DNA from: Jiangella asiatica
Lineage (GTDB): Bacteria > Actinomycetota > Actinomycetes > Jiangellales > Jiangellaceae
DNA: 64,000 nucleotides
Assembly (NCBI RefSeq): GCF_004349065.1
Contig: NZ_SMKZ01000013.1
Span: 62,001-126,000 of the forward strand
Reading direction: 5' to 3'
Shown here: positions 1 to 64,000 of the stretch, one piece after another
Numbering within the stretch: the first letter of the stretch is position 1
How the letters are laid out: the number at the start of each line of letters is the position of its first letter
Position numbers and translations under genes: made by a program
Notes under the pieces: model-generated
The model's database searches: none
What the model saw: only the letters and a program-made list of their open reading frames with translations
Told to the model about the DNA's origin: nothing

Positions 1-708
1 TCCCAGGAACGGCAGGACTCCGGCACGACCCAGAGCGACCCGGGCGAGCCGGCCCAGGTCCTCGGCATGGACGCTCCGGTGGCCGTCGGGCTGGGGGCGG
101 CACTGGTCGCCGTCGTCGTCCTCGGCTGGCTGCTCACGCGCCGCCGGCACCCGCGGGCCGACGTCACGCTGAAGCGACGGGCCCTGCAGCGCATCTCGTC
201 CGCGCAGACCCGGGAATGGCGCCGGCGGGCCGAGACGGAGAGCGCGGCACTGGGCGAGCGGATCCGGGAGCTCGAGATCGGCCACGGCGCCGACAGCGAG
301 GCCTGGGCGGCCGCGCTCGACCACTACCAGGCCGCCACCGCCGTGCTGGACCGCTCGGCCGACGCCGCCGACTCCATCGGAGCCATCGTGCTCACCCGCC
401 GCGGCGACGACGCCCTCGACCACGCCGTGGCCGGCCGGGCCTGGACACCCACGGTGGCGTGCTTCTTCAACCCCCTGCACGGCCCAGCGACGACGACGTC
501 CCCGTGGAGCACCTCGGCCGGCAGCCGGGACGTGCCGTGCTGCGCGGACTGCCGACGCGACGTCCGCAAACGCCGGGAGCCGGAGATCCTCGACCTGCCG
601 ACCGAGACCACGGTGATGCACTACATGGACTCCGGCGCGGAGCCGTGGGCGTCGACGGGGTTCGGCGCGCTGGCTCCTGACCTGCTGGACCGGCTGCGTC
701 AGCGCTGA
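1..708 (+). CDS. Partial membrane-anchored hypothetical protein
   Basis: I do not recognise this gene. The reading frame is open from base 1, so the 5' end lies outside the window; the first ATG inside it is at 67, but nothing shows that it is the true start. One transmembrane helix (residues about 5-23 counted from that ATG, VGLGAALVAVVVLGWLL) is followed by a basic RRR stop-transfer, a helical charged stretch that may form a coiled coil (about 35-95), and a Cys-containing soluble domain with a CCADCRR motif near residue 156. The topology suggests a single-pass protein with a cytoplasmic C-terminus. It is co-directional with nothing visible downstream. Confidence 0.6.
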   Translation, partial: SQERQDSGTTQSDPGEPAQVLGMDAPVAVGLGAALVAVVVLGWLLTRRRHPRADVTLKRRALQRISSAQTREWRRRAETESAALGERIRELEIGHGADSEAWAAALDHYQAATAVLDRSADAADSIGAIVLTRRGDDALDHAVAGRAWTPTVACFFNPLHGPATTTSPWSTSAGSRDVPCCADCRRDVRKRREPEILDLPTETTVMHYMDSGAEPWASTGFGALAPDLLDRLRQR

Positions 709-765
709 GAAGCTTCGCGGGGCCATCACCACGGGTTCTCCCGCTTCACGGCCACGCCGACTGGG

Positions 766-1509
766 CTAGGTCGTGGTCAGGGTCAGCTCGAAGGTGTAGA
801 GCGAGGCACGGTAGATGTGCGACCCGTACTCGACCGCCCGGCCGGTGTCGTCATAGGCGATCCGTGTCATGGTGAGCAGCGGGGCGCCAGGGCTCTCGGC
901 CAGCAGGCGGGCCTCGGCCGCGCGGGCGGCCCGGCCGCCGATGCTCTGGGTGGCGATCTTCAGGTTGATGCCGGCGTTGCGGATCAGCGCGTACAGCCCG
1001 GTCTCGGCCAGCTCGTCGGCCTGGAGCCGGACGAGCTCCGTCGGGACGAAGTTGCTCATGATCGACAGCGGCTCGTCGCCGGTGTAGCGCAGCCGGCGGA
1101 TCGCGTAGACCTCACTCCCCCCGCCCAGCCCGAGCGCTTCGGCGACGACCTCGCTGGGCTGCTGGACCTCGAAGGAGAGGATCTCGGTGCGGGGTTCCTT
1201 GCCGGCCGCGCGCAGGTCGTCGTAGAGGCTGGACAGCTCGACCGGCCGGCGCACCTTGGGCTGGACCACCTGGGTGCCCACGCCGCGCTTGCGCACCAGC
1301 AGCCCGCGGTCGACGAGATACTCGATGGCGCGGCGCATGGTGGGCCGGGACAGGCCCAGCTGGTCGGCGAGCATGATCTCGTTGTCCAGGCGGGTGCCCG
1401 GCGGGTAGGCACCGGACTCGATCAGCTGCTCGAGATGCTGCGCGACCTGGAAGTACAGCGGAACAGGGCTCGTCCGATCGACGACAAGCTGTGGGATTCC
1501 TTCGGCCAC
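766..1509 (-). CDS. GntR/HutC-family repressor, candidate inositol regulator (IolR-like)
   Basis: A 247-residue transcription factor with an N-terminal winged helix (about 14-82, including LGLSRPTMRRAIEYLVDRGL) and a C-terminal UTRA effector domain (about 100-240), the normal size and layout of the HutC subfamily. It is transcribed away from the ABC-importer operon that starts at 1689. The intergenic region holds TGGTCATGACAA (1638-1649), a full match to KGWCHTRACA, the motif I recall for C. glutamicum IolR, and a weaker palindrome (1544-1555) just upstream of its own gene. Two perfect TTGTCCTGACAA sites precede the mannosidase and iol operons. Assignment as the inositol repressor rests on these sites plus the gene content; the ligand is unknown. 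Confidence 0.85.
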   Translation of the reverse strand: MAEGIPQLVVDRTSPVPLYFQVAQHLEQLIESGAYPPGTRLDNEIMLADQLGLSRPTMRRAIEYLVDRGLLVRKRGVGTQVVQPKVRRPVELSSLYDDLRAAGKEPRTEILSFEVQQPSEVVAEALGLGGGSEVYAIRRLRYTGDEPLSIMSNFVPTELVRLQADELAETGLYALIRNAGINLKIATQSIGGRAARAAEARLLAESPGAPLLTMTRIAYDDTGRAVEYGSHIYRASLYTFELTLTTT

Positions 1510-1543
1510 CCGGCCCCCTCATCTCGCACCTACGGACGTCAGT

Positions 1544-1555
1544 ATGTTAAGACAT
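1544..1555. promoter_or_regulatory. Possible autoregulatory operator of the GntR gene
   Basis: ATGTTAAGACAT is a palindrome with 4-bp arms, 35 bp upstream of the GntR start. It keeps the TGT(N4)ACA frame of the three better operators but differs from KGWCHTRACA at two positions. It may be a weak autoregulatory site. Confidence 0.35.
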
Positions 1556-1610
1556 TTGCCAGACTACCGATCGACCTGGACGGGCGCTGAGGTCGCGGTT
1601 GGGTCACTTG

Positions 1611-1649
1611 TTGCGGCGACATCTGGTCCTCGTCAGATGGTCATGACAA
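1611..1649 (+). promoter_or_regulatory. Promoter and GntR/IolR-type operator of the ABC-importer operon
   Basis: TTGCGG (1611-1616) and TCAGAT (1633-1638), 16 bp apart, can serve as -35 and -10. The operator TGGTCATGACAA (1638-1649) shares one base with the -10, as at the operons read from 16143 and 28036. A repressor bound here would cover the transcription start. The hexamers are weak; the palindrome is the stronger evidence. Confidence 0.55.
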
Positions 1650-1688
1650 TCTGACAGCCGAACATCGAGGTTCGGCACTGGAGGACGG

Positions 1689-3113
1689 ATGAGGCTCAAC
1701 ACCAGGCTCGGCGGAACGGCCGCCGGCCTCCTCGCAGCGGCGCTCGTCCTGGCCGCGTGCGGGAGTGACGACGACGACGGCGGCTCCGGCGGCGGCGACC
1801 CCTCGCTGAACGCCGACGCGACCGAGGTCACGCTGACCATCACCGACAACTCGATCGTCGGCGGCAAGAACACCGAGGGCGCGGAATGGATCACCAACTG
1901 GGTGATCCCCGAGTTCACCGCGATGCAGGCGGAGAAGGGCGTCGACGTCACCGTCGAGTTCGAGGAGAACGGCGTCGACGACGAAGACTACAAGACCAAG
2001 ATCGCTCTGGACCTGCAGTCCGGAGGCGGCGGCGACATCATCGGCATCGACGGCATCTGGACCGGCGAGTTCGCCGAGGCCGGCTACATCGCGCCCCTCA
2101 CCGACGTCGCCGGCGACGCCGTCGAAGACTGGGAGGGCTGGGAGCAGATCCCTGAGGCCGTCCAGCAGGCGATGACCTTCGACGACCAGGCGTACGGCAT
2201 CCCCGTCGGGACCGATGGCCGCGTCATCTACGTCAACAAGGACCTGTTCGCGCAGGCCGGCCTGCCCGACGACTGGCAGCCGACCAGCTGGGACGAGATC
2301 ATCCAGGCGGCCGAGGCGCTCAAGCAGATCGACGGCGTCACCCCGCTCCAGATCAACGCCGGCGTCCCGATGGGCGAGGCGACGACGATGCAGGGCTTCC
2401 TGCCGCTGCTGGCCGGCGCCGGCGAGGAGATCTGGGCCGACGACACCTGGACCGGCGCGTCCGACGGTGTCACCGAGGTGCTCGACTTCTACGGGCAGGT
2501 CTACGGCGACAGCGCCTACGGCGACGCGCTGCTGCAGCAGGAGGCGCAGGGCCGCGACACGTCCTTCGCCATGTTCGCCGCCGGTGAGCTGGGCATGCTC
2601 ATCGAGAGCGACTACTTCTGGCGCTCGGTCGTCAACCCCGACGGGGGCATCAACCCGATGCCGAACCGCGACGAGGTCGTCGGCTGGGCGAAGATCCCGG
2701 CCCGCGAGCCCGGAGCCGGCCTCGACGGGCAGGACTTCGTCAGCATGTCCGGCGGCACCGGCCGCGTCATCAACCCGAACACCGAGTTCCCGCAGCAGGC
2801 GTGGGAGCTGATGATGTTCATGAACTCCGCGGAGGCGTACGAGGCACAGCTGGCCGGCGTCCCGCGCATCACGCCGCGCGACGACGTCAACGCGACCGCG
2901 CTGGCCGGCGACCCGATGCTGAGCTTCATCGCCGAAGAGGTGCTGCCGATCACGGCGTACCGCCCGGCGCTTGCGCTCTACCCGGAGGTGTCGGTCGCGC
3001 TGCAGGAGGCAACCGGCGCCGTCGCCGCGGGGACGTCGGCGCAGGACGCCGCGTCGGAGTACCAGAGCGCTCTGGAAGGCATCGTCGGTGACGACGGTTC
3101 CATCTCCGACTGA
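1689..3113 (+). CDS. ABC importer substrate-binding lipoprotein (family 1)
   Basis: A 474-residue extracellular solute-binding protein of the MalE/UgpB type. The N-terminus is a lipoprotein signal with lipobox LVLAAC (Cys about residue 20), followed by an acidic Gly/Asp linker, so it is anchored outside the membrane. GGAGGACGG just before the ATG is a good ribosome site. It is the first gene of a five-gene operon with two permeases, an ATPase and a PHP-domain protein. The substrate cannot be read from the sequence; the IolR-like operator in front and the phosphoesterase behind suggest an inositol- or phosphate-containing glycoside rather than a simple maltodextrin. Confidence 0.9.
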   Translation: MRLNTRLGGTAAGLLAAALVLAACGSDDDDGGSGGGDPSLNADATEVTLTITDNSIVGGKNTEGAEWITNWVIPEFTAMQAEKGVDVTVEFEENGVDDEDYKTKIALDLQSGGGGDIIGIDGIWTGEFAEAGYIAPLTDVAGDAVEDWEGWEQIPEAVQQAMTFDDQAYGIPVGTDGRVIYVNKDLFAQAGLPDDWQPTSWDEIIQAAEALKQIDGVTPLQINAGVPMGEATTMQGFLPLLAGAGEEIWADDTWTGASDGVTEVLDFYGQVYGDSAYGDALLQQEAQGRDTSFAMFAAGELGMLIESDYFWRSVVNPDGGINPMPNRDEVVGWAKIPAREPGAGLDGQDFVSMSGGTGRVINPNTEFPQQAWELMMFMNSAEAYEAQLAGVPRITPRDDVNATALAGDPMLSFIAEEVLPITAYRPALALYPEVSVALQEATGAVAAGTSAQDAASEYQSALEGIVGDDGSISD

Positions 3114-4098
3114 CCTCGACCCGGCGGGCGGTCCCCCACCCGGGGACGCCCGCCGGGGCCGTGGTTCTCGGCGGCCAGCGATCGACGACGGCGACGCCGC
3201 CGGCCTCGGCCGTCTGCGGGCGGCCGGGTTCGTCGCACCGGCGATGCTCGTCATCGCCGTCTTCCTGCTGTTTCCCGCCATCTGGACGCTGTACCTCGGC
3301 CTGACGAACTGGCGGCTGACCGGGCTCGCCGCGCGCGAGCCGGACTTCGTCGGCCTGGAGAACTACACCGACGCGCTGAGCGACCCGGACTTCCGCAACT
3401 CGCTGCTGCTGACGCTGGTTTTCGTGTTCTTCTCCGCGATCGTCGGGCAGTCCATCCTCGGGTTCGCGCTGGCGTGGATCGCGCGCAAGCTCCGCCCGGC
3501 GCTCCGCTCCGTCGTCGAGACCGTCGTGCTGCTGGCCTGGATCATCCCGGCGTCGGTGGTGGCCTTCCTCTGGCTGGCGCTGCTGGACCGCCGGGAGGGC
3601 ACGCTCAACGCGCTGCTCGGCACCGACGGCACCGCCTGGCTGCTCGAGTACCCGATGCAGTCGATCATCGTCTTCAACATCTGGAACGGCACCGCGTTCT
3701 CGATGCTGCTGTTCAGCTCGGCGCTGGCGTCCGTGCCGCCGTCGCAGTTCGAGACGGCCCGGATGGCCGGCGCCGGCACCTTCGCCACGCTGCGCGACGT
3801 CGTGCTGCCGAACATCCGCGGCCACATCCTGACCAACACGCTGCTGATCACGCTGTGGACGTTCAACGTCTTCGCGCCCTACCTGATCACCGCCGGCGGT
3901 CCGCAGGGCCGCACCGAGATCCTCGGCGTGTACATCTACCGGGTGGCGCTGCGCGACGGCGCCCTCGGCCAGGGCGCCGCGCTGTCGCTCATCATGATCA
4001 TCATCAACTTGGTGGTGGCGGCGGTGTACCTGCGACTGCTCGGCCGAGACAGGCCTTCCCGTCGAGGACGGAAATCGACCAGGGAGCGCCGAGCATGA
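3088..4098 (+). CDS. ABC sugar permease, MalF type
   Basis: Inner-membrane permease of about 336 residues with six predicted helices and the EAA-type loop near residues 220-240 (FETARMAGAGTFATLRDVVLP), which docks the ATPase. I take the GTG at 3088, behind GGAAGG, as the start; the frame is open further upstream but that stretch is arginine-rich and overlaps the binding-protein gene. The chosen start gives a 26-bp overlap, typical of translational coupling. It pairs with the permease starting at 4095. Confidence 0.88.
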   Translation: MTTVPSPTDLDPAGGPPPGDARRGRGSRRPAIDDGDAAGLGRLRAAGFVAPAMLVIAVFLLFPAIWTLYLGLTNWRLTGLAAREPDFVGLENYTDALSDPDFRNSLLLTLVFVFFSAIVGQSILGFALAWIARKLRPALRSVVETVVLLAWIIPASVVAFLWLALLDRREGTLNALLGTDGTAWLLEYPMQSIIVFNIWNGTAFSMLLFSSALASVPPSQFETARMAGAGTFATLRDVVLPNIRGHILTNTLLITLWTFNVFAPYLITAGGPQGRTEILGVYIYRVALRDGALGQGAALSLIMIIINLVVAAVYLRLLGRDRPSRRGRKSTRERRA

Positions 4099-4916
4099 GC
4101 GTTCGTGCCGCCTTGGGCGTGATCGGCCGGTACGTGTTCGCCGGCTTCGTGCTCGTCTTCTTCGCGCTGCCGCTGCTGTGGCTGCTCACCGCGCCGTTCG
4201 ACAGCGCACCGTCGGTGCAGGTGTCCGTGCCGGACTTCACGCTGGAGAACTTCCGGACCCTGTGGGACAACCCCTACGCGATGCGGTCGCTGGGCAACTC
4301 GGTGATCATCGCCGCCGGCACCATGGCGATCACCCTGGTGCTTGCCGCACTGGCGTCGTATGCGCTGTCACGGGTGCGCATCCCCGGCCGCGACACACTG
4401 CTGTACCTGCTGCTCCTGCTGTCCTCGATCGTCACCGGGACCGCGGCCATGGTGCCGACGTTCCTGCTGATGACGGAGCTGGGGCTGATCGACCGGCAGC
4501 TCGGCGTGGTGCTGGTGCTCACCGGCGGGCTGCTGCCGACCGCCATCTTCATACTCAAGGACTTCATGGACTCCACGCCGCGCTCCTACGAGGAGTCCGC
4601 GCGGGTGTTCGGCGCATCGTCGTTGCAGATCCTGCGCCACGTGGTGGTGCCGATCGCGCGGCCGGGGCTGGCGACCATCGCCGTCTGGGCGGTGGTGCAG
4701 GTGTGGGGCAACTTCCTGGTGCCGTTCATCCTGCTCCGCTCGCCGGAGCAGCAGCCGGCCGCCGTCGTCATGTTCACCTTCTACACCGAGGGCGGTCAGC
4801 CGAACCTCGGCCTCATCTCCACGTTCTCCCTGCTCTTCTCCATCCCGGTAGTGGCCATGTACCTGTTCGTGAACCGCCGCTACGGCTTCCGCTTCCACGG
4901 AGGGATCAAGCGCTGA
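4095..4916 (+). CDS. ABC sugar permease, MalG type
   Basis: Second permease, 273 residues, starting at an ATGA overlap with the preceding stop. It has six predicted membrane spans and an EAA loop (YEESARVFGASSLQILRHVV, near 170-190). MalG-type proteins form a heterodimer with the MalF-type partner and two ATPase subunits. It is co-translated with the ATPase gene through a one-base stop/start overlap (TGATG) at 4914-4918. Confidence 0.9.
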   Translation: MSVRAALGVIGRYVFAGFVLVFFALPLLWLLTAPFDSAPSVQVSVPDFTLENFRTLWDNPYAMRSLGNSVIIAAGTMAITLVLAALASYALSRVRIPGRDTLLYLLLLLSSIVTGTAAMVPTFLLMTELGLIDRQLGVVLVLTGGLLPTAIFILKDFMDSTPRSYEESARVFGASSLQILRHVVVPIARPGLATIAVWAVVQVWGNFLVPFILLRSPEQQPAAVVMFTFYTEGGQPNLGLISTFSLLFSIPVVAMYLFVNRRYGFRFHGGIKR

Positions 4917-6010
4917 TGGCGGCGATCACCACACACCAGCTGGTCAAGGAGTACCCGGGCGGGGTCCGCGCCGTCGACGGCCTGGACCTGACCGTCGAGG
5001 ACGGCGAGTTCTTCGCCCTGCTCGGCCCGTCCGGGTGCGGCAAGACGACGCTGCTGCGCACCATCGCCGGGCTGGAGACCGCCACCGACGGACGGCTGTC
5101 CATCGGCGACCGCGACGTGACGGACCTGCCGCCCGGACAGCGCCGGGTCGCGATGGTCTTCCAGGACTACGCGCTGTTCCCGCACATGTCGGTCGTAGAC
5201 AACATCGCCTACCCCCTGAAGATCCAGAAGGTGGACCGCGGTGCCCGGCACACCACCGCCGAGGAGGTCGGCAACGGGTTGTCGCTCGAAGGCCTCATGG
5301 CGCGCCGTCCGGGGCAGCTGTCCGGTGGGCAGCAGCAGCGGGTGGCGCTGGCCAGGGCGGTCGCCAGCAACCCCGAGGTGTTCCTCTTCGACGAGCCGCT
5401 GTCCAACCTCGACGCCCGGCTGCGGCTGGAGGCGCGCACGTTCCTCAAGCGGCTGCAGCGTGACCTCGGAGTCACGACGGTGTTCGTCACGCACGACCAG
5501 GCCGAGGCGCTGGCCCTGGCCGACCGCATCGCCATCATGCGCAGCGGCCGCATCCAGCAGATCGGCAGTCCGCGGGAGGTCTTCTCGCGGCCGGCCAACA
5601 CGTTCGTCGCCGGCTTCGTCGGGTCCACCCCGATGAACCTGCACCCTGGCGTCGTCGGTCCCGACGGACGGGTATCGGTGGCGGGCGCTTCGCTGCCGCT
5701 GCCGTCGTCGGCCGCGGACTCGGTGAGCGACGGTCAGAAGGTCATCTGGGGCAGCCGGCCGGAGTACCTGCGGTGGTCGTCGTCACCGGTGTCCGAGGCG
5801 ATCGAGGGCACCGTCACCGTCGTCGAGAACCTCGGCGCGTCGGTCCTGGTCACCGTCGAGGCCGACGACGTGCTCGTGCAGGTCGTCGTCGACGAGGACG
5901 ACGAGCCGGCGCCGGGCACCCGCGGCTGGGTCTCCGTCCGGCCGGACCGCACACTGCTGTTCGACGCGGACAGCGGGGAACTGGTCGAGGCGACGGTGCC
6001 GGCGGCATGA
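4916..6010 (+). CDS. ABC importer ATPase, MalK/UgpC type
   Basis: A 364-residue ATPase. Walker A is GPSGCGKTT (about residues 38-46), the signature is LSGGQQQR (about 134) and Walker B is VFLFDEP (about 155), followed by the switch His in VTHDQAEA. A C-terminal TOBE/OB regulatory region (about 235-360) is typical of MalK, UgpC and MsmX. Many actinobacterial sugar importers share one ATPase encoded elsewhere, so having a dedicated one in the operon is mildly unusual and resembles ugp-type operons for glycerophosphodiesters. Confidence 0.92.
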   Translation: MAAITTHQLVKEYPGGVRAVDGLDLTVEDGEFFALLGPSGCGKTTLLRTIAGLETATDGRLSIGDRDVTDLPPGQRRVAMVFQDYALFPHMSVVDNIAYPLKIQKVDRGARHTTAEEVGNGLSLEGLMARRPGQLSGGQQQRVALARAVASNPEVFLFDEPLSNLDARLRLEARTFLKRLQRDLGVTTVFVTHDQAEALALADRIAIMRSGRIQQIGSPREVFSRPANTFVAGFVGSTPMNLHPGVVGPDGRVSVAGASLPLPSSAADSVSDGQKVIWGSRPEYLRWSSSPVSEAIEGTVTVVENLGASVLVTVEADDVLVQVVVDEDDEPAPGTRGWVSVRPDRTLLFDADSGELVEATVPAA

Positions 6011-7221
6011 CCGTCTCCTCGGCGCGGTTCGACCGCCGGGTCGGGCCGGACGACCGCGCGGAGTCGCCGTACCTGGAGGTGCCGTTCGAGGTGCCGGCGG
6101 GGACCTCGTCGGTGCACGTCACGCTCTCGTACGACACCGGCGCGGGGGTCATCGACCTCGGGTGCACAGGCCCCGACGGCTGGCGCGGCTGGTCCGGCGG
6201 TGCGCGATCGCGGTTCACCATCACGGCCGACGCCGCGACGCCGGGCTACGTGGCCGGCCCGCTGGAAGCCGGCACCTGGGCCATGGTGCTCGGCCTGCAC
6301 CGGGTGCCCGCCGACGGGCTGGCGGTGTCGGCGACGGTGACCCTCGACGATCCCGCGCCGCCGCTGGACCCAGAGCCTGCCCCGCCACCGGTGCCGGCGC
6401 GCCCGCCCCGTCGTTCCCTGCCGGCCGACACCGGGCTGACCTGGCTGGCCTGCGACTTCCACGCACACACTCTGCACTCCGACGGGTCGCTCGGCGTGGC
6501 GTCGCTGGCCGCGACGGCCGTCTCGGCCGGCCTTGACGTGCTCGCCGTCACCGACCACAACACCATCAGCCACCACGCGGCGCTGCCGTCCCTGGGCTCG
6601 CGGTACGGGGTGACGCTGCTGCCCGGTCAGGAGGTCACCACCGACCGCGGCCACGCCAACGCGTTCGGGCCCATCCCCTGGGTCGACTTCCGCCGGCCGG
6701 CGCCGTCGTGGGTCTCGTTCGTCGAGTCGAACGGCGGCTTGCTGTCGATCAACCACCCGCTCGGTGGCGACTGCTCCTGGCACCAGCCACTGGATGACCA
6801 CCCGCCGCTGGCCGAGATCTGGCACTGGTCGTGGCTGGACCGCACCTGGACCGGGCCGCTGGCGTGGTGGACGGCGTGGGGCCTGTCGACCGTGCCGATC
6901 GGCGGCTCGGACTTCCACTCTCCCGCCGAGGGACGGCCGTTGGGCGCGCCACTCACCTGGGTCGCCGCGGCGTCGCCGGCTGTCCCCGACGTCCTCGACG
7001 CGATGCGCGCCGGCAGGACCGCGGTCTCAGCGGCCGCCGACGCGCCGGCCCTGCTGCGCGTCGACGACGAACTGGTCGCCGTCGACGCCGACGGGCTGCT
7101 GCTCGCCGACAGCTGGGGGCGCCGCCGCGCGGTTCGCGGCGACCTCGTCCGCTTCGCCGCCGCCGACGGCCCGCACCGCCTGGAAACCCCCCTCGCCGCC
7201 GTCGTCGCCCTCACCCCGTAG
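6007..7221 (+). CDS. PHP-domain metal-dependent phosphoesterase, CehA/McbA-like
   Basis: 404 residues, starting at an ATGA overlap with the ATPase gene. The N-terminal ~130 residues form a beta-rich domain with no motif I recognise. A PHP domain follows with its metal-binding signatures: DFHAHTLHSDGS (about 152), VTDHNT (about 180), GQEVTT (about 208), NHPL (about 250) and GGSDFH (about 300). PHP enzymes hydrolyse phosphate mono- or diesters with two or three metal ions. No signal peptide is visible, so it probably acts on the imported substrate in the cytoplasm, as UgpQ does in ugp operons. That parallel is an inference; the actual ester is unknown. Confidence 0.85.
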   Translation: MTVSSARFDRRVGPDDRAESPYLEVPFEVPAGTSSVHVTLSYDTGAGVIDLGCTGPDGWRGWSGGARSRFTITADAATPGYVAGPLEAGTWAMVLGLHRVPADGLAVSATVTLDDPAPPLDPEPAPPPVPARPPRRSLPADTGLTWLACDFHAHTLHSDGSLGVASLAATAVSAGLDVLAVTDHNTISHHAALPSLGSRYGVTLLPGQEVTTDRGHANAFGPIPWVDFRRPAPSWVSFVESNGGLLSINHPLGGDCSWHQPLDDHPPLAEIWHWSWLDRTWTGPLAWWTAWGLSTVPIGGSDFHSPAEGRPLGAPLTWVAAASPAVPDVLDAMRAGRTAVSAAADAPALLRVDDELVAVDADGLLLADSWGRRRAVRGDLVRFAAADGPHRLETPLAAVVALTP

Positions 7222-7252
7222 GCGTACTGCCGTTGAGGCGGCGGGCGACCGA

Positions 7253-7828
7253 TCATGCGTGATGGCGGGGCGAGAGGCCGTGGCGGAAGGTGCGGACGGC
7301 GTACTCGGCGGCCTTGTGGCGGGGCATCCGGCCGGACGCGGCGGCCTCGGCGGCGACGTAGACCAGCGAGTACACGATGCCGACGGTGAACTCGGCATCG
7401 ATGTCGGAGTCGACGGTGCCGTCGGCCTGGGCGGCTCGGACGAGGTCGACCATGTCGTCGGTGTCGTCGTCGGCGCGCCAATTGGGATTGCCGGCGAACC
7501 GGCTGGGGTCGCTGAAGAGGAAGACGATCCGGTTGGCCTCCTCGGCGATGGCGATCATGATGTTCTCGATCGACTCGATGGGCGATCCGGATGCCGCGGT
7601 GGCACCGGTCCACAGCCGTTCCAGGGTGTCCTGGGCGTCGATCAGCAGCGCGTCCACCAGCGCCTGACGCTCCGGGAAGTACCGGTGCAGGGTGCTACGG
7701 CTGACCTCGGCGCGGTCGGCGATGTCGCCGAGGGACGTCGACCAGTCGCGGGCCCAGGCGGCTGCCGCGGCGTCGAGGATCGCCCTGCGCGTGCGCTGCC
7801 GCACGCCGGAGTCCACCTGCGTCGTCAT
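7253..7828 (-). CDS. TetR-family repressor of the adjacent ABC exporter
   Basis: 191 residues with the TetR N-terminal HTH (about 15-58: ILDAAAAAWARD through VSRSTLHRYFPERQALVDAL) and a helical ligand-binding domain. It is divergent from the ABC exporter at 7936. A 22-bp near-perfect palindrome sits between them, about 50 bp from its start codon, so it most likely represses both the exporter and itself until a drug-like ligand binds. Confidence 0.9.
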   Translation of the reverse strand: MTTQVDSGVRQRTRRAILDAAAAAWARDWSTSLGDIADRAEVSRSTLHRYFPERQALVDALLIDAQDTLERLWTGATAASGSPIESIENIMIAIAEEANRIVFLFSDPSRFAGNPNWRADDDTDDMVDLVRAAQADGTVDSDIDAEFTVGIVYSLVYVAAEAAASGRMPRHKAAEYAVRTFRHGLSPRHHA

Positions 7829-7877
7829 GGCCCCGTACTCTACAGGACCTCCCCATAAGGAAACACTCGCTGTTGAA

Positions 7878-7899
7878 AATGGGACATGAATGTGTCATT
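7878..7899. promoter_or_regulatory. TetR operator palindrome
   Basis: Four blocks AATG, ACAT, ATGT, CATT, each separated by two unpaired bases, form an interrupted palindrome with 16 of 22 positions symmetric. It lies midway between the divergent TetR (start 7828) and exporter (start 7936) genes, where a TetR dimer would block both promoters. Confidence 0.65.
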
Positions 7900-7935
7900 C
7901 TTCCGGTGACGAGTCCCACCACTCGAGGAGCTCCG

Positions 7936-9822
7936 ATGGCCCGGCCGCCCGACCAGTCGACCGACCAGCCGCCCACCACCGCCAGCCGCGCCCCGTACCA
8001 GGAGGCGGGCGCCACGCCGGACCCGGGCGAGACCCCCGACCTGCCGATGTCGGCCAAGGCGCGGCTGCTGTGGCGCTACGCCCGTCCGCACCGGGGCGTG
8101 CTGGCCGTCGGCATCCTGCTCGGCCTGCTGGGCACGGGCGCGGAGCTGGTGACGCCCATGGTCACCAAGAGCGTGCTCGACGGCCTGGAGGTGTCGGCGT
8201 CGCTGCGCGGGCCGGTCACGCTGCTGGCCGTACTGCTGGTGGCCGGCGCCGTCATCGGGCTGGTCCAGGCCATTCTGCTCGGCCAGCTCGCCGAGCGGAT
8301 CATCCTGGCCGCCCGCACCGGCATGGTCCGGCATCTGCTGCGCACCAAGGTCACCGAGCTGGGCAACCGCAGTCCCGGCGAGATGGTCACCCGGGTCACG
8401 TCCGACACGATGCTGATCCGCGAGGCCACCACGTCCAGCATCGTCAACGCCGTCAACGGCGTGGTCGGTCTGGTCGGCGCGCTGGTGTTCATGGCCTACC
8501 TCGACTGGGTCCTGCTGGGGACGACGCTGGGCGTCATCGTCGTGGTCGGGGTGCTGGCCGGCACGCTCATGCCGCGGCTGGCCAAGGCCCAGCAGCAGGC
8601 GCAGGAGGAGATCGGCGCCCTGGGCGGGCGGCTGGAGGGCGTGCTGCGGGCGCTGCGCACGGTCAAGGCCGCCCGCGCCGAGGACCGCGAGACCGACCGC
8701 ATCTCCGGCCACGCCCACCGGTCGGCGCAGAAGAGCATCCGCGCGGTCAAGATCGAGGCGTGGGCGTGGACGATCACCGGCGGCGGCATCAACCTCGCCG
8801 TCATGCTGATCCTCGGCCTCGGCGCCTACCGCGTCTCCACCGGCGACATGACGGTGACCGCGCTGGTCGCGTTCCTGCTCTACGCGTTCCAACTGATGAT
8901 GCCGGTGATGCTGCTGACGATGAGCCTGACGGCCATCCAGTCCGGCCTCGCGGCGGCAGCGCGCATCGCCGAGATCGACGGCCTGGCGGTGGAGTCCGAC
9001 CCGCCGGCGGCGGAGTCCCGGCCGGCCCTCAGCCCCGTGACGCCGGCCGGCGCCGCTCCGACCACACTCGAGCTGCGCGACGTCGTCTTCCGCTACTCCC
9101 CCGAGGCCGCCCCGGCGCTCGACGGTGTCACGCTCACCATCCCGCGGCACGGCCACACGGCCATCGTCGGACCGTCCGGCGCCGGCAAGACCACGGTCTT
9201 CTCGCTGCTGCTGAAGTTCCTGCAGCCCCAGCGCGGCGAGGTGCGGCTGGACGGCCGGCCGTTCCAGGACTGGACTCTCGGCGACCTGCGCGGCCGGATC
9301 GCCTACGTCGAGCAGGACACGCCGCTGGTCCCGGGCACCTTGCGCGAGAACCTCACCTACGCCGCGCCCGACGCCGGCGACGACGCCGTCTGGGCCGCCC
9401 TCGAGGTGGTCCGGCTCGCCGACCGCGTGCGTGTGCTGGAGCACGGCCTGGACAGCGAGGTCTCGCCCACCACCATGTCCGGCGGCGAGCGGCAGCGGGT
9501 CGCACTGGCCCGGGCCCTGGTCACCGACGCCGAGCTGCTCCTGCTCGACGAGGCCACCGCCCAGCTCGACGGGTTGAGCGAGGCGGCCGTGGCCGAGGGC
9601 ATCCGCCGTCAGGCCGAGAAGGGCGCCGTCGTCACCATCGCGCACCGGCTCTCCACGGTGGTCGACGCCGACCAGATCGTGCTCATGGAGGCCGGGCGCA
9701 TCCGCGCGGTGGGTACCCATGGCGAGCTGCTGGACAGCGACGAGCTCTACCGCGAGCTGGTCGCCGCCCTGCGCATCAACGTCGCCGCCGAGCCACCGGT
9801 CGAGGAGCCCAGCGCCGTCTGA
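7936..9822 (+). CDS. ABC exporter, fused permease-ATPase (multidrug/lipid type)
   Basis: A 628-residue half-transporter. The first ~340 residues carry six predicted membrane helices of the type-IV exporter fold; the rest is the nucleotide-binding domain with GPSGAGKTT (Walker A, about 413), MSGGERQR (signature, about 514) and LLLLDEATAQLD (Walker B, about 534). It should work as a homodimer exporting hydrophobic compounds. The start at 7936 is chosen because GAGGAG precedes it; the frame is open 63 bp upstream but that stretch covers the operator. The neighbouring TetR gene is the likely regulator. Confidence 0.92.
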   Translation: MARPPDQSTDQPPTTASRAPYQEAGATPDPGETPDLPMSAKARLLWRYARPHRGVLAVGILLGLLGTGAELVTPMVTKSVLDGLEVSASLRGPVTLLAVLLVAGAVIGLVQAILLGQLAERIILAARTGMVRHLLRTKVTELGNRSPGEMVTRVTSDTMLIREATTSSIVNAVNGVVGLVGALVFMAYLDWVLLGTTLGVIVVVGVLAGTLMPRLAKAQQQAQEEIGALGGRLEGVLRALRTVKAARAEDRETDRISGHAHRSAQKSIRAVKIEAWAWTITGGGINLAVMLILGLGAYRVSTGDMTVTALVAFLLYAFQLMMPVMLLTMSLTAIQSGLAAAARIAEIDGLAVESDPPAAESRPALSPVTPAGAAPTTLELRDVVFRYSPEAAPALDGVTLTIPRHGHTAIVGPSGAGKTTVFSLLLKFLQPQRGEVRLDGRPFQDWTLGDLRGRIAYVEQDTPLVPGTLRENLTYAAPDAGDDAVWAALEVVRLADRVRVLEHGLDSEVSPTTMSGGERQRVALARALVTDAELLLLDEATAQLDGLSEAAVAEGIRRQAEKGAVVTIAHRLSTVVDADQIVLMEAGRIRAVGTHGELLDSDELYRELVAALRINVAAEPPVEEPSAV

Positions 9823-9832
9823 ACAGCCACCC

Positions 9833-9865
9833 GATCATGGCCGACCCCGATGTCGGCTCGTGATC
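9833..9865. terminator. Hairpin of the GATCA family after the exporter gene
   Basis: GATCA and GCCGAC pair with GTCGGC and TGATC around a 5-base loop. It lies 11 bp after the exporter stop and probably acts as a terminator or mRNA 3' stabiliser. Related GATCA-ended palindromes occur at 17441-17524, 24074-24136, 25001-25058 and 29274-29328. Confidence 0.5.
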
Positions 9866-9959
9866 AACCTCTGCTTAGGCTCTGACTTCTCGGATATCCA
9901 CCAGCTTCACCCGTTGTCACCGATTCGTCACGACCCGTGACCGGAGCAGAGAGAACACC

Positions 9960-11246
9960 GTGACCCGACGACGCACACTCGCCGTTGCCGCCATCTCCTT
10001 TCTGACACTCGCAGTGCTCGGCGCGACCCCGTCGAGCGCCGGCACCGCCGCCGACTCCACCGCCGACTCCGGCTCCACCGACATCCCGGCCGACCCCGCG
10101 GACTCCACCGACCCCGAGGCCATGGATGCCGTCCGCGCCTTCCAGGACGCCTTCCCCGGCGTCAGCGACACAGAGGCGTGGCAGCGCATCAACGCCGAGG
10201 ACGAGCGGGTCGCCCTGATCGAGGAGCTGGCCGCGGAGTCGCCGGACACCTACGGGGGCGCCTGGTACGACGGCGCCACCGACACCCAGCACCTGCTGTC
10301 GACGACGCCCGACGCGGCCGCGGAGTTCACCGCCGCGGCGACGGACCGGGGCATCGACGTACGCACCCACGACGTCGACTACAGCCTCGCCACGTTGTTG
10401 GAGCAGCGCGACCAGGTCAACGCCGGCGAGCACCCCGACGTCCCGGCCGGCGCGAGCGCCGGCGTGGACATGCGCGAGAACCGCGTGGTGGTGGAGCTGC
10501 CGCTGCGGGCGCTGCGCGGCGTCCGCTCGGGCGAGGTGCAGCTGCCGGACATCATGGAAGCCGTCGCGCGGCGGAACGGCACCACCGGCCCTGAGGCGTG
10601 CGAGAGCCAGTTCGAGTGCCAGCGCCCGCTGCGCGCCGGGCTGGAGATCCGCCGCGGGAACGACAACTACTACTGCTCCAGCGGTTTCACCGCCAACTCC
10701 ACGACGAACAGCCACAAGTGGATGCTGACGGCGGCACACTGCGGGTCCACCGGCACGACGTTCAGCCACGACGGCCGCGCGATCGGGCCGATGCGCGGCC
10801 GGCACAACACCGGTGACGTGGACGCCGCGGCGATCCGGGTGGACAACGAGTACTGGTTGAACGCCACCTGGGGCTGGCTGTTCCACGAGAACGCGAACAA
10901 CATGCAGCTCCCGCTGGACGGGCGGATCACGTCGGAGTCCAGCATGCAGCCGGGACAGACGGTGTGCATCGCGGCACAGTCCAGCACCTCGGGCATCCGC
11001 TGCGGCGTGCTCGGCGACGTCAACGACTCCACGGCACGCAACATGGCCCGGGTGGACGAGATCGACACCTGCCCTGGCGACAGCGGCGGCGGCTGGTACC
11101 GCTACTCCAGCGGCACCCGCATCGCCTACGGCATCCACCACGGCGGCAAGATCCAGCCGTCCACCTGCCACGCCAACGACGTGTCGCTGTTCAGCACGTT
11201 GCCCGACATCACCGACCGCATGGGCCTGCGCGTGCACACCCGATAG
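9960..11246 (+). CDS. Secreted chymotrypsin-fold (S1) serine protease with propeptide
   Basis: 428 residues: a Sec signal peptide (1-27, ending near SSAG), a Ser/Thr/Asp-rich spacer, a long propeptide (about 40-200), and a trypsin-like domain. The triad is visible as His in MLTAAHCG (about 259), Asp in GDVDAAAI (about 287) and Ser in CPGDSGGGW (about 374). The layout resembles streptogrisin/alpha-lytic proteases, in which the propeptide is a folding chaperone. Starts at GTG. It stands alone between the exporter and the convergent mannosidase gene; nothing ties it to the inositol genes. Confidence 0.9.
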   Translation: MTRRRTLAVAAISFLTLAVLGATPSSAGTAADSTADSGSTDIPADPADSTDPEAMDAVRAFQDAFPGVSDTEAWQRINAEDERVALIEELAAESPDTYGGAWYDGATDTQHLLSTTPDAAAEFTAAATDRGIDVRTHDVDYSLATLLEQRDQVNAGEHPDVPAGASAGVDMRENRVVVELPLRALRGVRSGEVQLPDIMEAVARRNGTTGPEACESQFECQRPLRAGLEIRRGNDNYYCSSGFTANSTTNSHKWMLTAAHCGSTGTTFSHDGRAIGPMRGRHNTGDVDAAAIRVDNEYWLNATWGWLFHENANNMQLPLDGRITSESSMQPGQTVCIAAQSSTSGIRCGVLGDVNDSTARNMARVDEIDTCPGDSGGGWYRYSSGTRIAYGIHHGGKIQPSTCHANDVSLFSTLPDITDRMGLRVHTR

Positions 11247-11274
11247 GCAGCACAGGGGGCGCGCCCGCCCGCGG

Positions 11275-14004
11275 TCAGCTGAGCCGGACCGTGGCGATCT
11301 CCCAGGGGCCCAGCTCGACGTCGGCGCGCCCGCCGGTCACGGTCAGCGGCTCGAGCGGCCGGCCGAGCAGGTCGGTGCGCGTCGCCGTGGTGAACGAGCC
11401 GGCCACCATCGCCGTCGTCGGCGCGGCGGACATCGCGACCAGGCGCACCTCGATCTCGCCGTCGAGGCTGCGAATCGACGACGTCACCACGCCCGGTCCG
11501 CCGACCGAGATGCCCGCCGACGACGGTGGCAGCGCGCCGCCCGCGGTGGCCGAGCCCGGTGCCGTCAGCGGCTCGTGCCGGAACTCCTCGGCCAGCCGCG
11601 GCGCCCGGGACGGCCCCCAGCCGCCGGCGCGCGGCACCACCGCGAGCCTGGTCCGCACCGGCACGCCCAGGTACTGCGCGCCGGGCACCTCGAGCTCGGA
11701 CCCGGCGGGCTCGTCGCGCAGCGGGTGCAGGTTGACACTCATCCAGCCGACCGCGCGCAGCAGCGTGAGCGCCAGCTCACTGCCGTCGCCGGTCAGCTCG
11801 TACTCGGTGACGTGGTCCAGCAGCACGGTCGCGGCGCCCGCGGACACGAACGCCGAGGCCGGGAACGTGGGCAGCGGGTATTCGCCCCAGCCGCCCTCAG
11901 AGGTCAGCCCGCGCACTGTCACCGCGAACTGTCCGTCCGCGGCGGACTCGGTGGCCGACGCCGGCAACGGCACGTGCAGCCGCACCCGGTGGTCGCGTGC
12001 CGGGTTGACGAACGACACGTCCAGACGCATGAACGGCTCGCCGGTCCGCACCTCCACCAGCGTCGTGACCTCGACCGGCACTGTCGCCGCCGAGCGCACG
12101 TCGACGTCGTCGGACAGCGACTCCGGCCACTCGTAGCGCCGCACCACCCGCAGCATTCCGCGCAGCGGCCCGGACTCCACCACCGTCACCTCGACCGACG
12201 TCGGTGTGTCGACGACGACGTCGCCGGCCGGCGGGCCGAAGTTGTAGCTGTCGCCACGGTCGCCGCCGGACACCAGCCGGCCCACGCCCGTCAGGGTCGT
12301 GCCGTCCGGGCTGCTGACCTCCAGCGTGCCGTCGTCCGCGACCTCGACGCGGACGTCGCGCGAGGCCAGGACGCGATCGCCGGACACCGCGACGCCGCCC
12401 GCCGCATCGACGGCCTCCGCCCGGCCAGCCGCCTGCGACACCCGGACCGCCGTCTGGCCGGAAGCGTCCACCGGGACGGCGACGAGCACCCGGCGACGCT
12501 GCCGCGCCACCGTCCGGACCCGCCATTCCCCGGGCTCCGCCTCCGCCGCCTCGGCCAGCTCCGACCGCAGCGCCGCCAGGTCGAACTCCGGCGTCGACGG
12601 CACCTTCGCCACGGCGAAGTCCAGCGCACCCGGCGCGACGGTGTAGTCGTCGATCTGCTGGCCGAACAGCTCGCGGCCGTGGATGCGGCGCAGCACCTTG
12701 TCCAGGTCGGCGGCGGGCAGCTTCTCGTCCCCGAGCGTCGTCACCGAGCGTTCCAGCTCCTGCACCGGCACCGCGGCGCCACCGGCCACCACGGCCGTCG
12801 TCGGCGCGGACGGGTCCGGGGCGGCGACGTCCAGCTCGACCAGGACGGTGCGCGGCCACGGCACGGTGTTCACCACCAGGTGCGCGTCGGAGGGCACCGT
12901 CGCGGCCATCGACGCCAGGACGCTGGAGCGGACGGCCCGGCCGAGCTGGGCGGCCTCCGCGAGCCGGGCCGCCACCTGGTCGGCCGTCTCGTCGACGCCG
13001 CAGCCGGTGACGGAGTCGTGCGCGGTGGACTCGACGATGCGCCGCCAGGCCAGGCGGAAGAAGCGGGCCCGCTCCCCCGGCGTGGCCGTGTCGTACTGGG
13101 CCGCCAGTGCCTCCGCCTCGCCGACGACTCGCTCCGCCCGTGCCATCGCCTCCTTCAGGCCGACCCGGATGGAGATCACCCCGGGCAGGATGTTGCCGCG
13201 GGCGTGGCTGCGCAGCTCGCCGACCACCACCGGCAGCGCGGGGTCGTCGGGGCGGAACCGGGTGACGTACTCGCCGAGGCCGGCGACCGAGAGGCCCTGC
13301 CCGCCCGGCCCGCGCACCAGCTCCATGAGGTCCGGACGGGGCGCGGAGTGGTCGGTGCCCAGCATGCCCAGCACCGGGTCGTCGCCGTACCAGGACCGGG
13401 TCTCGTCGCGGTACGCCGCGGCCGCCTCGCCCAGCCGGTCGGGCAGCGCGAACACGCCCAGCGCGTTGCCGTAGCCGTCGAACAGGTACTCGACGCGCAC
13501 CGAGCTGCCGTCGGGTGCCTCCCAGCGCCATCCGTGGCTGGCCAGCGCACCGGGAGCGCCGCGCCACAGGCACGCGTGCCGGATGCCGGCCCGGGCCAGG
13601 ATCTGCGGCATCTGCGCGATGTGGCCGAACATGTCCGGCAGATAGCCCACCGGCATGGCCCCGCCGAGCGCCGTCGCACCCTGCCAACCCAGCTCCAGGT
13701 TGCGCACGATGGTCTCGCCGGAGCACAGGAACTCATCGAGGAGGACGAACCACGGCCCGACGCTCAGCTGCCCGTTCGCCACCAGGGCCGCCACCCGGGA
13801 CCGGTACTCCGGCCGCATCTCCAGATAGTCCTCGACCGCCGCGAACTGCCCGTCCAGCGTGAACCGGAACTCCGGGTCAGCCCCGGCCCGTGCGATGACG
13901 TCGTCGACGACGTCCACCAGCTTCAGCCGGAACACCTGGAACGGCTCGTACCACTCCCGGTCCCAGTGGGTGTGCGGCACCAGGACGATCTCGGGCTCGG
14001 TCAT
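11275..14004 (-). CDS. Alpha-mannosidase, GH38
   Basis: 909 residues. The N-terminal catalytic domain shows the GH38 hallmarks HTHWDREW (about 12-19) and PDMFGHIAQMP (about 140), which supply zinc ligands and the active site; the central three-helix bundle and the C-terminal beta-sandwich make up the rest, as in the bacterial MngB-like group. There is no signal peptide, so it acts on an imported oligosaccharide. It is the last gene of an operon with a Gfo/Idh/MocA oxidoreductase and an IolE-like isomerase, behind an IolR-like operator at 16201. That context suggests removal of mannose from an inositol conjugate, but N-glycan-derived mannosides are an equally simple substrate for the enzyme alone. 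Confidence 0.9.
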   Translation of the reverse strand: MTEPEIVLVPHTHWDREWYEPFQVFRLKLVDVVDDVIARAGADPEFRFTLDGQFAAVEDYLEMRPEYRSRVAALVANGQLSVGPWFVLLDEFLCSGETIVRNLELGWQGATALGGAMPVGYLPDMFGHIAQMPQILARAGIRHACLWRGAPGALASHGWRWEAPDGSSVRVEYLFDGYGNALGVFALPDRLGEAAAAYRDETRSWYGDDPVLGMLGTDHSAPRPDLMELVRGPGGQGLSVAGLGEYVTRFRPDDPALPVVVGELRSHARGNILPGVISIRVGLKEAMARAERVVGEAEALAAQYDTATPGERARFFRLAWRRIVESTAHDSVTGCGVDETADQVAARLAEAAQLGRAVRSSVLASMAATVPSDAHLVVNTVPWPRTVLVELDVAAPDPSAPTTAVVAGGAAVPVQELERSVTTLGDEKLPAADLDKVLRRIHGRELFGQQIDDYTVAPGALDFAVAKVPSTPEFDLAALRSELAEAAEAEPGEWRVRTVARQRRRVLVAVPVDASGQTAVRVSQAAGRAEAVDAAGGVAVSGDRVLASRDVRVEVADDGTLEVSSPDGTTLTGVGRLVSGGDRGDSYNFGPPAGDVVVDTPTSVEVTVVESGPLRGMLRVVRRYEWPESLSDDVDVRSAATVPVEVTTLVEVRTGEPFMRLDVSFVNPARDHRVRLHVPLPASATESAADGQFAVTVRGLTSEGGWGEYPLPTFPASAFVSAGAATVLLDHVTEYELTGDGSELALTLLRAVGWMSVNLHPLRDEPAGSELEVPGAQYLGVPVRTRLAVVPRAGGWGPSRAPRLAEEFRHEPLTAPGSATAGGALPPSSAGISVGGPGVVTSSIRSLDGEIEVRLVAMSAAPTTAMVAGSFTTATRTDLLGRPLEPLTVTGGRADVELGPWEIATVRLS

Positions 14005-14104
14005 GCCGTCGCCGCCTCTCCTGCCTCACCGCTCAAATGGTCGCGCTCCTCAGATCGCTCACTCCGCGGCGCGACCTCGTCCCTCGGCCCACCACTCCGC
14101 TCGC

Positions 14105-15244
14105 TCACCTCGTCGCCTCTCCGCTCAGCAGATCGCCGCCGGCCAGGGCGCGCAGGATCCGCTGGCTGGTGAGGATGTCCGCGCGTCCCTCGGCGACGCC
14201 GGCGCGCGGCCGCTCGCCCTTGGTGACCATGCGGTGGAACTCGACCAGCTCGTTCTCGAACGACTCGTCGGTGGAGACGAACGTGGAGCGGACGACGCCG
14301 GCCGGCACCGCGTGCTCCGGCGGCGCGACGACCTCCAGCGTCGTCGGGTTGTTGAGCACGTACGGCGTGCCGAACGTCAGCCGCAGCGAGCCGCGGGCGT
14401 GGTGCACCACCAGCGTCTCCTCGTAGGCCGGGTAGTTGGGGAGGTAGTGCCAGCTCATCCGTGCCCGCACGGCGCCGGGCAGCCAGCCCTCGACCTCAAC
14501 CGACGGCGGGAACGCGTCGTCGGGCCAGGCCCGTGCGCCGTCGACGCCGACCAGCCCGCCGAACAGGGCCCGCAGCAGCGACGTGTCGTGCACCAGGCTG
14601 CCGAGGACGATGTTCGCGTACAGGCCGCGCAGACGTTCCGGCGTGCCGGCCCCGATCGCGGCGTCGACCAGCCGCTCGGAGTCCTCCCGCAGCCGGTCCA
14701 ACGCGGCCGGGTCGATGTCGGCCGGGGCCGGGCGCAGGTTGGCGAAGTCCAGCTGCGACTCCCCGGTCGGGTGCAGCACGCACACCTCGGCCGCACGGAC
14801 CCCGTCCGCGTCAGCCAGCAGTTCCGCCGTCCGCCAGACCGCCTCGTCGTGCTCCTTCATGTACGCCAGCAGCAGCGCCGGCCGGCCCAGCGCGGCTTCG
14901 GCCTCGGCCAGCGCGTCCGCCTCCGCGAGGGTGAAGGCCAGCGGCTTCTCGCAGAAGACGGCGATGCCTCGGCTCAGCGCCCGCAGCGCCGCGTCGCCGT
15001 GCGAGCCGGAGGTCAACAGCACGACGCCGTCGACGTCGGCCTCGGCGAGCATGGTGTCGACCTCGCCGTAGCGCCGCTGCGCCGGCACGCCGTACTGCGC
15101 ACCGACCGCGTCGCGCAATGACGGCGACAGGTCGCAGACCGCGGCCAGCTCGAACAGGTCCCAGCGGCGCAGGATGAGGGGCAGGTGCACGGACTGCGCG
15201 ACGGCGCCGAGACCGGCGACGGCGATCCGCACCCGCGTGGTCAC
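14105..15244 (-). CDS. Gfo/Idh/MocA-family NAD(P)-dependent oxidoreductase
   Basis: 379 residues from a GTG that overlaps the stop of the upstream isomerase gene (GTGA, 15244-15241); an in-frame GTG at 15253 is the alternative. The Rossmann start IAVAGLGAVAQSVHLPL is visible at residues 6-22, and CEKPLAF (about 110) is the conserved EKP nucleotide/substrate site. Family members oxidise or reduce inositols, sugars and sugar acids. Placed between an IolE-like isomerase and a mannosidase and co-regulated with iolG, it may act on an inositol epimer or on a mannose-derived sugar. Confidence 0.85.
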   Translation of the reverse strand: MTTRVRIAVAGLGAVAQSVHLPLILRRWDLFELAAVCDLSPSLRDAVGAQYGVPAQRRYGEVDTMLAEADVDGVVLLTSGSHGDAALRALSRGIAVFCEKPLAFTLAEADALAEAEAALGRPALLLAYMKEHDEAVWRTAELLADADGVRAAEVCVLHPTGESQLDFANLRPAPADIDPAALDRLREDSERLVDAAIGAGTPERLRGLYANIVLGSLVHDTSLLRALFGGLVGVDGARAWPDDAFPPSVEVEGWLPGAVRARMSWHYLPNYPAYEETLVVHHARGSLRLTFGTPYVLNNPTTLEVVAPPEHAVPAGVVRSTFVSTDESFENELVEFHRMVTKGERPRAGVAEGRADILTSQRILRALAGGDLLSGEATR

Positions 15245-16143
15245 GGCAGCCACCGCCGCAACGCCTCGCGGTTGGCCCGCTGGTCCTCGACCACCCGGCC
15301 GGGCGAGTCGGACGGCGACGGCACGACGTCCTGCTCGACGACGAGCCAGCCGTCGAAGCCGCTGTCGCGCACCGCGTCCATGAAGCCCTCGACGTCGAGG
15401 TCACCGGCACCGAGCTCGACGAAGGCGCGGCGCTCCCAGACCGCGCGCATGCCGGCCTTCTCGCGCACCACTTGGTCCAGCACCTCGGTGCGGGCGTCTT
15501 TGAGGTGGAGGTGGTTGATCCGCCCACCCCAGCGCCGCCAGCCCTCGAGCGGGTCGCCGCCGCCGATGAGCAGGTGCCCGGTGTCGAACGTCAGCCCGAC
15601 GTCGGTGCGGGCCAGGAACTCGTCGATCTCGGCCGGCGTTTCGACATACGTGCACGCGTGGTGGTGGAAGGTCGGTTCCAGGCCGGCGTCGCGCACGAGC
15701 CGCGCCGCCGTGGCGACGTTCGCGGCCAGCCGGTCCCAGCCCTTCTCGTCCAGGCTGAGCCCGGGTGCCGCCCCGCCCGGGTTGGCCCGGCGGCGCTCGT
15801 CACCGGAGTCAGCCAGGGTCGGGAGCGGCGGACGGGCCGGGTCGATCTCGGCCGCCGCCACGAACACCTCCAGGGCGTCGTCGAGCATCGGCAGCGCCGC
15901 GGCGAACGCGTCGTCGTCGGTGAACGGCAGGTCCACCCAGCCGCCGGCCAGCGCCAGTCCGTACGTCGTCAGCCGGCGGCGCAGCTCTTCGCCTCGGCCC
16001 AGCCACCCGACCGGGCCGAGGTCCACGCCGTCGTACCCGAGGTCCCGCAGCGGCGCGAGGATCTCCTCCGGTTCCGGGAGCGGTTGGTCCGCTGTGAGCT
16101 CGAAGACGCCGAAGCTCACCGGCGCACCGGCAATTCCCCTCAT
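15241..16143 (-). CDS. TIM-barrel isomerase/dehydratase, IolE-like (inosose dehydratase candidate)
   Basis: 300 residues from the ATG at 16143, which follows GGGGTGG; the frame is open further upstream but without such a site. The N-terminal APVSFGVFELT is the strand-1 signature of the IolE/MocC side of the xylose-isomerase-like family. Metal-ligand regions FHHHACTY (about 180) and TFDTGHLLIGGGDP (about 207) are present. The main iol operon has no iolE, and this gene has the same operator sequence as iolG, so it is the best candidate for 2-keto-myo-inositol dehydratase. A second TIM-barrel gene at 31841 is the competing candidate. Confidence 0.75.
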   Translation of the reverse strand: MRGIAGAPVSFGVFELTADQPLPEPEEILAPLRDLGYDGVDLGPVGWLGRGEELRRRLTTYGLALAGGWVDLPFTDDDAFAAALPMLDDALEVFVAAAEIDPARPPLPTLADSGDERRRANPGGAAPGLSLDEKGWDRLAANVATAARLVRDAGLEPTFHHHACTYVETPAEIDEFLARTDVGLTFDTGHLLIGGGDPLEGWRRWGGRINHLHLKDARTEVLDQVVREKAGMRAVWERRAFVELGAGDLDVEGFMDAVRDSGFDGWLVVEQDVVPSPSDSPGRVVEDQRANREALRRWLP

Positions 16144-16200
16144 CGCCACCCCAATCCCATCCGTCCTCGAACCCGGGCCCGGGCGGGCCTCCGCCCGACT

Positions 16201-16217
16201 TTGTCCTGACAACAGTA
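16201..16217 (-). promoter_or_regulatory. IolR-type operator and -10 of the mannosidase operon
   Basis: TTGTCCTGACAA (16201-16212) matches KGWCHTRACA fully and is identical to the site before iolG. Read on the minus strand, the hexamer TACTGT (16212-16217) is a fair -10 and shares one base with the operator; CGGACA 18 bp upstream is a possible -35. Position 58 bp before the isomerase start fits repression. Confidence 0.65.
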
Positions 16218-16369
16218 CGTACGGTCAGGCTGCCGTGTCCGGCCGGGTCCAGAAAGCGGACGACCCGGCCGGCAGACCCGGCGGTGGATACCGTGGGGCA
16301 GGTCCTTTATCACGAAAACACGCATCTGAACACTGGTCCCGGGAATCTTCCCCGGAGCTCACACGTTGT

Positions 16370-16382
16370 GAACGTATGTTCG
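16370..16382. promoter_or_regulatory. LexA-type SOS box before the sigma-factor gene
   Basis: GAACGTATGTTCG fits the actinobacterial SOS-box form GAAC-N4-GTTC, with the R-N-R-Y centre seen in strong boxes. It lies 56 bp before the sigma-factor start and 227 bp before the divergent isomerase gene. A one-site match of this length can occur by chance. Confidence 0.45.
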
Positions 16383-16437
16383 CTGATCGTGCGGGTACGG
16401 TCCGGACACTGACTCGACCTCGAGGGGGACACGACTG

Positions 16438-17421
16438 ATGGCAGCTGCACCCAAGGCCGGTAGGGCGGGTTCGCCGCGGCGCAGGCAGGCACGCACCGAG
16501 GGTGAGCCTGACCTGGTCGGGCGGTACCTGGCACAGCTGGGTTCCACCCCGCTGCTCACCGCGGCCGAAGAGGTCGAGCTGGCCAAGCGGATCGAGGCCG
16601 GCGTCTACGCCGAGCAACTCTTGGCCGGCGCCGTGCCCTCCAAGCGCAGGCTCACCGGTAAGCACCGCGCGGAGCTGGAGACCCTGGTCCGCGACGGGGA
16701 GCGCGCCCGCGACCACATGATCCGTGCCAACCTGCGACTGGTCGTGTCGGTCGCGCGCAAGCTGTCCGGCCGCGGCCTACCGTTCCTCGACGTCATCCAG
16801 GAGGGCAACCTGGGGCTCATCCGCGCGGTCGAGAAGTTCGACTACGCCAAGGGCTTCAAGTTCTCCACCTACGCCACCTGGTGGATCCGCCAGGCCATCC
16901 AGCGCGGACTGGCCGAGCAGACACGCACGGTGCGGCTCCCCGTCCACGTGTCCGAGACGGTCGCCAAGCTGCACCGCATCGACCGCGACCTGCAGCGCCT
17001 GCTGGGCCGCGACCCGACGGTCGAGGAGGTCGCCGAGGAGGCAGGGATTGCGGTCGAGAAGGTCGTCGAGCTGCGCCGGGTCGCCCGCGACCCCCTCAGC
17101 CTCGACACCCCCATCGGCGACGACGGCGAGTCGAGCATCGGCGAGCTGATCGAGGACGACGACGCCGTCCAGGCCAGCGACCTGGTCGAGCGCCGGGCGC
17201 TGAGCGAGCAGCTGCGCACCGTCCTCGACTCCCTGCCCACCCGCGAGGCGAAGATCATCGGGATGCGCTACGGCCTGGTCGACGGGCACGAGCACACCCT
17301 GCAGGACGTCGCCGACGAGGTCGGCGTCTCCCGCGAGCGGGTGCGCCAGCTGGAGAAGCACGCGCTCATGCTGCTGCGCGACCCGCGCCGCAACGAGTCC
17401 TTGATGGCCTGGGCCAGCTGA
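16438..17421 (+). CDS. Group 2 (primary-like) sigma-70 factor
   Basis: 327 residues covering regions 1.2 ([24 protein letters not shown] cut short here, about 22-45), 2 ([16 protein letters not shown] and [16 protein letters not shown], about 98-135, with the [10 protein letters not shown] -10 recognition helix), 3 and 4 ([16 protein letters not shown], about 287-302, the -35 HTH). There is no region 1.1, as in SigB/HrdD-type alternatives to the housekeeping factor. A possible LexA box sits upstream. It separates the mannosidase and iol operons and has no obvious link to either. Confidence 0.9.
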
Positions 17422-17440
17422 CCCGAGCCCTTCCGCCGCC

Positions 17441-17524
17441 CCTCGCACGTTGATCATGGAGCAGGTCAGCTCCCCGAACGCCGGGATGCTGGCCGACTCC
17501 GTGATCAACCGGGGTTGTGCGAGG
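17441..17524. terminator. Long hairpin between the convergent sigma and iol-transport genes
   Basis: CCTCGCAC plus GTTGATCA (17441-17456) pair with TGATCAAC and GTGCGAGG (17502-17524). It lies between two convergent stop codons (17421 and 17535), so it is well placed as a bidirectional terminator. Confidence 0.5.
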
Positions 17525-17534
17525 CGCCAAGGGG

Positions 17535-18317
17535 TCAACGGCGGAGCTCGTGGGCCAGGGTGTCCAGCTCGTCGCCGCCGGCCATCTCCTGGGTGAGCTG
17601 GTCCAGGTTGATCTCCGAGCGGCGGCAGTCGAGGTTCATCCGGCCCCGTTTGAGGACGATGAAGTGGTCGCCGACCAGGAACGCGTGGTGCGGGTTGTGG
17701 GTGATAAACACGACGCCCAGGCCGGCATCGCGAGCGCGGGCGGTGTACTTGAGCACCACGCCGGACTGCTTGACGCCCAGCGCGGCGGTGGGCTCGTCGA
17801 GGATCAGCACCCGGGCACCGAAGTAGACCGCCCGGGCGATGGCGACGCATTGGCGCTGCCCGCCGGAGAGCTCGCCGATCGGCTGGTCGATGTCGGCGAG
17901 CTCGATGCCCATCTTGGCCAGCTCCTCGCGGGCGGTGCGCCGCATCCCGTCGGCGTCGAGCATCTTCACCGGCCCCATGCCGCGGCGAACCTCGGAGCCG
18001 AGGAAGAAGTTGCGCCACACCTCCATCAGCGACACGACCGCAAGGTCCTGGTACACCGTCGCGATCCCCCGGTCCAGCGCCTCACGGGGCGACCCGAACT
18101 CCGTCTCCTCCCCGTCGACGCGCATCACGCCGGACGTGTGTTGGTGCAACCCGGACATGATCTTGATCAGGGTCGACTTGCCGGCGCCGTTGTCGCCGAG
18201 GACGCAGGTGATCTCGCCCGCGCGCACCGTCAGCGACACGTCGGACAGGGCGCGGATGGCGCCGTAGTCCTTGCCGACGTTCTCCATCTCGATCAGCGTC
18301 GTACCTACGGACGTCAC
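17535..18317 (-). CDS. ABC importer ATPase of the inositol locus (ribose type)
   Basis: 260 residues from a GTG 7 bp after AGGAGG. One nucleotide-binding domain only: GDNGAGKST (Walker A, about 42), LSGGQRQ (signature), VLILDEP (Walker B). RbsA-type importers usually have two fused ATPase domains; single-domain versions that work as homodimers are known from actinobacterial and rhizobial sugar (Frc-like) systems. It is the last gene of the iol operon and pairs with the RbsC-like permease immediately upstream. Confidence 0.88.
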
Positions 18318-18322
18318 CACCA

Positions 18323-19390
18323 CTACCTCCTGGCCGCCAGCTTCTTCACGTACAGGTTCGTCAGCGTCGCGAGGATCAGCATCGCGCCGAGGAACGTCAT
18401 GTACCAGTCGGGGTTCCACCCGGCGTAGACGATGCCCTGCCGGGTCATGCCGAAGATGAACGCGCCGATGGCCGCGCCGATCGCCGAGCCGTAGCCGCCG
18501 GTCAGCAGGCAGCCGCCGATGACCGCGGCGATGATGTACTGGAACTCGTTGCCGACGCCCTCGCCGGCCTGCACGGTCTGCAGCGAGAACAGCAGGTGCA
18601 TGCCGACGAACCAGGCGGCGAACCCGACGGCCATGTACAGCCCGATCTTCACCTTCGCGACGGGTACGCCGACGGCGCGGGCGCTGGCCTCGTTGCCGCC
18701 GACGGCGAAGATCCAGTTGCCGACACGGGTGCGCAGCAGCACCCAGGTGGCGACGGCGACGAACAGCAGCCACCACAGGATCACGGTGCGGAACCGGACG
18801 CCGCCGATGTCCCACTCCGAGGCGAAGATCGCCTCCAGGGAGCCGAAACCGTCCATGTCGGAGATCCGCTGCGTCGACACGGTGCCGGTGATCTGTCTGG
18901 TCACCGCGAGGTTGACGCCCTGGAGCATGAGGAACGTGCCGAGGGTCACCAAGAAGCTGGGTAGGCCGGTGCGCACCACGAGGTACCCGTTGAACCACCC
19001 GATCGCCAGCGACACGGCCAGTGCGGCGATCACGCCGACCCAGACGTTCAGGGTGAGCTGGTAGCTCAGCTCCGCGGCGGTGATGGCCGACGTCGTCACG
19101 GCGACGCCCGCGGACAGGTCGAACTCGCCGCCGATCATGAGCAGCGCGACCGCGACCGCCATGATGCCCAGCACGGACGCCTCGTAGGTGATGGTCGCGA
19201 ACGACTCCACCCGGCGGAACGGACCGGCCACCACGAAGAAGAGCACGAAGATGACGACGGCGCCGACCAGCGAGCCGGTCTCGGGCCGCAGGAACAGCTG
19301 CCGCAGCATCGAGCGCCGCGGGCCGTCGTCGCCACCTGGTCCGGTGCCGGCCGGACCAGGGCCGGGCCGTGCCTCGACTACGTCGCTCAT
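18323..19390 (-). CDS. ABC importer permease, RbsC type
   Basis: 355 residues with eight to ten predicted helices and the RbsC-family (BPD_transp_2) features: [12 protein letters not shown] (about 105-116) and VAAVIGG-like glycine motif [17 protein letters not shown] (about 285). It forms the membrane channel of the importer whose binding protein ends 8 bp upstream. Such systems carry ribose, xylose or myo-inositol in actinobacteria; the inositol catabolic genes upstream in the same operon favour inositol. Confidence 0.88.
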
Positions 19391-19397
19391 GAGCCGA

Positions 19398-20498
19398 TCA
19401 CCTCGTCCCGCGCTGGGCGTACTCGGCGATCGCGTCGATGTTCTCGCTGGTGATGAACGACGGACCGGTGAGCACGGCCTCGCCGCCGCCGATGTCGTTG
19501 CCGTTGGTGATCTGCAGCCACAGTCCGCTCACGGCGAGGTATCCCTGCAGGTAGGGCTGCTGGTCGACAGCCCAGAGGACGTCGCCGGCCTCGATGGCGG
19601 CCACCAGCTCGGCGTTGGTGTCGAACGTGACCACCTGGGCCGCCGAGCCGGCGTCGGCGACGGACTGGACGGCGGTGACGGCGAACGGCGCGCCCAGCGT
19701 CAGCACTCGCTCGATGCCGGGGTCCTCGGCCAGTTTGGCCTGGATGGTGGAGCGGACCGACGGCATGTTGGTGCCGTCGACGTAGAGCTTCTCGATGGTG
19801 CCGGTGAAGGTGGAGGCGGCGCCGTCGCAGCGGGCCTCCAGCGAGACGCTGCCCTGCTCGTGCAGGACGCACAGGACGCTGCTGACGCCCTCCTCGCTGA
19901 GCCGCTCCCCGGCGGCCTGGCCGGCGATCGTCTCGTCCTGGCCGAAGAACATGATGGCGCCTGCGTTCTGCCACGCGTCCATGCCGGAGTTGACGCCGAC
20001 GACGGGGATGCCGGCCTCGACCGCCTGCTGGACCGCGGGGGTCATCGCGTCCGGCTTGTTCATCGTCACCGCGATGCCGTCGACCTGGGAGTCGACGGCG
20101 TTCTGCACCAGGTTGGCTTGCCGCAGGCCCTCGGGGTCGTTGGAGTACACCAGCTCGATGTTGTGCCGGGCCGCGGCCTCCTCCGCACCGGCGCGGACGA
20201 TCGTCCAGAAGGTGTCGCCGGGTGCCTCGTGGGTGACGAAGGCGACGGTGTACTGCGGCGGGCCGGCATTCCCGGCCTCAGCTGCCCGCTCGCGCTCCTC
20301 CTCGGCTTCACGGCCACCGGAGCTGCTGCAGGCCGCTGCCGTCACGGCGAGGACGACGGCCAGCGCGGCTCTCAGCCGAGGCGGCGAGGCATCCCGCCGA
20401 GGCACGCTTCTCAGCCGAGGCGGCGAGGCATCCCGCCGAGGCGAGCTTCTGAGCCGGGGCCGAGTGGTCGCCCGGTCGGGTCGGTGTCGTCGCGTCAT
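19398..20498 (-). CDS. ABC importer sugar-binding lipoprotein (probably inositol)
   Basis: 366 residues of the periplasmic-binding-protein type I fold used by ribose- and inositol-class importers. A lipobox AVTAAAC (Cys about 57) marks a lipoprotein. The stretch before the hydrophobic core is unusually long and arginine-rich (about 42 residues) and contains a 13-residue tandem repeat, RLRSSPRRDASPP followed by RLRSVPRRDASPP. GAGGAG before the ATG at 20498 supports this long start; GTG codons nearer the core have no comparable site. Substrate inferred from the iol context. Confidence 0.85.
   Translation of the reverse strand: MTRRHRPDRATTRPRLRSSPRRDASPPRLRSVPRRDASPPRLRAALAVVLAVTAAACSSSGGREAEEERERAAEAGNAGPPQYTVAFVTHEAPGDTFWTIVRAGAEEAAARHNIELVYSNDPEGLRQANLVQNAVDSQVDGIAVTMNKPDAMTPAVQQAVEAGIPVVGVNSGMDAWQNAGAIMFFGQDETIAGQAAGERLSEEGVSSVLCVLHEQGSVSLEARCDGAASTFTGTIEKLYVDGTNMPSVRSTIQAKLAEDPGIERVLTLGAPFAVTAVQSVADAGSAAQVVTFDTNAELVAAIEAGDVLWAVDQQPYLQGYLAVSGLWLQITNGNDIGGGEAVLTGPSFITSENIDAIAEYAQRGTR
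20371..20448. repeat. 39-bp tandem duplication in the binding-protein leader
   Basis: Two near-identical 39-bp units starting at 20371 and 20410 (CTCAGCCGAGGCGGCGAGGC in both) encode the 13-residue repeat in the n-region of the signal sequence. Since 39 is a multiple of three, the frame is kept. Confidence 0.75.
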
Positions 20499-20641
20499 TG
20501 CGATCTCCTCACCTGGCGGTGCGGGGCCTCGCCACCGATGGGCGGCGGGGTCCCGCGCGGCGGGAATCGGGAAGCCCTCGAACGGCCCGGGCCCGCCCGC
20601 CGACGCGACCCCGGCCGATCACTCAGACGATCATCGGGCCA

Positions 20642-22138
20642 TCACGACGTTGTCGGGAAGTGGTAGCTGGCGCCGATGGGATGTTCGACCCGCGGCCAGC
20701 GTGACGTCACGACCTTGGCCCGGGTGTAGAACGCGACCCCTTCCGGGCCGTGGATGTGCGACTGGCCGAACAGCGAGTCCTTCCATCCGCCGAAGGAGTA
20801 GTAGGCCATCGGGACCGGGATCGGGACGTTGATGCCGATCATCCCGACCTTGACGCCGCGCTGGAACCGCCGGGCGGCCTCGCCACTGCTGGTGAAGATG
20901 GCGGTGCCGTTGCCGTACGGGTTGGCGTTGATCAGCGCGATCGCCTCGTCCACCTCGGTCGCGCGGACGACTGACAGCACCGGGCCGAAGATCTCGTCGC
21001 GGTAGACGTCCATCTGCGGCGTCACCCGGTCCAGCACCGTCGGGCCGACGAAGAACCCGTCCTCGTGCCCGGGCACGGTGAGGCCGCGGCCGTCGACAGC
21101 GAGCGTGGCGCCCTGCTTCTCGCCGGTGTCGATGTAGCCGAGGATGCGGTCACGGGCGGCGGCGGTGATGACGGGGCCCATCTCGCTGGACTCGTCGCGG
21201 CCGGGGCCGACCCGGACCGCCGCGGCCTTGGCCGCCACCGCCTCGACCAGCTCGTCCGCGCCGGCGCCGACCGCGACCGCCGCCGAGACGGCCATGCACC
21301 GCTCCCCCGCCGAGCCCATCGCCGCGGCGACCAGGTGGTCGGAGGCGAAGTCGACGTCGGCGTCGGGCAGCACGACGGCGTGGTTCTTGGCGCCGCCGAG
21401 TGCCTGCACGCGCTTGCCGTTGGCGCCGGCCCGGCCGTGGATGTACTTCGCGATCGGAGTCGAGCCGACGAACGACACCGCCGCCACGTCGGGGTGGTCG
21501 AGCAGCGCGTCGACGGCGGCCTTGTCGCCGTGCACGACGTTGAAGACGCCGTCGGGCAGGCCGGCCTCGGCCCACAGCTTCGCCACCAGCATCGACGCCG
21601 ACGGGTCCCGCTCGCTGGGCTTGAGCACGAACGCGTTGCCGCAGGCGATCGCGACCGGGTGCATCCACATCGGCACCATGACGGGGAAGTTGAACGGCGT
21701 GATGCCCGCGACCACGCCCAGCGGCTCACGGAAGCTGAACACGTCGACGCCGGTCGACACCTGGTCGGAGTAGTCGCCCTTGAGCAGATTGGGGATGCCG
21801 CAGGCGAACTCGACGACCTCCAGGCCGCGCTGGACCTCGCCGAGCGCGTCGGAGACCACCTTGCCGTGCTCGTCTGCGATGACCTCGGCAAGGTCTCGCG
21901 CGTGCCGGGCGATCAGCTCGCGGAAGGCGAACAGGACGTTGGTCCGCTTGGTCAGCGACGCCTGGGACCAGCTCTCGAAGGCCGCGGCGGCAGCGGTGAC
22001 CGCGACGTCGACGTCGGCCGGCTCGGCCAGCAGGACCTCGGCCTGCCGCTCGCCGGTGGCCGGGTTCCACACCGGCGAGGTCCGGGTCGAGCCGGCCCGG
22101 GTGGTGCCGCCGCCGATCCAGTGCTCGATGGTCGTCAT
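20642..22138 (-). CDS. iolA: (Methyl)malonate-semialdehyde dehydrogenase
   Basis: 498 residues from an ATG that overlaps the iolD stop (ATGA). A CoA-dependent aldehyde dehydrogenase: it converts malonate semialdehyde, the product of the inositol pathway, to acetyl-CoA and CO2. Visible are NFPVMVPMWMHP (about 150), the family's glycine-rich FVGSTPIAKYIHGRAG (about 225) and the catalytic Cys in GSAGERCMAVSAAV (about 285). The length is normal. It follows iolD in the same transcript, the usual place for iolA/mmsA in actinobacterial inositol loci. Confidence 0.9.
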   Translation of the reverse strand: MTTIEHWIGGGTTRAGSTRTSPVWNPATGERQAEVLLAEPADVDVAVTAAAAAFESWSQASLTKRTNVLFAFRELIARHARDLAEVIADEHGKVVSDALGEVQRGLEVVEFACGIPNLLKGDYSDQVSTGVDVFSFREPLGVVAGITPFNFPVMVPMWMHPVAIACGNAFVLKPSERDPSASMLVAKLWAEAGLPDGVFNVVHGDKAAVDALLDHPDVAAVSFVGSTPIAKYIHGRAGANGKRVQALGGAKNHAVVLPDADVDFASDHLVAAAMGSAGERCMAVSAAVAVGAGADELVEAVAAKAAAVRVGPGRDESSEMGPVITAAARDRILGYIDTGEKQGATLAVDGRGLTVPGHEDGFFVGPTVLDRVTPQMDVYRDEIFGPVLSVVRATEVDEAIALINANPYGNGTAIFTSSGEAARRFQRGVKVGMIGINVPIPVPMAYYSFGGWKDSLFGQSHIHGPEGVAFYTRAKVVTSRWPRVEHPIGASYHFPTTS

Positions 22139-24054
22139 GCGTCGTTCTCCTTCGTCCGCTCCGGGCCGATCAAGGGCCGTTGCGCCTTCTTGTGCCGCTC
22201 GTACTCCGCGCGCGCGGAGCGGGTGGTGTCCAGGGACGCCGTCTCGCTGACCGGGACGTCCCACCAGGCGTCGCTGTCCGGCGCACCGGCCAGCGGGTCG
22301 GTCTCGACGTGCACCAGTACCGGGCCGCCGTCGGCGGGGGCGGCCTTGGCGTCGCGCAGCGCGGCCTCGAGCTCGTCGACCGAGCCCGCCCGCACCACCC
22401 GCACGCCCAGGCTCACGGCGTTCGCGGCCAGGTCGACCGGGAGCACGTCGCCGTCCAGGCGGCCGGACGCGCCGGAGCGGTACCGGTACGACGTGCCGAA
22501 CCGCTGCGAGCCGAGCGACTCCGACAGCGAGCCGATCGAGGCGAACCCGTGGTTCTGCACCAGCACGACGATGATCTTGATGCCTTCCTGGACGGCGGTG
22601 ACCAGCTCCTGCGCCATCATCAGGTAGGAACCGTCGCCGACCAGCACGAACACGTCCCGGTCGGGCTCGTGGTCCAGCACCGCCATACGCACGCCCACAC
22701 CGGCGGCGATCTCGTAGCCCATGGTCGAGTAGCCGTACTCGACGTGGTAGCCCTTGGGGTCGCGGGTGCGCCAGAGCTTGTGCAGCTCGCCGGGCATGGA
22801 GCCGGCCGCGTTGATGACGACGTCGCGCGGCTCGCTGACCTCGTTCACCGTGCCGATGACCTCGGTCTGCGCCGGCAGCGGCGTGTGCCCGGCGGTATAG
22901 GCGGCCTCGACGACGGCGTCCCAGTCGGCGTTGAGGGTGGCGGCCAGCTCGCGGTAGCCGGCGCCGGTCTGCCAGCCGCGCAGCGCCTCGATCAGCGCCT
23001 CCAACGCGACGCGGGCGTCGGCGACCACCGGCAGCCCGGCATGCTTGGCGCCGTCGAACCCGGTGATGTTGACGTTGACGAACCGCACGCCGGGTTCCTG
23101 GAACGCGGTCCTGGACGCCGTCGTGAAGTCGCTGTACCGGGTGCCGATGCCGATGACGACGTCGGCCTCGCGCGCGAACCGGTTGGCCGGAGTCGTCCCG
23201 GTGGCGCCGACCGCGCCGAGCGCCAGCGGGTGGTCGTACGGGAGGCTGCCCTTGCCGGCCTGGGTCTCGGCGACCGGGATGCCGGTGGCCTCGGCGAAGG
23301 CCCGCAGCGCCTCGGTAGCCTCGCTGTAGATGACGCCGCCGCCGGCGACGACGAGCGGCCGCTCGGCACCGCGGATCACGTCGACCGCGCGAGCGAGGGA
23401 GGCCGGTTCCGGGACCGGCCGGGCGACGTGCCAGACGCGCCGGGCGAACAGCTCAGCCGGCCAGTCGAACGACTCGGCCTGCACGTCCTGCGGCAGCGCG
23501 ACCGTCACCGCTCCGGTCTCGGCCGGGTCGGTGAGCACCCGCATCGCGCCCAGCAGTGCCGCCGGCAGCTGCTCGGGCCGCCACACCCGGTCGAAGTACC
23601 GCGAGACCGGCCGGAACGCGTCGTTGACCGACACGTCCGGGCTGTGCGGCGCCTCCAGCTGCTGCAACACGGGGTCGGCGACGCGGGTGGCGAAGACGTC
23701 GCCGGGTAGCAGCAACACCGGCAGCCGGTTGATGGTGGCCAGCGCCGCGCCGGTCACCATGTTCGTCGCACCCGGGCCGATGGACGACGTGCAGGCCAGC
23801 GTGGAGAGCCGGTTGCGCATCCGCGCGAAGCCGACCGCGGCGTGCACCATGCCCTGCTCGTTGCGTGCCTGGTAGTACGGCAGCGCGCCGGGCGCGTCGA
23901 GCTCGGCCTCGAGCAGGCCCTGGCCGATCCCGGCGACGTTGCCGTGCCCGAAGATGCCGAAGCACCCCGCGATCAGCCGGTGCTCGACGCCGTCGCGCTC
24001 GGTGTGCTGGGCGGCCAGGAACCGGACCGTGGCCTGCCCGACCGTCAGCCTCAT
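22135..24054 (-). CDS. iolD: 3D-(3,5/4)-trihydroxycyclohexane-1,2-dione hydrolase
   Basis: 639 residues from the ATG at 24054, behind GGAAGGAGAG. A thiamine-diphosphate enzyme that opens the ring to 5-deoxy-D-glucuronate. The N-terminal domain has the catalytic Glu in ARNEQGMVHAA (about 63), the C-terminal domain the ThDP-binding GDGSYLMMAQ and NHGFASIG (about 480-510). Length and motifs match IolD rather than acetolactate synthases. Upstream in-frame codons lie in the palindromic repeat at 24074-24136 and are not translated in my view. Confidence 0.92.
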   Translation of the reverse strand: MRLTVGQATVRFLAAQHTERDGVEHRLIAGCFGIFGHGNVAGIGQGLLEAELDAPGALPYYQARNEQGMVHAAVGFARMRNRLSTLACTSSIGPGATNMVTGAALATINRLPVLLLPGDVFATRVADPVLQQLEAPHSPDVSVNDAFRPVSRYFDRVWRPEQLPAALLGAMRVLTDPAETGAVTVALPQDVQAESFDWPAELFARRVWHVARPVPEPASLARAVDVIRGAERPLVVAGGGVIYSEATEALRAFAEATGIPVAETQAGKGSLPYDHPLALGAVGATGTTPANRFAREADVVIGIGTRYSDFTTASRTAFQEPGVRFVNVNITGFDGAKHAGLPVVADARVALEALIEALRGWQTGAGYRELAATLNADWDAVVEAAYTAGHTPLPAQTEVIGTVNEVSEPRDVVINAAGSMPGELHKLWRTRDPKGYHVEYGYSTMGYEIAAGVGVRMAVLDHEPDRDVFVLVGDGSYLMMAQELVTAVQEGIKIIVVLVQNHGFASIGSLSESLGSQRFGTSYRYRSGASGRLDGDVLPVDLAANAVSLGVRVVRAGSVDELEAALRDAKAAPADGGPVLVHVETDPLAGAPDSDAWWDVPVSETASLDTTRSARAEYERHKKAQRPLIGPERTKENDA

Positions 24055-24073
24055 GTCGTCTCTCTCCTTCCAG

Positions 24074-24136
24074 CTCCCATGATCATCAACCGTTGGCGAC
24101 GTCATGGCGTCGCTGATCGTTGATGATCACGGGGAG
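24074..24136. repeat. Palindromic repeat, copy A (iolB 3' end)
   Basis: An imperfect 63-bp palindrome: CTCCC, GATCATCAAC and GGCGAC on the left pair with GTCGC, GTTGATGATC and GGGGAG on the right. It shares nearly all its bases with copy B at 25001-25058. It overlaps the iolB stop codon and fills the iolB-iolD gap. Confidence 0.8.
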
Positions 24137-24985
24137 TCGGGGGTCGGGGGCCTGCGCGGCCCATTCGTCGCGGACCCAGGCGTGCGCCGGGTCGTCGCTG
24201 ATCAGCCACTCCCGGGTGGCGCCCGGCCCGGCCATGACGTTCAGGTAGTACAGGTGGTAGCCCGGCGCCGCGACCGACGGACCGTGCCAGCCGTGCGGCA
24301 CCAGCACGACGTCGCCGGTGCGCACCTCCGCCAGCACGTCGATCGGCCGATCGACGGTGCCGTACACCCGGTGGTAGCCGAAACCGGGGCCGGCCGGGCC
24401 GTCGCTGACCTCGAAGTAGTAGATCTCCTCCAGCTCCGACTCCTCGCCGGGCCGGTCCTCGTCGTGCTTGTGCGGCGGGTACGACGACCAGTTGCCCGCC
24501 GGCGTGATCACCTCGACCGCGATCAGCCGGTCCGCCTCGAACGTGTCGGCCGAGCCGAAGTTGTGCACCTCGCGGGTGGAATTGCCCGCACCTCGGATCT
24601 CGACGGCGACGGCGTCGGCCGGCAGGTAGCGGGTGGCCAGCCGGTTCGTGCACGGCGCGCCCGGGAGCGCGAGCCGGACGCCGTCGCCGTCGCTGCCGAT
24701 CACGACGGAGGATTCACGCGGCACGTACACGGTGTCGGTCGGGCCGCTGAACACGTCCGGGCGGCCGGTGAGCGAGAACCGCTCGCCGTCGACGGTGACC
24801 GTGCAGCCGCCGGACAGCGGCAGCACGAACAGCTCCTCCTCGCCGCTTCCGAACTCGTGCGTCTGCCCGGCGCCGAGCGACAGCACCCGCAGCGACGTCC
24901 AGCGCCATCCGTCGGCGATCTTCGGGGTCAGCTCGACGGCGTACGGGTCGCGCCCGCCGCTCCCGGCCGGCCAGTAGTGCCTCAT
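24086..24985 (-). CDS. iolB: 5-deoxy-glucuronate isomerase
   Basis: 299 residues from the ATG at 24985, behind a GGGAG site. A bicupin enzyme that isomerises 5-deoxy-glucuronate to 2-deoxy-5-keto-gluconate. Metal-ligand region PPHKHDEDRPGEESELEEIY (about 168) is clear and the length is near the family norm. Odd point: the last 17 codons, including the stop, lie inside a palindromic intergenic repeat, so the tail (VIINDQRRHDVANG) is repeat-encoded and unlikely to be ancestral. Confidence 0.92.
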   Translation of the reverse strand: MRHYWPAGSGGRDPYAVELTPKIADGWRWTSLRVLSLGAGQTHEFGSGEEELFVLPLSGGCTVTVDGERFSLTGRPDVFSGPTDTVYVPRESSVVIGSDGDGVRLALPGAPCTNRLATRYLPADAVAVEIRGAGNSTREVHNFGSADTFEADRLIAVEVITPAGNWSSYPPHKHDEDRPGEESELEEIYYFEVSDGPAGPGFGYHRVYGTVDRPIDVLAEVRTGDVVLVPHGWHGPSVAAPGYHLYYLNVMAGPGATREWLISDDPAHAWVRDEWAAQAPDPRLPVIINDQRRHDVANG

Positions 24986-25000
24986 CCCATCTCCCTGTCC

Positions 25001-25058
25001 CCCATGATCATCAACCGCTGGCGACCTCATGGCGTCGCCGACCGTTGATGATCATGGG
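25001..25058. repeat. Palindromic repeat, copy B (between aldolase gene and iolB)
   Basis: Perfect 15-bp outer stem, CCCATGATCATCAAC (25001-25015) with GTTGATGATCATGGG (25044-25058), and an inner stem GGCGAC (25020-25025) with GTCGCC (25034-25039). It ends 3 bp before the aldolase stop codon (25062), inside the operon, so it may tune mRNA stability or termination between genes. Confidence 0.85.
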
Positions 25059-25061
25059 ACC

Positions 25062-25955
25062 TCACAGCAGGCTCACCGCGGTGTCCACCGCCGCGGCGAC
25101 GTCGCCGTCCGGCGGGTACAGCAACGTTCTGCCGACCACCAGGCCCATCGCCGTCGGCAGCCGCAACACCTTCTCCCACTGGCGGAACGCCGCGTCCGGG
25201 TCGTCGGGCACCTCGCCGCCCAGCAGGACCGCAGGCAGCGTCGAGGCCGACAGCACGCGCTCCATGCCGGCGGGGTCGTCGTCGACCACGGGCAGCTTCA
25301 GCCAGGTGTAGGCCGACGTGGTGCCCAGGCCCGCGGCCACCGTCACCGACCGGACCACCGCCTCGGTGGACAGGTCGTTGCGCAGCCGGCCGTCGACCCG
25401 GTGCGAGATGAACGGCTCCACCAGCGCGATCCTGCCGCGGGCCGCGAGCGAGTCGACGGCCTGCGCGCAGGCGTGCATGGTGGGCGGGGTCGCCGGGTCC
25501 TCGGGGTCGATGCGCAGCAGCATCTTGCCCATCTCGAAGCCCATCGTGTCGATGGCCGCGGCGTCGTAACCGGTGAAGCGGTCGTCGATCTCGAACACGG
25601 TGCCGGCGAGCCCGGCCCGGTTCATCGAACCGACCACCACCTTGTCGTCGAGGGCGCCGAGCAGCAGCAGGTCCTCCAGCACGTCCGCGGTGCCGAGCAC
25701 GCCGTTCACACCCGGCCGGCCCAGCGCCACGATGAGCCGGTCCAGCAGCTCCGCGCGGTCGGCCATGGCCAGCGGGTCGGGCCCGGCCCGCAGCGCCCCG
25801 CGTGCCGGATGGTCCGCGGCGATGACCATGAGCTTGCCGGTCGGCCCGAGCAGGCTGTCCGGACGCTTGCGGCGCGCGGCGGCCTCGGCGATGGCGTCCG
25901 GCCGGTGGACGCGCGTCTCCACGATGGTGCGCAGACGGTCAGCGGACATCGGCAT
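25062..25955 (-). CDS. Cgl0158-like class I aldolase of the inositol pathway
   Basis: 297 residues from the ATG at 25955 (a second ATG at 25949 is nearly as good). A (beta/alpha)8 protein of the type found in actinobacterial iol operons and annotated Cgl0158-like or DeoC-like. VIAADHPARGAL (about 43) and MGFEMGKMLLRID (about 140) are the recognisable segments; a Lys in YTWLKLPVV (about 222) is a candidate Schiff-base residue. It probably cleaves 2-deoxy-5-keto-gluconate-6-phosphate, the IolJ step, since no iolJ is present. That role is inferred from position. Confidence 0.75.
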   Translation of the reverse strand: MPMSADRLRTIVETRVHRPDAIAEAAARRKRPDSLLGPTGKLMVIAADHPARGALRAGPDPLAMADRAELLDRLIVALGRPGVNGVLGTADVLEDLLLLGALDDKVVVGSMNRAGLAGTVFEIDDRFTGYDAAAIDTMGFEMGKMLLRIDPEDPATPPTMHACAQAVDSLAARGRIALVEPFISHRVDGRLRNDLSTEAVVRSVTVAAGLGTTSAYTWLKLPVVDDDPAGMERVLSASTLPAVLLGGEVPDDPDAAFRQWEKVLRLPTAMGLVVGRTLLYPPDGDVAAAVDTAVSLL

Positions 25956-26003
25956 CCTCAACCAACCCTTCCGATGTCGGGTGATGCGAAGAACGCGCGA
26001 CCA

Positions 26004-27038
26004 TCAATGTCGGCCTCGATCCCCGGACCGAGGGCTCCGCGAGACCGTCGGCCCCCCATCGCCCGTTCGCCCGCCACCGATGGCTTGTGCATCACCCTCC
26101 AGGAACGCGGTGACCTCGGCCGTCGTCGGCATGGCGTCGGAGCAGGCCAGCCGGGTGGCGACGATGGCGCCGGCGGCGTTGGCGAAGCGGACGCACTCGT
26201 CCAGCGGCCGTCCGGCGAGCATCAGGTGGCACAACGCCCCGCCGAACGCGTCGCCGGCGCCCAGGCCGTTGAGGACGTCGACGGGGATCGGCGGGACGTC
26301 GTAGGCGCCGGTGTCGTCGACGGCGAGCACGCCCTTCGGACCCTGTTTGACCACGGCGGTGGCGACCCCGTGCTCACCGCGCAGCGCCCGCGCCGCCGCG
26401 GCCGGTTCGCGGATGCCGACCGCGGTCTCGCACTCGTCCAGGTTGCCGACGGCGACGGTGACGTGCCGCAGCGCCTCCTGGACGACCTCGCGTGCGGCCT
26501 CGCGCGACGGCCAGAACATCGGCCGGTAGTCGAGGTCGAGGACGGTGATGCCCCGCCGGCCGCGTGCCTCGAGCGCGGCGAGGGTTGCCGACCGGCTGGG
26601 CTCCTGGCACAGCCCGGTGACAGTGGCCCAGAAGATGCCGGCGTCGCGGACGGCGTCGAGGTCGAGCTCGTCCGCGCGGATTCGCAGGTCCGGAGCTGTC
26701 GGGGTGCGACCGTAGAAGTAGATTGGGAAATGGTCCGGCGGGAAGATCTCGCACAGCGTCACCGGGGTCGCCAGGTCGTCGACCGCGGTGACGAAGCGGT
26801 CGTCGACGCCATACCCGGTGAGTGCCCGGTGCACGAACCGGCCCAGCGGATCGTCGCCGGTGCGGGTGATGACCGCCGAACGCCGGCCGTGCCGGGCCGC
26901 GGCCACCGCGACATTGGTGGCCGAGCCGCCGAGATATTTGGTGAATGTGGTGACGTCCTCCAGCCCCACCCCGGCCTGGTTGGGGTAGATGTCCACGCCG
27001 ACCCGCCCGATGGTGAGAACGTCCAGCCCAGAACTCAT
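26004..27038 (-). CDS. iolC: 5-dehydro-2-deoxygluconokinase
   Basis: 344 residues from an ATG overlapping the iolG stop (ATGA). A PfkB/ribokinase-fold sugar kinase: GGSATNVAVAAARHG (about 32) is the N-terminal signature and NGLGAGDAFGGAL (about 255) holds the catalytic Asp and anion hole. It phosphorylates 2-deoxy-5-keto-gluconate. The C-terminal ~20 residues are Arg/Gly/Ser-rich and look like run-on sequence. Confidence 0.9.
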   Translation of the reverse strand: MSSGLDVLTIGRVGVDIYPNQAGVGLEDVTTFTKYLGGSATNVAVAAARHGRRSAVITRTGDDPLGRFVHRALTGYGVDDRFVTAVDDLATPVTLCEIFPPDHFPIYFYGRTPTAPDLRIRADELDLDAVRDAGIFWATVTGLCQEPSRSATLAALEARGRRGITVLDLDYRPMFWPSREAAREVVQEALRHVTVAVGNLDECETAVGIREPAAAARALRGEHGVATAVVKQGPKGVLAVDDTGAYDVPPIPVDVLNGLGAGDAFGGALCHLMLAGRPLDECVRFANAAGAIVATRLACSDAMPTTAEVTAFLEGDAQAIGGGRTGDGGPTVSRSPRSGDRGRH

Positions 27039-28036
27039 CCTGCGCGCACCTCGTCCACGGTCACCGGGCGGCCCTCGACACGCGAGCGGGTGGCAGCGTC
27101 GGCGACGTAGAAGCTCTCCAGCGCGTCGGCGACGGTGCACGGGCTCTCGCGTTCGCCTCGGGCGACGTCAACGAACGCGGAGATCTCGGCCTCGTACGCG
27201 GGCCGGAACCGGCTCCAGAACTCGCGGAAGGACGGCCCGGCGGGGAACGCGACGCCTGGCTCGGCCGACACCAGCGGCGCGTGGTCGTCCAGCCCGACGG
27301 CGTACGTCGCGGCCGTGCCGGCGATCTCCATGCGCACGTCGTAGCCGCCGCCGTTGTAGCGCGAGCCCTGCAGCGTCGCCAGCGTGCCGTCGTCGAGGGT
27401 GAGCACGGCGGCGGACTCGTCGACGTCGCCGCTGGTGGCGAAGACCTCGGCGCCCCGGTTGGCGCCGATGGCGTACACAGAGACGACCTCGCGGCCGGTG
27501 ACCCAGCGCAGGATGTCGAAGTCGTGGATGTGGCAGTCGCGGAAGATGCCGCCGGAGGTCGGGACGTACGACGGGTGCGGCGGCTCGGCGTCGGCGGTGA
27601 TCAGGTGCACCCGGCGCAGTTCGCCGATGACGCCGTCGCGCACCGCCCGCCGCGCGGCCACGTAGCCGGCGTCGAACCGGCGCTGGAAGCCGATCTGGTT
27701 CGGCACGCCGGCGGCCTCGACCGCGGCCAGCACCTCGAGCGTCCCCGCGACGTCGACGGCAACCGGCTTCTCGCAGAACACCGGCAGTCCGGCGCGGGCC
27801 GCGGCGGTCATCAGCTCGGCGTGCGCGGCCGTCGCGGCGGCGACGACGACGGCGTCGACGTCCCTGAACGCGTCGGCCGGGGTGGCGACGGCGCCGACGC
27901 CGAGCTCGTCGGCGACCTTGCGAGCCCGGGCGGGATCGGCGTCGGCGACCCGAACCTCCGTGACCGCGGGATGGTCGCGGACCACCTGTGCGTGGGCCGC
28001 ACCGATGCGCCCCACACCGACGAAACCGACCCGCAT
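27035..28036 (-). CDS. iolG: myo-inositol 2-dehydrogenase
   Basis: 333 residues from the ATG behind GGGAGGG. First gene of the iol operon. NAD-binding FVGVGRIGAAHA at residues 4-15, EKPVAVD (about 93) with the conserved catalytic Lys, and DCHIHDFDILRW (about 168-180) with the inositol-dehydrogenase HDFD motif. The length matches IolG. It oxidises myo-inositol to 2-keto-myo-inositol. An IolR-type operator lies 26 bp upstream of the start. Confidence 0.9.
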   Translation of the reverse strand: MRVGFVGVGRIGAAHAQVVRDHPAVTEVRVADADPARARKVADELGVGAVATPADAFRDVDAVVVAAATAAHAELMTAAARAGLPVFCEKPVAVDVAGTLEVLAAVEAAGVPNQIGFQRRFDAGYVAARRAVRDGVIGELRRVHLITADAEPPHPSYVPTSGGIFRDCHIHDFDILRWVTGREVVSVYAIGANRGAEVFATSGDVDESAAVLTLDDGTLATLQGSRYNGGGYDVRMEIAGTAATYAVGLDDHAPLVSAEPGVAFPAGPSFREFWSRFRPAYEAEISAFVDVARGERESPCTVADALESFYVADAATRSRVEGRPVTVDEVRAG

Positions 28037-28061
28037 GCCGCGCCCTCCCGGAGTGTCGAGT

Positions 28062-28078
28062 TTGTCCTGACAATCTAA
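28062..28078 (-). promoter_or_regulatory. IolR-type operator and -10 of the iol operon
   Basis: TTGTCCTGACAA (28062-28073) is base-for-base the site at 16201. On the minus strand TTAGAT (28073-28078) is a good -10 and shares one base with the operator, as at the other two operons. Confidence 0.7.
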
Positions 28079-28083
28079 CATGC

Positions 28084-28100
28084 TGTCTAGAGTCGAGACA
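28084..28100. promoter_or_regulatory. Second palindrome in the iolG-lacI intergenic region
   Basis: TGTCT and AGACA frame a 7-base centre. It sits next to the iolG promoter and 104 bp before the LacI gene, and could be a binding site for either regulator. Evidence is symmetry and position only. Confidence 0.35.
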
Positions 28101-28203
28101 CCTCCACCTACTGATCGGAATGTGTCGCGGCCGCGCGGTGCCGCTGCTCGCCGCCGATCTCCCACTATCGTGGAACACGCACTCCCACGTGGACAGGAGA
28201 ACC

Positions 28204-29241
28204 ATGGCCGAGCAACAGCGCGGTTCGGTCACGCTCATGGACGTCGCGGCGCGGGCCGGGGTCTCGCTCGCGACCGCCTCGCGCGCGTTGAACGGGAGCA
28301 CCCGCCGGGTCGGCGACGACCTGCGCGAGCGCGTGCTCGCCGCCGCGCGCAGCCTCAACTACGCACCCAACGCGCAGGCGCAGGCCATGGCGCGCGGGCA
28401 GACCAACGTGGTCGGGCTGGTGGTCCAGGACATCGCCGACCCGTACTTCTCCTCCATCGCCGCCGGCGTCATGGGCGCCGCCGAGGGCCACCAGGTCCTG
28501 GTCACGCTGGGCAGCACGCTGCGCCGGTCCGAGCGCGAGGTCGACTACCTCGTAGCCGCCCGCGGCCAGCGCAGCCGCGCCGTCATCCTGGCCGGCAGCC
28601 GCATGGACGACGACGACCACGCGCAGGCGCTGCGGCGCGAGGTCGAGATCTTCGAGAACGACGGCGGCACCGTCGTCGCCATCTCGCAGAAGCACCTGCC
28701 GGTCGACACCGTGGTCATCGAGAACCGCATCGGGGCACGCGACCTCGCGGCCGAGCTGGTCGCCCTCGGCTACCGCCGGTTCGGCGTCCTGGCCGGGGCG
28801 GACCGCATGCTCACCTCCCGCGACCGCGTCCACGGGTTCCGCGACGGGCTGGGCCGCAGCGGCGTCGACCTCGACCCCGCGTTCGTCCTGCACGGCGCGT
28901 TCACCCGCGACGGCGGCTACGAGGCGATGCAGACGCTGCTCGATAGCGGCGGCGAGCTGGACTGCGTCTTCGCCGTCAACGACGTCATGGCCGTCGGCGC
29001 CATGGCCGCCTGCCGCGAGCGCGGCCTGGCCGTGCCCGACGACCTCGGGCTGGCCGGGTTCGACGACATCAGCACCCTGCGCGACGTCTACCCCGCCCTG
29101 ACCACGGTCCGGCTGCCGCTGGAGAAGGTCGGCGCGACGGCGTTCGACCTCGTCCTGAGCGCCCCGGAGCGCACCAAGCCCCGCACCCGCCGCATCAAGG
29201 GGGAGGTCGTCCTGCGTCAGAGCACCCGCCGCATCGACTGA
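28204..29241 (+). CDS. LacI-family regulator
   Basis: 345 residues, from ATG behind CAGGAGA. HTH at the N-terminus (VTLMDVAARAGVSLATASRA, 9-28) followed by the hinge helix and a sugar-binding periplasmic-protein-like domain (VGLVVQDIADPYFSSI from about 69). It is divergent from iolG and directly upstream of the oxidoreductase operon at 29527, which has a LacI-type palindrome in its promoter. It probably controls that operon; control of iolG as well is possible. Confidence 0.9.
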   Translation: MAEQQRGSVTLMDVAARAGVSLATASRALNGSTRRVGDDLRERVLAAARSLNYAPNAQAQAMARGQTNVVGLVVQDIADPYFSSIAAGVMGAAEGHQVLVTLGSTLRRSEREVDYLVAARGQRSRAVILAGSRMDDDDHAQALRREVEIFENDGGTVVAISQKHLPVDTVVIENRIGARDLAAELVALGYRRFGVLAGADRMLTSRDRVHGFRDGLGRSGVDLDPAFVLHGAFTRDGGYEAMQTLLDSGGELDCVFAVNDVMAVGAMAACRERGLAVPDDLGLAGFDDISTLRDVYPALTTVRLPLEKVGATAFDLVLSAPERTKPRTRRIKGEVVLRQSTRRID

Positions 29242-29273
29242 CCCGCCGCACCCGTCACCACCTCGCGCTCCAA

Positions 29274-29328
29274 TGATCACGTTCAGCACGAAATCTCGTG
29301 TCACACCATGCTCACAAGCCTCGTGATC
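29274..29328. other. Gap 29242-29500 with a GATCA-type inverted repeat
   Basis: TGATCACG (29274-29281) can pair with CGTGATC (29322-29328) around a 40-base loop. It lies 33 bp after the LacI stop and may help terminate that transcript. The rest of this gap shows no gene. Confidence 0.35.
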
Positions 29329-29466
29329 CACGGGTGATCCTTGTGATGCCCGCGAGCTCGCATGACCGCGGATCAGCGCCGGCCGCACCCCGTCCGCCAG
29401 CCCCGAGTGATTAGGCGGACAGGCCGACAAATTCCTCACCTCGCAACATCGATGGCGCGCCGGAAC

Positions 29467-29516
29467 TTGCCATGCCGCGCCGGAACCCTCTACCGTTGGT
29501 GGGCAAGCGCTTTCCC
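29467..29516 (+). promoter_or_regulatory. Promoter with LacI-type operator
   Basis: GGGCAAGCGCTTTCCC (29501-29516) is a 16-bp palindrome, 14 positions symmetric, with the central AAGCGCTT typical of LacI-family operators. TTGCCA (29467-29472) and TACCGT (29491-29496) are possible -35 and -10, which puts the operator over the transcription start, 11 bp before the next ATG. Confidence 0.65.
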
Positions 29517-29526
29517 AGGAGGTGGC

Positions 29527-30678
29527 ATGGCAGTCAAGTCGCTCGGTGTCGTGATGAACGGCGTCACCGGCCGGATGGGTTACCGGCAGCATCTGGTCCG
29601 GTCCATCATCGCGATCAACGAGCAGGGTGGGGTCGAGCTGTCCGACGGCTCCCGGGTCACCCTCGCGCCGGTGCTCGTCGGGCGGAACGCGGAGAAGGTC
29701 CGCGAGATCGCCGACCGGCATGGCCTCGACACGTGGACCACCGACCTCGACGCCGCCCTCGGCGACGCGGCCAACCAGGTGTACTTCGACGCCCAGCTGA
29801 CCTCGGTGCGCGAGAAGGCGATCGTCAAGGCCATCGACGCCGGGAAGCACATCTACACCGAGAAGCCGGTGTCGGAGACGGTCGAGGGCGCGCTGGCGCT
29901 GGCCCGGCTGGCCGGGGCGGCGGGCGTCAAGAACGGCGTCGTCCACGACAAGCTCTTCCTGCCCGGACTGCTCAAGCTGCGGCGACTCGTCGAAAGCGGG
30001 TTCTTCGGCCGCATCCTCTCCGTACGCGGCGAGTTCGGCTACTGGGTGTTCGAGGGCGACTGGCAGCAGGCGCAGCGGCCCAGCTGGAACTACCGCAGCG
30101 AGGACGGCGGCGGCATCGTGGTCGACATGTTCTGCCACTGGGACTACGTCCTGACCAACCTGTTCGGCCGGGTGGAGTCGGTGACGGCGCGGGCGATCAC
30201 GCACATCCCGCAGCGGTGGGACGAGAAGGGCGAGCCGTACGACGTCACCGCCGACGACGCCGCGTACGCCATCTTCGAGCTCGCCGGTGGGGTGGTCGCG
30301 CAGTTCAACTCCTCGTGGGCGGTCCGTGTGCATCGCGACGAGCTGCTGGAGCTGCAGGTCGACGGCACGCACGGCAGCGCCGTCGCCGGCCTGCACCACT
30401 GCGTCATCCAGCCGCGCACCGCGACGCCGCGGCCCACCTGGAACCCCGACGTCGTCGACGAGCAGCGCTACCGCGAGCAGTGGCAGGACGTGCCCGACAA
30501 CTCACCGCCGCAGAACGGGTTCAAGGCCCAGTGGGAGCAGTTCGTCCGGCACGTCGTCGAGGACGCGCCGCACCCCTACGACTTCCTCGCCGGCGCCCGC
30601 GGGGTGCGGCTGGCCCAGGCCGGGCTGCAGTCGTCCGCGGAGGGTAGGCGGGTCGAGCTGCCGGAGCTGTCGCTGTGA
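29527..30678 (+). CDS. Gfo/Idh/MocA-family oxidoreductase
   Basis: 383 residues from ATG behind AGGAGGTGG. Rossmann start LGVVMNGVTGRMGY (5-18), catalytic-site EKPVSETVEG (about 118) and a long C-terminal domain with the HWDYVLTNLFG segment (about 204). First gene of a three-gene operon with a DUF993 protein and a TIM-barrel isomerase; this trio suggests stepwise oxidation and isomerisation or cleavage of a sugar or cyclitol. Which one cannot be read from the sequence. Confidence 0.85.
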   Translation: MAVKSLGVVMNGVTGRMGYRQHLVRSIIAINEQGGVELSDGSRVTLAPVLVGRNAEKVREIADRHGLDTWTTDLDAALGDAANQVYFDAQLTSVREKAIVKAIDAGKHIYTEKPVSETVEGALALARLAGAAGVKNGVVHDKLFLPGLLKLRRLVESGFFGRILSVRGEFGYWVFEGDWQQAQRPSWNYRSEDGGGIVVDMFCHWDYVLTNLFGRVESVTARAITHIPQRWDEKGEPYDVTADDAAYAIFELAGGVVAQFNSSWAVRVHRDELLELQVDGTHGSAVAGLHHCVIQPRTATPRPTWNPDVVDEQRYREQWQDVPDNSPPQNGFKAQWEQFVRHVVEDAPHPYDFLAGARGVRLAQAGLQSSAEGRRVELPELSL

Positions 30679-31844
30679 GCGGCGCGGCGTCGGTACGCGT
30701 GCCCGGTCCGGACGGCGCCGTTCGCGAGCACGTGCTGCGTGAGCCGGTGGCGTGGACGCGCCCGGCCGAGCCGTTCCGCTCGCGGGTGGCCTTCGCCGCG
30801 GCACACGTCGTCGCGAACCCGCTCGGCGACAACGTGCCCGGCGCGCCCGCCGTCGTCGACTGGGACCACACGCTCGCCTTCCGCCGCCATCTGTGGTCGT
30901 ACGGGCTGGGTGTGGCCGAGGCCATGGACACCGCCCAGCGCGGCATGGGCCTGGACTGGGCGGCGACGCAGGAGCTCATCCGGCGCAGCGCCGCCGAGGC
31001 TCGCGCCGTCAGCGGCCGGATCGCGGCCGGTGCCGGCACCGACCATCTCGCGGCCCCCGCCACCGGCCTGGACGAGGTCGCGGCCGCGTACGAGACCCAG
31101 CTCGAGGTGGTGCACGACGCCGGCGCCCAGATCATCCTCATGGCCAGCCGCCAGCTCGCGGCGGTCGCGACCGGCCCGGACGACTATCGGAAGGTCTACG
31201 ACCGGCTGCTCGAGCAGGCGCCGTCGCCGGTCATCCTGCACTGGCTGGGCCCGATGTTCGACCCGGCGCTGCAGGGTTACTGGGGTGCCGACGACGTCGA
31301 GGTGGCCACCGATCACGTCGTCGGCCTGATCCGCGACCACGCAGCGAAGGTCGACGGCATCAAGGTGTCGCTGCTGGACGCGGAGCTGGAACGACGGGTA
31401 CGCGCGCTGCTCCCCGACGGCGTCCGGCTGTACACCGGCGACGACTTCAACTACCCGTCGCTCATCCGCGGCGACGACGACGGCCGGGCCAGCGACGCGC
31501 TGCTGGGCATCTTCGCCGCGATCGCACCCGCGGCATCGGCCGCGCTGCAGGCGCTGGATCGCGACGACCTGACAACCTACGAGGCGGCGTTCGAGCCGAC
31601 GCTGCCACTGGCACGCCAGGTGTTCGGCGCGCCGACGTACTACTACAAGACCGGCATCGCGTTCCTGGCCTGGCTGTCCGGGCTGCAGCCGGGGTTCACC
31701 ATGGTCGGCGGGCTGCAGAGCGCCCGGTCGCTTCCACAACTTGTGACGACGTTCGAGCTGGCCGACGCCGCCGGGCTGCTCCCCGACCCGAAGCTAGCCG
31801 CGGCCCGGCTGTCCGCGCTGCTGACGACCTACGGGGTGGTGTGA
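30675..31844 (+). CDS. DUF993 family protein, possible DHDPS-like aldolase
   Basis: 389 residues, GTG overlapping the previous stop (GTGA). I recognise it as DUF993, a family usually described as related to dihydrodipicolinate synthase/N-acetylneuraminate lyase barrels. Conserved-looking segments are DWDHTLAFRRHLW (about 60), PVILHWLGPMFDPALQGYW (about 186) and KVSLLD (about 232), where Lys would match the Schiff-base position of class I aldolases. Its position between an oxidoreductase and an isomerase fits a cleavage step. The reaction has not been established as far as I know. Confidence 0.75.
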   Translation: MSGAASVRVPGPDGAVREHVLREPVAWTRPAEPFRSRVAFAAAHVVANPLGDNVPGAPAVVDWDHTLAFRRHLWSYGLGVAEAMDTAQRGMGLDWAATQELIRRSAAEARAVSGRIAAGAGTDHLAAPATGLDEVAAAYETQLEVVHDAGAQIILMASRQLAAVATGPDDYRKVYDRLLEQAPSPVILHWLGPMFDPALQGYWGADDVEVATDHVVGLIRDHAAKVDGIKVSLLDAELERRVRALLPDGVRLYTGDDFNYPSLIRGDDDGRASDALLGIFAAIAPAASAALQALDRDDLTTYEAAFEPTLPLARQVFGAPTYYYKTGIAFLAWLSGLQPGFTMVGGLQSARSLPQLVTTFELADAAGLLPDPKLAAARLSALLTTYGVV

Positions 31845-32665
31845 CGGTGCGGCGACTGGCGCTGAACCAGAAGACGACGAACCGCTGGTCCGTCGAACAG
31901 GCCGTGAACGGGTGCGTCCGGGCCGGCATCGAGTGGATCGGGCTGTGGCGCGAACCGGTCCACGACCACGGGGTCGCCGCGGCCGCCCGGCTGGTCGCGG
32001 ACGCCGGGCTGCGAGTGTCGTCGCTGTGCCGAGGCGGCTTCATCACCGCGTTCCCCGGCGGCGAGAGGGACGCGACGCTCGAGGACAACCGGCGCGCCAT
32101 CGACGAGGCGGCAGCGCTGGGCGCGCAGTGCCTGGTGATGGTGGTCGGCGGCCTGCCCGACGGGTCGCGCGACCTGGCCGGCGCGCGGTCCCGGGTGGCC
32201 GACGGCATCGCGTCGCTGGTCCCCTACGCGCAGCAGGCCGGGGTTCGCCTGGCGCTGGAGCCCATGCACCCGATGTACTGCGCCGACCGCGGTGTGCTGT
32301 CGACGCTGGACCAGTCGCTCGACCTGGCCGCGCCGCACCCGGCCGACGCGGTCGGCGTCGTCGTCGACACCTTCCACGTGTGGTGGGACCCTCGCGTGGA
32401 AGCCGCCATCGAGCGGGCCGCCGGCCGGATCGCGAGCTTCCAGGTGTGCGACTGGATCACCCCGCTCCCGGCCGACGCGCTCCTCTCTCGCGGCATGATG
32501 GGCGACGGCCACATCGACTTCCGGCACCTGCGCCGGCTCGTCGAGGCGGCCGGCTACGACGGCCCGATCGAGGTCGAGATCTTCAACGCCGACATCTGGG
32601 CCGCCGACCCCGACGACGTGGTCGCCCTGATGCGCAAGCGCTACGACGAGCACGTCCTGGACTGA
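31841..32665 (+). CDS. Sugar phosphate isomerase/epimerase-like TIM barrel
   Basis: 274 residues, GTG overlapping the DUF993 stop. Xylose-isomerase-like barrel: LALEPMHPMYCADRG (about 135) and VVVDTFHVWWDP (about 170) carry metal-ligand Glu, Asp and His. Last gene of the LacI-controlled trio. It could be a second inosose dehydratase-like or epimerase enzyme. The IolE-like signature is weaker here than in the gene ending at 15241. Confidence 0.8.
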   Translation: MTVRRLALNQKTTNRWSVEQAVNGCVRAGIEWIGLWREPVHDHGVAAAARLVADAGLRVSSLCRGGFITAFPGGERDATLEDNRRAIDEAAALGAQCLVMVVGGLPDGSRDLAGARSRVADGIASLVPYAQQAGVRLALEPMHPMYCADRGVLSTLDQSLDLAAPHPADAVGVVVDTFHVWWDPRVEAAIERAAGRIASFQVCDWITPLPADALLSRGMMGDGHIDFRHLRRLVEAAGYDGPIEVEIFNADIWAADPDDVVALMRKRYDEHVLD

Positions 32666-32749
32666 TCCGCTGACCCGCGCTACCGATTGGGAACGAGGGC
32701 TCGTGTCCTGGTAAGGTTCACCGTCGGTTGGACCACTCGGTTCGCCCGA

Positions 32750-32825
32750 TCCCGCATAGCTCAATTGGCAGAGCATCTGACTGTTAATCAGAGGGTTCCT
32801 GGTTCGAGTCCAGGTGCGGGAGCCA
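32750..32825 (+). tRNA. tRNA-Asn (GTT), CCA encoded
   Basis: Acceptor TCCCGCA (32750-32756) pairs with TGCGGGA (32815-32821); anticodon loop CTGTTAA gives GTT; the T-loop GGTTCGAGTCC is standard; CCA is encoded at 32823-32825. The 3' 46 bases are the attachment site of the element to the right. Confidence 0.97.
32780..32825. repeat. attL, 46-bp direct repeat inside tRNA-Asn
   Basis: From the anticodon stem (ACTGTTAATC) to the encoded CCA. Identical over 46 bp to 40809-40854. Integration keeps the tRNA intact. Confidence 0.9.
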
Positions 32826-32858
32826 GCCTCTCACCAGCGCAAACACGCCAACACGACG

Positions 32859-32885
32859 AAGGCCCCGGCACGTCGCCGGGGCCTT
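32859..32885. terminator. Strong hairpin between tRNA-Asn and integrase
   Basis: AAGGCCCCGGC pairs with GCCGGGGCCTT around a 5-base loop, 34 bp after the tRNA. It can terminate both the tRNA transcript and the convergent integrase transcript. Confidence 0.8.
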
Positions 32886-32906
32886 CTCGCTGGGGTCTCG
32901 CTGGGG
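32885..32906. repeat. Tandem TCTCGCTGGGG pair, left end of element
   Basis: Two head-to-tail 11-bp copies directly before the integrase stop. The same sequence occurs at the right end (40681-40691, and inverted at 40703-40713). GCTGGGGTCTCGCTGGGG is shared by both ends. Candidate integrase arm-type sites. Confidence 0.6.
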
Positions 32907-34100
32907 TCAGCCGCTCGAAGCGTCGGAGAGCAGCCCCGCGGCCGCCTCCGCGGCGGCCTTCCCGACGCCCGGCATGAGGTGGCTGTAGGTGTCGCTCGTC
33001 AGCGTCACGGTGGAGTGGCCGAGCCTCTTGGACACGATGCCGACCTCGACGCCGGCCGCCAGCATCAGCGACGCCTGCAGGTGCCGCAGGTCGTGGAACC
33101 TGCAGGGCTCCAGCCCGCCGGCCTTGGCCAGCCGGACGAACGTCTTCGTGACGCGCTCCGGATGCCACGGTGCGCCGTCCTCGCGGGTGAACACGTGCCC
33201 CTCGTCGTCCAGCCACGCCGGCCCCAGCGCGAGCCGCTGACGGGCCTGGGAGCGCTTCAGCCGCTTCAGCAGCTCGACGGTTCCCGCGTCCAGGTCGACC
33301 AGCCGGTGATCGCCGCTGGCGGTCTTCGGCGGCCCGACGATGACCTCGTGGCCGACGACGACGGCCTGACGCTTCACGGTCACCACGCCGGCCGCCAGGT
33401 CGATGTCTGACCACTGCAGCTCGACCAGCTCTCCGCGGCGCATCCCGGTCAGCGCGGCGACCTCGAACAGCGGCTTCATCGGGTGCTCGGCGACGGCCGG
33501 GCAGCTCATGAACGTCTGCCACTGCGGGACCGACCACACCTGGACGCGGGGGCGCCGCGCCTTGGGCAGCTCGACGTGCTGGCACGGGTCGTGGGTCAGG
33601 CCCTCCCGCCGCTTCACCGCGGCCCGTAGCGCCGAGCGCAGCGTGGCGTGCAGCCTGACGAGCGACGCCGGCCCCATCGCCGGGTTCGCCTTCGCGATCT
33701 TCCGGTAGCCGGCTTCGATGTGGTGCGCGCGCAACTCGTGCAGCCGGTGATGCCCGATCTCGGCGACCAGCAGCTCGACGTGCCGCGTGTAGCTGGCGAC
33801 CGTGGCCGGGCGGATGCTGCCGGTGTCGACCTTGCGGGCGAGCCAGCGCCGCAGGTACACGGCCACGGTCAGCGAGCGGTCGTCGGTCAGGGTGCCGCTC
33901 CGTTCCTCAGCGATCACGGCGTCGCGGGCCTTCTTCGCCTCGCGCTGGCCGGCGTACCCGGACTTCGTGACGCGGCGGCGCGAGCCGTCGGCGCCGGCCG
34001 GCAACTCGACCTCGAACGCCCACGGGCAACCGCAGCGGCCCGACTTCGCGCACCTGGTGCGGTGGCGCTGCGTCACACCGGTTGGCTTCTTCGTGCTCAT
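32907..34100 (-). CDS. Tyrosine site-specific integrase
   Basis: 397 residues. An N-terminal zinc-like/arm-binding part (CAKSGRCGCPWAFEVEL, about 14-30), a SAM-like core-binding domain (about 85-170) and the catalytic domain with TGMRRGEL (Arg, about 232), the Lys hairpin, HDLRH (about 333) and the HxxR-H...Tyr series ending in LGHSTVTLTSDTYSHL (Tyr about 372). All catalytic residues are present, so it should be active. It reads toward tRNA-Asn and starts at an ATGA overlap with the gene upstream. Confidence 0.93.
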   Translation of the reverse strand: MSTKKPTGVTQRHRTRCAKSGRCGCPWAFEVELPAGADGSRRRVTKSGYAGQREAKKARDAVIAEERSGTLTDDRSLTVAVYLRRWLARKVDTGSIRPATVASYTRHVELLVAEIGHHRLHELRAHHIEAGYRKIAKANPAMGPASLVRLHATLRSALRAAVKRREGLTHDPCQHVELPKARRPRVQVWSVPQWQTFMSCPAVAEHPMKPLFEVAALTGMRRGELVELQWSDIDLAAGVVTVKRQAVVVGHEVIVGPPKTASGDHRLVDLDAGTVELLKRLKRSQARQRLALGPAWLDDEGHVFTREDGAPWHPERVTKTFVRLAKAGGLEPCRFHDLRHLQASLMLAAGVEVGIVSKRLGHSTVTLTSDTYSHLMPGVGKAAAEAAAGLLSDASSG

Positions 34101-34663
34101 CGATCCTGGCCCTTCCTCGGTCGGCCTGGCTTTCTCTTCGGCGGCATGCTCACTCCCTCTGTCGATCGCGCCCGCGTGAGCCACCAGTCGGCTGTACGGA
34201 CGGAGATCCCGAACACCTCGGCGACGGCGTGGCGCTGCGGCCGCCCGGCCCGGTACGCCTGCCATGCCGCCTCCGCCACGGTGTCGACGCTGGGCTTCTG
34301 GTCGTCCGGGTTGGCCAGCGAGGTCCCGGCGCCGGCGAGGCTGTCAGCGGCGTACTGGGCGAGGCTGGCGACGGGGATCCGGCGCAGGGCGGCGGCATCG
34401 ATGTAGCGGCCCGGGGCGACCGTCAAGGCGAGCCCACGGATGCGGGGCACGCCGTCGACGACTTCGACGTCGAGCTGATAGGTGACGCCGGCCGCGGGAT
34501 CGTTGATGTGGACGACGTCGCGCGGCTCGAACGTCTTCGCGGACGGGTCATCGTCGGCCGGCTGCCCGTACCAGCCGCGGCCCCACGGCGGGCGCCGGAA
34601 CCACGCCTTCCCATCGGGGTCGACCTCCCACCACCGGGGTTCCGACTTTCGGGTGCGCGTCAC
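34097..34663 (-). CDS. HTH-containing protein coupled to the integrase
   Basis: 188 residues from a GTG at 34663. I do not recognise the N-terminal ~110 residues, which have a Trp-rich stretch (RWWEVDPDGKAWFRRPPWGR) and a beta-rich centre. The C-terminal part (about 140-180) has a clear HTH-like segment (RHAVAEVFGISVRTADWWLTRAR) of the kind seen in Trp-repressor-like or replication-control proteins of actinobacterial mobile elements. Its stop overlaps the integrase start, so both are made together; a role in controlling integration is likely. Confidence 0.7.
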   Translation of the reverse strand: MTRTRKSEPRWWEVDPDGKAWFRRPPWGRGWYGQPADDDPSAKTFEPRDVVHINDPAAGVTYQLDVEVVDGVPRIRGLALTVAPGRYIDAAALRRIPVASLAQYAADSLAGAGTSLANPDDQKPSVDTVAEAAWQAYRAGRPQRHAVAEVFGISVRTADWWLTRARSTEGVSMPPKRKPGRPRKGQDR

Positions 34664-34717
34664 AGGTCCAGTAAATACCGGCTGGCATCTTTCAGCAAGC
34701 GTCGGCACGCTGGATGC
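34664..34717. promoter_or_regulatory. Divergent control region integrase/excisionase
   Basis: A 54-bp gap between genes read in opposite directions. On the minus strand TTGCTG and TATTTA (15 bp apart) could form a promoter for the integrase pair. No clear repeat or ribosome site precedes the ATG at 34718. Confidence 0.35.
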
Positions 34718-34930
34718 ATGACCAGTACCAAGCCACTCGCAGCGGATGAGCTGCGCGATCTTCCCGCGACCATCGACGTGGTGACTGCCGGCCGGTTCCT
34801 CGGCATCGGCCGGCAGTCGTCCTACGCGCTGGCCCGCACCGACGACTTCCCGGTCAAGGTCCACCGCCTCGGCGGCCGGCTCCGCGTCGTCACCGCCGAC
34901 CTGGCGGCCTTCCTCGGGGTCGCCCTGTGA
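34718..34930 (+). CDS. Excisionase-like small HTH protein
   Basis: 70 residues with the MerR-like winged HTH of actinobacterial excisionases: IDVVTAGRFLGIGRQSSYALART (about 19-41) followed by the wing FPVKVHRLGGRLRVVTADLAAFL. Such Xis proteins bend attachment DNA to drive excision. It is divergent from the integrase and heads the rightward operon. Confidence 0.85.
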   Translation: MTSTKPLAADELRDLPATIDVVTAGRFLGIGRQSSYALARTDDFPVKVHRLGGRLRVVTADLAAFLGVAL

Positions 34931-35160
34931 CGCGCCAGCCGGCACCCGGCAGCCTCGGATGGGCTCGGGCCACGCTCAGCAACATGCAGTACTTCCGGTT
35001 GTGGTCGTCCACCTCGGCATGGCCGCCGACGCCGGAGCTTCGACGGGCAGCGCTGCAGCTCTCCTGCCAGCGCTTGTACGGCGAGCAGCAGCGCGCCCAG
35101 CGGCGCCGAGACCGCGCGGCGGCCTTGCGCGCCCGGGCGAGGGTGCGTGGTGCGACCTGA
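34927..35160 (+). CDS. Small basic protein of unknown function
   Basis: 77 residues, GTGA overlap with the excisionase gene. The C-terminal half is arginine-rich (RRRDRAAALRARARVRG), as in nucleic-acid-binding proteins. No family recognised. The support is operon position and coupling. Confidence 0.55.
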   Translation: MTRQPAPGSLGWARATLSNMQYFRLWSSTSAWPPTPELRRAALQLSCQRLYGEQQRAQRRRDRAAALRARARVRGAT

Positions 35161-35389
35161 CCAGGTGGCCGCCCAGCTCGACCACGAGCCGGATGTCGTG
35201 CCGCTCGACGCCGCGTTGTCGGCCTTGCGCCTGGTCGTCGTGGTCGACGCAAAAGGCCAGCCGTACGTGACCAGGAGCAGCCTCGCGGCCGCGCTGCGGC
35301 AGCGCCCGGGAAAGCACGAGGGCGCCGGGCTTGTGGCCAGCCGGCGCCCTCACGATGCAGACAGGAGCGACTCTACTCATGAGCTCTGA
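35147..35389 (+). CDS. Small protein of unknown function
   Basis: 80 residues from tandem GTG codons (35147 or 35150) behind GAGGG, overlapping the previous gene. The middle looks like a compact helix-strand unit (DAALSALRLVVVVDAKGQPYVTR), with a hydrophilic tail. Not recognised. Confidence 0.55.
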   Translation: MVRPDQVAAQLDHEPDVVPLDAALSALRLVVVVDAKGQPYVTRSSLAAALRQRPGKHEGAGLVASRRPHDADRSDSTHEL

Positions 35390-35543
35390 CAACGGCGACT
35401 GGCTGGCCGCCGTGCTGCGCCGGTCGCCGTCGAGCTGGCTAGCCCGCCAGCGCGCCGCCAGGCGGCTGTACAGGCGCCGCGGGGCCGAGGCCCGACGTCG
35501 TGCCCGGCCGTGGCCGGTGGGGCTGCTGGGGGGCCACCGGTGA
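35379..35543 (+). CDS. Small basic protein of unknown function
   Basis: 54 residues from ATG, with AGGAG 11 bp upstream. Arginine-rich (WLARQRAARRLYRRRGAEARRRARP). Its stop overlaps the next start. Too short and biased to assign. Confidence 0.5.
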   Translation: MSSDNGDWLAAVLRRSPSSWLARQRAARRLYRRRGAEARRRARPWPVGLLGGHR

Positions 35544-35902
35544 CGTCCTGGGTGAAGTACGGGACGGCCTTGGCCGACGTCCTGCTTGCCGTCGGGTCTA
35601 TCGAGCGTCGGCTGATCGACCTTGCGGTGAAGCGGGTCAACGCGATCGGGCACGCCGAGTTCACCTCCGGGGAGCTGGCGCGGCTCCTCACGGTCATGAA
35701 CCCGCTCACCGGCGAGGTGGTCACGACGGTGAGCGACCGCGCGGTGCGGAAGGCGGTCCGAACCCTGAAGGAGCACGGCGTGATCGAGAAGGACAGCAGC
35801 ACGTTGTGCCTGCACTTCCCCGCCGATCACCTCAGCAACGGCACCGGCACGCGGGGCTGCCGCTACCACGGCATCGGCGCGAGAACGCGGCGCAGGAGGT
35901 GA
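35540..35902 (+). CDS. Winged-helix-like protein of the element
   Basis: 120 residues, GTG overlapping the previous stop. The pattern FTSGELARLLTV...VSDRAVRKAVRTLKEHGVIEKDSSTLCLHFP (about 48-108) reads as a winged helix with a wing hairpin, similar to replication-control or MarR-like DNA-binding modules. The three 18-bp palindromic repeats at 35944-36016 begin 42 bp after its stop and could be its target. Confidence 0.65.
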   Translation: MTSWVKYGTALADVLLAVGSIERRLIDLAVKRVNAIGHAEFTSGELARLLTVMNPLTGEVVTTVSDRAVRKAVRTLKEHGVIEKDSSTLCLHFPADHLSNGTGTRGCRYHGIGARTRRRR

Positions 35903-35904
35903 GC

Positions 35905-36117
35905 GTGAGCGCGTGCACGAACGCCCTGGTCGTCGAGCCGGGGGCGGAACTACAGGTTCCGCTTTCTGCTGCGCAGGCGGAACCACAGGTTCCGGGAAGC
36001 GGAACTACAGGTTCCGGCGCCGATGCTGTGACCTGCACCGATGTCACGCCCCTCTATGAGTCTTCTTGCGACCGCTCGCGGGCGCTCCGATTCCGGCGAC
36101 CACGGAGCCGGTCATGA
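35905..36117 (+). CDS. Short protein encoded across the iteron-like repeats
   Basis: 70 residues from GTG behind GGAGGTGAGC. The 18-bp repeats give ELQVP and EPQVP in the first two copies and a different frame in the third, so the DNA repeat, rather than the protein, seems to be what is conserved. Coding status is uncertain. Confidence 0.4.
   Translation: MSACTNALVVEPGAELQVPLSAAQAEPQVPGSGTTGSGADAVTCTDVTPLYESSCDRSRALRFRRPRSRS
35944..36016. repeat. Three 18-bp palindromic iterons
   Basis: GCGGAACTACAGGTTCCG at 35944, GCGGAACCACAGGTTCCG at 35977 and GCGGAACTACAGGTTCCG at 35999. Each is itself a palindrome (GGAAC...GTTCC). Iterons next to a winged-helix gene suggest an origin or a control site. 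Confidence 0.8.
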
Positions 36118-36521
36118 GCCGCGCACGCCGCGGTCCTGACATCCTCGTGATCCGGCACCCGACGAGGCCGCGGTTCACGATCATCGGCTCCGAGGCGACC
36201 ACGATCGCTCGGGCCGTGGCCGGCGACGTCTGGAGCCGGTCTTGGCTGCTCGGCGGCGCCGTCCTCGACAACCGCCACTGGCCCGCGGTCGTCGCGTACT
36301 GCGAGCTGCATCACCTGCTGCTCGTCGTGAAGAGCAGCGACGAGGAGAGCGAGGCGGAAGGCGAGCCCGCCGGCCGTCGTGCTGTCCGTCGTCGTCGCCG
36401 TTCTGAGACCGAGCCGCGCCGACGTGGAGCTGCGCCGCCGGCTGCGGCATCCGCCCCGTCAGCTTCGCCGGACCGCTTCGCTGGGTCCGGCCCGACGAAG
36501 GAAGAACATGATCATGGATGA
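36114..36521 (+). CDS. Hypothetical element protein
   Basis: 135 residues, ATGA overlap with the previous stop. A folded N-terminal part (about 8-72, DILVIRHPTRPRFTIIGSEA...VVAYCELHHLLLVV) is followed by a low-complexity basic and Ala/Pro tail. No family recognised. Confidence 0.6.
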   Translation: MSRARRGPDILVIRHPTRPRFTIIGSEATTIARAVAGDVWSRSWLLGGAVLDNRHWPAVVAYCELHHLLLVVKSSDEESEAEGEPAGRRAVRRRRRSETEPRRRGAAPPAAASAPSASPDRFAGSGPTKEEHDHG

Positions 36522-36792
36522 GCTGGCCGCCGACGGCCGCGTACAGCGCCAGGTCGACGAGGTGGCCGCCCGGCGCGAGCGGCTGCGCGCCACTCGCCGC
36601 GAGTTCGACCGGCGCCGCCGCTACGGCAAGGAGCGGCTGCACGCGCTGAAGCTCGCCCGGCTCGTCGACCATCCCGACGACTGCCCGCGTCCACGGCCCG
36701 TGGAGCGGATCGAGCGGGCCGCCACGGGCCAAGCGCGGCTCGTGCTGACGTGCCCAGCGTGCGGGGGCACCGACCATGAGGAGGCGCCGTGA
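36508..36792 (+). CDS. Small zinc-ribbon-like protein
   Basis: 94 residues from ATG behind GAAGGAAG. Highly charged helical N-terminus and a C-terminal LTCPACGGTDHEE, half of a zinc-binding motif. Function unknown. Confidence 0.6.
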   Translation: MIMDELAADGRVQRQVDEVAARRERLRATRREFDRRRRYGKERLHALKLARLVDHPDDCPRPRPVERIERAATGQARLVLTCPACGGTDHEEAP

Positions 36793-37112
36793 TCGAGCCG
36801 CTGACGCCGCACGGGATGCCGCCACCGGCAGCGCTCGCTGCGATCGGCGCGATGCTGCGCCACTGGCGCGAGGTCGGCCAGCTCCCGCTCGCGTGCGCTC
36901 ACGTGCGGCCCGGTGACGTGTTCGTCGTCGATGCCGTGGCGCGCGCGTGCTGGTGCTGGAGCTGCGCTCAGCGCGAGCTGTGGAGTCCCGATGCCACGGT
37001 CGGCCGGGCATGCGCGGTGTGCAGCAAGGTCGTGGGCCTGGGCGCCGTCGCGGACCTGATCATCCGTCACCCGGTCGCGGTCACCGCGATCCGTCACCCA
37101 ACGTGCGAGTAG
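36789..37112 (+). CDS. Small Cys-rich (zinc-binding) protein
   Basis: 107 residues, GTGA overlap with the previous gene. Cys pairs CWCWSC (about 56-61) and CAVC (about 76-79) can hold one zinc ion. A helical N-terminus precedes them. Function unknown; Zn-ribbon proteins of this size are common in actinophages and integrative elements. Confidence 0.6.
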   Translation: MIEPLTPHGMPPPAALAAIGAMLRHWREVGQLPLACAHVRPGDVFVVDAVARACWCWSCAQRELWSPDATVGRACAVCSKVVGLGAVADLIIRHPVAVTAIRHPTCE

Positions 37113-37126
37113 AGGAGTCATCGATC

Positions 37127-38194
37127 ATGAGCCAGAGGAACCGCAGGCGCGCGAAGACCGCGGCCAAGACCGAGACGCCGGCCACCACGACCACGGCGCC
37201 GTCCACGCCAGCACAGACCGCGGCGGCGCCGATCCATACCCCAGCGGCCCAGCAGCCGACCAGGCGCCCACGGCGCCGCCTGCCTCCGGTCACGCACACC
37301 ACGCCGGGGATCATCGGGCCGTCTGGCGTCGGGACCTACGACTACGAAGCCCGCACCACCGAGACGACGCCATGCAGGATCACCGGGCAGGCCGTCGAGC
37401 CCGGTGTCGGCCGAGTGGTCGGCGGGTGGCGGGAGCACCCGGACGCGCCCCGCACGGCGGGCGAGATCGTGCGGGCGATCATCGGCGAGCGGGTGACCGA
37501 CGAGCGGGTGACCGACGCGGAGGCCGTGGCGGCCTGCGAGGCCGCGTACGGCATGGTGCCGCTCTACTGGCGCTGGGAGGGCACCAGCGCGGTCGACGTG
37601 CCCGAGGCCGAGCCGTGGTCGTTCCTCGGCGACGAGGACCGCCAGCGGCTCGCTGACGCCCTGGCAGAGCACCGCCGGGACGTACAGCGCGCGGCCCGGC
37701 TGCGGCGCTCCAGCACCGGCCGTGGGTGCGGCTGGTGCGGCGTGCGGACGTCGGCGAGGTGGACCAAGCTGGGCCAGTCGTGGCGGTTCGCGGACGGCAG
37801 CCGGGCGTCGCTGTGCCAGGACTGCGCGGGCGCGTACAGGTGGGGCGGCCTGCCGTCGAAGCACGACCCCGGCTGGCGGTCACGGCTGCTGATGTTGATG
37901 ACCGGGCTGCGCAAGCCCTACCTCGGCGACGGCGACCGGCTGAACGTGAGGGCGTTCATCGAGGTCGAGCGTGGCGACTACACCGGCACCGACCGGCCGT
38001 TCGAGTACGTCCCGCGGGAGACGCTGCACGAGCTGCGCGTCCAGTCCTGGGGGCGGCACCCGCAGGATGCGCCCGACGAGGCCAAGGCGCGGGTGTTCGC
38101 GCGGCTGCTGCGGGAGCGGGAGGCCGCAGCGACCCGGAGGGCGGTCGAGGCCGAGCGGGAGCGGGAGGCGGCCACCAGCGGCCTGCGGTGGTGA
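37127..38194 (+). CDS. Hypothetical zinc-finger protein, largest gene of the element operon
   Basis: 355 residues from ATG behind AGAGGAG. Basic Thr/Pro/Ala-rich N-terminus (1-60), a middle domain, and a C4 zinc site CGWC...CQDC (about 204-230). The C-terminus is a charged helix rich in Glu and Arg. I see no primase, helicase or Rep motif. As last gene of the operon it could be a nucleic-acid-processing protein; that is a guess. It ends directly against the convergent RHH gene. Confidence 0.6.
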   Translation: MSQRNRRRAKTAAKTETPATTTTAPSTPAQTAAAPIHTPAAQQPTRRPRRRLPPVTHTTPGIIGPSGVGTYDYEARTTETTPCRITGQAVEPGVGRVVGGWREHPDAPRTAGEIVRAIIGERVTDERVTDAEAVAACEAAYGMVPLYWRWEGTSAVDVPEAEPWSFLGDEDRQRLADALAEHRRDVQRAARLRRSSTGRGCGWCGVRTSARWTKLGQSWRFADGSRASLCQDCAGAYRWGGLPSKHDPGWRSRLLMLMTGLRKPYLGDGDRLNVRAFIEVERGDYTGTDRPFEYVPRETLHELRVQSWGRHPQDAPDEAKARVFARLLREREAAATRRAVEAEREREAATSGLRW

Positions 38195-38365
38195 CTACGC
38201 GCCGCTGCGCCGGTACGCCGCGAGGCCCAGCCGGAACAGCTCCCGGTACATCGCTGAGACGGTGACGCCGGCGCGGGCGGCTTCCTGACGGACCCGTTCG
38301 TCGGCGGCCGCCCGCACCTGAACGCTGATGATCTTCTGTGGCTCGTCGGGCTTCGGTCGAGGCAT
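38195..38365 (-). CDS. Ribbon-helix-helix (CopG/Arc-type) repressor
   Basis: 56 residues, MPRPKPDEPQKIISVQVRAA onward. The ISVQVRAAADERVRQEAARAGVTVSAMYREL arrangement (strand, helix, turn, helix), given here in its parts, is a ribbon-helix-helix fold. The large inverted repeat 18 bp upstream of its start is the likely operator for autoregulation. It may pair with other mobilisation or control genes. Confidence 0.75.
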   Translation of the reverse strand: MPRPKPDEPQKIISVQVRAAADERVRQEAARAGVTVSAMYRELFRLGLAAYRRSGA

Positions 38366-38382
38366 GCCCCGGACCCTACCGG

Positions 38383-38425
38383 TAGCTTCACAAGCAACCT
38401 GGCGGCGACGTTGCTTGTGAAGCTA
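38383..38425. promoter_or_regulatory. Double palindromic operator before the RHH gene
   Basis: TAGCTTCACAAGCAAC (38383-38398) and its exact reverse complement (38410-38425) are separated by 11 bp. Each arm is itself a palindrome, GCTTCACAAGC and GCTTGTGAAGC, so two symmetric sites face each other, as for RHH tetramers. A terminator for the gene upstream is the alternative, but no T-run follows. Confidence 0.7.
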
Positions 38426-38453
38426 ACCGGCCCCGGATTGGGCCACGGGTCCC

Positions 38454-38966
38454 TCACTCGCCGGGGTCGTCCAGCTCGCCGGCCAGCTCCCCGTCGATGA
38501 CGTCCGCCTCGACCGGCAGCCACGCCATCTCGTGCTCGGCGATCTGCGCGACCCACTCCTCAAGCTCCCTGGTAGACGGGTTGATCGACAACTCGGCGGG
38601 CTCGTCGAGGCCGTGCAGCCGGGCCGCTCGCTCAGCGACCCTCACCGCCGCCGTCACCGCGCCGGCCTTACCCTTCAGAGCGTCCATGTAGGCGATCCGC
38701 CACAGCGTCTCGACCCGTTCATCCCACAATCGCCGCAGGTCATCGACCTCGAACGCCGGCATCTCGTCGAAGTGCGACTTCACCGCCCGGTAGGCGTTGG
38801 ACTTGTTCGCGTATCCACACTCGGCCGCGATCGCATCCCAGGTCAGCCCAGACGCCCGGAGCTGGGCCGCGCGTGCAGCCCTGGCCACCGCGGAGAGGTT
38901 GTCGACGCTGGTGCTGTGGTCGTCGTCGGCCTGGTGCCCGTCTTGGGTTGTCGCTGGGTTGTCCAT
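38454..38966 (-). CDS. Terminase-small-subunit-like HTH protein
   Basis: 170 residues. An N-terminal HTH (ARAAQLRASGLTWDAIAAECGYANKSNAYRAV in two halves, about 34-66) is followed by a helical region (LWDERVETLWRIAYMDALKGKAGAVTAAVRVAERAARLHGLD) typical of actinophage small terminase or DNA-binding proteins. If it is a TerS, the element could redirect packaging by a helper phage. A plain transcription regulator is the alternative. Confidence 0.6.
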   Translation of the reverse strand: MDNPATTQDGHQADDDHSTSVDNLSAVARAARAAQLRASGLTWDAIAAECGYANKSNAYRAVKSHFDEMPAFEVDDLRRLWDERVETLWRIAYMDALKGKAGAVTAAVRVAERAARLHGLDEPAELSINPSTRELEEWVAQIAEHEMAWLPVEADVIDGELAGELDDPGE

Positions 38967-39114
38967 GTGACCAGTGTCGGACCGCGAGGCACGGATCGGC
39001 GTCTGCGCTGGCTGCACTGTGGGTTGGCGTGTCCCAGTCGGTGGCGGGCACGGGGGTCAGCGCCGGCTGAACCTGCTGCATCTCGGACAACGTCGGGCGA
39101 TGTGGCGACGTTGC

Positions 39115-39474
39115 CTACTGAAGCGCAATGAGCAACGACCCCGTGAGGTTCGACACGGTCCCGACGGCGAGCAGAACACCGCCTGTGACGTCCCAAGGGT
39201 GAGGCTCGCGCAGCCGCTCGACCCCAGCCACCAGCGAACGCGTCTGCTGCTCCAGCGCGTCAAGGCGCTTGCCGTGGACTCGTGTCAAGTAACTCACCCT
39301 GGCCAGCTCGCCGCTCGTCAGCGCTATGTCGCTGATCTCGACTCGCGCCCCGGGCTTTTCGGCGCGCCACGCTCTAACCTTCCGGATCACGCCATGCAGC
39401 ACTCGCCAGAGCACAGCGATGCTGACGAGCTGCAGACCGGTACCGACTACTACGAACCACTCTCCAGCCGTCAT
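39115..39474 (-). CDS. Small two-helix membrane protein
   Basis: 119 residues from ATG behind GAGGGGG. Helices at about 4-26 (WFVVVGTGLQLVSIAVLW) and 96-118 (GGVLLAVGTVSNLTGSLLIAL) flank a charged domain. Size and topology are like phage accessory or holin-like proteins, but no motif decides it. Confidence 0.6.
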   Translation of the reverse strand: MTAGEWFVVVGTGLQLVSIAVLWRVLHGVIRKVRAWRAEKPGARVEISDIALTSGELARVSYLTRVHGKRLDALEQQTRSLVAGVERLREPHPWDVTGGVLLAVGTVSNLTGSLLIALQ

Positions 39475-39589
39475 CGCGCCCCCTCGCGTCCAGCGATGAG
39501 GCGGCACGGTACAGCAACCACCGGACATAACCGCCGACTCGCTACGAGCGCGGGCGGAACGTGGCAGAGCGCAGGCTGACAGGAATGGG

Positions 39590-39757
39590 TCACTCCTCGC
39601 TGCCGTGAGACCTTGGCCCTTCGACCTCATCGTGCAGCTTCTCCAGCGCCAGGAGCACGACGCCGGACAGCGGCCGGCGCGTGCGCTCGGCGTAGTCGCT
39701 GGCCCACTGCCACAGCCACTCGTCGCGGGGGCGCACGTACACCACCTTGTCGGCCAT
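39590..39757 (-). CDS. Small hypothetical protein
   Basis: 55 residues beginning MADKVVYVRPRDEWLWQWA and ending GSEE. A strand followed by two helices (DYAERTRRPLSGVVLLALEKLHDEV) recalls a ribbon-helix-helix protein. Short; judged by codon use and compact fold. Confidence 0.5.
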   Translation of the reverse strand: MADKVVYVRPRDEWLWQWASDYAERTRRPLSGVVLLALEKLHDEVEGPRSHGSEE

Positions 39758-39894
39758 GACTCCATCCTCGGTCTACCCCTGGCTTCCCTAGGTAACCCGG
39801 GGGTAGTGTGCTGATCAAGGCACAGGCGAGCCCCGCCGGTGTGTCAGCACCAGACGGGGCTCTTGATCACATCCCTGACTGGAGGGACGGACCC

Positions 39895-40083
39895 ATGCAG
39901 AACCTACCCGCCGAGCGCCGGCCGCGGATCGTCTACGACGCCGCGTTGCAGGCCGAGGTCACGCTCACCTACGACGACGAAGGTCTCGTCGTCACGTTCG
40001 GCCAGATAGAGCCGTCGCGCACCGGCTCGTGGGGCGTCGTCGTGCACGCGCTGCGGACGGCCGCGATGGAGGTCGACTCGTGA
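39895..40083 (+). CDS. Small hypothetical protein
   Basis: 62 residues from ATG behind GGAGGGACGG. Beta-rich (AEVTLTYDDEGLVVTFG). First of three coupled small genes. Function unknown. Confidence 0.6.
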   Translation: MQNLPAERRPRIVYDAALQAEVTLTYDDEGLVVTFGQIEPSRTGSWGVVVHALRTAAMEVDS

Positions 40084-40367
40084 CGCAGTCGAGCGACCCG
40101 CAGAAGTGCACCGGCGCCCGCTGGTGCGACGAGCCCGCCGGCCACCGTGGCCGGCACCGTCACTACGTCGGTGAGGTCATGCTCGACCGGACGTCATCGG
40201 TCACCAGCGTTGCCGTCACCGTCGAGTCGGCGACGTCGGCGCCGGCCCTGGTGCTGACGGTCGCGGCGTCGCGGCCGGCCCGCTACCACGCGGCGCCGCT
40301 CGACTGGGGCCAGGTCGGCGAGCTGGCCGGCCTGCTCGCCGACGCACACGGACGGTGGGCACGATGA
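40080..40367 (+). CDS. Small hypothetical protein with Cys/His N-terminus
   Basis: 95 residues, GTGA overlap with the previous gene. CTGARWCDEPAGHRGRHRHY (residues 10-29) could bind a metal; the rest is beta-rich. Function unknown. Confidence 0.6.
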   Translation: MTQSSDPQKCTGARWCDEPAGHRGRHRHYVGEVMLDRTSSVTSVAVTVESATSAPALVLTVAASRPARYHAAPLDWGQVGELAGLLADAHGRWAR

Positions 40368-40507
40368 GCGACGTCGCGCGCGAGCTCGCCGACATGGCCG
40401 CCGCCAGCGTCGAGGCTGCGACGGCGGACCTGCGGGCCGCGCTGGACCGGCTCGACGACCTCAGCACCGCACTGACCGCCTACCGCGAAGCCGCCGCGAA
40501 CGAGTAG
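40364..40507 (+). CDS. Small helical protein
   Basis: 47 residues, ATGA overlap. All-helical with heptad-like Ala/Leu spacing (LADMAAASVEAATADLRAAL), so probably a coiled-coil dimer. Last gene of the trio, followed by a terminator. Confidence 0.6.
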   Translation: MSDVARELADMAAASVEAATADLRAALDRLDDLSTALTAYREAAANE

Positions 40508-40523
40508 CCGGCGACCCACCGAC

Positions 40524-40564
40524 GACGGCCCCGCGCATCCTCCCCCGGCGTGCGTGGGGCCGTC
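40524..40564. terminator. Hairpin after the right-hand gene trio
   Basis: GACGGCCCC with CGCGCA pairs with TGCGTG and GGGGCCGTC (one mismatch) around a 13-base loop, 17 bp after the last stop codon. Confidence 0.75.
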
Positions 40565-40680
40565 CCATGCCCAGACCATGATCGAACCCGAATGATCCGA
40601 CACCGGACCCGGATGCCAGGCCGGAGAGCGTCCTCCACGGGCGCCCGCGTTCAAGTCGGAGGGGGTAGGGGGTGCTGGGG

Positions 40681-40713
40681 TCTCGCTGGGGAACCTCTCA
40701 CTCCCCAGCGAGA
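40681..40713. repeat. Inverted TCTCGCTGGGG pair, right end of element
   Basis: TCTCGCTGGGG (40681-40691) and its complement (40703-40713), 96 bp before attR. Same 11-mer as the tandem pair at the left end. Candidate integrase arm-type sites; the 300 bp from 40508 to here hold no gene. Confidence 0.6.
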
Positions 40714-40808
40714 CGGAGCCTCACGGACTGGACCCGGTGAGGAACGTTCGCGCACGTCAACGGACGGTTGCGACACGGCGCGACACACGCCAGCACGGCG
40801 CGCCCGGA

Positions 40809-40854
40809 ACTGTTAATCAGAGGGTTCCTGGTTCGAGTCCAGGTGCGGGAGCCA
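40809..40854. repeat. attR, 46-bp copy of the tRNA-Asn 3' part
   Basis: Identical to 32780-32825. The 5' half of the tRNA is missing, so this is an attachment site and not a tRNA gene. Confidence 0.93.
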
Positions 40855-40912
40855 CTCCCCCAGGTCATCGTCGCGAGGCCGACCCAGCACCGCCCAAGAG
40901 GCCACACTTTTC

Positions 40913-41811
40913 TCACAGTTTTCCCTCACTCGCGGCCTTGTTCAACATGCCATCGAGGTCCTCAGCAGCGCCAGGGTTGAGCACCCGCCGGCCCATGTAC
41001 ACGTCCTGTGTCATCGACGGGCGAGCGTGACCGAGTTGATCCGCGACCTGTCGCGCCGACATGCCCGCGTCGTCGAGGACCGTTGCCGTGGTCTTGCGGT
41101 ACACGTGCGAGGTCAGCCACTCCATCGCCGCCGGCCCTCTGGCGAGCCGGATGTCACGACTGGTGTTGGAGGGATCACGGAACCCACCACGACTGTCAGG
41201 GAACACCGGGCGGTCGAGCTGGGTACCGGGAACGAACCGACGACGCAACATCGCCACGGCCACGAGCGGAAGCTGTAGAGCGCGATCGAAACGGTTCTTG
41301 ATCCACTTCCGGATCAGTCCTTCGCCTCTCACGCGGATCACGGTGTGTGTGATCTGAACCGTCCCGGTCGCCAGGTCCACTTGGTCCCACAGAACGGCCA
41401 GCGCTTCACCGATGCGGCACCCGGTCGACAGCATGAACAGCGTCAGGTCGGGCAGCTCCTTCCGGACCGCTCGAGGATCAGCTCGAAGAGCGTTCAACCA
41501 AGCCGCCAGCTCGGCATCAGTGAGGGAACGCGCCTGCTTGGCCTTGCTCTCAATGTGCTCGACCTCACGCACAGGGTTGGCCAGCACGGCACCACGCCGC
41601 GCAGCCAGGCCCATGACGCCGGAGATCACACTTCGGCAGGTCTTGGCTGTCGGCCCGCCGACATCAGCACCAATCTTGCCGATCACCCTGTCCAACAGTG
41701 GCGTGGTGATCTCACCAAGGCGGACCTCCCCCAACGCGGGAGGCACGTGATTCTTAAGGTGCTTGCGGTAGGTGTCGAGCGTGCCCGGCGACCCCGATCC
41801 GCGTCTTCAGT
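40913..41811 (-). pseudogene. Truncated tyrosine integrase of an older element
   Basis: The frame covers the end of the core-binding domain (LDTYRKHLKNHVPPALGEVRL) and the whole catalytic domain: TGCRIGEAL (Arg), the Lys hairpin, TSHVYRKTTAT and LGHARPSMTQDVYMG with Tyr. An in-frame stop closes it upstream near 41811 without a start codon, so roughly the first 80-100 residues are lost. Only distantly like the integrase at 32907. It lies 58 bp from attR, in the same orientation, as expected for a previous occupant of this site. Confidence 0.8.
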
Positions 41812-42298
41812 CAGAAGCAGATCTACGAACTTGCCACGTCGCCTCCAAGCTTCCTAACGACCCTAGACGACATGCGGCGATTCAAAGGAACGAATGGGAC
41901 GAGGAGTACGAGGAACTACAGCTCCGGTTCAAGGGAGAACGCAACAAACTCCGGCAGGTGCTCGCCGAGACCGAGAAAGCCGACCGGATCCGCGGGCAAC
42001 TGGAAGAGGTCCAAGGACGGTTGCGGCATCTGGCTCACTTCGGGCGAGCGACCAGTACCAGGAGCTTGAGGTGACTGAGGCGCGCATCAGGGACGCCACG
42101 ACCGCCGAGCAGCAGGCCCTAAACATCGAGCAGAGGCTGATCACCGATGCCAACACGTTGCGCGACCTTGTGACTGATCCGTTGCGAGTAGGTGCCAGCA
42201 ACCCGCTCCGCGGCGACCCACGCGCCGAGTTCGGGTCCACGGCTGCCGGTCTCGGCGCCCTCATTCGGATGCGTTCGTTCGACTCGGAGACCTCCTGA
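41812..42298 (+). pseudogene. Possible frameshifted coiled-coil gene
   Basis: Two overlapping frames carry complementary parts of a charged helical protein: EELQLRFKGERNKLRQVLAE and a later stretch with ELEVTEARIRDATTAEQQAL. The shift lies near 42050. I do not recognise the parent protein. Confidence 0.4.
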
Positions 42299-42993
42299 GC
42301 TGCCGCGACTGCTACTCCACGGTCGGCTGCAGCCACTGCGCGGCCCACGCTCGCGCGCGCCGTGGTGTTGGCGTCCTTTGCTGCTCGCCTTGCTGAGTGC
42401 GCGCTTTCGGCCCCGCTTGCTGGCGTTGCCGGTGGCGAGCAGGACCACCAGAAGGTGGCTGGCGAGCAGCAGGGCCACGGCTGACACCGCACTCACGATG
42501 CTGGCCACCGTGACGCTGACCGCTTGTCGATTCGCGTGGCTGCTGGCGTGCAGTGCGTTGCCCAGGGATACCAGGTGACGCGCGGTCCCCGATCGCGCAG
42601 CGCGACGGCCGCCGCTGTCGCGAGGAGGATGAACTCATCAACGATCAATGGCCAGAGCCAGGCGATCGACCAGTTGAGCCCGGCGACCGTGGCGAGCTCG
42701 CGCAGTGCGTCGAAGCTGAGCGTGAACGCACCGATCGCGAGTGCGCCCACCGTTCCGGCAATCATCGCGTTCAACCGTCTCGACGGCGGGGTTAGGCCGG
42801 AGCCGCGCTTGCTTGCGCGCTGCGCACGCGCACGCGTGCGGCGCTCCGTAACGGTGGCCTCGGAGCCCCTGCGCGGGACGCGCTCGCCCGGGTGAGCGCC
42901 CAGCCGGTCGCTCGTCACATCGTGTGCGTGCGCGGCGACCGTCCCTGCGTTCAGCGTCTCGATGCTCAATGCCCCGCTCCACTCCGGATTCAT
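42119..42993 (-). pseudogene. Broken SpdB-like (DUF2637) membrane gene
   Basis: The upstream part codes LNAMIAGTVGALAIGAFTLS and WPLIVDEFILLATAAAVALR, then RVTWYPW, all typical of DUF2637 proteins found in pSAM2-like elements (spread of plasmid through mycelium). Directly after YPW the frame changes; NALHASSHANRQAVSVTVAS and the last helix continue in another frame. The normal segment between them is missing, so a deletion with frameshift near 42560 is the simplest reading. It marks the degraded element as conjugative-type. Confidence 0.7.
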
Positions 42994-43593
42994 GCCAGCG
43001 CTCACTCGAGCGCCGCTCACGGATTGGGTGGCCCCTACCGCGCACATTCAGGAGGGGGTCTCACTCATGAACGTGCTCGCGCACGCGACCAAGCTCCAGT
43101 CGTGCTTGACGGCGACCGGAGGATCATCCCCGCACCGGCCGGCAGACGGGCGCCCGGAGGGGGATTCGCAGCCCATTTGCGGCGGCGAGCCTGCGGCGAC
43201 CACACGCTGGCCGCCGGCGACGCACATGCTGTACTGCCCTCGTAGACCGCTACTGCGACATCCAGCACCCGCACATCTTCCAGAGCTGCTTACACGCGAC
43301 CGGCCCAGGCGACACGACCACACCGTGCTGGCCACAGCTACAGCCCACCGCGTGACAGGTCCAAGTGCCAGATAGAGCGGGTGTACCGCTCGGGGAGACA
43401 TGGTTGCCCGCGAAAGAGCGGGGCCTCCCCTCGTCCGGCCCCAGGCGTTGACGGGGGCACCACGACTCGTTACTTTAAAAAACCTACCTGGATACAGAAG
43501 ATGTTTTCCGCATAGAGGATGTTAACGCTCACAGCGTCGCTTAGCTACCGTCCAGTGCACTCCATCCGCCGCTAGTCGATACGGAGGTTTCAC
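42994..43593. other. Gene-poor stretch before the FAD-oxidoreductase operon
   Basis: An ATG at 43067 has a good ribosome site (AGGAGGG) and 102 codons, but the product (His/Pro/Arg-rich) looks non-coding or degraded. 43470-43530 is unusually AT-rich for this genome (TACTTTAAAAAACC). TGTTAACGCTCACA (43520-43533) resembles a LacI-type operator and may control the operon at 43594. Confidence 0.4.
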
Positions 43594-45057
43594 GTGTCGT
43601 TCAAGGTTCGTGAAGGTCATGACGTTGTCGTGGTGGGAGGAGGAACGGCTGGAGCAATCGCGGGTATCGCCGCCGCGCGGACTGGGGCACGAACACTCGT
43701 CGTGGAACAACAGGGTCACCTGGGTGGCACCCTCGCGTTCGGCATGAGCATCACCGGCGCCGTCGACGCAAGCGGCCGATGGGCCCTGGGCGGCACCGGG
43801 CGTGAGGTACTGCAGCGGCTGGAGGCCCAGGGCGGGGCCACGCGGGCGCATCTGAGCGAGATGTACGCGTCCGTCATCGGCCAGAGTCCGGAGATGCTCC
43901 GCATCGAACTGCTGCGCATGACGCTCGAAGCCGGGGCGAAGCTGTTGTTCCATTCGACGCTCGTGGACGTCACCACCGACGGTCAGCGGGTGACCGGGGT
44001 CGTCGTGGCCAACAAGAACGGGCTGGAGAAGATCCCGGCCGATATCGTCGTCGATGCCACGGGTGATGCGGACGTCGTGGCCCGCGCCGGCGGCCGATTC
44101 ACGTTCGGGCGACCCGGCGACGCGCTCGCCCAGCCCAGCTCGCGGATCTTCCTCGTCGGCAATGTCGACATCGACCGAACCTTCGACTACCTCGAGAACA
44201 ATCCTGACGACCTCCAGCCCCCGCCGGGCTGGCGCAAGCCCGGGACGTCTGTGGAGGGTGCAGAGGCCGCGGACACGCCGACGGTCGAACACCTGCGGAC
44301 AACTCCGGGCATCAACATCGAGGGCTTCGCCGGACTCGTGCGCAAGGCGAAGGCCGCGGGAGACCTGAACGTGCCCCGCGCCTGGGTGGGGATGTACACG
44401 TATCCCGGCCGGCGCGAAGTCGGGATCAACTTCACGCGGGCGCACGGTGTCGACGGAACGGACTCTGATTCGATCACTCAAGCTGAGGTCGAGACGCAGC
44501 TGCAGATGGCGGACGCGGTCGAGTTCCTGCGCAAGTACGTACCCGGCTTCGAGGGCTGCTACGTGGTCGCGACCCCGTACCAGTTGGGTGTGCGCGAATC
44601 GCGCCACGTCGTGGGACACTACGCCCTGACGGAGTCGGACGTCCTCAGTGGCGCCAGCTTCGACGACCAGATCGGCCGAGCCGCCTACGCTCTGGACATC
44701 CACGACATCGGCGAGGGCGTCGTCACCGGTGGCCGGAAGGTCAGTGGCGGCGGAATCACGATCATCCCGATCGAGAAGTCCTACGGTGTGCCGATGCGAT
44801 GCCTCATTCCGGTGGACCTGTCCAACGTCGTCGTCGCCGGCCGCTCGATCTCCGCCGAGCACGAGGCTGCCGGGTCGGTCCGTGGTCAGGCGGTCTGCAT
44901 GATGACCGGGCACGCCGCGGGCACCATCGCCGCCCTAGCGGCGATGGACCGAGTCGAACCGCGCAACCTCAACTACGACAAGGCCAAGGAGACGCTTTTG
45001 GCCCAGGACGCCGTCATCGACGTCGGCGAGCCTCTGATCGCGGGTGTGGCGCGCTGA
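43594..45057 (+). CDS. FAD-dependent oxidoreductase (FAD_oxidored family), copy 1
   Basis: 487 residues from GTG behind ACGGAGG. The N-terminal dinucleotide fold DVVVVGGGTAGAIAGIAAAR (8-27) with VVEQQGHLGGT (about 42), a second nucleotide-contact segment VVDATGDADVVARAGG (about 150), and the C-terminal GRSISAEHEAAGSVRGQAV (about 423) define the PF12831-type family. Such enzymes occur in glycan loci, where they may oxidise a sugar or a sulfated or deoxy sugar. First gene of an ABC-importer operon. Paralogous to the gene at 49587. Confidence 0.85.
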   Translation: MSFKVREGHDVVVVGGGTAGAIAGIAAARTGARTLVVEQQGHLGGTLAFGMSITGAVDASGRWALGGTGREVLQRLEAQGGATRAHLSEMYASVIGQSPEMLRIELLRMTLEAGAKLLFHSTLVDVTTDGQRVTGVVVANKNGLEKIPADIVVDATGDADVVARAGGRFTFGRPGDALAQPSSRIFLVGNVDIDRTFDYLENNPDDLQPPPGWRKPGTSVEGAEAADTPTVEHLRTTPGINIEGFAGLVRKAKAAGDLNVPRAWVGMYTYPGRREVGINFTRAHGVDGTDSDSITQAEVETQLQMADAVEFLRKYVPGFEGCYVVATPYQLGVRESRHVVGHYALTESDVLSGASFDDQIGRAAYALDIHDIGEGVVTGGRKVSGGGITIIPIEKSYGVPMRCLIPVDLSNVVVAGRSISAEHEAAGSVRGQAVCMMTGHAAGTIAALAAMDRVEPRNLNYDKAKETLLAQDAVIDVGEPLIAGVAR

Positions 45058-46019
45058 TGGGTGGCGCGCGAGGCGCGCCGGTGCCACAGCGGACGGCAGT
45101 CGGTCAGACACCGGACGCGCCAGATCCGCGGGACGACCAGCGCCGGCCCTCAGCCAGCCGGCCGGCGGCACAACGCCGCTGGCGGTCGTCTTCGGCACCG
45201 CTGTCGATCGGGCTCACCGCTCCTGTCCTCGTGCTCGTCGCCCTGGTCAGCGTGGTCCCGATCGTCTACGCCACCCGTCTCAGTCTTTTCGAGACGCAGT
45301 TCATGAACATCGGCGAGTTCATCGGCTTGGACAACTTCCGGCAGGCACTGGGCACGAGCGCGGCGCGGGCCGACATTCTGCGGACGCTGGTCTACGTCTC
45401 GGTGTCCTTGGTGGTGGCTGTTCCACTCGGCCTGGCCCTGGCCTTGATGCTCAACCTGCCCTTCCGCTTCCGTGCCGCCTTCCGGGCGGTCATCTTTCTT
45501 CCCTGGGTCGTGTCGCAGACGGTCGCGGCTCTCCTGTGGAAGTGGTTGCTCAATCCCGACTATGGACCACTGCCACTGGGCTCGTTCGACCCGTTCGCCG
45601 ACTCGGTGATGGCGATGGGCGCATTGATACTCGCCAACGTCTGGATCAGCTATCCGCTCGCCGCGATGCTGTTCCTCGCCGCCCTGCAGACGGTTCCAGG
45701 CGAGCTGCTCGAAGCTGCCGAGGTCGACGGTGCGGGAAAGCTGCGGAGGTTGGTGTCCGTCATACTACCCACCATCAAATCGACCGTACTGATCGTGACC
45801 ATCATGCTCACGCTCTTCTTTTTCAACATGGTCACGTTGGTCTACACGTTGACCGCCGGTGGTCCGCACAGCGCCACGCAAACGCTGAGCCTGCAGGCGT
45901 TCCGAGAATCCTTCCAGTTCTTTCATCTCGGCCTCGGCGCCGCATACAGCATCGTTCTGTTCGGTTTCAACATCCTCTTCGGCGCGGCGTATGTGCGCGT
46001 GCTGAGGTCGGAGAAGTGA
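45057..46019 (+). CDS. ABC sugar permease, MalF type
   Basis: 320 residues, one-base stop/start overlap (TGATG). About 40 basic residues precede six predicted helices; EAA loop LLEAAEVDGAGKLRRLVSVI (about 217). Pairs with the next permease. No ATPase gene lies in this operon, so a shared MsmK-like ATPase, such as the one at 4916, probably serves it. Confidence 0.9.
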   Translation: MGGARGAPVPQRTAVGQTPDAPDPRDDQRRPSASRPAAQRRWRSSSAPLSIGLTAPVLVLVALVSVVPIVYATRLSLFETQFMNIGEFIGLDNFRQALGTSAARADILRTLVYVSVSLVVAVPLGLALALMLNLPFRFRAAFRAVIFLPWVVSQTVAALLWKWLLNPDYGPLPLGSFDPFADSVMAMGALILANVWISYPLAAMLFLAALQTVPGELLEAAEVDGAGKLRRLVSVILPTIKSTVLIVTIMLTLFFFNMVTLVYTLTAGGPHSATQTLSLQAFRESFQFFHLGLGAAYSIVLFGFNILFGAAYVRVLRSEK

Positions 46020-46924
46020 TGACCATGGCGAATTCCGCGACTGCCCGTGGCAACACGACCATGGCGCGTCGGACGGCGGCGGATCGACCCCGGGGTAGGC
46101 CGCGCGGCTCGACGTCGCGCTGGGTGTACGTGGGCCTGGCCGCAGCCTCGGTGCTGGCTCTGACGCCGATCCTCTGGGCCGTCTCCACCTCGCTGAAGCC
46201 CGAGTCGCTGGTCATCAACGCCGATCCGACCTGGATTCCCACCAACCTCACCTTCGAGAACTACCGGATCGTTCTCAACGAGTCGATGTTCCCGCGGTAC
46301 GTGCTGAACACGTTTCTGGTGGCCGTGGCGGCCGTCTTGTTCACATTGGTCTGCGCGTTGCCGGCCGCCTACGCGGCTTCCAGGCTTCCGTTCAGGGGCC
46401 AGCGAGCCATGCTGTTCTGCATTCTCACGACCACCATGATCCCGGGAATCGCGATCCTCGTACCGACGTACTACCTGGCGGTCACCACCGGTCTCTATGA
46501 CACGTTCGTGATCCTCGTGATCGTCTACGCAGCCTGGCAGGTTCCCTCGAGCGTCTGGGTCCTGCGAGGCTTCGTCGACAGCGTCCCCGTCGACATCGAA
46601 GAAGCCGCACGAATAGACGGCTGCAGCCGAATCGGAGCATTTTTGCGGGTCTTGATGCCCATCCTCCGACCGGGCATCGGTGGTGCCTTCATCTTGGCTT
46701 TCGTCAACATCTGGAACGACTTTCTCATCGCCAGCACGATGGTGAGCACCGACGAGCGCCGGCTCGTCTCGGTCGGGCTGTACCAATACCTGTCCGACAC
46801 CGGGGTGATCTGGGGGCAGCTGACGGCGGCGGTGGTCGTCACGTTGCTTCCCATCATCGTCTTGTTCACTGTCCTCAGCCGCTATCTCACCGCCGGCCTG
46901 GCCGCGGGAGCAACGAAAGGATAA
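46019..46924 (+). CDS. ABC sugar permease, MalG type
   Basis: 301 residues, TGATG overlap with the previous gene. Six predicted helices and the EAA loop IEEAARIDGCSRIGAFLRVL (about 195-215). Ends 3 bp before the binding-protein start. Confidence 0.9.
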   Translation: MTMANSATARGNTTMARRTAADRPRGRPRGSTSRWVYVGLAAASVLALTPILWAVSTSLKPESLVINADPTWIPTNLTFENYRIVLNESMFPRYVLNTFLVAVAAVLFTLVCALPAAYAASRLPFRGQRAMLFCILTTTMIPGIAILVPTYYLAVTTGLYDTFVILVIVYAAWQVPSSVWVLRGFVDSVPVDIEEAARIDGCSRIGAFLRVLMPILRPGIGGAFILAFVNIWNDFLIASTMVSTDERRLVSVGLYQYLSDTGVIWGQLTAAVVVTLLPIIVLFTVLSRYLTAGLAAGATKG

Positions 46925-46927
46925 GAG

Positions 46928-48241
46928 GTGTCCAGAATGACTCTCCGACCAGCGACGGGACTGTCTCGCCGGAAGATTCGTCTCGGTGTCGTGGCGGGTG
47001 TGGTGGCCGTGGCCGCCTGCGGCAGCGCCGGCACCTCGGGCGACGACGGCGCCGTCACCCTGGAGGTGTGGTCGGTCATCGACCCGGAATCCACGACCGA
47101 TCCTCGTGGCGCGGCGTTCCAGGACCAGCTCGAAGTGTTCGAAGAAAGCCACCCGGACTTCAAGGTCAACGTCACCGTCTACCCCTTCGCCAAGATCGCC
47201 GAGGAGCTGATCCGCGCGAGCGCGACCGGCAGAGGACCGGACGTGGTCGACGTGTACGACCCGGTCGTGCCGATGCATATCGCGGCCGAAAGCATCCAGC
47301 CGCTCGACGACTATGCCGGTCCGTGGCTGGACGAGTTCGGTGACGACTACATCTTCCCGCTGGAGCCACTCCGCGGCGGTGGCGACAGCATCTACGCGAT
47401 GGCCTACGAGATGCGCGGCCAGGTTCTGTGGTACCGCCAGGACCTGCTTGACCAAGCCGGAGTCGCTGCGCCGACGTCGCTGAGCGAGGTGGCGGCGAGC
47501 GCGGGAGCCCTGTCAGAACTACCCGGTGACGTGACGGGGTTCGGTTTCGGGCTGTCCACGGATCTCGCCGGATCGGACCTGGTGGAGAAGTTCATCCCGC
47601 TCCTGTGGGGGTTCGGCGGTGAGTACATCGGTGAAGACGGCCGCGCCGAGTTCAATAGCCACGCCGGGGTCCAGGCGATCGAATGGCTCCTGTCGGTCCG
47701 CGACAACGGCGGCTACGGCGAGGGCGCGCTTCGCACGAACTCCGATGACGTGCTGGCACAGGTACGCGCGGGCACCGCGGCCATGACGGTCGGCGGAACC
47801 CAACGCGTCGCCAGCGCTAGGACCGGCGACGGCGTCGGTGAGAACCTGGTGACCGCACCCATCCCCGGTGCCGAGCCGGGGACCGTCGTGCCCACCCTGG
47901 TCGAAGGCTGGACCTACGCGATCGGAGCGAACTCCGAGCATCCCGACGAAGCGTGGGAGTTCATCAAGGCCAAGCTGACCAGCGAGTACCAGGTGCGGTC
48001 CGCGGACGCAGGCGTGCTCCCCGTGCTCGCGAGCACCTACGAGAACGGCTCGCCAGAACTGCTCAGCTGGCGCGACTACCTGGCTGAACACGGCAGAAGC
48101 GTCCACTACCCGGAGGACTGGAGCGAGCTCAACACGGACCTGACCGCCGCTGTACAGGACATCATCTTCCACGATGCCCCGGTGCAGGAGACGTTGGACG
48201 AACTCGCGGAGGCCTACAACAGCGAACATGGGTTCGACTAG
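46928..48241 (+). CDS. ABC importer substrate-binding lipoprotein
   Basis: 437 residues from GTG (an ATG at 46937 behind AGAGG is also possible). Signal VVAGVVAVAAC with lipobox Cys at about 33, then a family 1 solute-binding fold (LEVWSVIDPE...). It is last in its operon, whereas binding proteins are usually first. The substrate is presumably a plant or microbial glycan fragment handled by the FAD oxidoreductase. Confidence 0.88.
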   Translation: MSRMTLRPATGLSRRKIRLGVVAGVVAVAACGSAGTSGDDGAVTLEVWSVIDPESTTDPRGAAFQDQLEVFEESHPDFKVNVTVYPFAKIAEELIRASATGRGPDVVDVYDPVVPMHIAAESIQPLDDYAGPWLDEFGDDYIFPLEPLRGGGDSIYAMAYEMRGQVLWYRQDLLDQAGVAAPTSLSEVAASAGALSELPGDVTGFGFGLSTDLAGSDLVEKFIPLLWGFGGEYIGEDGRAEFNSHAGVQAIEWLLSVRDNGGYGEGALRTNSDDVLAQVRAGTAAMTVGGTQRVASARTGDGVGENLVTAPIPGAEPGTVVPTLVEGWTYAIGANSEHPDEAWEFIKAKLTSEYQVRSADAGVLPVLASTYENGSPELLSWRDYLAEHGRSVHYPEDWSELNTDLTAAVQDIIFHDAPVQETLDELAEAYNSEHGFD

Positions 48242-48454
48242 CCCCGCGTTGGCGCGTCGAAATTCCTGGCTGGTCATCTCGGGCAGAGGCGCCGACCGCG
48301 TGGGCACAGATCGGATCGGCGCGCGCCTCAGCGTTGATGGAATTCGGGCCTGACCTGCAATGATGCCTTGACACACCGCTCGATACGGGAGGGGCTCGCG
48401 CCCGAACGTTCCGGTGACGGTCGCCTCTCACCGTTTCGGGGTACAGGGCGGCGC

Positions 48455-48760
48455 ATGGCAGCCATCCGATTCGTGCTCACCCAGGCCCCGCACCCGGGCA
48501 GCTGCTTCGTCGAAGTCAAGGCCGACGACGGCCGCTCGGTCTCGGTTGGCCAGTGGCGGCACTGGGAAGACGGCCTACGGGAACTGCGGGTCACCGCTGA
48601 CGACGTCGACGAGGCGGTCCGCGGCGTCGACCGGGCGCACGCGCCGGCGGTTGGATCGGTCTCGTCAAGTTGTCCCATGCTGCGGTCTCGAGCAGGAAGT
48701 GGGCCGCGCGCGCAGGTGTGCCTGGGCTGTGGTGATCGCCCGCAGGCACCTTTGGGGTAG
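48455..48760 (+). CDS. Uncertain small ORF before the kinase remnant
   Basis: 101 residues; the first ~65 (MAAIRFVLTQAPHPGSCFVE...) look like a genuine compact domain, the rest is Cys/Arg/Gly-rich and probably read-through in degraded DNA. Not recognised. 48242-48454 before it holds no gene. Confidence 0.35.
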   Translation: MAAIRFVLTQAPHPGSCFVEVKADDGRSVSVGQWRHWEDGLRELRVTADDVDEAVRGVDRAHAPAVGSVSSSCPMLRSRAGSGPRAQVCLGCGDRPQAPLG

Positions 48761-48923
48761 GCCTGCCACGGGGCTGAGCGCGGCGCCGCAAGTCGTCGAT
48801 CATGCGTTCCACTTGGAGACCACGCGGGCGGCATCGGCTGCGCAGTGGCGGAGTACGTCCAGTGTCCTGGGACGCAGGTTCGCTGATGCGAGGTCGATCC
48901 TGTTGGCCGCCTGGGCGACGCCA

Positions 48924-49511
48924 GCCCGGTGGTTCGCCGGCCGCCAGATGGCACAGGTCGCCGACGTGCACGGCTGGCTGCTCGGCGACCTCGGGTCCGG
49001 GTTCTTCATGGGCCGCGCCGGCGTACGGGTGACGCCGGCCGCGCTGGACCGGCCCGAGCGGCCAGGACCGCTCGGTCTGGCGGTGCGGCAGACCGTCACC
49101 GGCGTGACCGAGTTCGACCCGACGTCGCGCGGCAGGTGGCGCCGACCTCGTCATGGCGGTCCACGCCAAGCCGCCGGTGGCGCTGTCGGCGCTGGCCCCG
49201 CTGGTGACGGCGCACGCAGGGACCGATCCGGAGGCCGACCGGATACTCGCCGAGGCGGCGGACCACCTGCTCGCGCACGCGCGGGCGGTGCGGGCCGCGG
49301 GGGACCCGACCCCGATCGTGCTGGCCGGGTCGCTGCTCCCACCAACACACCGCTGGCCCGGCTGGTCCGGCCGCGCCTGGCGGAGGCCTGGCCGGACGCC
49401 GTCGTAACCCCGCCCCTCGACGGAGCGGCCGGCGCTGCCTGGCTGACCGTCGTGTCGCTCGCGCCCGACGACATAACGCGCGCCGTCCGCCTGCACGCCG
49501 CCCTGTTCTGA
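48924..49511 (+). pseudogene. BadF/BadG-type sugar kinase (GlcNAc-kinase-like) remnant
   Basis: Pieces of one protein occur in two frames: RWFAGRQMAQVADVHGWLLGD and GSGFFMGRAGVR to about 49140, then VHAKPPVALSALAPLV through PIVLAGSLL in the next frame, then NTPLARLVRPRLAEAWPDAV and GAAGAAWL back in the first frame, ending at 49511. HGWLLGDLGSG is the phosphate-2-like motif of BadF-type N-acetylglucosamine kinases. The N-terminal domain is missing. At least two frameshifts and a truncation make it non-functional. Confidence 0.75.
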
Positions 49512-49586
49512 ACTGCCGCCATTCTCTGAGAACCGGTGCGATGCATCGTGAGCAGCGGTGCCGTGGGACCGGAGCGATCCGCAGAG

Positions 49587-50987
49587 TCAGCGCTCCAGGA
49601 TAGCGCCCTGCTTGCGAAGACGTTCCTGCAGCTCCTTAAGGTCCACTCTGCGCACCGGCCGGCCTTGCTGCACGGCCAGCGCGGATGCCGTGCCGGCCGC
49701 ATGCCCGATCACCATGCAGGCGGCCTGGCCCCGTGCCGATGCCGCGGCCTCGTGGTCGGCACTGATCCCCCGGCCGGCGACGACAACGTTCTGCAGTCCT
49801 ACGGGCAGCAGAGAGCGCAGCGGGATGCCGTACGACCGATTGATCCGCCGCATTGTGAGCCCACCGCCGGTGACCCGCTCGCCCTGGGCGTTCGTATCGG
49901 CGGTGGTCGTCACGTCATGGATGTCCACCGGGTACGCGCCACGGCCGATCTGATCGGAGAAGTCTCGCCCCGATGTCACATCGTCACGGGTCAGCTTGTA
50001 ATCGCCGGAGATGTGCCGCGACTCGCGGACCCCGAGCTGGTGCGGAAGTGCGATCAAGTAGCTGTTCTCGAAGCCCGGAACGTACTTGCGCAGGAAGTTC
50101 ATCGCTTCGAGCGTCTGGAGCTGCAGGTCGGCTTCGGCCTGGCTGACCTGCCTGGGGTCGGTTCCATCGACCCCGTGCACGCGCGTGACGTTGACGACCG
50201 TGTCGGTGCGCCCGGGGAAGGTGTAGAGGCAGATGCGATGGCGGTCGATCGAGAAGTCACCGGCCTTGCGCGCCGTACGGATGAGGCTGTTGAAGGAGGA
50301 CACGTGGGCGCCCGGAGCCTCCCGGATGTACTGCATGGTGTAGGCCTCGCCCGACCAGCCCTTCGGAGCGGCCCGCTCCTCGGGATGGGCCTCGAGGTAC
50401 TGCCAGGTCTTCTCGAAATCGACGTTGGCCACCCGGAAGATGTTGCTGACCGGCTGCGAGAGGTTGTCGCCACAGCGCCCGAGCGTGAACTCGCCGCCGG
50501 CCCGCGCGACCAGGTCCGCGTCGCCTGTGGCGTCGACATAGGCGGCCGCCGACACCTGCTCCAGGCCGGCCTTGTTCGCGACCGTGACCGACGTGACCTG
50601 GCCGTTCTCCGTCGTGGCGGCGACGACCACTGAATGGAAGAGCATCTCGGCGCCCGCGTCCCGCGCCATCCGCATCAGATACATTTTCAGCATCTCCGGG
50701 TCCTGTGCGACAGTGCCGGAGTCGGAGTACGGGAGCGGCGCAGTGGCGTATCCGGCGGCGATCAGCGCGTCGATGAGCTCACGTCCGACACCGCCGAGCG
50801 CCCAGTGTCCCTCTGCGTCACGAGCGCCGATCAGGCTCATGCCGAGCGACAGCATCCCGCCGAGGTAGCCGTACTTCTCGACCACCAGGGTGCGGGCGCC
50901 GGTGCGAGCGGCCGCGATCGCGGCGATCGCTCCTGCCGTGCCACCGCCCGCCACCACGACGTCGTACTCTGCGCGCTGCATTTCCAT
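49587..50987 (-). CDS. FAD-dependent oxidoreductase, copy 2
   Basis: 466 residues, ATG directly after the TAA of the GH51 gene upstream. Same family as the gene at 43594, with VVVAGGGTAGAIAAIAAARTGARTL cut here at its core (about 9-29), YVDATGDADLVARAGGEFTLG (about 155) in parts, and GRGISADHEAAASARGQAA (about 418). The two proteins are alignable end to end by eye. It is transcribed with an arabinofuranosidase, so it may act on a released pentose or its derivative. Confidence 0.85.
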   Translation of the reverse strand: MEMQRAEYDVVVAGGGTAGAIAAIAAARTGARTLVVEKYGYLGGMLSLGMSLIGARDAEGHWALGGVGRELIDALIAAGYATAPLPYSDSGTVAQDPEMLKMYLMRMARDAGAEMLFHSVVVAATTENGQVTSVTVANKAGLEQVSAAAYVDATGDADLVARAGGEFTLGRCGDNLSQPVSNIFRVANVDFEKTWQYLEAHPEERAAPKGWSGEAYTMQYIREAPGAHVSSFNSLIRTARKAGDFSIDRHRICLYTFPGRTDTVVNVTRVHGVDGTDPRQVSQAEADLQLQTLEAMNFLRKYVPGFENSYLIALPHQLGVRESRHISGDYKLTRDDVTSGRDFSDQIGRGAYPVDIHDVTTTADTNAQGERVTGGGLTMRRINRSYGIPLRSLLPVGLQNVVVAGRGISADHEAAASARGQAACMVIGHAAGTASALAVQQGRPVRRVDLKELQERLRKQGAILER

Positions 50988-52502
50988 TTAACGGTCCTTT
51001 CCGACGATCGGACGCATCCGAAGGACGTTCCACGAGACCGGTTCCAGCACGAGGTTCCCGTCCGGCACTGGGCGGCTGACCGGTACCACCGTCGCCGGAG
51101 CGCCGGCGACGTTGGTGGCGCTCGAATCCGGGTGCGAAAGCACCAGATGCTCGACCAGCCGGTAGTCGGCCAATTCTCCGCCCAGGGTCACCTCCATTGG
51201 GTGAGCTGTCCAAGGCGATCGATTCACGACGAAGACCACGAGTTCGTCGTCGTCGGCGTTCCACACGGCCGCGCTCACGATGGATGCGACCCGTCCGTAC
51301 TTCTCGGTCTCGTGCTCGGCGGACATGGCCTCGGCGGCCCGAAGCACTTTGCCGCGGGCGAACCGGGCGACGTGGGCGAACGGGTAGAACGTCGTCTGCC
51401 GCCACCCCGGCCCGCCCGGCTCCGTCATGATCGGCGCGATCACATTGACCAGTTGCGCGAGGCAGCCGATTCGTACCCGGTCGGCATGATTGAGCAGGCA
51501 GATCAGCAGCGATCCCACGACCACCGCGTCGGTGACCGAGTAGCTCTCCTCGGCCAGGCTGGGCGCATGGCGCCACGCCTCGCGGGTCGAGTCGTGCGAG
51601 TGGAACTCCGTCTGCCGCCACACGTTCCACTCGTCGAACGACAGGCCCATGGTCTTCGTGCTGCGCAACTTCTCCTTGATGTGGTCGCAGGTGGCGGTGA
51701 CGGCGCCGATGAAGGACTCCATCGCGTCCGACGATGCCAGGAAAGAGACCTGGTCGTCGTCGCCCTCGTAATAGTCGTGCAGCGAGATGTAATCGACCTG
51801 GTCATAGGCCTCTTCCAGTGCCGTTGCCTCCCAGGCTCCGAAGCTCGGCATCCGGTTGTTGGAGCTGCCGCAGAGGACCAGTTCGATGCCGGGGTCGACG
51901 CGTCTCATCGCCTTCGCGGCCTCGACGGCGACCCGGCCGTACTCCCACGCCGTCTTGTGCCCGATCTGCCAGGGCGCGTCCATCTCGTTTCCGAGACACC
52001 ACATGGTGATGGCATGCGGCGACGCGACGCCGTGCGCGCGGCGCTGATCGGACCAGTAGGTCCCGCTGGGGTGGTTGCAGTACTCGACGAGGTTGCGTGC
52101 GGCGTCCACGCCCCGGGTTCCGAGATTGACCGCGAGCATCATCGTGGTGCCTGCCTGCCGGCACCACTGGGCGAACTCGTTGAGACCGACCTGGTTCGTC
52201 TCACGTGCGCGCCACGCCAGGTCCAGCCGGACCGGTCTTTCCGACGCGGGGCCGACACCGTCCTCCCAGTCGTACGCGGAGACGAAGTTTCCGCCGGGAT
52301 AGCGGACGACCGTCGGACCAAGCTCACGCACCAGTTCCAGGACGTCGGCGCGGAAGCCGGAACGGTCGGCGGCCGGATGTCCCGGCTCGTAGATGCCTGT
52401 GTAGACAGCCCGTCCCATGTGCTCGACGAACGACCCGAACAGCCTGCGGTCGAGAGCGGCCGTTTGGAACAAGCTGTGCAGAACCAGCCGGACCGGGTTC
52501 AC
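50988..52502 (-). CDS. Alpha-L-arabinofuranosidase, GH51
   Basis: 504 residues from GTG behind GAGGAG. GH51 landmarks: RYPGGNFVSAYDWEDG (about 69), the acid/base Glu in WCLGNEMDAPWQIGHK (about 172) and the nucleophile Glu in SFDEWNVW (about 290). No signal peptide, so it trims imported arabino-oligosaccharides. Length is normal for intracellular enzymes. It heads a two-gene operon with an FAD oxidoreductase; an IS element begins 98 bp upstream and may have replaced its promoter. Confidence 0.92.
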   Translation of the reverse strand: MNPVRLVLHSLFQTAALDRRLFGSFVEHMGRAVYTGIYEPGHPAADRSGFRADVLELVRELGPTVVRYPGGNFVSAYDWEDGVGPASERPVRLDLAWRARETNQVGLNEFAQWCRQAGTTMMLAVNLGTRGVDAARNLVEYCNHPSGTYWSDQRRAHGVASPHAITMWCLGNEMDAPWQIGHKTAWEYGRVAVEAAKAMRRVDPGIELVLCGSSNNRMPSFGAWEATALEEAYDQVDYISLHDYYEGDDDQVSFLASSDAMESFIGAVTATCDHIKEKLRSTKTMGLSFDEWNVWRQTEFHSHDSTREAWRHAPSLAEESYSVTDAVVVGSLLICLLNHADRVRIGCLAQLVNVIAPIMTEPGGPGWRQTTFYPFAHVARFARGKVLRAAEAMSAEHETEKYGRVASIVSAAVWNADDDELVVFVVNRSPWTAHPMEVTLGGELADYRLVEHLVLSHPDSSATNVAGAPATVVPVSRPVPDGNLVLEPVSWNVLRMRPIVGKDR

Positions 52503-52599
52503 GCCGACTCCTCGCTGTCCGGTCGGGGCCTGGGCCCGGAGACTTCCGGCACCGGTGTCGACGACAGTTCCAGCACGCTGCGCCCACCGAGTCGGGGTG

Positions 52600-53969
52600 T
52601 GTCTGATTAACGGTGGATCCGGTCTTGGCATCGGCTAGTTTCCGGTTGGTGTGATGCGGCCTTCGAACGTGATCGCGAACGCGTTGAGGGCCGGTTTCCA
52701 CCTCATGGCTCATCGTGCCCGGCCTGGGCCGGTCGGGTCCAGCGACCGGGTCACCAGGTAGAGGCATTTCAGGGCGGCCTGTTCGGTGGGGAAGTGTCCG
52801 CGGGCGCGGATCGCGCGTCGGTAGCGGGAGTTGATCGACTCGATCGCGTTGGTCGAGCAGATCACCCGCCGGATCTCCTGGTCGTAGTCCAGGAACGGAA
52901 CGAACTCCGACCAGGCGTTCTCCCACAACCGCACGATGGCCGGGTACTGCTGCCCCCAGTTGGCGGCGAACTCGTTCCAGCGTTCCTTGGCCGCGGCCTC
53001 CGAAGGTGCGGTGTAGACCGGTTTGAGCTCGCGTGACATCTGGTCCCAGTACCGGCGCGACGCGTACCGGAACGTGTTGCGCAGCAGGTGGATGATGCAG
53101 GTCTGCACGATCGCGAGCTCCCACACGGTGGTGATCGCCTCGGGAAGCCCCTTCAAGCCGTCGCACACCACGATGCACACGTCCTGGGTACCGCGGTTCT
53201 TGATCTCGGTCAGCACCTGCAGCCAGAACTTCGCGCCTTCACCGCCGTCGCCGGCCCACAGCCCGAGGATGTCCCGCTCGCCGGTCACGGTGACGCCGAT
53301 GGCGACGTAGATCGGGCGGCTGGTGACCTGACCATCGCGGATCTTTACATGAATAGCGTCGATGAACATCACCGGATATACGCGTTCCAGTGGCCGGGCG
53401 CACCACTCGGTCATCTCGCCGACGACCTTGTCGGTGATCCTGGAGATCGTGTCCTTGGACACCTTTGCGCCGTAGACCTCGTCGAAGTGCGCGGCGACCT
53501 CACCAGTGGTTAGGCCTTTGGCAGTCAGCGACAACACGATCTCATCGATCCCGTTCAGACGGCGCTGCCGCTTCTTCACGATCTGCGGTTCGAACGAGGA
53601 CTCGGTGTCGCGGGGGACCTCGATCTCGACCGGCCCGATCTCGGTCAGCACCATCTTCGTGCGGGTACCGTTGCGCGAGTTCCCGCTGTCCCGCCCGGCC
53701 CGGTCGTGCTTCTCATAGCCCAAGTGCTCGCTCATCTCCGCCTCCAGAGCGGTCTCGAGCACGTTCTTCGTCAACTGGTTGAGCAGCCCGTTCGGGCCCA
53801 CCAGATCGACGCCCTGCTCCTTGGCCTGCGCCAGCAACTGCTCGGCCAGCGCTTGCTGATCCACCTGGTCCGCCACGGGCTCCAGTGTCTCGGTCAAGAT
53901 CAATCCTTCCCGCCAAGCACCCCTGCTCGGCGCGTCAGACCAAGACCAAGATCCACCGTTTTTCAGACA
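52600..53969 (-). mobile_element. IS256-family insertion sequence
   Basis: About 1370 bp. The ends are inverted repeats: TGTCTGATTAACGGTGGATC (left) and TGTCTGAAAAACGGTGGATC (right, complement), both then continuing to a GTCTTGG block. One transposase gene. The 8 bp on each side (52592-52599 and 53970-53977) do not match, so no target duplication is visible; recombination or later change at one end is likely. Confidence 0.85.
52635..53903 (-). pseudogene. IS256-family transposase with a nonsense codon
   Basis: The MULE-type transposase runs 397 residues (DDE region: FIDAIHVKIRDGQ about 170, VVCDGLKGLPEAI about 240, CSTNAIESINSRYRR about 348 with Glu) and then meets TGA at 52712-52710. The same frame continues AMRWKPALNAFAITFEGRIT to TAG at 52635, the normal family C-terminus, in which Trp (TGG) stands at the position of the TGA. 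A single-base change therefore removes the last 25 residues. The catalytic residues are intact, so activity is uncertain. Confidence 0.8.
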
Positions 53970-53970
53970 G

Positions 53971-54030
53971 TCCCGGGTTGAGCAGCCGACCCCAGTGCAC
54001 GTCCTGTGTCATCGACCAGCGTGCGAGTGT
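53971..54030 (-). pseudogene. C-terminal integrase scrap beside the IS
   Basis: On the minus strand the frame reads ARWSMTQDVHWGRLLNPG, clearly related to ARPSMTQDVYMGRRVLNPG of the integrase remnant at 40913, and the DNA of both is alignable. It stops at the IS right end. Only the region around the catalytic tyrosine is left. Confidence 0.7.
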
Positions 54031-54136
54031 CGACGGCAAGTAGCGCGGCACCAGATGCTCTCTGTGCGAGGTTTACCGCTTGCTGAAGCGGGTAGGCGGC
54101 GCGCAGAACGGGCCGTCGACTGAATTGGAGATGGGC

Positions 54137-54655
54137 ATGAGTACCTCGCACCCAAGCGCTTCCATGGAGCGTCCACAGGCTAGTCTCATCGGCCTTTACG
54201 TCGCCGTGGCCGGTGTGGTGATCTTCAACATCGCCGTGTTTTTGACCTGGGCGTCACAAGACGACGACAGCTTCAGCGGCTACGAGTCGGACAGCTTGGT
54301 GCCGTTCGTAGCCTACCTGGGGTTGGGTCTCGCGGCGGCACTGCTGTTCGCCGCCAGCAGGGCCGACCGGCGTCAGCATCGTGGCTTGTCGCTGGCTTCG
54401 ATGGCCGTCGGCATCGCGGCGACGTTGCAATGTCTGGCCTGGCTGCTCGATGTCCCCGGCGCCGCGGAACGCTCTGCCGAGCTCGACTCTGACATCGGTG
54501 TCTGGATCGGCCTGCTCGGGGCGTTGTTGTGGACAATCGGGTCCGCCGTCTTCGCCAAAGAACCCGAAGGCGACCTCGACCGGGCAGCGACGCCCACGAA
54601 ACCCGCAACGGGGTATACCGACGACCCAGGCCGCGGAACCATCGCCGGAGCATGA
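54137..54655 (+). CDS. Small integral membrane protein
   Basis: 172 residues from ATG at 54137, with GGAG 8 bp upstream (an ATG at 54131 is possible). Four predicted helices: about 17-40, 55-75, 88-108 and 125-148 (LYVAVAGVVIFNIAVFLTW, VPFVAYLGLGLAAALLF and others). Soluble Thr/Asp-rich tail. No family recognised. It stands alone between the IS and the sulfatase operon. Confidence 0.7.
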   Translation: MSTSHPSASMERPQASLIGLYVAVAGVVIFNIAVFLTWASQDDDSFSGYESDSLVPFVAYLGLGLAAALLFAASRADRRQHRGLSLASMAVGIAATLQCLAWLLDVPGAAERSAELDSDIGVWIGLLGALLWTIGSAVFAKEPEGDLDRAATPTKPATGYTDDPGRGTIAGA

Positions 54656-54875
54656 CCCCCGCACAGCAGTAAGAATCGGCCGCGTCCCGAATCGGGCACG
54701 GCCGATTCGGCCTACCATTGGCATCGCCGGCGTGCAATCGACGAGACGACCGTCGCCGTCGCGGTCGGGCGCCACCTGGCCGGTGCCGCCTCTGGGCGGA
54801 CGACCGCTGGAACTTGATCCCTCGTGTCAGGTCGCTGCTCACGCTCGGCGAGATACGCCTCCAACGCGTTCATGA
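54656..54875. other. Intergenic stretch between convergent genes
   Basis: 220 bp between the membrane-protein gene and the sulfatase stop. A minus-strand reading gives NALEAYLAER-like sequence, possibly a degraded gene tail. A short inverted pair (GGCCGATTCGG type, near 54698-54712) might be part of a terminator. Nothing else seen. Confidence 0.35.
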
Positions 54876-56405
54876 TCACGCCGGCCATCCGCCCTGCATC
54901 GGCACCCCGGCGCCGACCGGCACGTCGAACGGCAGCCCACTGGACTCGTCCCGGCAGATTCGCCGCAGCCCATCATAAAGGGCGGCGGCGACGTCGGGTC
55001 GGTGCCGCCACAGGTCATCGGTCTCGTACGGGTCGGCGACGACGTCGTACAGCTGCCCGACGGGGTTTTCCTGGCCCCAGGCCACGGAGTCGTGCGGGCG
55101 CCCGGACCCAGACGAGAACAGCGAAGTGATGGACGACTCGGAAAACCCGCCGCCGGACCCGGCCGAGAAGATCGCCTTCCACCGGCCGGACCGGACAGCG
55201 AACCGGCCGGCCAGGCTGTGGTGCACGATCGCCCGTCCGGGCGGTACCGACCCGGTTCCTGCCAGCACCGGCAGCACGTCCAGCCCATCCTCGGCCGTGT
55301 CCGTGGGCACCGGCATCCCGGCCGCCGTGAGCACCGTCGGCAGCACGTCAGTCAGACAGACCGGGTCGTCGCGGACCGTGCCGGGCGGGAACCGCCCGGG
55401 CCAGCGCGCCACGAGCGGTTCGCGGTGCCCGCCGTCCCACAGGTCGCCCTTCTGGCCGCGGTAGGGCCCGTTGGCCCGGTGCACGGCCGGGTCGCCGTCG
55501 TCGGTGAAGATCATCGGCGCACCGTTGTCGCTGGTGACGATCACGATCGTGTCGTCGGCTAGGCCTGCGTCGTCCAGGGCGGTCAGCAGCTCACCCACGG
55601 CCCAGTCCACCAGGCACACCGCGTCGGCCCGATCACCCAGACCAGACCGGCCTCGCACGAACGACGGGGGCACGCACGGCCGGTGCGGCGCGGACGGCGC
55701 CAGGTAGCACAGGAACGGCCGGTCGCGGTCCTGCTCGCGCAGCCAGAACACCGCTTCCTGCGTCAGTCGCACGTCCACCTCGTCCTCGGCGAACCCTTCG
55801 ACTTGTAACCCCGGCCGCTGTTCGGCCAGGAACGTCACCTTCTCGCGGTCGGGCACCCCGACGGTCCGATCGCCGTCCAGGAAGCAGTACGGCGGCATGT
55901 CCAGTGATCCGGCCAGCCCGAAGAACCGGTCGAAGCCCAGCACGGTGGGGCCTCCCGTGAACGGCTGCGTGTAGTCGATGTCGTGGCCGGCATCGGTCTC
56001 CATGTCGTCGTGCAGGACGGCGCCGGGCTCGAACGCGGACCGGACGGTGCCGTCACGGTGCCGCCAGCCCAGGCCTAGGTGCCACTTGCCGAAGTACCCG
56101 GTGGTGTAGCCGGCCGACTGCAGCAGCGACGCCAGTGTGGGACGCTCGGGCTCCACCAAGGGCGGCCCATGCCCCATCAGGACGAAGTTCTTCAACGGCC
56201 CGCGCCAGGCGTAGCGACCGGTCAGCAGCGCGTACCGGCTCGGCGTGCATACCGCGGACGCGGAGTGGCAGTCGGTGAGGCGCACACCCTCACGGGCCAG
56301 CCGGTCGATGTTCGGGGTGGGGATCGGCGACCCGTAGCAGCCTAGGTCGCCCCACCCCATGTCGTCGGCCAGCACGACGACGACGTTGGGTCGGCGGCCG
56401 GCCAT
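54876..56405 (-). CDS. Sulfatase (type I, formylglycine-dependent)
   Basis: 509 residues from ATG at 56405. ADDMGWGDLGCYG (about 13-25) gives the metal-binding Asp pair, SAVCTPSRYALLTGRYAWR (about 50-68) is the canonical C-x-P-S-R formylglycine motif, and FGKWHLG (about 103) and TSDNGAPM (about 285) complete the active site. No signal peptide is seen, so it acts in the cytoplasm on imported oligosaccharides. Last gene of the operon. No formylglycine-generating enzyme is encoded in the window, so maturation must rely on one elsewhere. Confidence 0.92.
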   Translation of the reverse strand: MAGRRPNVVVVLADDMGWGDLGCYGSPIPTPNIDRLAREGVRLTDCHSASAVCTPSRYALLTGRYAWRGPLKNFVLMGHGPPLVEPERPTLASLLQSAGYTTGYFGKWHLGLGWRHRDGTVRSAFEPGAVLHDDMETDAGHDIDYTQPFTGGPTVLGFDRFFGLAGSLDMPPYCFLDGDRTVGVPDREKVTFLAEQRPGLQVEGFAEDEVDVRLTQEAVFWLREQDRDRPFLCYLAPSAPHRPCVPPSFVRGRSGLGDRADAVCLVDWAVGELLTALDDAGLADDTIVIVTSDNGAPMIFTDDGDPAVHRANGPYRGQKGDLWDGGHREPLVARWPGRFPPGTVRDDPVCLTDVLPTVLTAAGMPVPTDTAEDGLDVLPVLAGTGSVPPGRAIVHHSLAGRFAVRSGRWKAIFSAGSGGGFSESSITSLFSSGSGRPHDSVAWGQENPVGQLYDVVADPYETDDLWRHRPDVAAALYDGLRRICRDESSGLPFDVPVGAGVPMQGGWPA

Positions 56406-58033
56406 CAGCAGTCCTCGGTGCGCATGATCCGCACCTCGTCGGTGGTGGCCGGGTCGATCTGCACATTTCCGTCGGCCGCCGAGGCCAGGCACACGCCGTC
56501 GATCGTCACGTCGACGACATTGATGTTGTGCACGAGGTGGGTTTGGCCGTCGGCCTGGATCCCGGTGACGACGTTCGGGTGCCGGAACGGCTTCTGCGCG
56601 GTGATGTCGCGGAAGATCACGTCGGAGATCTCACCGTAGCCCAGGGCCGGGTCGTACCACTTGTTGTTCTCGAGCGGGATGTAGAACAGCCGCCAGTTCG
56701 CGTCCTCGACCCGGATGTTCTCGAACAGGTATCCGCGCATGTGCCCACTGCCGGCGTGCCGCGACCGGAAGATGGCCTGCGGCGGGAACCGATAGTGCTC
56801 GGCGTGGATGATGTCGTTGTCGTAGACGTGGAAGTTCTCGACGTCCTCGTGGATATTCCAGCTGATATTGAACGGCCCGCCGTTCTCGAGCTGCCAGATG
56901 ACGTTGCGCCGCACGACGTTGTCGCCCCAGTGCAGTTTGACCGAGTCGTCGTTGACCTTGATGAAATTATTTTCGATCACGCCGGTGTTGCCGCCCACGA
57001 CGCCGTCGGTGCTGAACCACCAGCTCATGATCTTGAGGTTGCGCAGGGTGACGTACTGACCCAGCGCCCGGACATTGAACCGTGGGCCGTCCACGAACGT
57101 GATGCCGTCGACCAGCACGTTGGCTGAGTCAAGGATGTTGATCAAGCCCGGCTGGCTTTTGTTCTGGTCCTGGTCGCCGGTGTCAAGGAACAGCCCGGAC
57201 ACGATGCCGCGACCCTTGATGACGACGTTCTCCAGGTTTTGGCCCACGAACGCACCCTCGACCCAGGCGCCGCCGGCCAGGTACACCGTCTCGTTCGAGT
57301 GCAGCTGCACGTCGCGGCCGAGGCGGTGGATGCCGGGGCCAAAATACCGGACGTTCGGGTCGTCCGGGTCAGGCACGTCGGTCTCGGGCGGGTTGGCGAA
57401 CACCAGCATCGCGTGCTCGACCGGGTTCGTGGTGTTCGGCTCAAACTCCACCGAGACGTTCGCGGCGTCGGTCAGCACGAACCGGCAGCTGCCGTCGTGG
57501 AATCGGGTCGGGACGCGCAGGGACGAGGGCCGCACCCGGCAGCCGGTGGCGGTGTCGGACAGGTCGCGCACTTCGACGTGCACGATGCCGCTGAAAGAGA
57601 ACGAGGTCCAGGAGGTGTCGGTGCCGAGGTTGGTGTCGGGTTTGCGGGCGTCGGTCTGGTAGACGAACGATTGCTGCGCCCGGCCGAACTGGCTGACGGA
57701 CACGGCGTACCGCTGCGATGCGGCGATGCCGTCCGGCGCGGGGTAGGTGACCAGTTCCGGACGCCCCGGACGCGGTGCCTCGGTCTCGATGCGTCCGTAC
57801 GGCAGCTGCTGCCGGCGTTCGGCGACGTCTTGCACGACCAGGCGGCCGGCCGCAGTGATCTCGTCCGCCAGCCGGTCCACTTCCTCGACCGGCCCGCCGA
57901 TCGGGGTGGCGACGCCGCCGTTGTCATACCGCATGCCGGTGTAGTGCGGGGATTCGTCGTCGGCGGCCACCGTCGCCGGCGCGGCCAGGGACAGCGTCGC
58001 CGCCGTGGCGACGGCGAGTACGCGGAGCTTCAT
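56405..58033 (-). CDS. Secreted beta-helix glycosidase, GH49/GH28-like
   Basis: 542 residues with a Sec signal (1-23, LAAPATVAA). After an N-terminal beta-sandwich (about 30-200) comes a right-handed beta-helix: YFGPGIHRLGRDVQLHSNET, YLAGGAWVEGAFVGQNLENV, WWFSTDGVVGGN and NFIKVNDDSVKLHWGDN (about 335-365). The Asp pair in VNDDSVK and the Asp in STDG sit where the catalytic acids of GH49 dextranase/isopullulanase-type enzymes lie. The true substrate may be a sulfated polymer, given two sulfatases in the operon. Family assignment is from memory of the motif style. Confidence 0.7.
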   Translation of the reverse strand: MKLRVLAVATAATLSLAAPATVAADDESPHYTGMRYDNGGVATPIGGPVEEVDRLADEITAAGRLVVQDVAERRQQLPYGRIETEAPRPGRPELVTYPAPDGIAASQRYAVSVSQFGRAQQSFVYQTDARKPDTNLGTDTSWTSFSFSGIVHVEVRDLSDTATGCRVRPSSLRVPTRFHDGSCRFVLTDAANVSVEFEPNTTNPVEHAMLVFANPPETDVPDPDDPNVRYFGPGIHRLGRDVQLHSNETVYLAGGAWVEGAFVGQNLENVVIKGRGIVSGLFLDTGDQDQNKSQPGLINILDSANVLVDGITFVDGPRFNVRALGQYVTLRNLKIMSWWFSTDGVVGGNTGVIENNFIKVNDDSVKLHWGDNVVRRNVIWQLENGGPFNISWNIHEDVENFHVYDNDIIHAEHYRFPPQAIFRSRHAGSGHMRGYLFENIRVEDANWRLFYIPLENNKWYDPALGYGEISDVIFRDITAQKPFRHPNVVTGIQADGQTHLVHNINVVDVTIDGVCLASAADGNVQIDPATTDEVRIMRTEDC

Positions 58034-58054
58034 CCTTGCGACCTCCTCGATATG

Positions 58055-59677
58055 TCAGCAGGTGCGCGCGAGCCGGTCGACCAGCTGCGCTTCGTACAGC
58101 GACGCCGGGAGCAGGCCGGGCCGGTTGGAGCCCTCGATCCAGCCGGCCGGTTCGGTGAACGGGCCGATGCCGGACACGTCGCCAGTGCAGCCGATCGCGT
58201 AGTTCTGTGCCGTCGGGGGCTGCTGGACGACGATCCGGCCGGGCGCGCCGGCGGTGCAGTTCCACGCCACCGAGTTCACCGCAGCCCAGCCCTGATTGGT
58301 GCCGTAGTTGCCGCGGCACCCCAGCAGCAGTGTGACCATCGCCTCGTGCGGGTCGACGTCGCGGTGATTGTCGTAGAGCAGACCCTGGCTCCAGCCGGCG
58401 TGGCCCTCCGAGGCGTTGTGGCTGCCCTCGCCCTTGCAGCGCAGGAACACAATGCCCGACGTCTTGGAGCGGCCGAACGCGACGAAGTTGTGCCGGCCCT
58501 CGGTGGCGTGGCAGTCGGCGAACAGGATCTGCTGCGAGTACGGCCCGGCGGCGAAGTTGTAGCGCCGCGAGCCGGCCAGCCGCGAGACCGGGTCGAACGC
58601 GCGGCAGTTCTCGATGGTGGCGCGGGTTGTCTCGGTGGTGCGCACGCCCGAGAACCAGAAATGCCGGACCGTGCAGTTGCGCACCCAGGCGTCCTCGACC
58701 AGCGACAGCGCCACGCCGGCACCGGCGTGGTCCTCGTCCTGGTCCGGCTGGCCGGCGTAGCTGATGTCGATGTGCAGGTCCTCGACACCGACCTCGCGCA
58801 CCAGCCTGGCCCGATCCCACCGGTACACGTACGACGGTGACAGCTCCCGCCGGAGGGTGGCGAACAGCGGGACGTCGACGGTGACCCGCTCGCCGTCGAC
58901 CGCCTCGACGTAGCGGTTGTACAGGATCGGCTCGGCACCGACCCGCCACGGCGGCCCGCCGTGCGTGCCGCCGCCGTCGACCGCGGCCAGCCACGCCGCG
59001 GTGCACGGGTGCACGATCACGACGTTGTCGCCCGAGGTAAGGACGCCGGGCTCGGCTACCCGGAACGTTCGCTGCCCCACGCCCACGACGTCGGTGGTGA
59101 TGTCGGTGCGGGTGCCGGGGACCTGGCCGGCCCACAGCGTCGTCCCCGGTCCCCAGGTGTCCGCGCCGCCGGCCAGGATGACCGGCGGGTGGAGATGACT
59201 GGTGCCGGTGCCGCGGACGACGGTGTTCGTGGCGGGGTCGCTGCCCGATCCGGCACCGCGCAGCACCACCCCGTCGCGATTCAGCCGCAGCGTCCCGGCG
59301 ACCGGGTACTCACCGGGCTCCAGCTGCAGGGCGCCGCGGAACCCGTCTGGGCCCAGCGGCAGCCGGCCAACGGCCTCGAGCGCGGCCTGCAGGTGTCCGG
59401 TGTTGTCGCCGTCGACCGGCCCAACGGTTCGGGCCGGCGAGACGTCCGGCAGCGGCCGCTCGCCGCAGTGATAGCCGGCGTGGCCGAAGTCCGGCAGCCG
59501 ATTGCCGTCGCCGTCCCGGCGGTACACCAGCCGGCCCCGGCCGGTGACCCTGACCGGAGCGGCCTGCCAGGACGCCGAGGCGGTTGCCGCAACGTCGCCC
59601 TCGGCACCACCGGGCATCGCGGCGCCGGCCGCCACCGTGCCGCCGGCCACCAGGAACGAGCGCCGCGTGAGAGTCAC
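58055..59677 (-). CDS. Tat-exported right-handed beta-helix protein (lyase/hydrolase candidate)
   Basis: 540 residues from GTG behind GAGGGG. A twin-arginine signal TRRSFLVAGGTVAAGAA (4-20) predicts export in folded form. A pectate-lyase-like beta-helix follows, with VVLRGAGSGSDPATNTVVRG (about 132) and many turn repeats, e.g. DLHIDISYAG, WVRNCTVRHFWFSGV and ILFADCHATEGRHNFVAFGR. Such folds are used by polysaccharide lyases and hydrolases of several families; I cannot place it in one. With the neighbouring GH49-like protein it would make the extracellular attack on the polymer. Confidence 0.75.
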   Translation of the reverse strand: MTLTRRSFLVAGGTVAAGAAMPGGAEGDVAATASASWQAAPVRVTGRGRLVYRRDGDGNRLPDFGHAGYHCGERPLPDVSPARTVGPVDGDNTGHLQAALEAVGRLPLGPDGFRGALQLEPGEYPVAGTLRLNRDGVVLRGAGSGSDPATNTVVRGTGTSHLHPPVILAGGADTWGPGTTLWAGQVPGTRTDITTDVVGVGQRTFRVAEPGVLTSGDNVVIVHPCTAAWLAAVDGGGTHGGPPWRVGAEPILYNRYVEAVDGERVTVDVPLFATLRRELSPSYVYRWDRARLVREVGVEDLHIDISYAGQPDQDEDHAGAGVALSLVEDAWVRNCTVRHFWFSGVRTTETTRATIENCRAFDPVSRLAGSRRYNFAAGPYSQQILFADCHATEGRHNFVAFGRSKTSGIVFLRCKGEGSHNASEGHAGWSQGLLYDNHRDVDPHEAMVTLLLGCRGNYGTNQGWAAVNSVAWNCTAGAPGRIVVQQPPTAQNYAIGCTGDVSGIGPFTEPAGWIEGSNRPGLLPASLYEAQLVDRLARTC

Positions 59678-59687
59678 GTCCGGCCCC

Positions 59688-61097
59688 TCAGCCGAAGCGC
59701 TTCTGGTACTTGGCCTCAGGATCCCACTCGTTCAAGCCCGGACAGCCGTGCGCCGGTGCCAGCACGTAGTGGTCGTACGTCTCGACCAGCCGGTCACGCA
59801 GCAGTCGGTGATGATGCGCCACCTGCTCGGCGTACGCGGGATCGTCCACGAGGTTGGTCAGCTCGTACGGGTCCTCCTGCAGGTCGAAGAACTGCCACGG
59901 CCGGGCGCCGTGCGCGTCGCCGAGAACGGTGTACTTGTAGCGGCGGGTACGGAACGCCCGCCAGGTCTCCTCGTGGAACGGTGCGTCGGGGCGCAGCTCG
60001 GACACGAACTCCAACAGGACGCCCTCGCGTTCGAGGCGCCCGGCCGACCCGTCCATCAGGGGCGTGAGGTCCGTCCCCGGTTTGGGATCGCGGGGCGCGT
60101 GTCCGGCGAGACCCAGCAGTGTCGGGAACAGGTCCTCGGTGCAGACGGGGTCGTCGACGACGCGTCCGAGGCCGTGCGACACGATCAGCGGGATGCCCAC
60201 GGACTCCTCCCACGGCCGTTGTTTGGCCAGCAGGCCGTGGCTGCCCAGCAGCTCGCCGTGGTCGGCAGTGAGGGCGATGACGGTTTCGTCGAGCATGCCG
60301 GTCTCGGCCAGGGTGTCGACGAGCCGCCCGACGTTGTCGTCCAGGTTCTCGATCATCGCGTAGTAGACCCGCAGGTCGTCCAGCAACGACGACCCGTGTG
60401 GGCCGCGCTTGCGGTATTTGCGGTCCAGCTCGACGTTCTCGCGCAGCACGATGTCGCGGTCGCGCCAGCGCTCCAGGTACTCCTCCGGCGCGGTGAACAG
60501 CGGGTGCGGCGGCTCCACCGACAGGATGGAGGCGAACGGGCGCTCGCGGCGGGCCGGCTCGCGGATCCAATCCATGGTGAGGTCGAACAACCCGTCCGTC
60601 TGGTAGCCCTCGAGCTTGCACGGGGTGGGGTCGTCGTCGTGGAAAACATAGGTGTCGTACGGGTCGTTGCAGATGTCGAAGCCGGCGAAGCGCTGCCAGC
60701 GGCCCTGGAACGGCCGCGGCACCGCGGTGCGCGACGTCTTGACCACGGTGTGCCCCGGCAGGTGCCCGAACCCGCCGTACAGGTGCCACTTGCCGAACAT
60801 CCCGGTGTCGTAGCCGGCATCGTGGAACTCGTCGGCCAGGGTCCGCTCCGCCGGGGACATTCGCCACTCGATCGCCGGGATGGCCCGCGTGTGCGCGTAC
60901 TCGCCGGTCTGCAGGCTGAACCGGAACGGCACGCACACCGGGTACGTCGACGAAGCCGCAGCGAACCTGGTGCCGCGCGCGGCGAGCGCGTCGATGTTCG
61001 GGGTGCTGACATTCGGGTCGCCGTAGCATCCCAACGCGAACCGGCGCAGCTGGTCGGAAATGATCAGGATGACGTTCGGGCGGGCGGTACCGCTCAC
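59688..61097 (-). CDS. Sulfatase with C-x-P-F-R active-site motif
   Basis: 469 residues, GTG overlapping the permease stop (GTGA). RPNVILIISDQLRRFALGCY (6-25), the formylglycine segment PVCVPFRFSLQTGEYAH (about 49), FGKWHLYGGFGH (about 97) and TADHGELLGSHGLLAKQ (about 285) place it among type I sulfatases of the choline-sulfatase/polysaccharide-sulfatase group. The usual Ser after Pro is Phe here; the essential Cys, Pro and Arg remain. No signal peptide. Different enough from the sulfatase at 54876 to act on another sulfate position. Confidence 0.9.
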   Translation of the reverse strand: MSGTARPNVILIISDQLRRFALGCYGDPNVSTPNIDALAARGTRFAAASSTYPVCVPFRFSLQTGEYAHTRAIPAIEWRMSPAERTLADEFHDAGYDTGMFGKWHLYGGFGHLPGHTVVKTSRTAVPRPFQGRWQRFAGFDICNDPYDTYVFHDDDPTPCKLEGYQTDGLFDLTMDWIREPARRERPFASILSVEPPHPLFTAPEEYLERWRDRDIVLRENVELDRKYRKRGPHGSSLLDDLRVYYAMIENLDDNVGRLVDTLAETGMLDETVIALTADHGELLGSHGLLAKQRPWEESVGIPLIVSHGLGRVVDDPVCTEDLFPTLLGLAGHAPRDPKPGTDLTPLMDGSAGRLEREGVLLEFVSELRPDAPFHEETWRAFRTRRYKYTVLGDAHGARPWQFFDLQEDPYELTNLVDDPAYAEQVAHHHRLLRDRLVETYDHYVLAPAHGCPGLNEWDPEAKYQKRFG

Positions 61098-61975
61098 TTC
61101 ACTCCTCCAGAGGTCAGGCCGGCGACGAACCGGCGCTGCAACACCAGGAACAAGATCACGACAGGGCCGAGCATGAAGATCGCCGCGGCGCTGGTCAGCG
61201 CCAGGTCCGTGGAGAACTGGTCCTGGAAGGCCAGGAAGCTGGTCGAGATCGGCCGCAGCGCCGGGTCGTGCACGAACGTGATGGCCCAGAAGAACTCGTT
61301 CCAGGCCCACAGCCCCGCGATCAGCCCGACGGTGAGAAACCCGGGCCAGGCCAGCGGCAGCATCACTCGCATGATGATCCGCAGCTCCGACGCGCCGTCC
61401 AGCCGAGCGGCCTCCTGGTAATCCTTTGGCACCTTTATCAGGAACGAGCGCAACAGCAGTGTCGCGAACGGTGAGTCGGTGGCCCAGTAGATGATCATCA
61501 GCCCGAACAGGCTGTCGGTGAGGCCGAGGTTCGTCCACATGAAGAACAGCGGCACCAGGAACAGCTGCACCGGCAGGGCGCTGCCGAGGAACAGCCAGCC
61601 GATGACCGCGCCGCTGGCCGGCACCTCCAGATGGCTGAGTGCGTAGGCCGCCAGCCCGGCGATCACGCAGACTCCCGCCACCGTGCCCAGGCACAGGATC
61701 GCGCTGTTGCGCATGGTCGTGGCGAAGTCGCCCTGGGTCCAGGCCTGGGCGAAGTTGTCAAGACTCAGCTCCGTCGGCGGCGTCAGCGGGCTGGTCCCGA
61801 TGGACGCGTTGTCCTTCAGCGCGTTGAACACCAAAGTCACCAGTGGTCCGATCGCGAACAAGGCGAGGACCACGAGCACCAGGTAATACGGCCGGTGCGA
61901 CGGTTCGCGGCGACGCCGGCGTGGTCCGGCGTCGCCGGCCGGCGGGGCCGGACGGGTCAGCGTCGGTGCGGTCAT
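61094..61975 (-). CDS. ABC sugar permease, MalG type
   Basis: 293 residues, ATGA overlap with the permease gene upstream. Six predicted helices; EAA loop YQEAARLDGASELRIIMRVM (about 187-206). Co-translated with the sulfatase gene that follows, so transport and desulfation are tightly linked. Confidence 0.9.
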   Translation of the reverse strand: MTAPTLTRPAPPAGDAGPRRRRREPSHRPYYLVLVVLALFAIGPLVTLVFNALKDNASIGTSPLTPPTELSLDNFAQAWTQGDFATTMRNSAILCLGTVAGVCVIAGLAAYALSHLEVPASGAVIGWLFLGSALPVQLFLVPLFFMWTNLGLTDSLFGLMIIYWATDSPFATLLLRSFLIKVPKDYQEAARLDGASELRIIMRVMLPLAWPGFLTVGLIAGLWAWNEFFWAITFVHDPALRPISTSFLAFQDQFSTDLALTSAAAIFMLGPVVILFLVLQRRFVAGLTSGGVK

Positions 61976-62919
61976 GCCTCCCACCCCCGCTTGCGGACCA
62001 ACTGGTAGACGGCGAGCACGAGGGCGGTGACGAACGCCATCGAGAGCCCGAGGCTGGCGGCATAGCCCGCCTCGTATTGGCTGAACGCGACCTTGTACAT
62101 GTAGGTGGACACCACCTCGCTGGACCCCGCGGGTCCGCCCTGGGTCATGACGTAGATGTAGTCGAACGCCTTGAGCGACCAGATCACCGTCATCAGCACC
62201 AGGAACACGACGGTCGGCCGGATGCCCGGCAGCGTCACCGCGGTGAACTGTTGCCACCGGTTCGCGCCGTCCACCTTGGCCGCGTCGTACAGCTCCGGGT
62301 CCACGCCCTGCATGGCAGCCAGGAAGATGACTGCCACGAAACCCCAGAAATGCCAGTCGACGACAAAGTTCACGCTGATCAGCGACGTGCTGGTGTCGCC
62401 GAGGAACGCGACGTCGCCGATCCATGGCACGCCTAGCTCTCCCAGCGCGTGCCCGATGCCGTTGGTGGGGCTGAGCAGGCTCTTCCACACCGATGCGTTG
62501 ACCACGCTGGCCACGACGTACGGGATGAAGAACAGCGCCCGGAACAGCATCTGAAACCGGGTGATCTGCGACAGCAGGAACGCGCCGAGCAGCCCTAGGC
62601 CCATCGGGACGCTGAGGAACAGCACGAACCAGATGAGGTTGTGCATGAGCGCCGCCCGCACGAGGGGGTCGCCGAACGCCCGGGTGTAATTGTCCAGGCC
62701 GACGAATGTGGCCGGGCCGAGACCGCTCCAGTCGGTGAACGAGTACCAGACGGTCGCCACCGACGGGCCGACGACGACCAGCAGGTTCAGTCCGAGTAGC
62801 GGGGCGAGGAACAACAGCGCGCGGGCCTTGCGCCGGCGGGCGGCACGGCGGTTGGCGCGCTGCTGCTCCGCCCGCAGGGGACGGCCGGTGCTCGGCGGCG
62901 CCTGGGCGTGGAGGGCCAT
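61972..62919 (-). CDS. ABC sugar permease, MalF type
   Basis: 315 residues from ATG at 62919. Basic N-terminus, six predicted helices and EAA loop LYDAAKVDGANRWQQFTAVT (about 210). It starts 5 bp after the binding-protein stop. No ATPase gene in the visible operon. Confidence 0.9.
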   Translation of the reverse strand: MALHAQAPPSTGRPLRAEQQRANRRAARRRKARALLFLAPLLGLNLLVVVGPSVATVWYSFTDWSGLGPATFVGLDNYTRAFGDPLVRAALMHNLIWFVLFLSVPMGLGLLGAFLLSQITRFQMLFRALFFIPYVVASVVNASVWKSLLSPTNGIGHALGELGVPWIGDVAFLGDTSTSLISVNFVVDWHFWGFVAVIFLAAMQGVDPELYDAAKVDGANRWQQFTAVTLPGIRPTVVFLVLMTVIWSLKAFDYIYVMTQGGPAGSSEVVSTYMYKVAFSQYEAGYAASLGLSMAFVTALVLAVYQLVRKRGWEA

Positions 62920-62924
62920 GCGCC

Positions 62925-64000
62925 CTACGCCCTGCTGATGATCTGGGGGACGTCGCCGGCCGTGCGCTCCTCCTGAAACAGCTGATCCATTTGCTCGCAG
63001 TAGTCGGCCGGCGACAGGTCCCCGGTCAGCACCTTCTCGAAGCCCTCGTACACGAACGCGTTGGCCTTCGGCGGCCACCAGGTCCAGGTGACGTAGCCGT
63101 AGTTGCCGGCGTCGACGGCCGTGTTCAGCCCGTCCAGCACGCGGCGCGAGCGCTCGTCGATGCCCGCGGGGACCTCCGCGGCGTCGAACTGGATTGGGAT
63201 GTTGTACGTCGCCGGGACGTCGGCCATCCGCTGCAGCGCGGCCTCGCGGTCGCCGTAGTACCAGTTGAGGTACTCCGCAGCCGCGTCCTGACTGTCGCTG
63301 TGGGCGTTGATGCCCAGCGACCCGCCGATGCCCAAATCGAACAACGGGTAGGCGACCTCGTCGCGCAGCGCCGGCCACGGTGACCAGTCCCACTCGTTCT
63401 CGTTGTTAGCGGCCGTGCCGAAGAAGTTGCCCACCGAGCTCATCCACCACACGCCCTGTGGCACCATCGCGACCGTGCCGTTGCCGAAGTTCGCGCCGAC
63501 CTCCTGAGCCGGCACGGAGAAGTAGGTCTCGGCGCCCCCGCCGAACCAGCCCTTGTCGAACCAGCTCCTGAGCAGCTCGACGGCCTCGACGAACACCGGC
63601 TCGGTCCAGGTGATCTCGCCGGTGAGTGCCTGGTAGACGGCCTCCGGCCCGGAGTAGTGGTTCCACATCGCCGACATGTGCCACTCCGAGGCGGCCTTCC
63701 AGTCGGTGTTCGACGCGCCGAACGGGGTGATGCCTTGCCCGTGCGCCTCCTCGGCCAGGCCCTCCAGCTCGGCCAGCGTGGTAGGAGCGCCCCAGCCCTT
63801 CTCGGCGAACAGCGTCTGGTTGGTGTACATCAGCAGCGTGTCCACTCGCATCGGCAGCGCGAACAGTTTGCCGTCGGTGGTGAAGGCCTCCATCGCCCAG
63901 CTGACGAGCGTGTCCGCCCAGGCCCACTCGTCGGCGTAGGAAGAGAGGTCGGCCAGCACGTCGGCCTTGCTCCACGCCAGGGTCTGGGTGGCGCTGGGGC
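62925..64000 (-). CDS. ABC importer substrate-binding protein, partial
   Basis: The frame is open to the window edge, so the N-terminus and signal peptide lie beyond 64000. The visible ~358 residues belong to a family 1 solute-binding protein: LFALPMRVDTLLMYTNQTLF and NFGNGTVAMVPQGVWWMSSV are typical lobe segments. It is the first visible gene of the sulfatase operon and presumably binds sulfated oligosaccharides. Confidence 0.88.
   Translation of the reverse strand, partial: PSATQTLAWSKADVLADLSSYADEWAWADTLVSWAMEAFTTDGKLFALPMRVDTLLMYTNQTLFAEKGWGAPTTLAELEGLAEEAHGQGITPFGASNTDWKAASEWHMSAMWNHYSGPEAVYQALTGEITWTEPVFVEAVELLRSWFDKGWFGGGAETYFSVPAQEVGANFGNGTVAMVPQGVWWMSSVGNFFGTAANNENEWDWSPWPALRDEVAYPLFDLGIGGSLGINAHSDSQDAAAEYLNWYYGDREAALQRMADVPATYNIPIQFDAAEVPAGIDERSRRVLDGLNTAVDAGNYGYVTWTWWPPKANAFVYEGFEKVLTGDLSPADYCEQMDQLFQEERTAGDVPQIISRA

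Follow-up and report, generated by a model that had tools for sequence, protein, structure and literature searches.

Most studies on the use of sulfated polysaccharides have dealt with Bacteroidota, Planctomycetota and Verrucomicrobiota. Among the described systems, PUL13 of Phocaeicola plebeius was found to be induced both by sulfated arabinogalactan from Codium and by wine arabinogalactan, and BpS1_8 (BACPLE_00986), a member of this locus together with BpS1_14, was assayed by Munoz-Munoz et al. 2021 as its S76C active form (PMC8406133). The window considered here, i.e., the whole stretch of 64,000 nucleotides that was analysed (C30:62001-126000 of the 7.03 Mb genome of Jiangella asiatica), ends within an operon which is probably a LacI-regulated, ABC-transporter-based one for sulfated-polysaccharide use.

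The first-pass annotation of this window had described one operon joining an ABC importer, two cytoplasmic sulfatases and two exported beta-helix proteins. This gene set was recovered on the minus strand, and reading of the contig beyond 64000 revealed an operon of 11 genes and about 14 kb that extends past the window end. All of its junctions are 1-4 bp overlaps or gaps of at most 21 bp, which excludes that the genes are grouped by chance. The unity of the operon was thus upheld, but the window edge is not its start, as about 4.5 kb more (the ADP-ribosylglycohydrolase-family gene, rbsD, rbsK and lacI) lie upstream. The genes, assigned to families with Pfam and NCBIfam profiles, are given below in operon order, followed by two features of the downstream flank; coordinates continue the window numbering beyond 64000.

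68867-67737 (extended coordinates), minus strand: lacI, the operon's first gene, upstream end at contig position C30:130867
67740-66814 (extended coordinates), minus strand: rbsK, 278 bits, just short of the ribokinase cut-off of 300
66801-66412 (extended coordinates), minus strand: rbsD, 122 bits, passing the D-ribose pyranase cut-off of 93
66397-64322 (extended coordinates), minus strand: ADP-ribosylglycohydrolase-family gene carrying an additional C-terminal region, domain 163 bits
62925-64325 (window part 62925..64000), minus strand: SBP, an ABC solute-binding lipoprotein (SBP_bac_1), PF01547 82.9 bits, cut-off 26
61972-62919, minus strand: ABC permease 1 (CUT1 type), PF00528 55.5 bits, start at 62919
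61094-61975, minus strand: ABC permease 2 (CUT1 type), PF00528 64.7 bits, 4-bp overlap with permease 1
59688-61097, minus strand: sulfatase A, predicted cytoplasmic, CVPFR motif, PF00884 158 bits, cut-off 25
58055-59677, minus strand: beta-helix 1, predicted Tat-exported, Tat motif TRRSFL, like the N-terminal part of DUF6298 proteins
56405-58033, minus strand: beta-helix 2, predicted Sec-exported, GH49-like by fold model, profile and Asp triad
54876-56405, minus strand: sulfatase B, predicted cytoplasmic, CTPSR motif, PF00884 194 bits, cut-off 25; the operon's last gene, its start at 56405 correcting the ORF limit of 56492
52595-53974, minus strand: IS256-family insertion sequence forming the downstream flank, 25-nt terminal inverted repeats, NCBIfam IS256 385.7 bits, cut-off 150
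50988-52631, minus strand: ArfA-type arabinosylfuranosidase (GH51-like) on the far side of the IS element, NCBIfam NF051901 699 bits, cut-off 625

The ArfA-type gene was dropped as an operon member, since the IS256 element and an ORF of opposite orientation separate it from the operon, and is regarded as no more than a possible partner. On the other flank, what appears to be a broken transposase gene is located around 69300-69750 (extended coordinates), upstream of lacI. The base composition did not look foreign, with a GC content of 70.4% in the operon and 70.2% in the window. Just upstream of lacI (C30:130884-130985), two 12-bp palindromes were identified, CAACACGTGTTG at 68884-68895 and CAACGCGTGTTG at 68974-68985, and these two sites are the sole matches to the pattern CAACRCGYGTTG in the 7.03 Mb genome. 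This confinement to the lacI upstream region suggests that the operon is under a dedicated local repressor, which would bind there. As to transport, the SBP carries the lipobox signal LLSAC after an RRRFL motif and shares one operon with two permeases, the composition of a CUT1 ABC importer. Among the 11 operon genes there is neither a dedicated ATPase gene nor SusC or SusD; in actinobacterial CUT1 systems a shared ATPase encoded elsewhere is common and an in-operon ATPase is optional.

Sulfatases A and B both combine a PF00884 domain with a CxPxR motif, as type I (formylglycine) sulfatases do, and since both start only a few residues ahead of this domain, they lack a signal peptide. The best PDB relatives of sulfatase A are 2qzu (yidJ) and 9ihk (S1_30A). 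Its DQ/DHG residue pattern is also found in phosphonate and phosphodiester hydrolases, for which reason its substrate could be another ester than sulfate. Sulfatase B has a paralogue at C22:138756-140255 (55% over 485 aa) which adjoins another SBP/permease set; the surrounding region, C22:130001-147327, is a second operon-like cluster comprising LacI genes, an SBP, two permeases and four sulfatases, the paralogue included. The initial reading of the window had been made dependent on a sulfatase-maturating enzyme in the genome, and one was indeed located: a full-length formylglycine-generating enzyme is encoded at C95:21859-22710 (E 8e-150 to PDB 6s07), in which the paired cysteines are kept and the stretch LCHESYCNRYR is conserved.

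Besides this one clear formylglycine-generating enzyme, the genome has 65 sulfatase genes (68 matches, all confirmed, split ones merged), the 11 other genomes of the genus giving 5-29 sulfatase matches. In a sample of 396 Actinomycetota genomes, loose first-look counts gave 67 sulfatase candidates here as compared to at most 25 in the other genomes listed. Nearly all of the sulfatases read in this genome carry CxPxR, and upon simple inspection only four of them have a clear export signal. An SBP gene lies within 5 kb of 19 of the 43 sulfatase clusters, and when the first gene of each cluster was tested this held for 16/43, where 15% were expected (p 4e-4), so that ABC-linked sulfatase loci are a recurring theme of the genome; in 11 clusters, the operon analysed here among them, the SBP within 5 kb is on the same strand.

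The protein expected to cut the polymer is beta-helix 2, whose N-terminus, MKLRVLAVATAATLSLAAPATVAA, is a Sec-type signal. A search with the single sequence returned only GH49 dextranases at moderate strength (9e-14 to 6nzs), while the profile of the beta-helix 2 group reached 6nzs at E 8e-35, a match in which TDG and NDD line up. An AlphaFold model built with 17 relatives in the alignment (pLDDT 84.8) possesses the N-terminal beta-sandwich and right-handed beta-helix of the GH49 fold, and both domains superpose on isopullulanase 3wwg (Z 34.3 and rmsd 2.5 over 432 aligned residues) and on dextranase 6nzs (Z 32.6); residues 18-90, missing from the Bacteroidota relatives, were modelled with low confidence. 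The catalytic Asp triad D343, D362 and D363 is invariant in 18/18 sequences and aligns (TDG ... NDD) with FQTDG and NDDA in Dex49A 1ogm. As judged from fold match, group profile and invariant triad, beta-helix 2 is a GH49-like hydrolase; it is not called a dextranase, and as its score against GH49N Pfam PF17433 (16.3 bits) is under the cut-off of 21.3, it is described as GH49-like and not filed as a GH49 member. The structure prediction proposed by the first-pass annotation thus succeeded for this protein, but not for beta-helix 1, which when folded alone reached a pLDDT of 31 and gave no usable model.

The closest relatives of beta-helix 2 are from Bacteroidota (33-42% identity). Scanning 84,980 species genomes identified 13 loci with relatives at 35-42% identity, all of them in Bacteroidota, and a sulfatase is present in each of the 11 loci with more than 7 kb of sequence, the two loci devoid of one being 6-kb contigs. 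A further locus on a Persicobacter plasmid encodes two relatives (37% and 33%) and six sulfatases. Taken together, a sulfatase stands beside the closest relatives in 12/12 loci with more than 7 kb, as compared to 0/9 rows of a separate clade (Fisher p 3e-6, the rows not being fully independent). A maximum-likelihood tree splits these nine sulfatase-free relatives by a branch of 97/94 from the window protein, the sulfatase-linked relatives and the dextranases; within the latter, larger group the precise position of the window protein has only moderate support (84/82), a long-branched Persicobacter row being located there. A distant Catenovulum relative (25%) has three sulfatases nearby, whereas annotated Streptomyces GH49 genes have alpha-glucosidase and ROK genes as neighbours. 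In five relatives (L098, L099, L100, L104, L107) a C-terminal GH43 domain is fused, with a second, unfused copy adjoining, and GH43 is also encoded directly ahead of some others. Within the phylum, neither beta-helix protein had a close copy among the 396 Actinomycetota genomes searched; the 11 other genomes of the genus hold no beta-helix 2 match and the family one distant match. In a low-GC actinomycetote (G233:C46), a membrane-anchored relative follows an SBP, two permeases, two GH65-phosphorylase-like genes and a HAD gene, which, with the genes judged by eye, suggests an unsulfated alpha-glucan locus.

Beta-helix 1 begins with VTLTRRSFL..., a Tat-type start, and has no Pfam match above cut-off. 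Over about 90% of its length it is 31-36% identical to DUF6298 proteins, in their N-terminal part, and to stand-alone homologues; those of Streptomyces clavuligerus and Paenibacillus carry no DUF6298 domain, and PF19815 (DUF6298) is likewise absent from beta-helix 1, whose end precedes it. The annotated neighbours of its relatives are GH140, GH43, GH95 or lyase-like genes, with a sulfatase beside them in 0/4 loci. Viral contigs yielded one fragment or nothing, and a literature search on DUF6298 found no paper.

In the pathway proposed for sulfated-polysaccharide use, the Sec-exported GH49-like beta-helix 2 would cut the polymer outside the cell, and the Tat-exported DUF6298-type beta-helix 1 may help in cutting. 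The SBP lipoprotein, the two permeases and an ATPase encoded elsewhere would then import the oligosaccharides, probably in still sulfated form. In the cytoplasm, sulfatases A and B, after maturation by the formylglycine-generating enzyme, would take off the sulfate, whereupon the ADP-ribosylglycohydrolase-family enzyme might split the pentosyl (riboside-like) bond and RbsD and RbsK would channel the released pentose into the pentose phosphate pathway. The order of events drawn in the first-pass annotation, i.e., cutting outside, ABC import and desulfation inside, is supported, as it fits the sequence and the maturating enzyme is encoded. Counted against this explanation are the beta-helix 1 relatives, never seen beside a sulfatase, the more distant beta-helix 2 relatives, whose loci resemble those of users of unsulfated glycans, and RbsK and RbsD, which point to ribose, not a usual sugar of sulfated polysaccharides.

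The latter point leads to a narrower form of the same explanation, in which the substrate would be a glycan or glycoconjugate that contains ribose and carries sulfate and whose ribosyl bonds are cut by the ADP-ribosylglycohydrolase-family enzyme, with RbsD and RbsK taking D-ribose. As a special case of the broader explanation it shares part of the confidence placed in the latter, and by itself it is considered unlikely. It is favoured by the scores of RbsD, above the D-ribose pyranase cut-off, and of RbsK, near that of ribokinase, and by the contiguity of rbsK, rbsD and the ADP-ribosylglycohydrolase-family gene with the transporter genes; yet the sugar is not fixed by family names, and to our knowledge there is no common sulfated riboside polymer. 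A locus in another species of the genus (G002:C1:7177812-7181215) was further observed, where an ADP-ribosylglycohydrolase-family homologue (53-55%) adjoins a sulfatase and ABC genes. The link of this family to sulfatases is hence not confined to the Jiangella asiatica operon; no rbsK or rbsD match was found beside the homologue, which speaks against ribose as the sugar.

Next to this, the operon might serve a plant or microbial polysaccharide that bears no sulfate (dextran, a pectin side chain or arabinan), the sulfatase-family proteins acting on minor decorations or on esters of a different kind. GH49 does include dextranases and isopullulanase, the distant beta-helix 2 relatives and all beta-helix 1 relatives found reside in sulfatase-free loci, and the ArfA-type gene is nearby. 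Nevertheless, this is judged distinctly improbable, given two sulfatases in the operon and a formylglycine-generating enzyme in the genome, the position of beta-helix 2 outside the sulfatase-free clade, and the absence from the operon of the alpha-glucosidase and ROK genes typical of the Streptomyces GH49 loci. That the operon handles small sulfated metabolites, its two exported proteins not being polymer-degrading, is hardly to be expected: CUT1 importers also take small molecules and RbsK and RbsD serve nucleoside and ribose catabolism, but beta-helix 2 combines a GH49-type fold with an intact triad, the solved GH49 members act on polymers, and a second exported beta-helix protein is encoded.

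Returning to sulfated-polysaccharide use as the preferred explanation, a substrate lead comes from P. plebeius DSM 17135, where a beta-helix 2 relative (L101:9935-11308; 36% over 448 aa) shares its locus with a sulfatase carrying Ser76 in SAPSR and with a second one carrying SSASR, both of them Ser-type, unlike the Cys-type sulfatases of the Jiangella genome. This locus appears to be PUL13, as the Ser76 matches that of BpS1_8 and as its second sulfatase and its GH2, GH27-type and GH43 genes agree with this assignment; a PDB look-up of the two sulfatases gave no near-identical entry. On account of this lead and of the GH43 domains fused to, or encoded ahead of, beta-helix 2 relatives, a sulfated arabinogalactan or arabinan-like glycan is the best single guess for the substrate class, albeit a doubtful one. 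CAZy may list a sulfated-arabinan activity in GH49, which would be a further lead; a literature search combining GH49 and sulfated arabinan found no paper. In its widest form, the proposal would be that beta-helix 2 and its Bacteroidota relatives constitute an undescribed GH49-fold group cutting a sulfated pentose-containing polysaccharide, and that the ABC-based pathway with cytoplasmic desulfation built around it is just one among many operons of this kind in an actinobacterium specialised in sulfatases; this is put forward tentatively, as a serious possibility that on balance we would not expect to hold in full. The operon and the 65-sulfatase genome suggest that some actinobacteria, too, specialise in sulfated polysaccharides by way of ABC import and cytoplasmic desulfation, and sequence comparison points to a GH49-like group that is linked to sulfatases and for which the P. 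plebeius arabinogalactan PUL offers a substrate lead.

Compared with known systems, beta-helix 2 shares with GH49 dextranase and isopullulanase the two-domain fold of beta-sandwich and beta-helix and an Asp triad at matching places, but it is only 22-23% identical to the solved members, stays under the Pfam GH49N cut-off and has closest relatives accompanying sulfatases instead of alpha-glucosidase and ROK genes. The N-terminal part of the DUF6298 (PF19815) proteins of Bacteroidota aligns with 90% of beta-helix 1, which in contrast is a stand-alone, predicted Tat-exported protein devoid of the DUF6298 domain. With PUL13 the operon has in common a beta-helix 2 homologue sharing its locus with two sulfatases and a desulfation thought to follow uptake. 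However, PUL13 relies on SusCD/TonB uptake, periplasmic Ser-type sulfatases and GH2, GH27 and GH43 enzymes, whereas the Jiangella operon has ABC uptake and predicted cytoplasmic Cys-type sulfatases, is devoid of GH2, GH27 and GH43 genes, and has in addition beta-helix 1, the ADP-ribosylglycohydrolase-family gene, rbsD and rbsK. As in sulfatase-rich SusCD PULs in general, sulfatases are clustered with exported glycan-cutting enzymes, but in place of SusC and SusD the operon employs a CUT1 ABC importer under LacI control, like other actinobacterial sugar operons. The known sulfated-glycan strategy of SusCD loci would thus be run here via an actinobacterial ABC operon.
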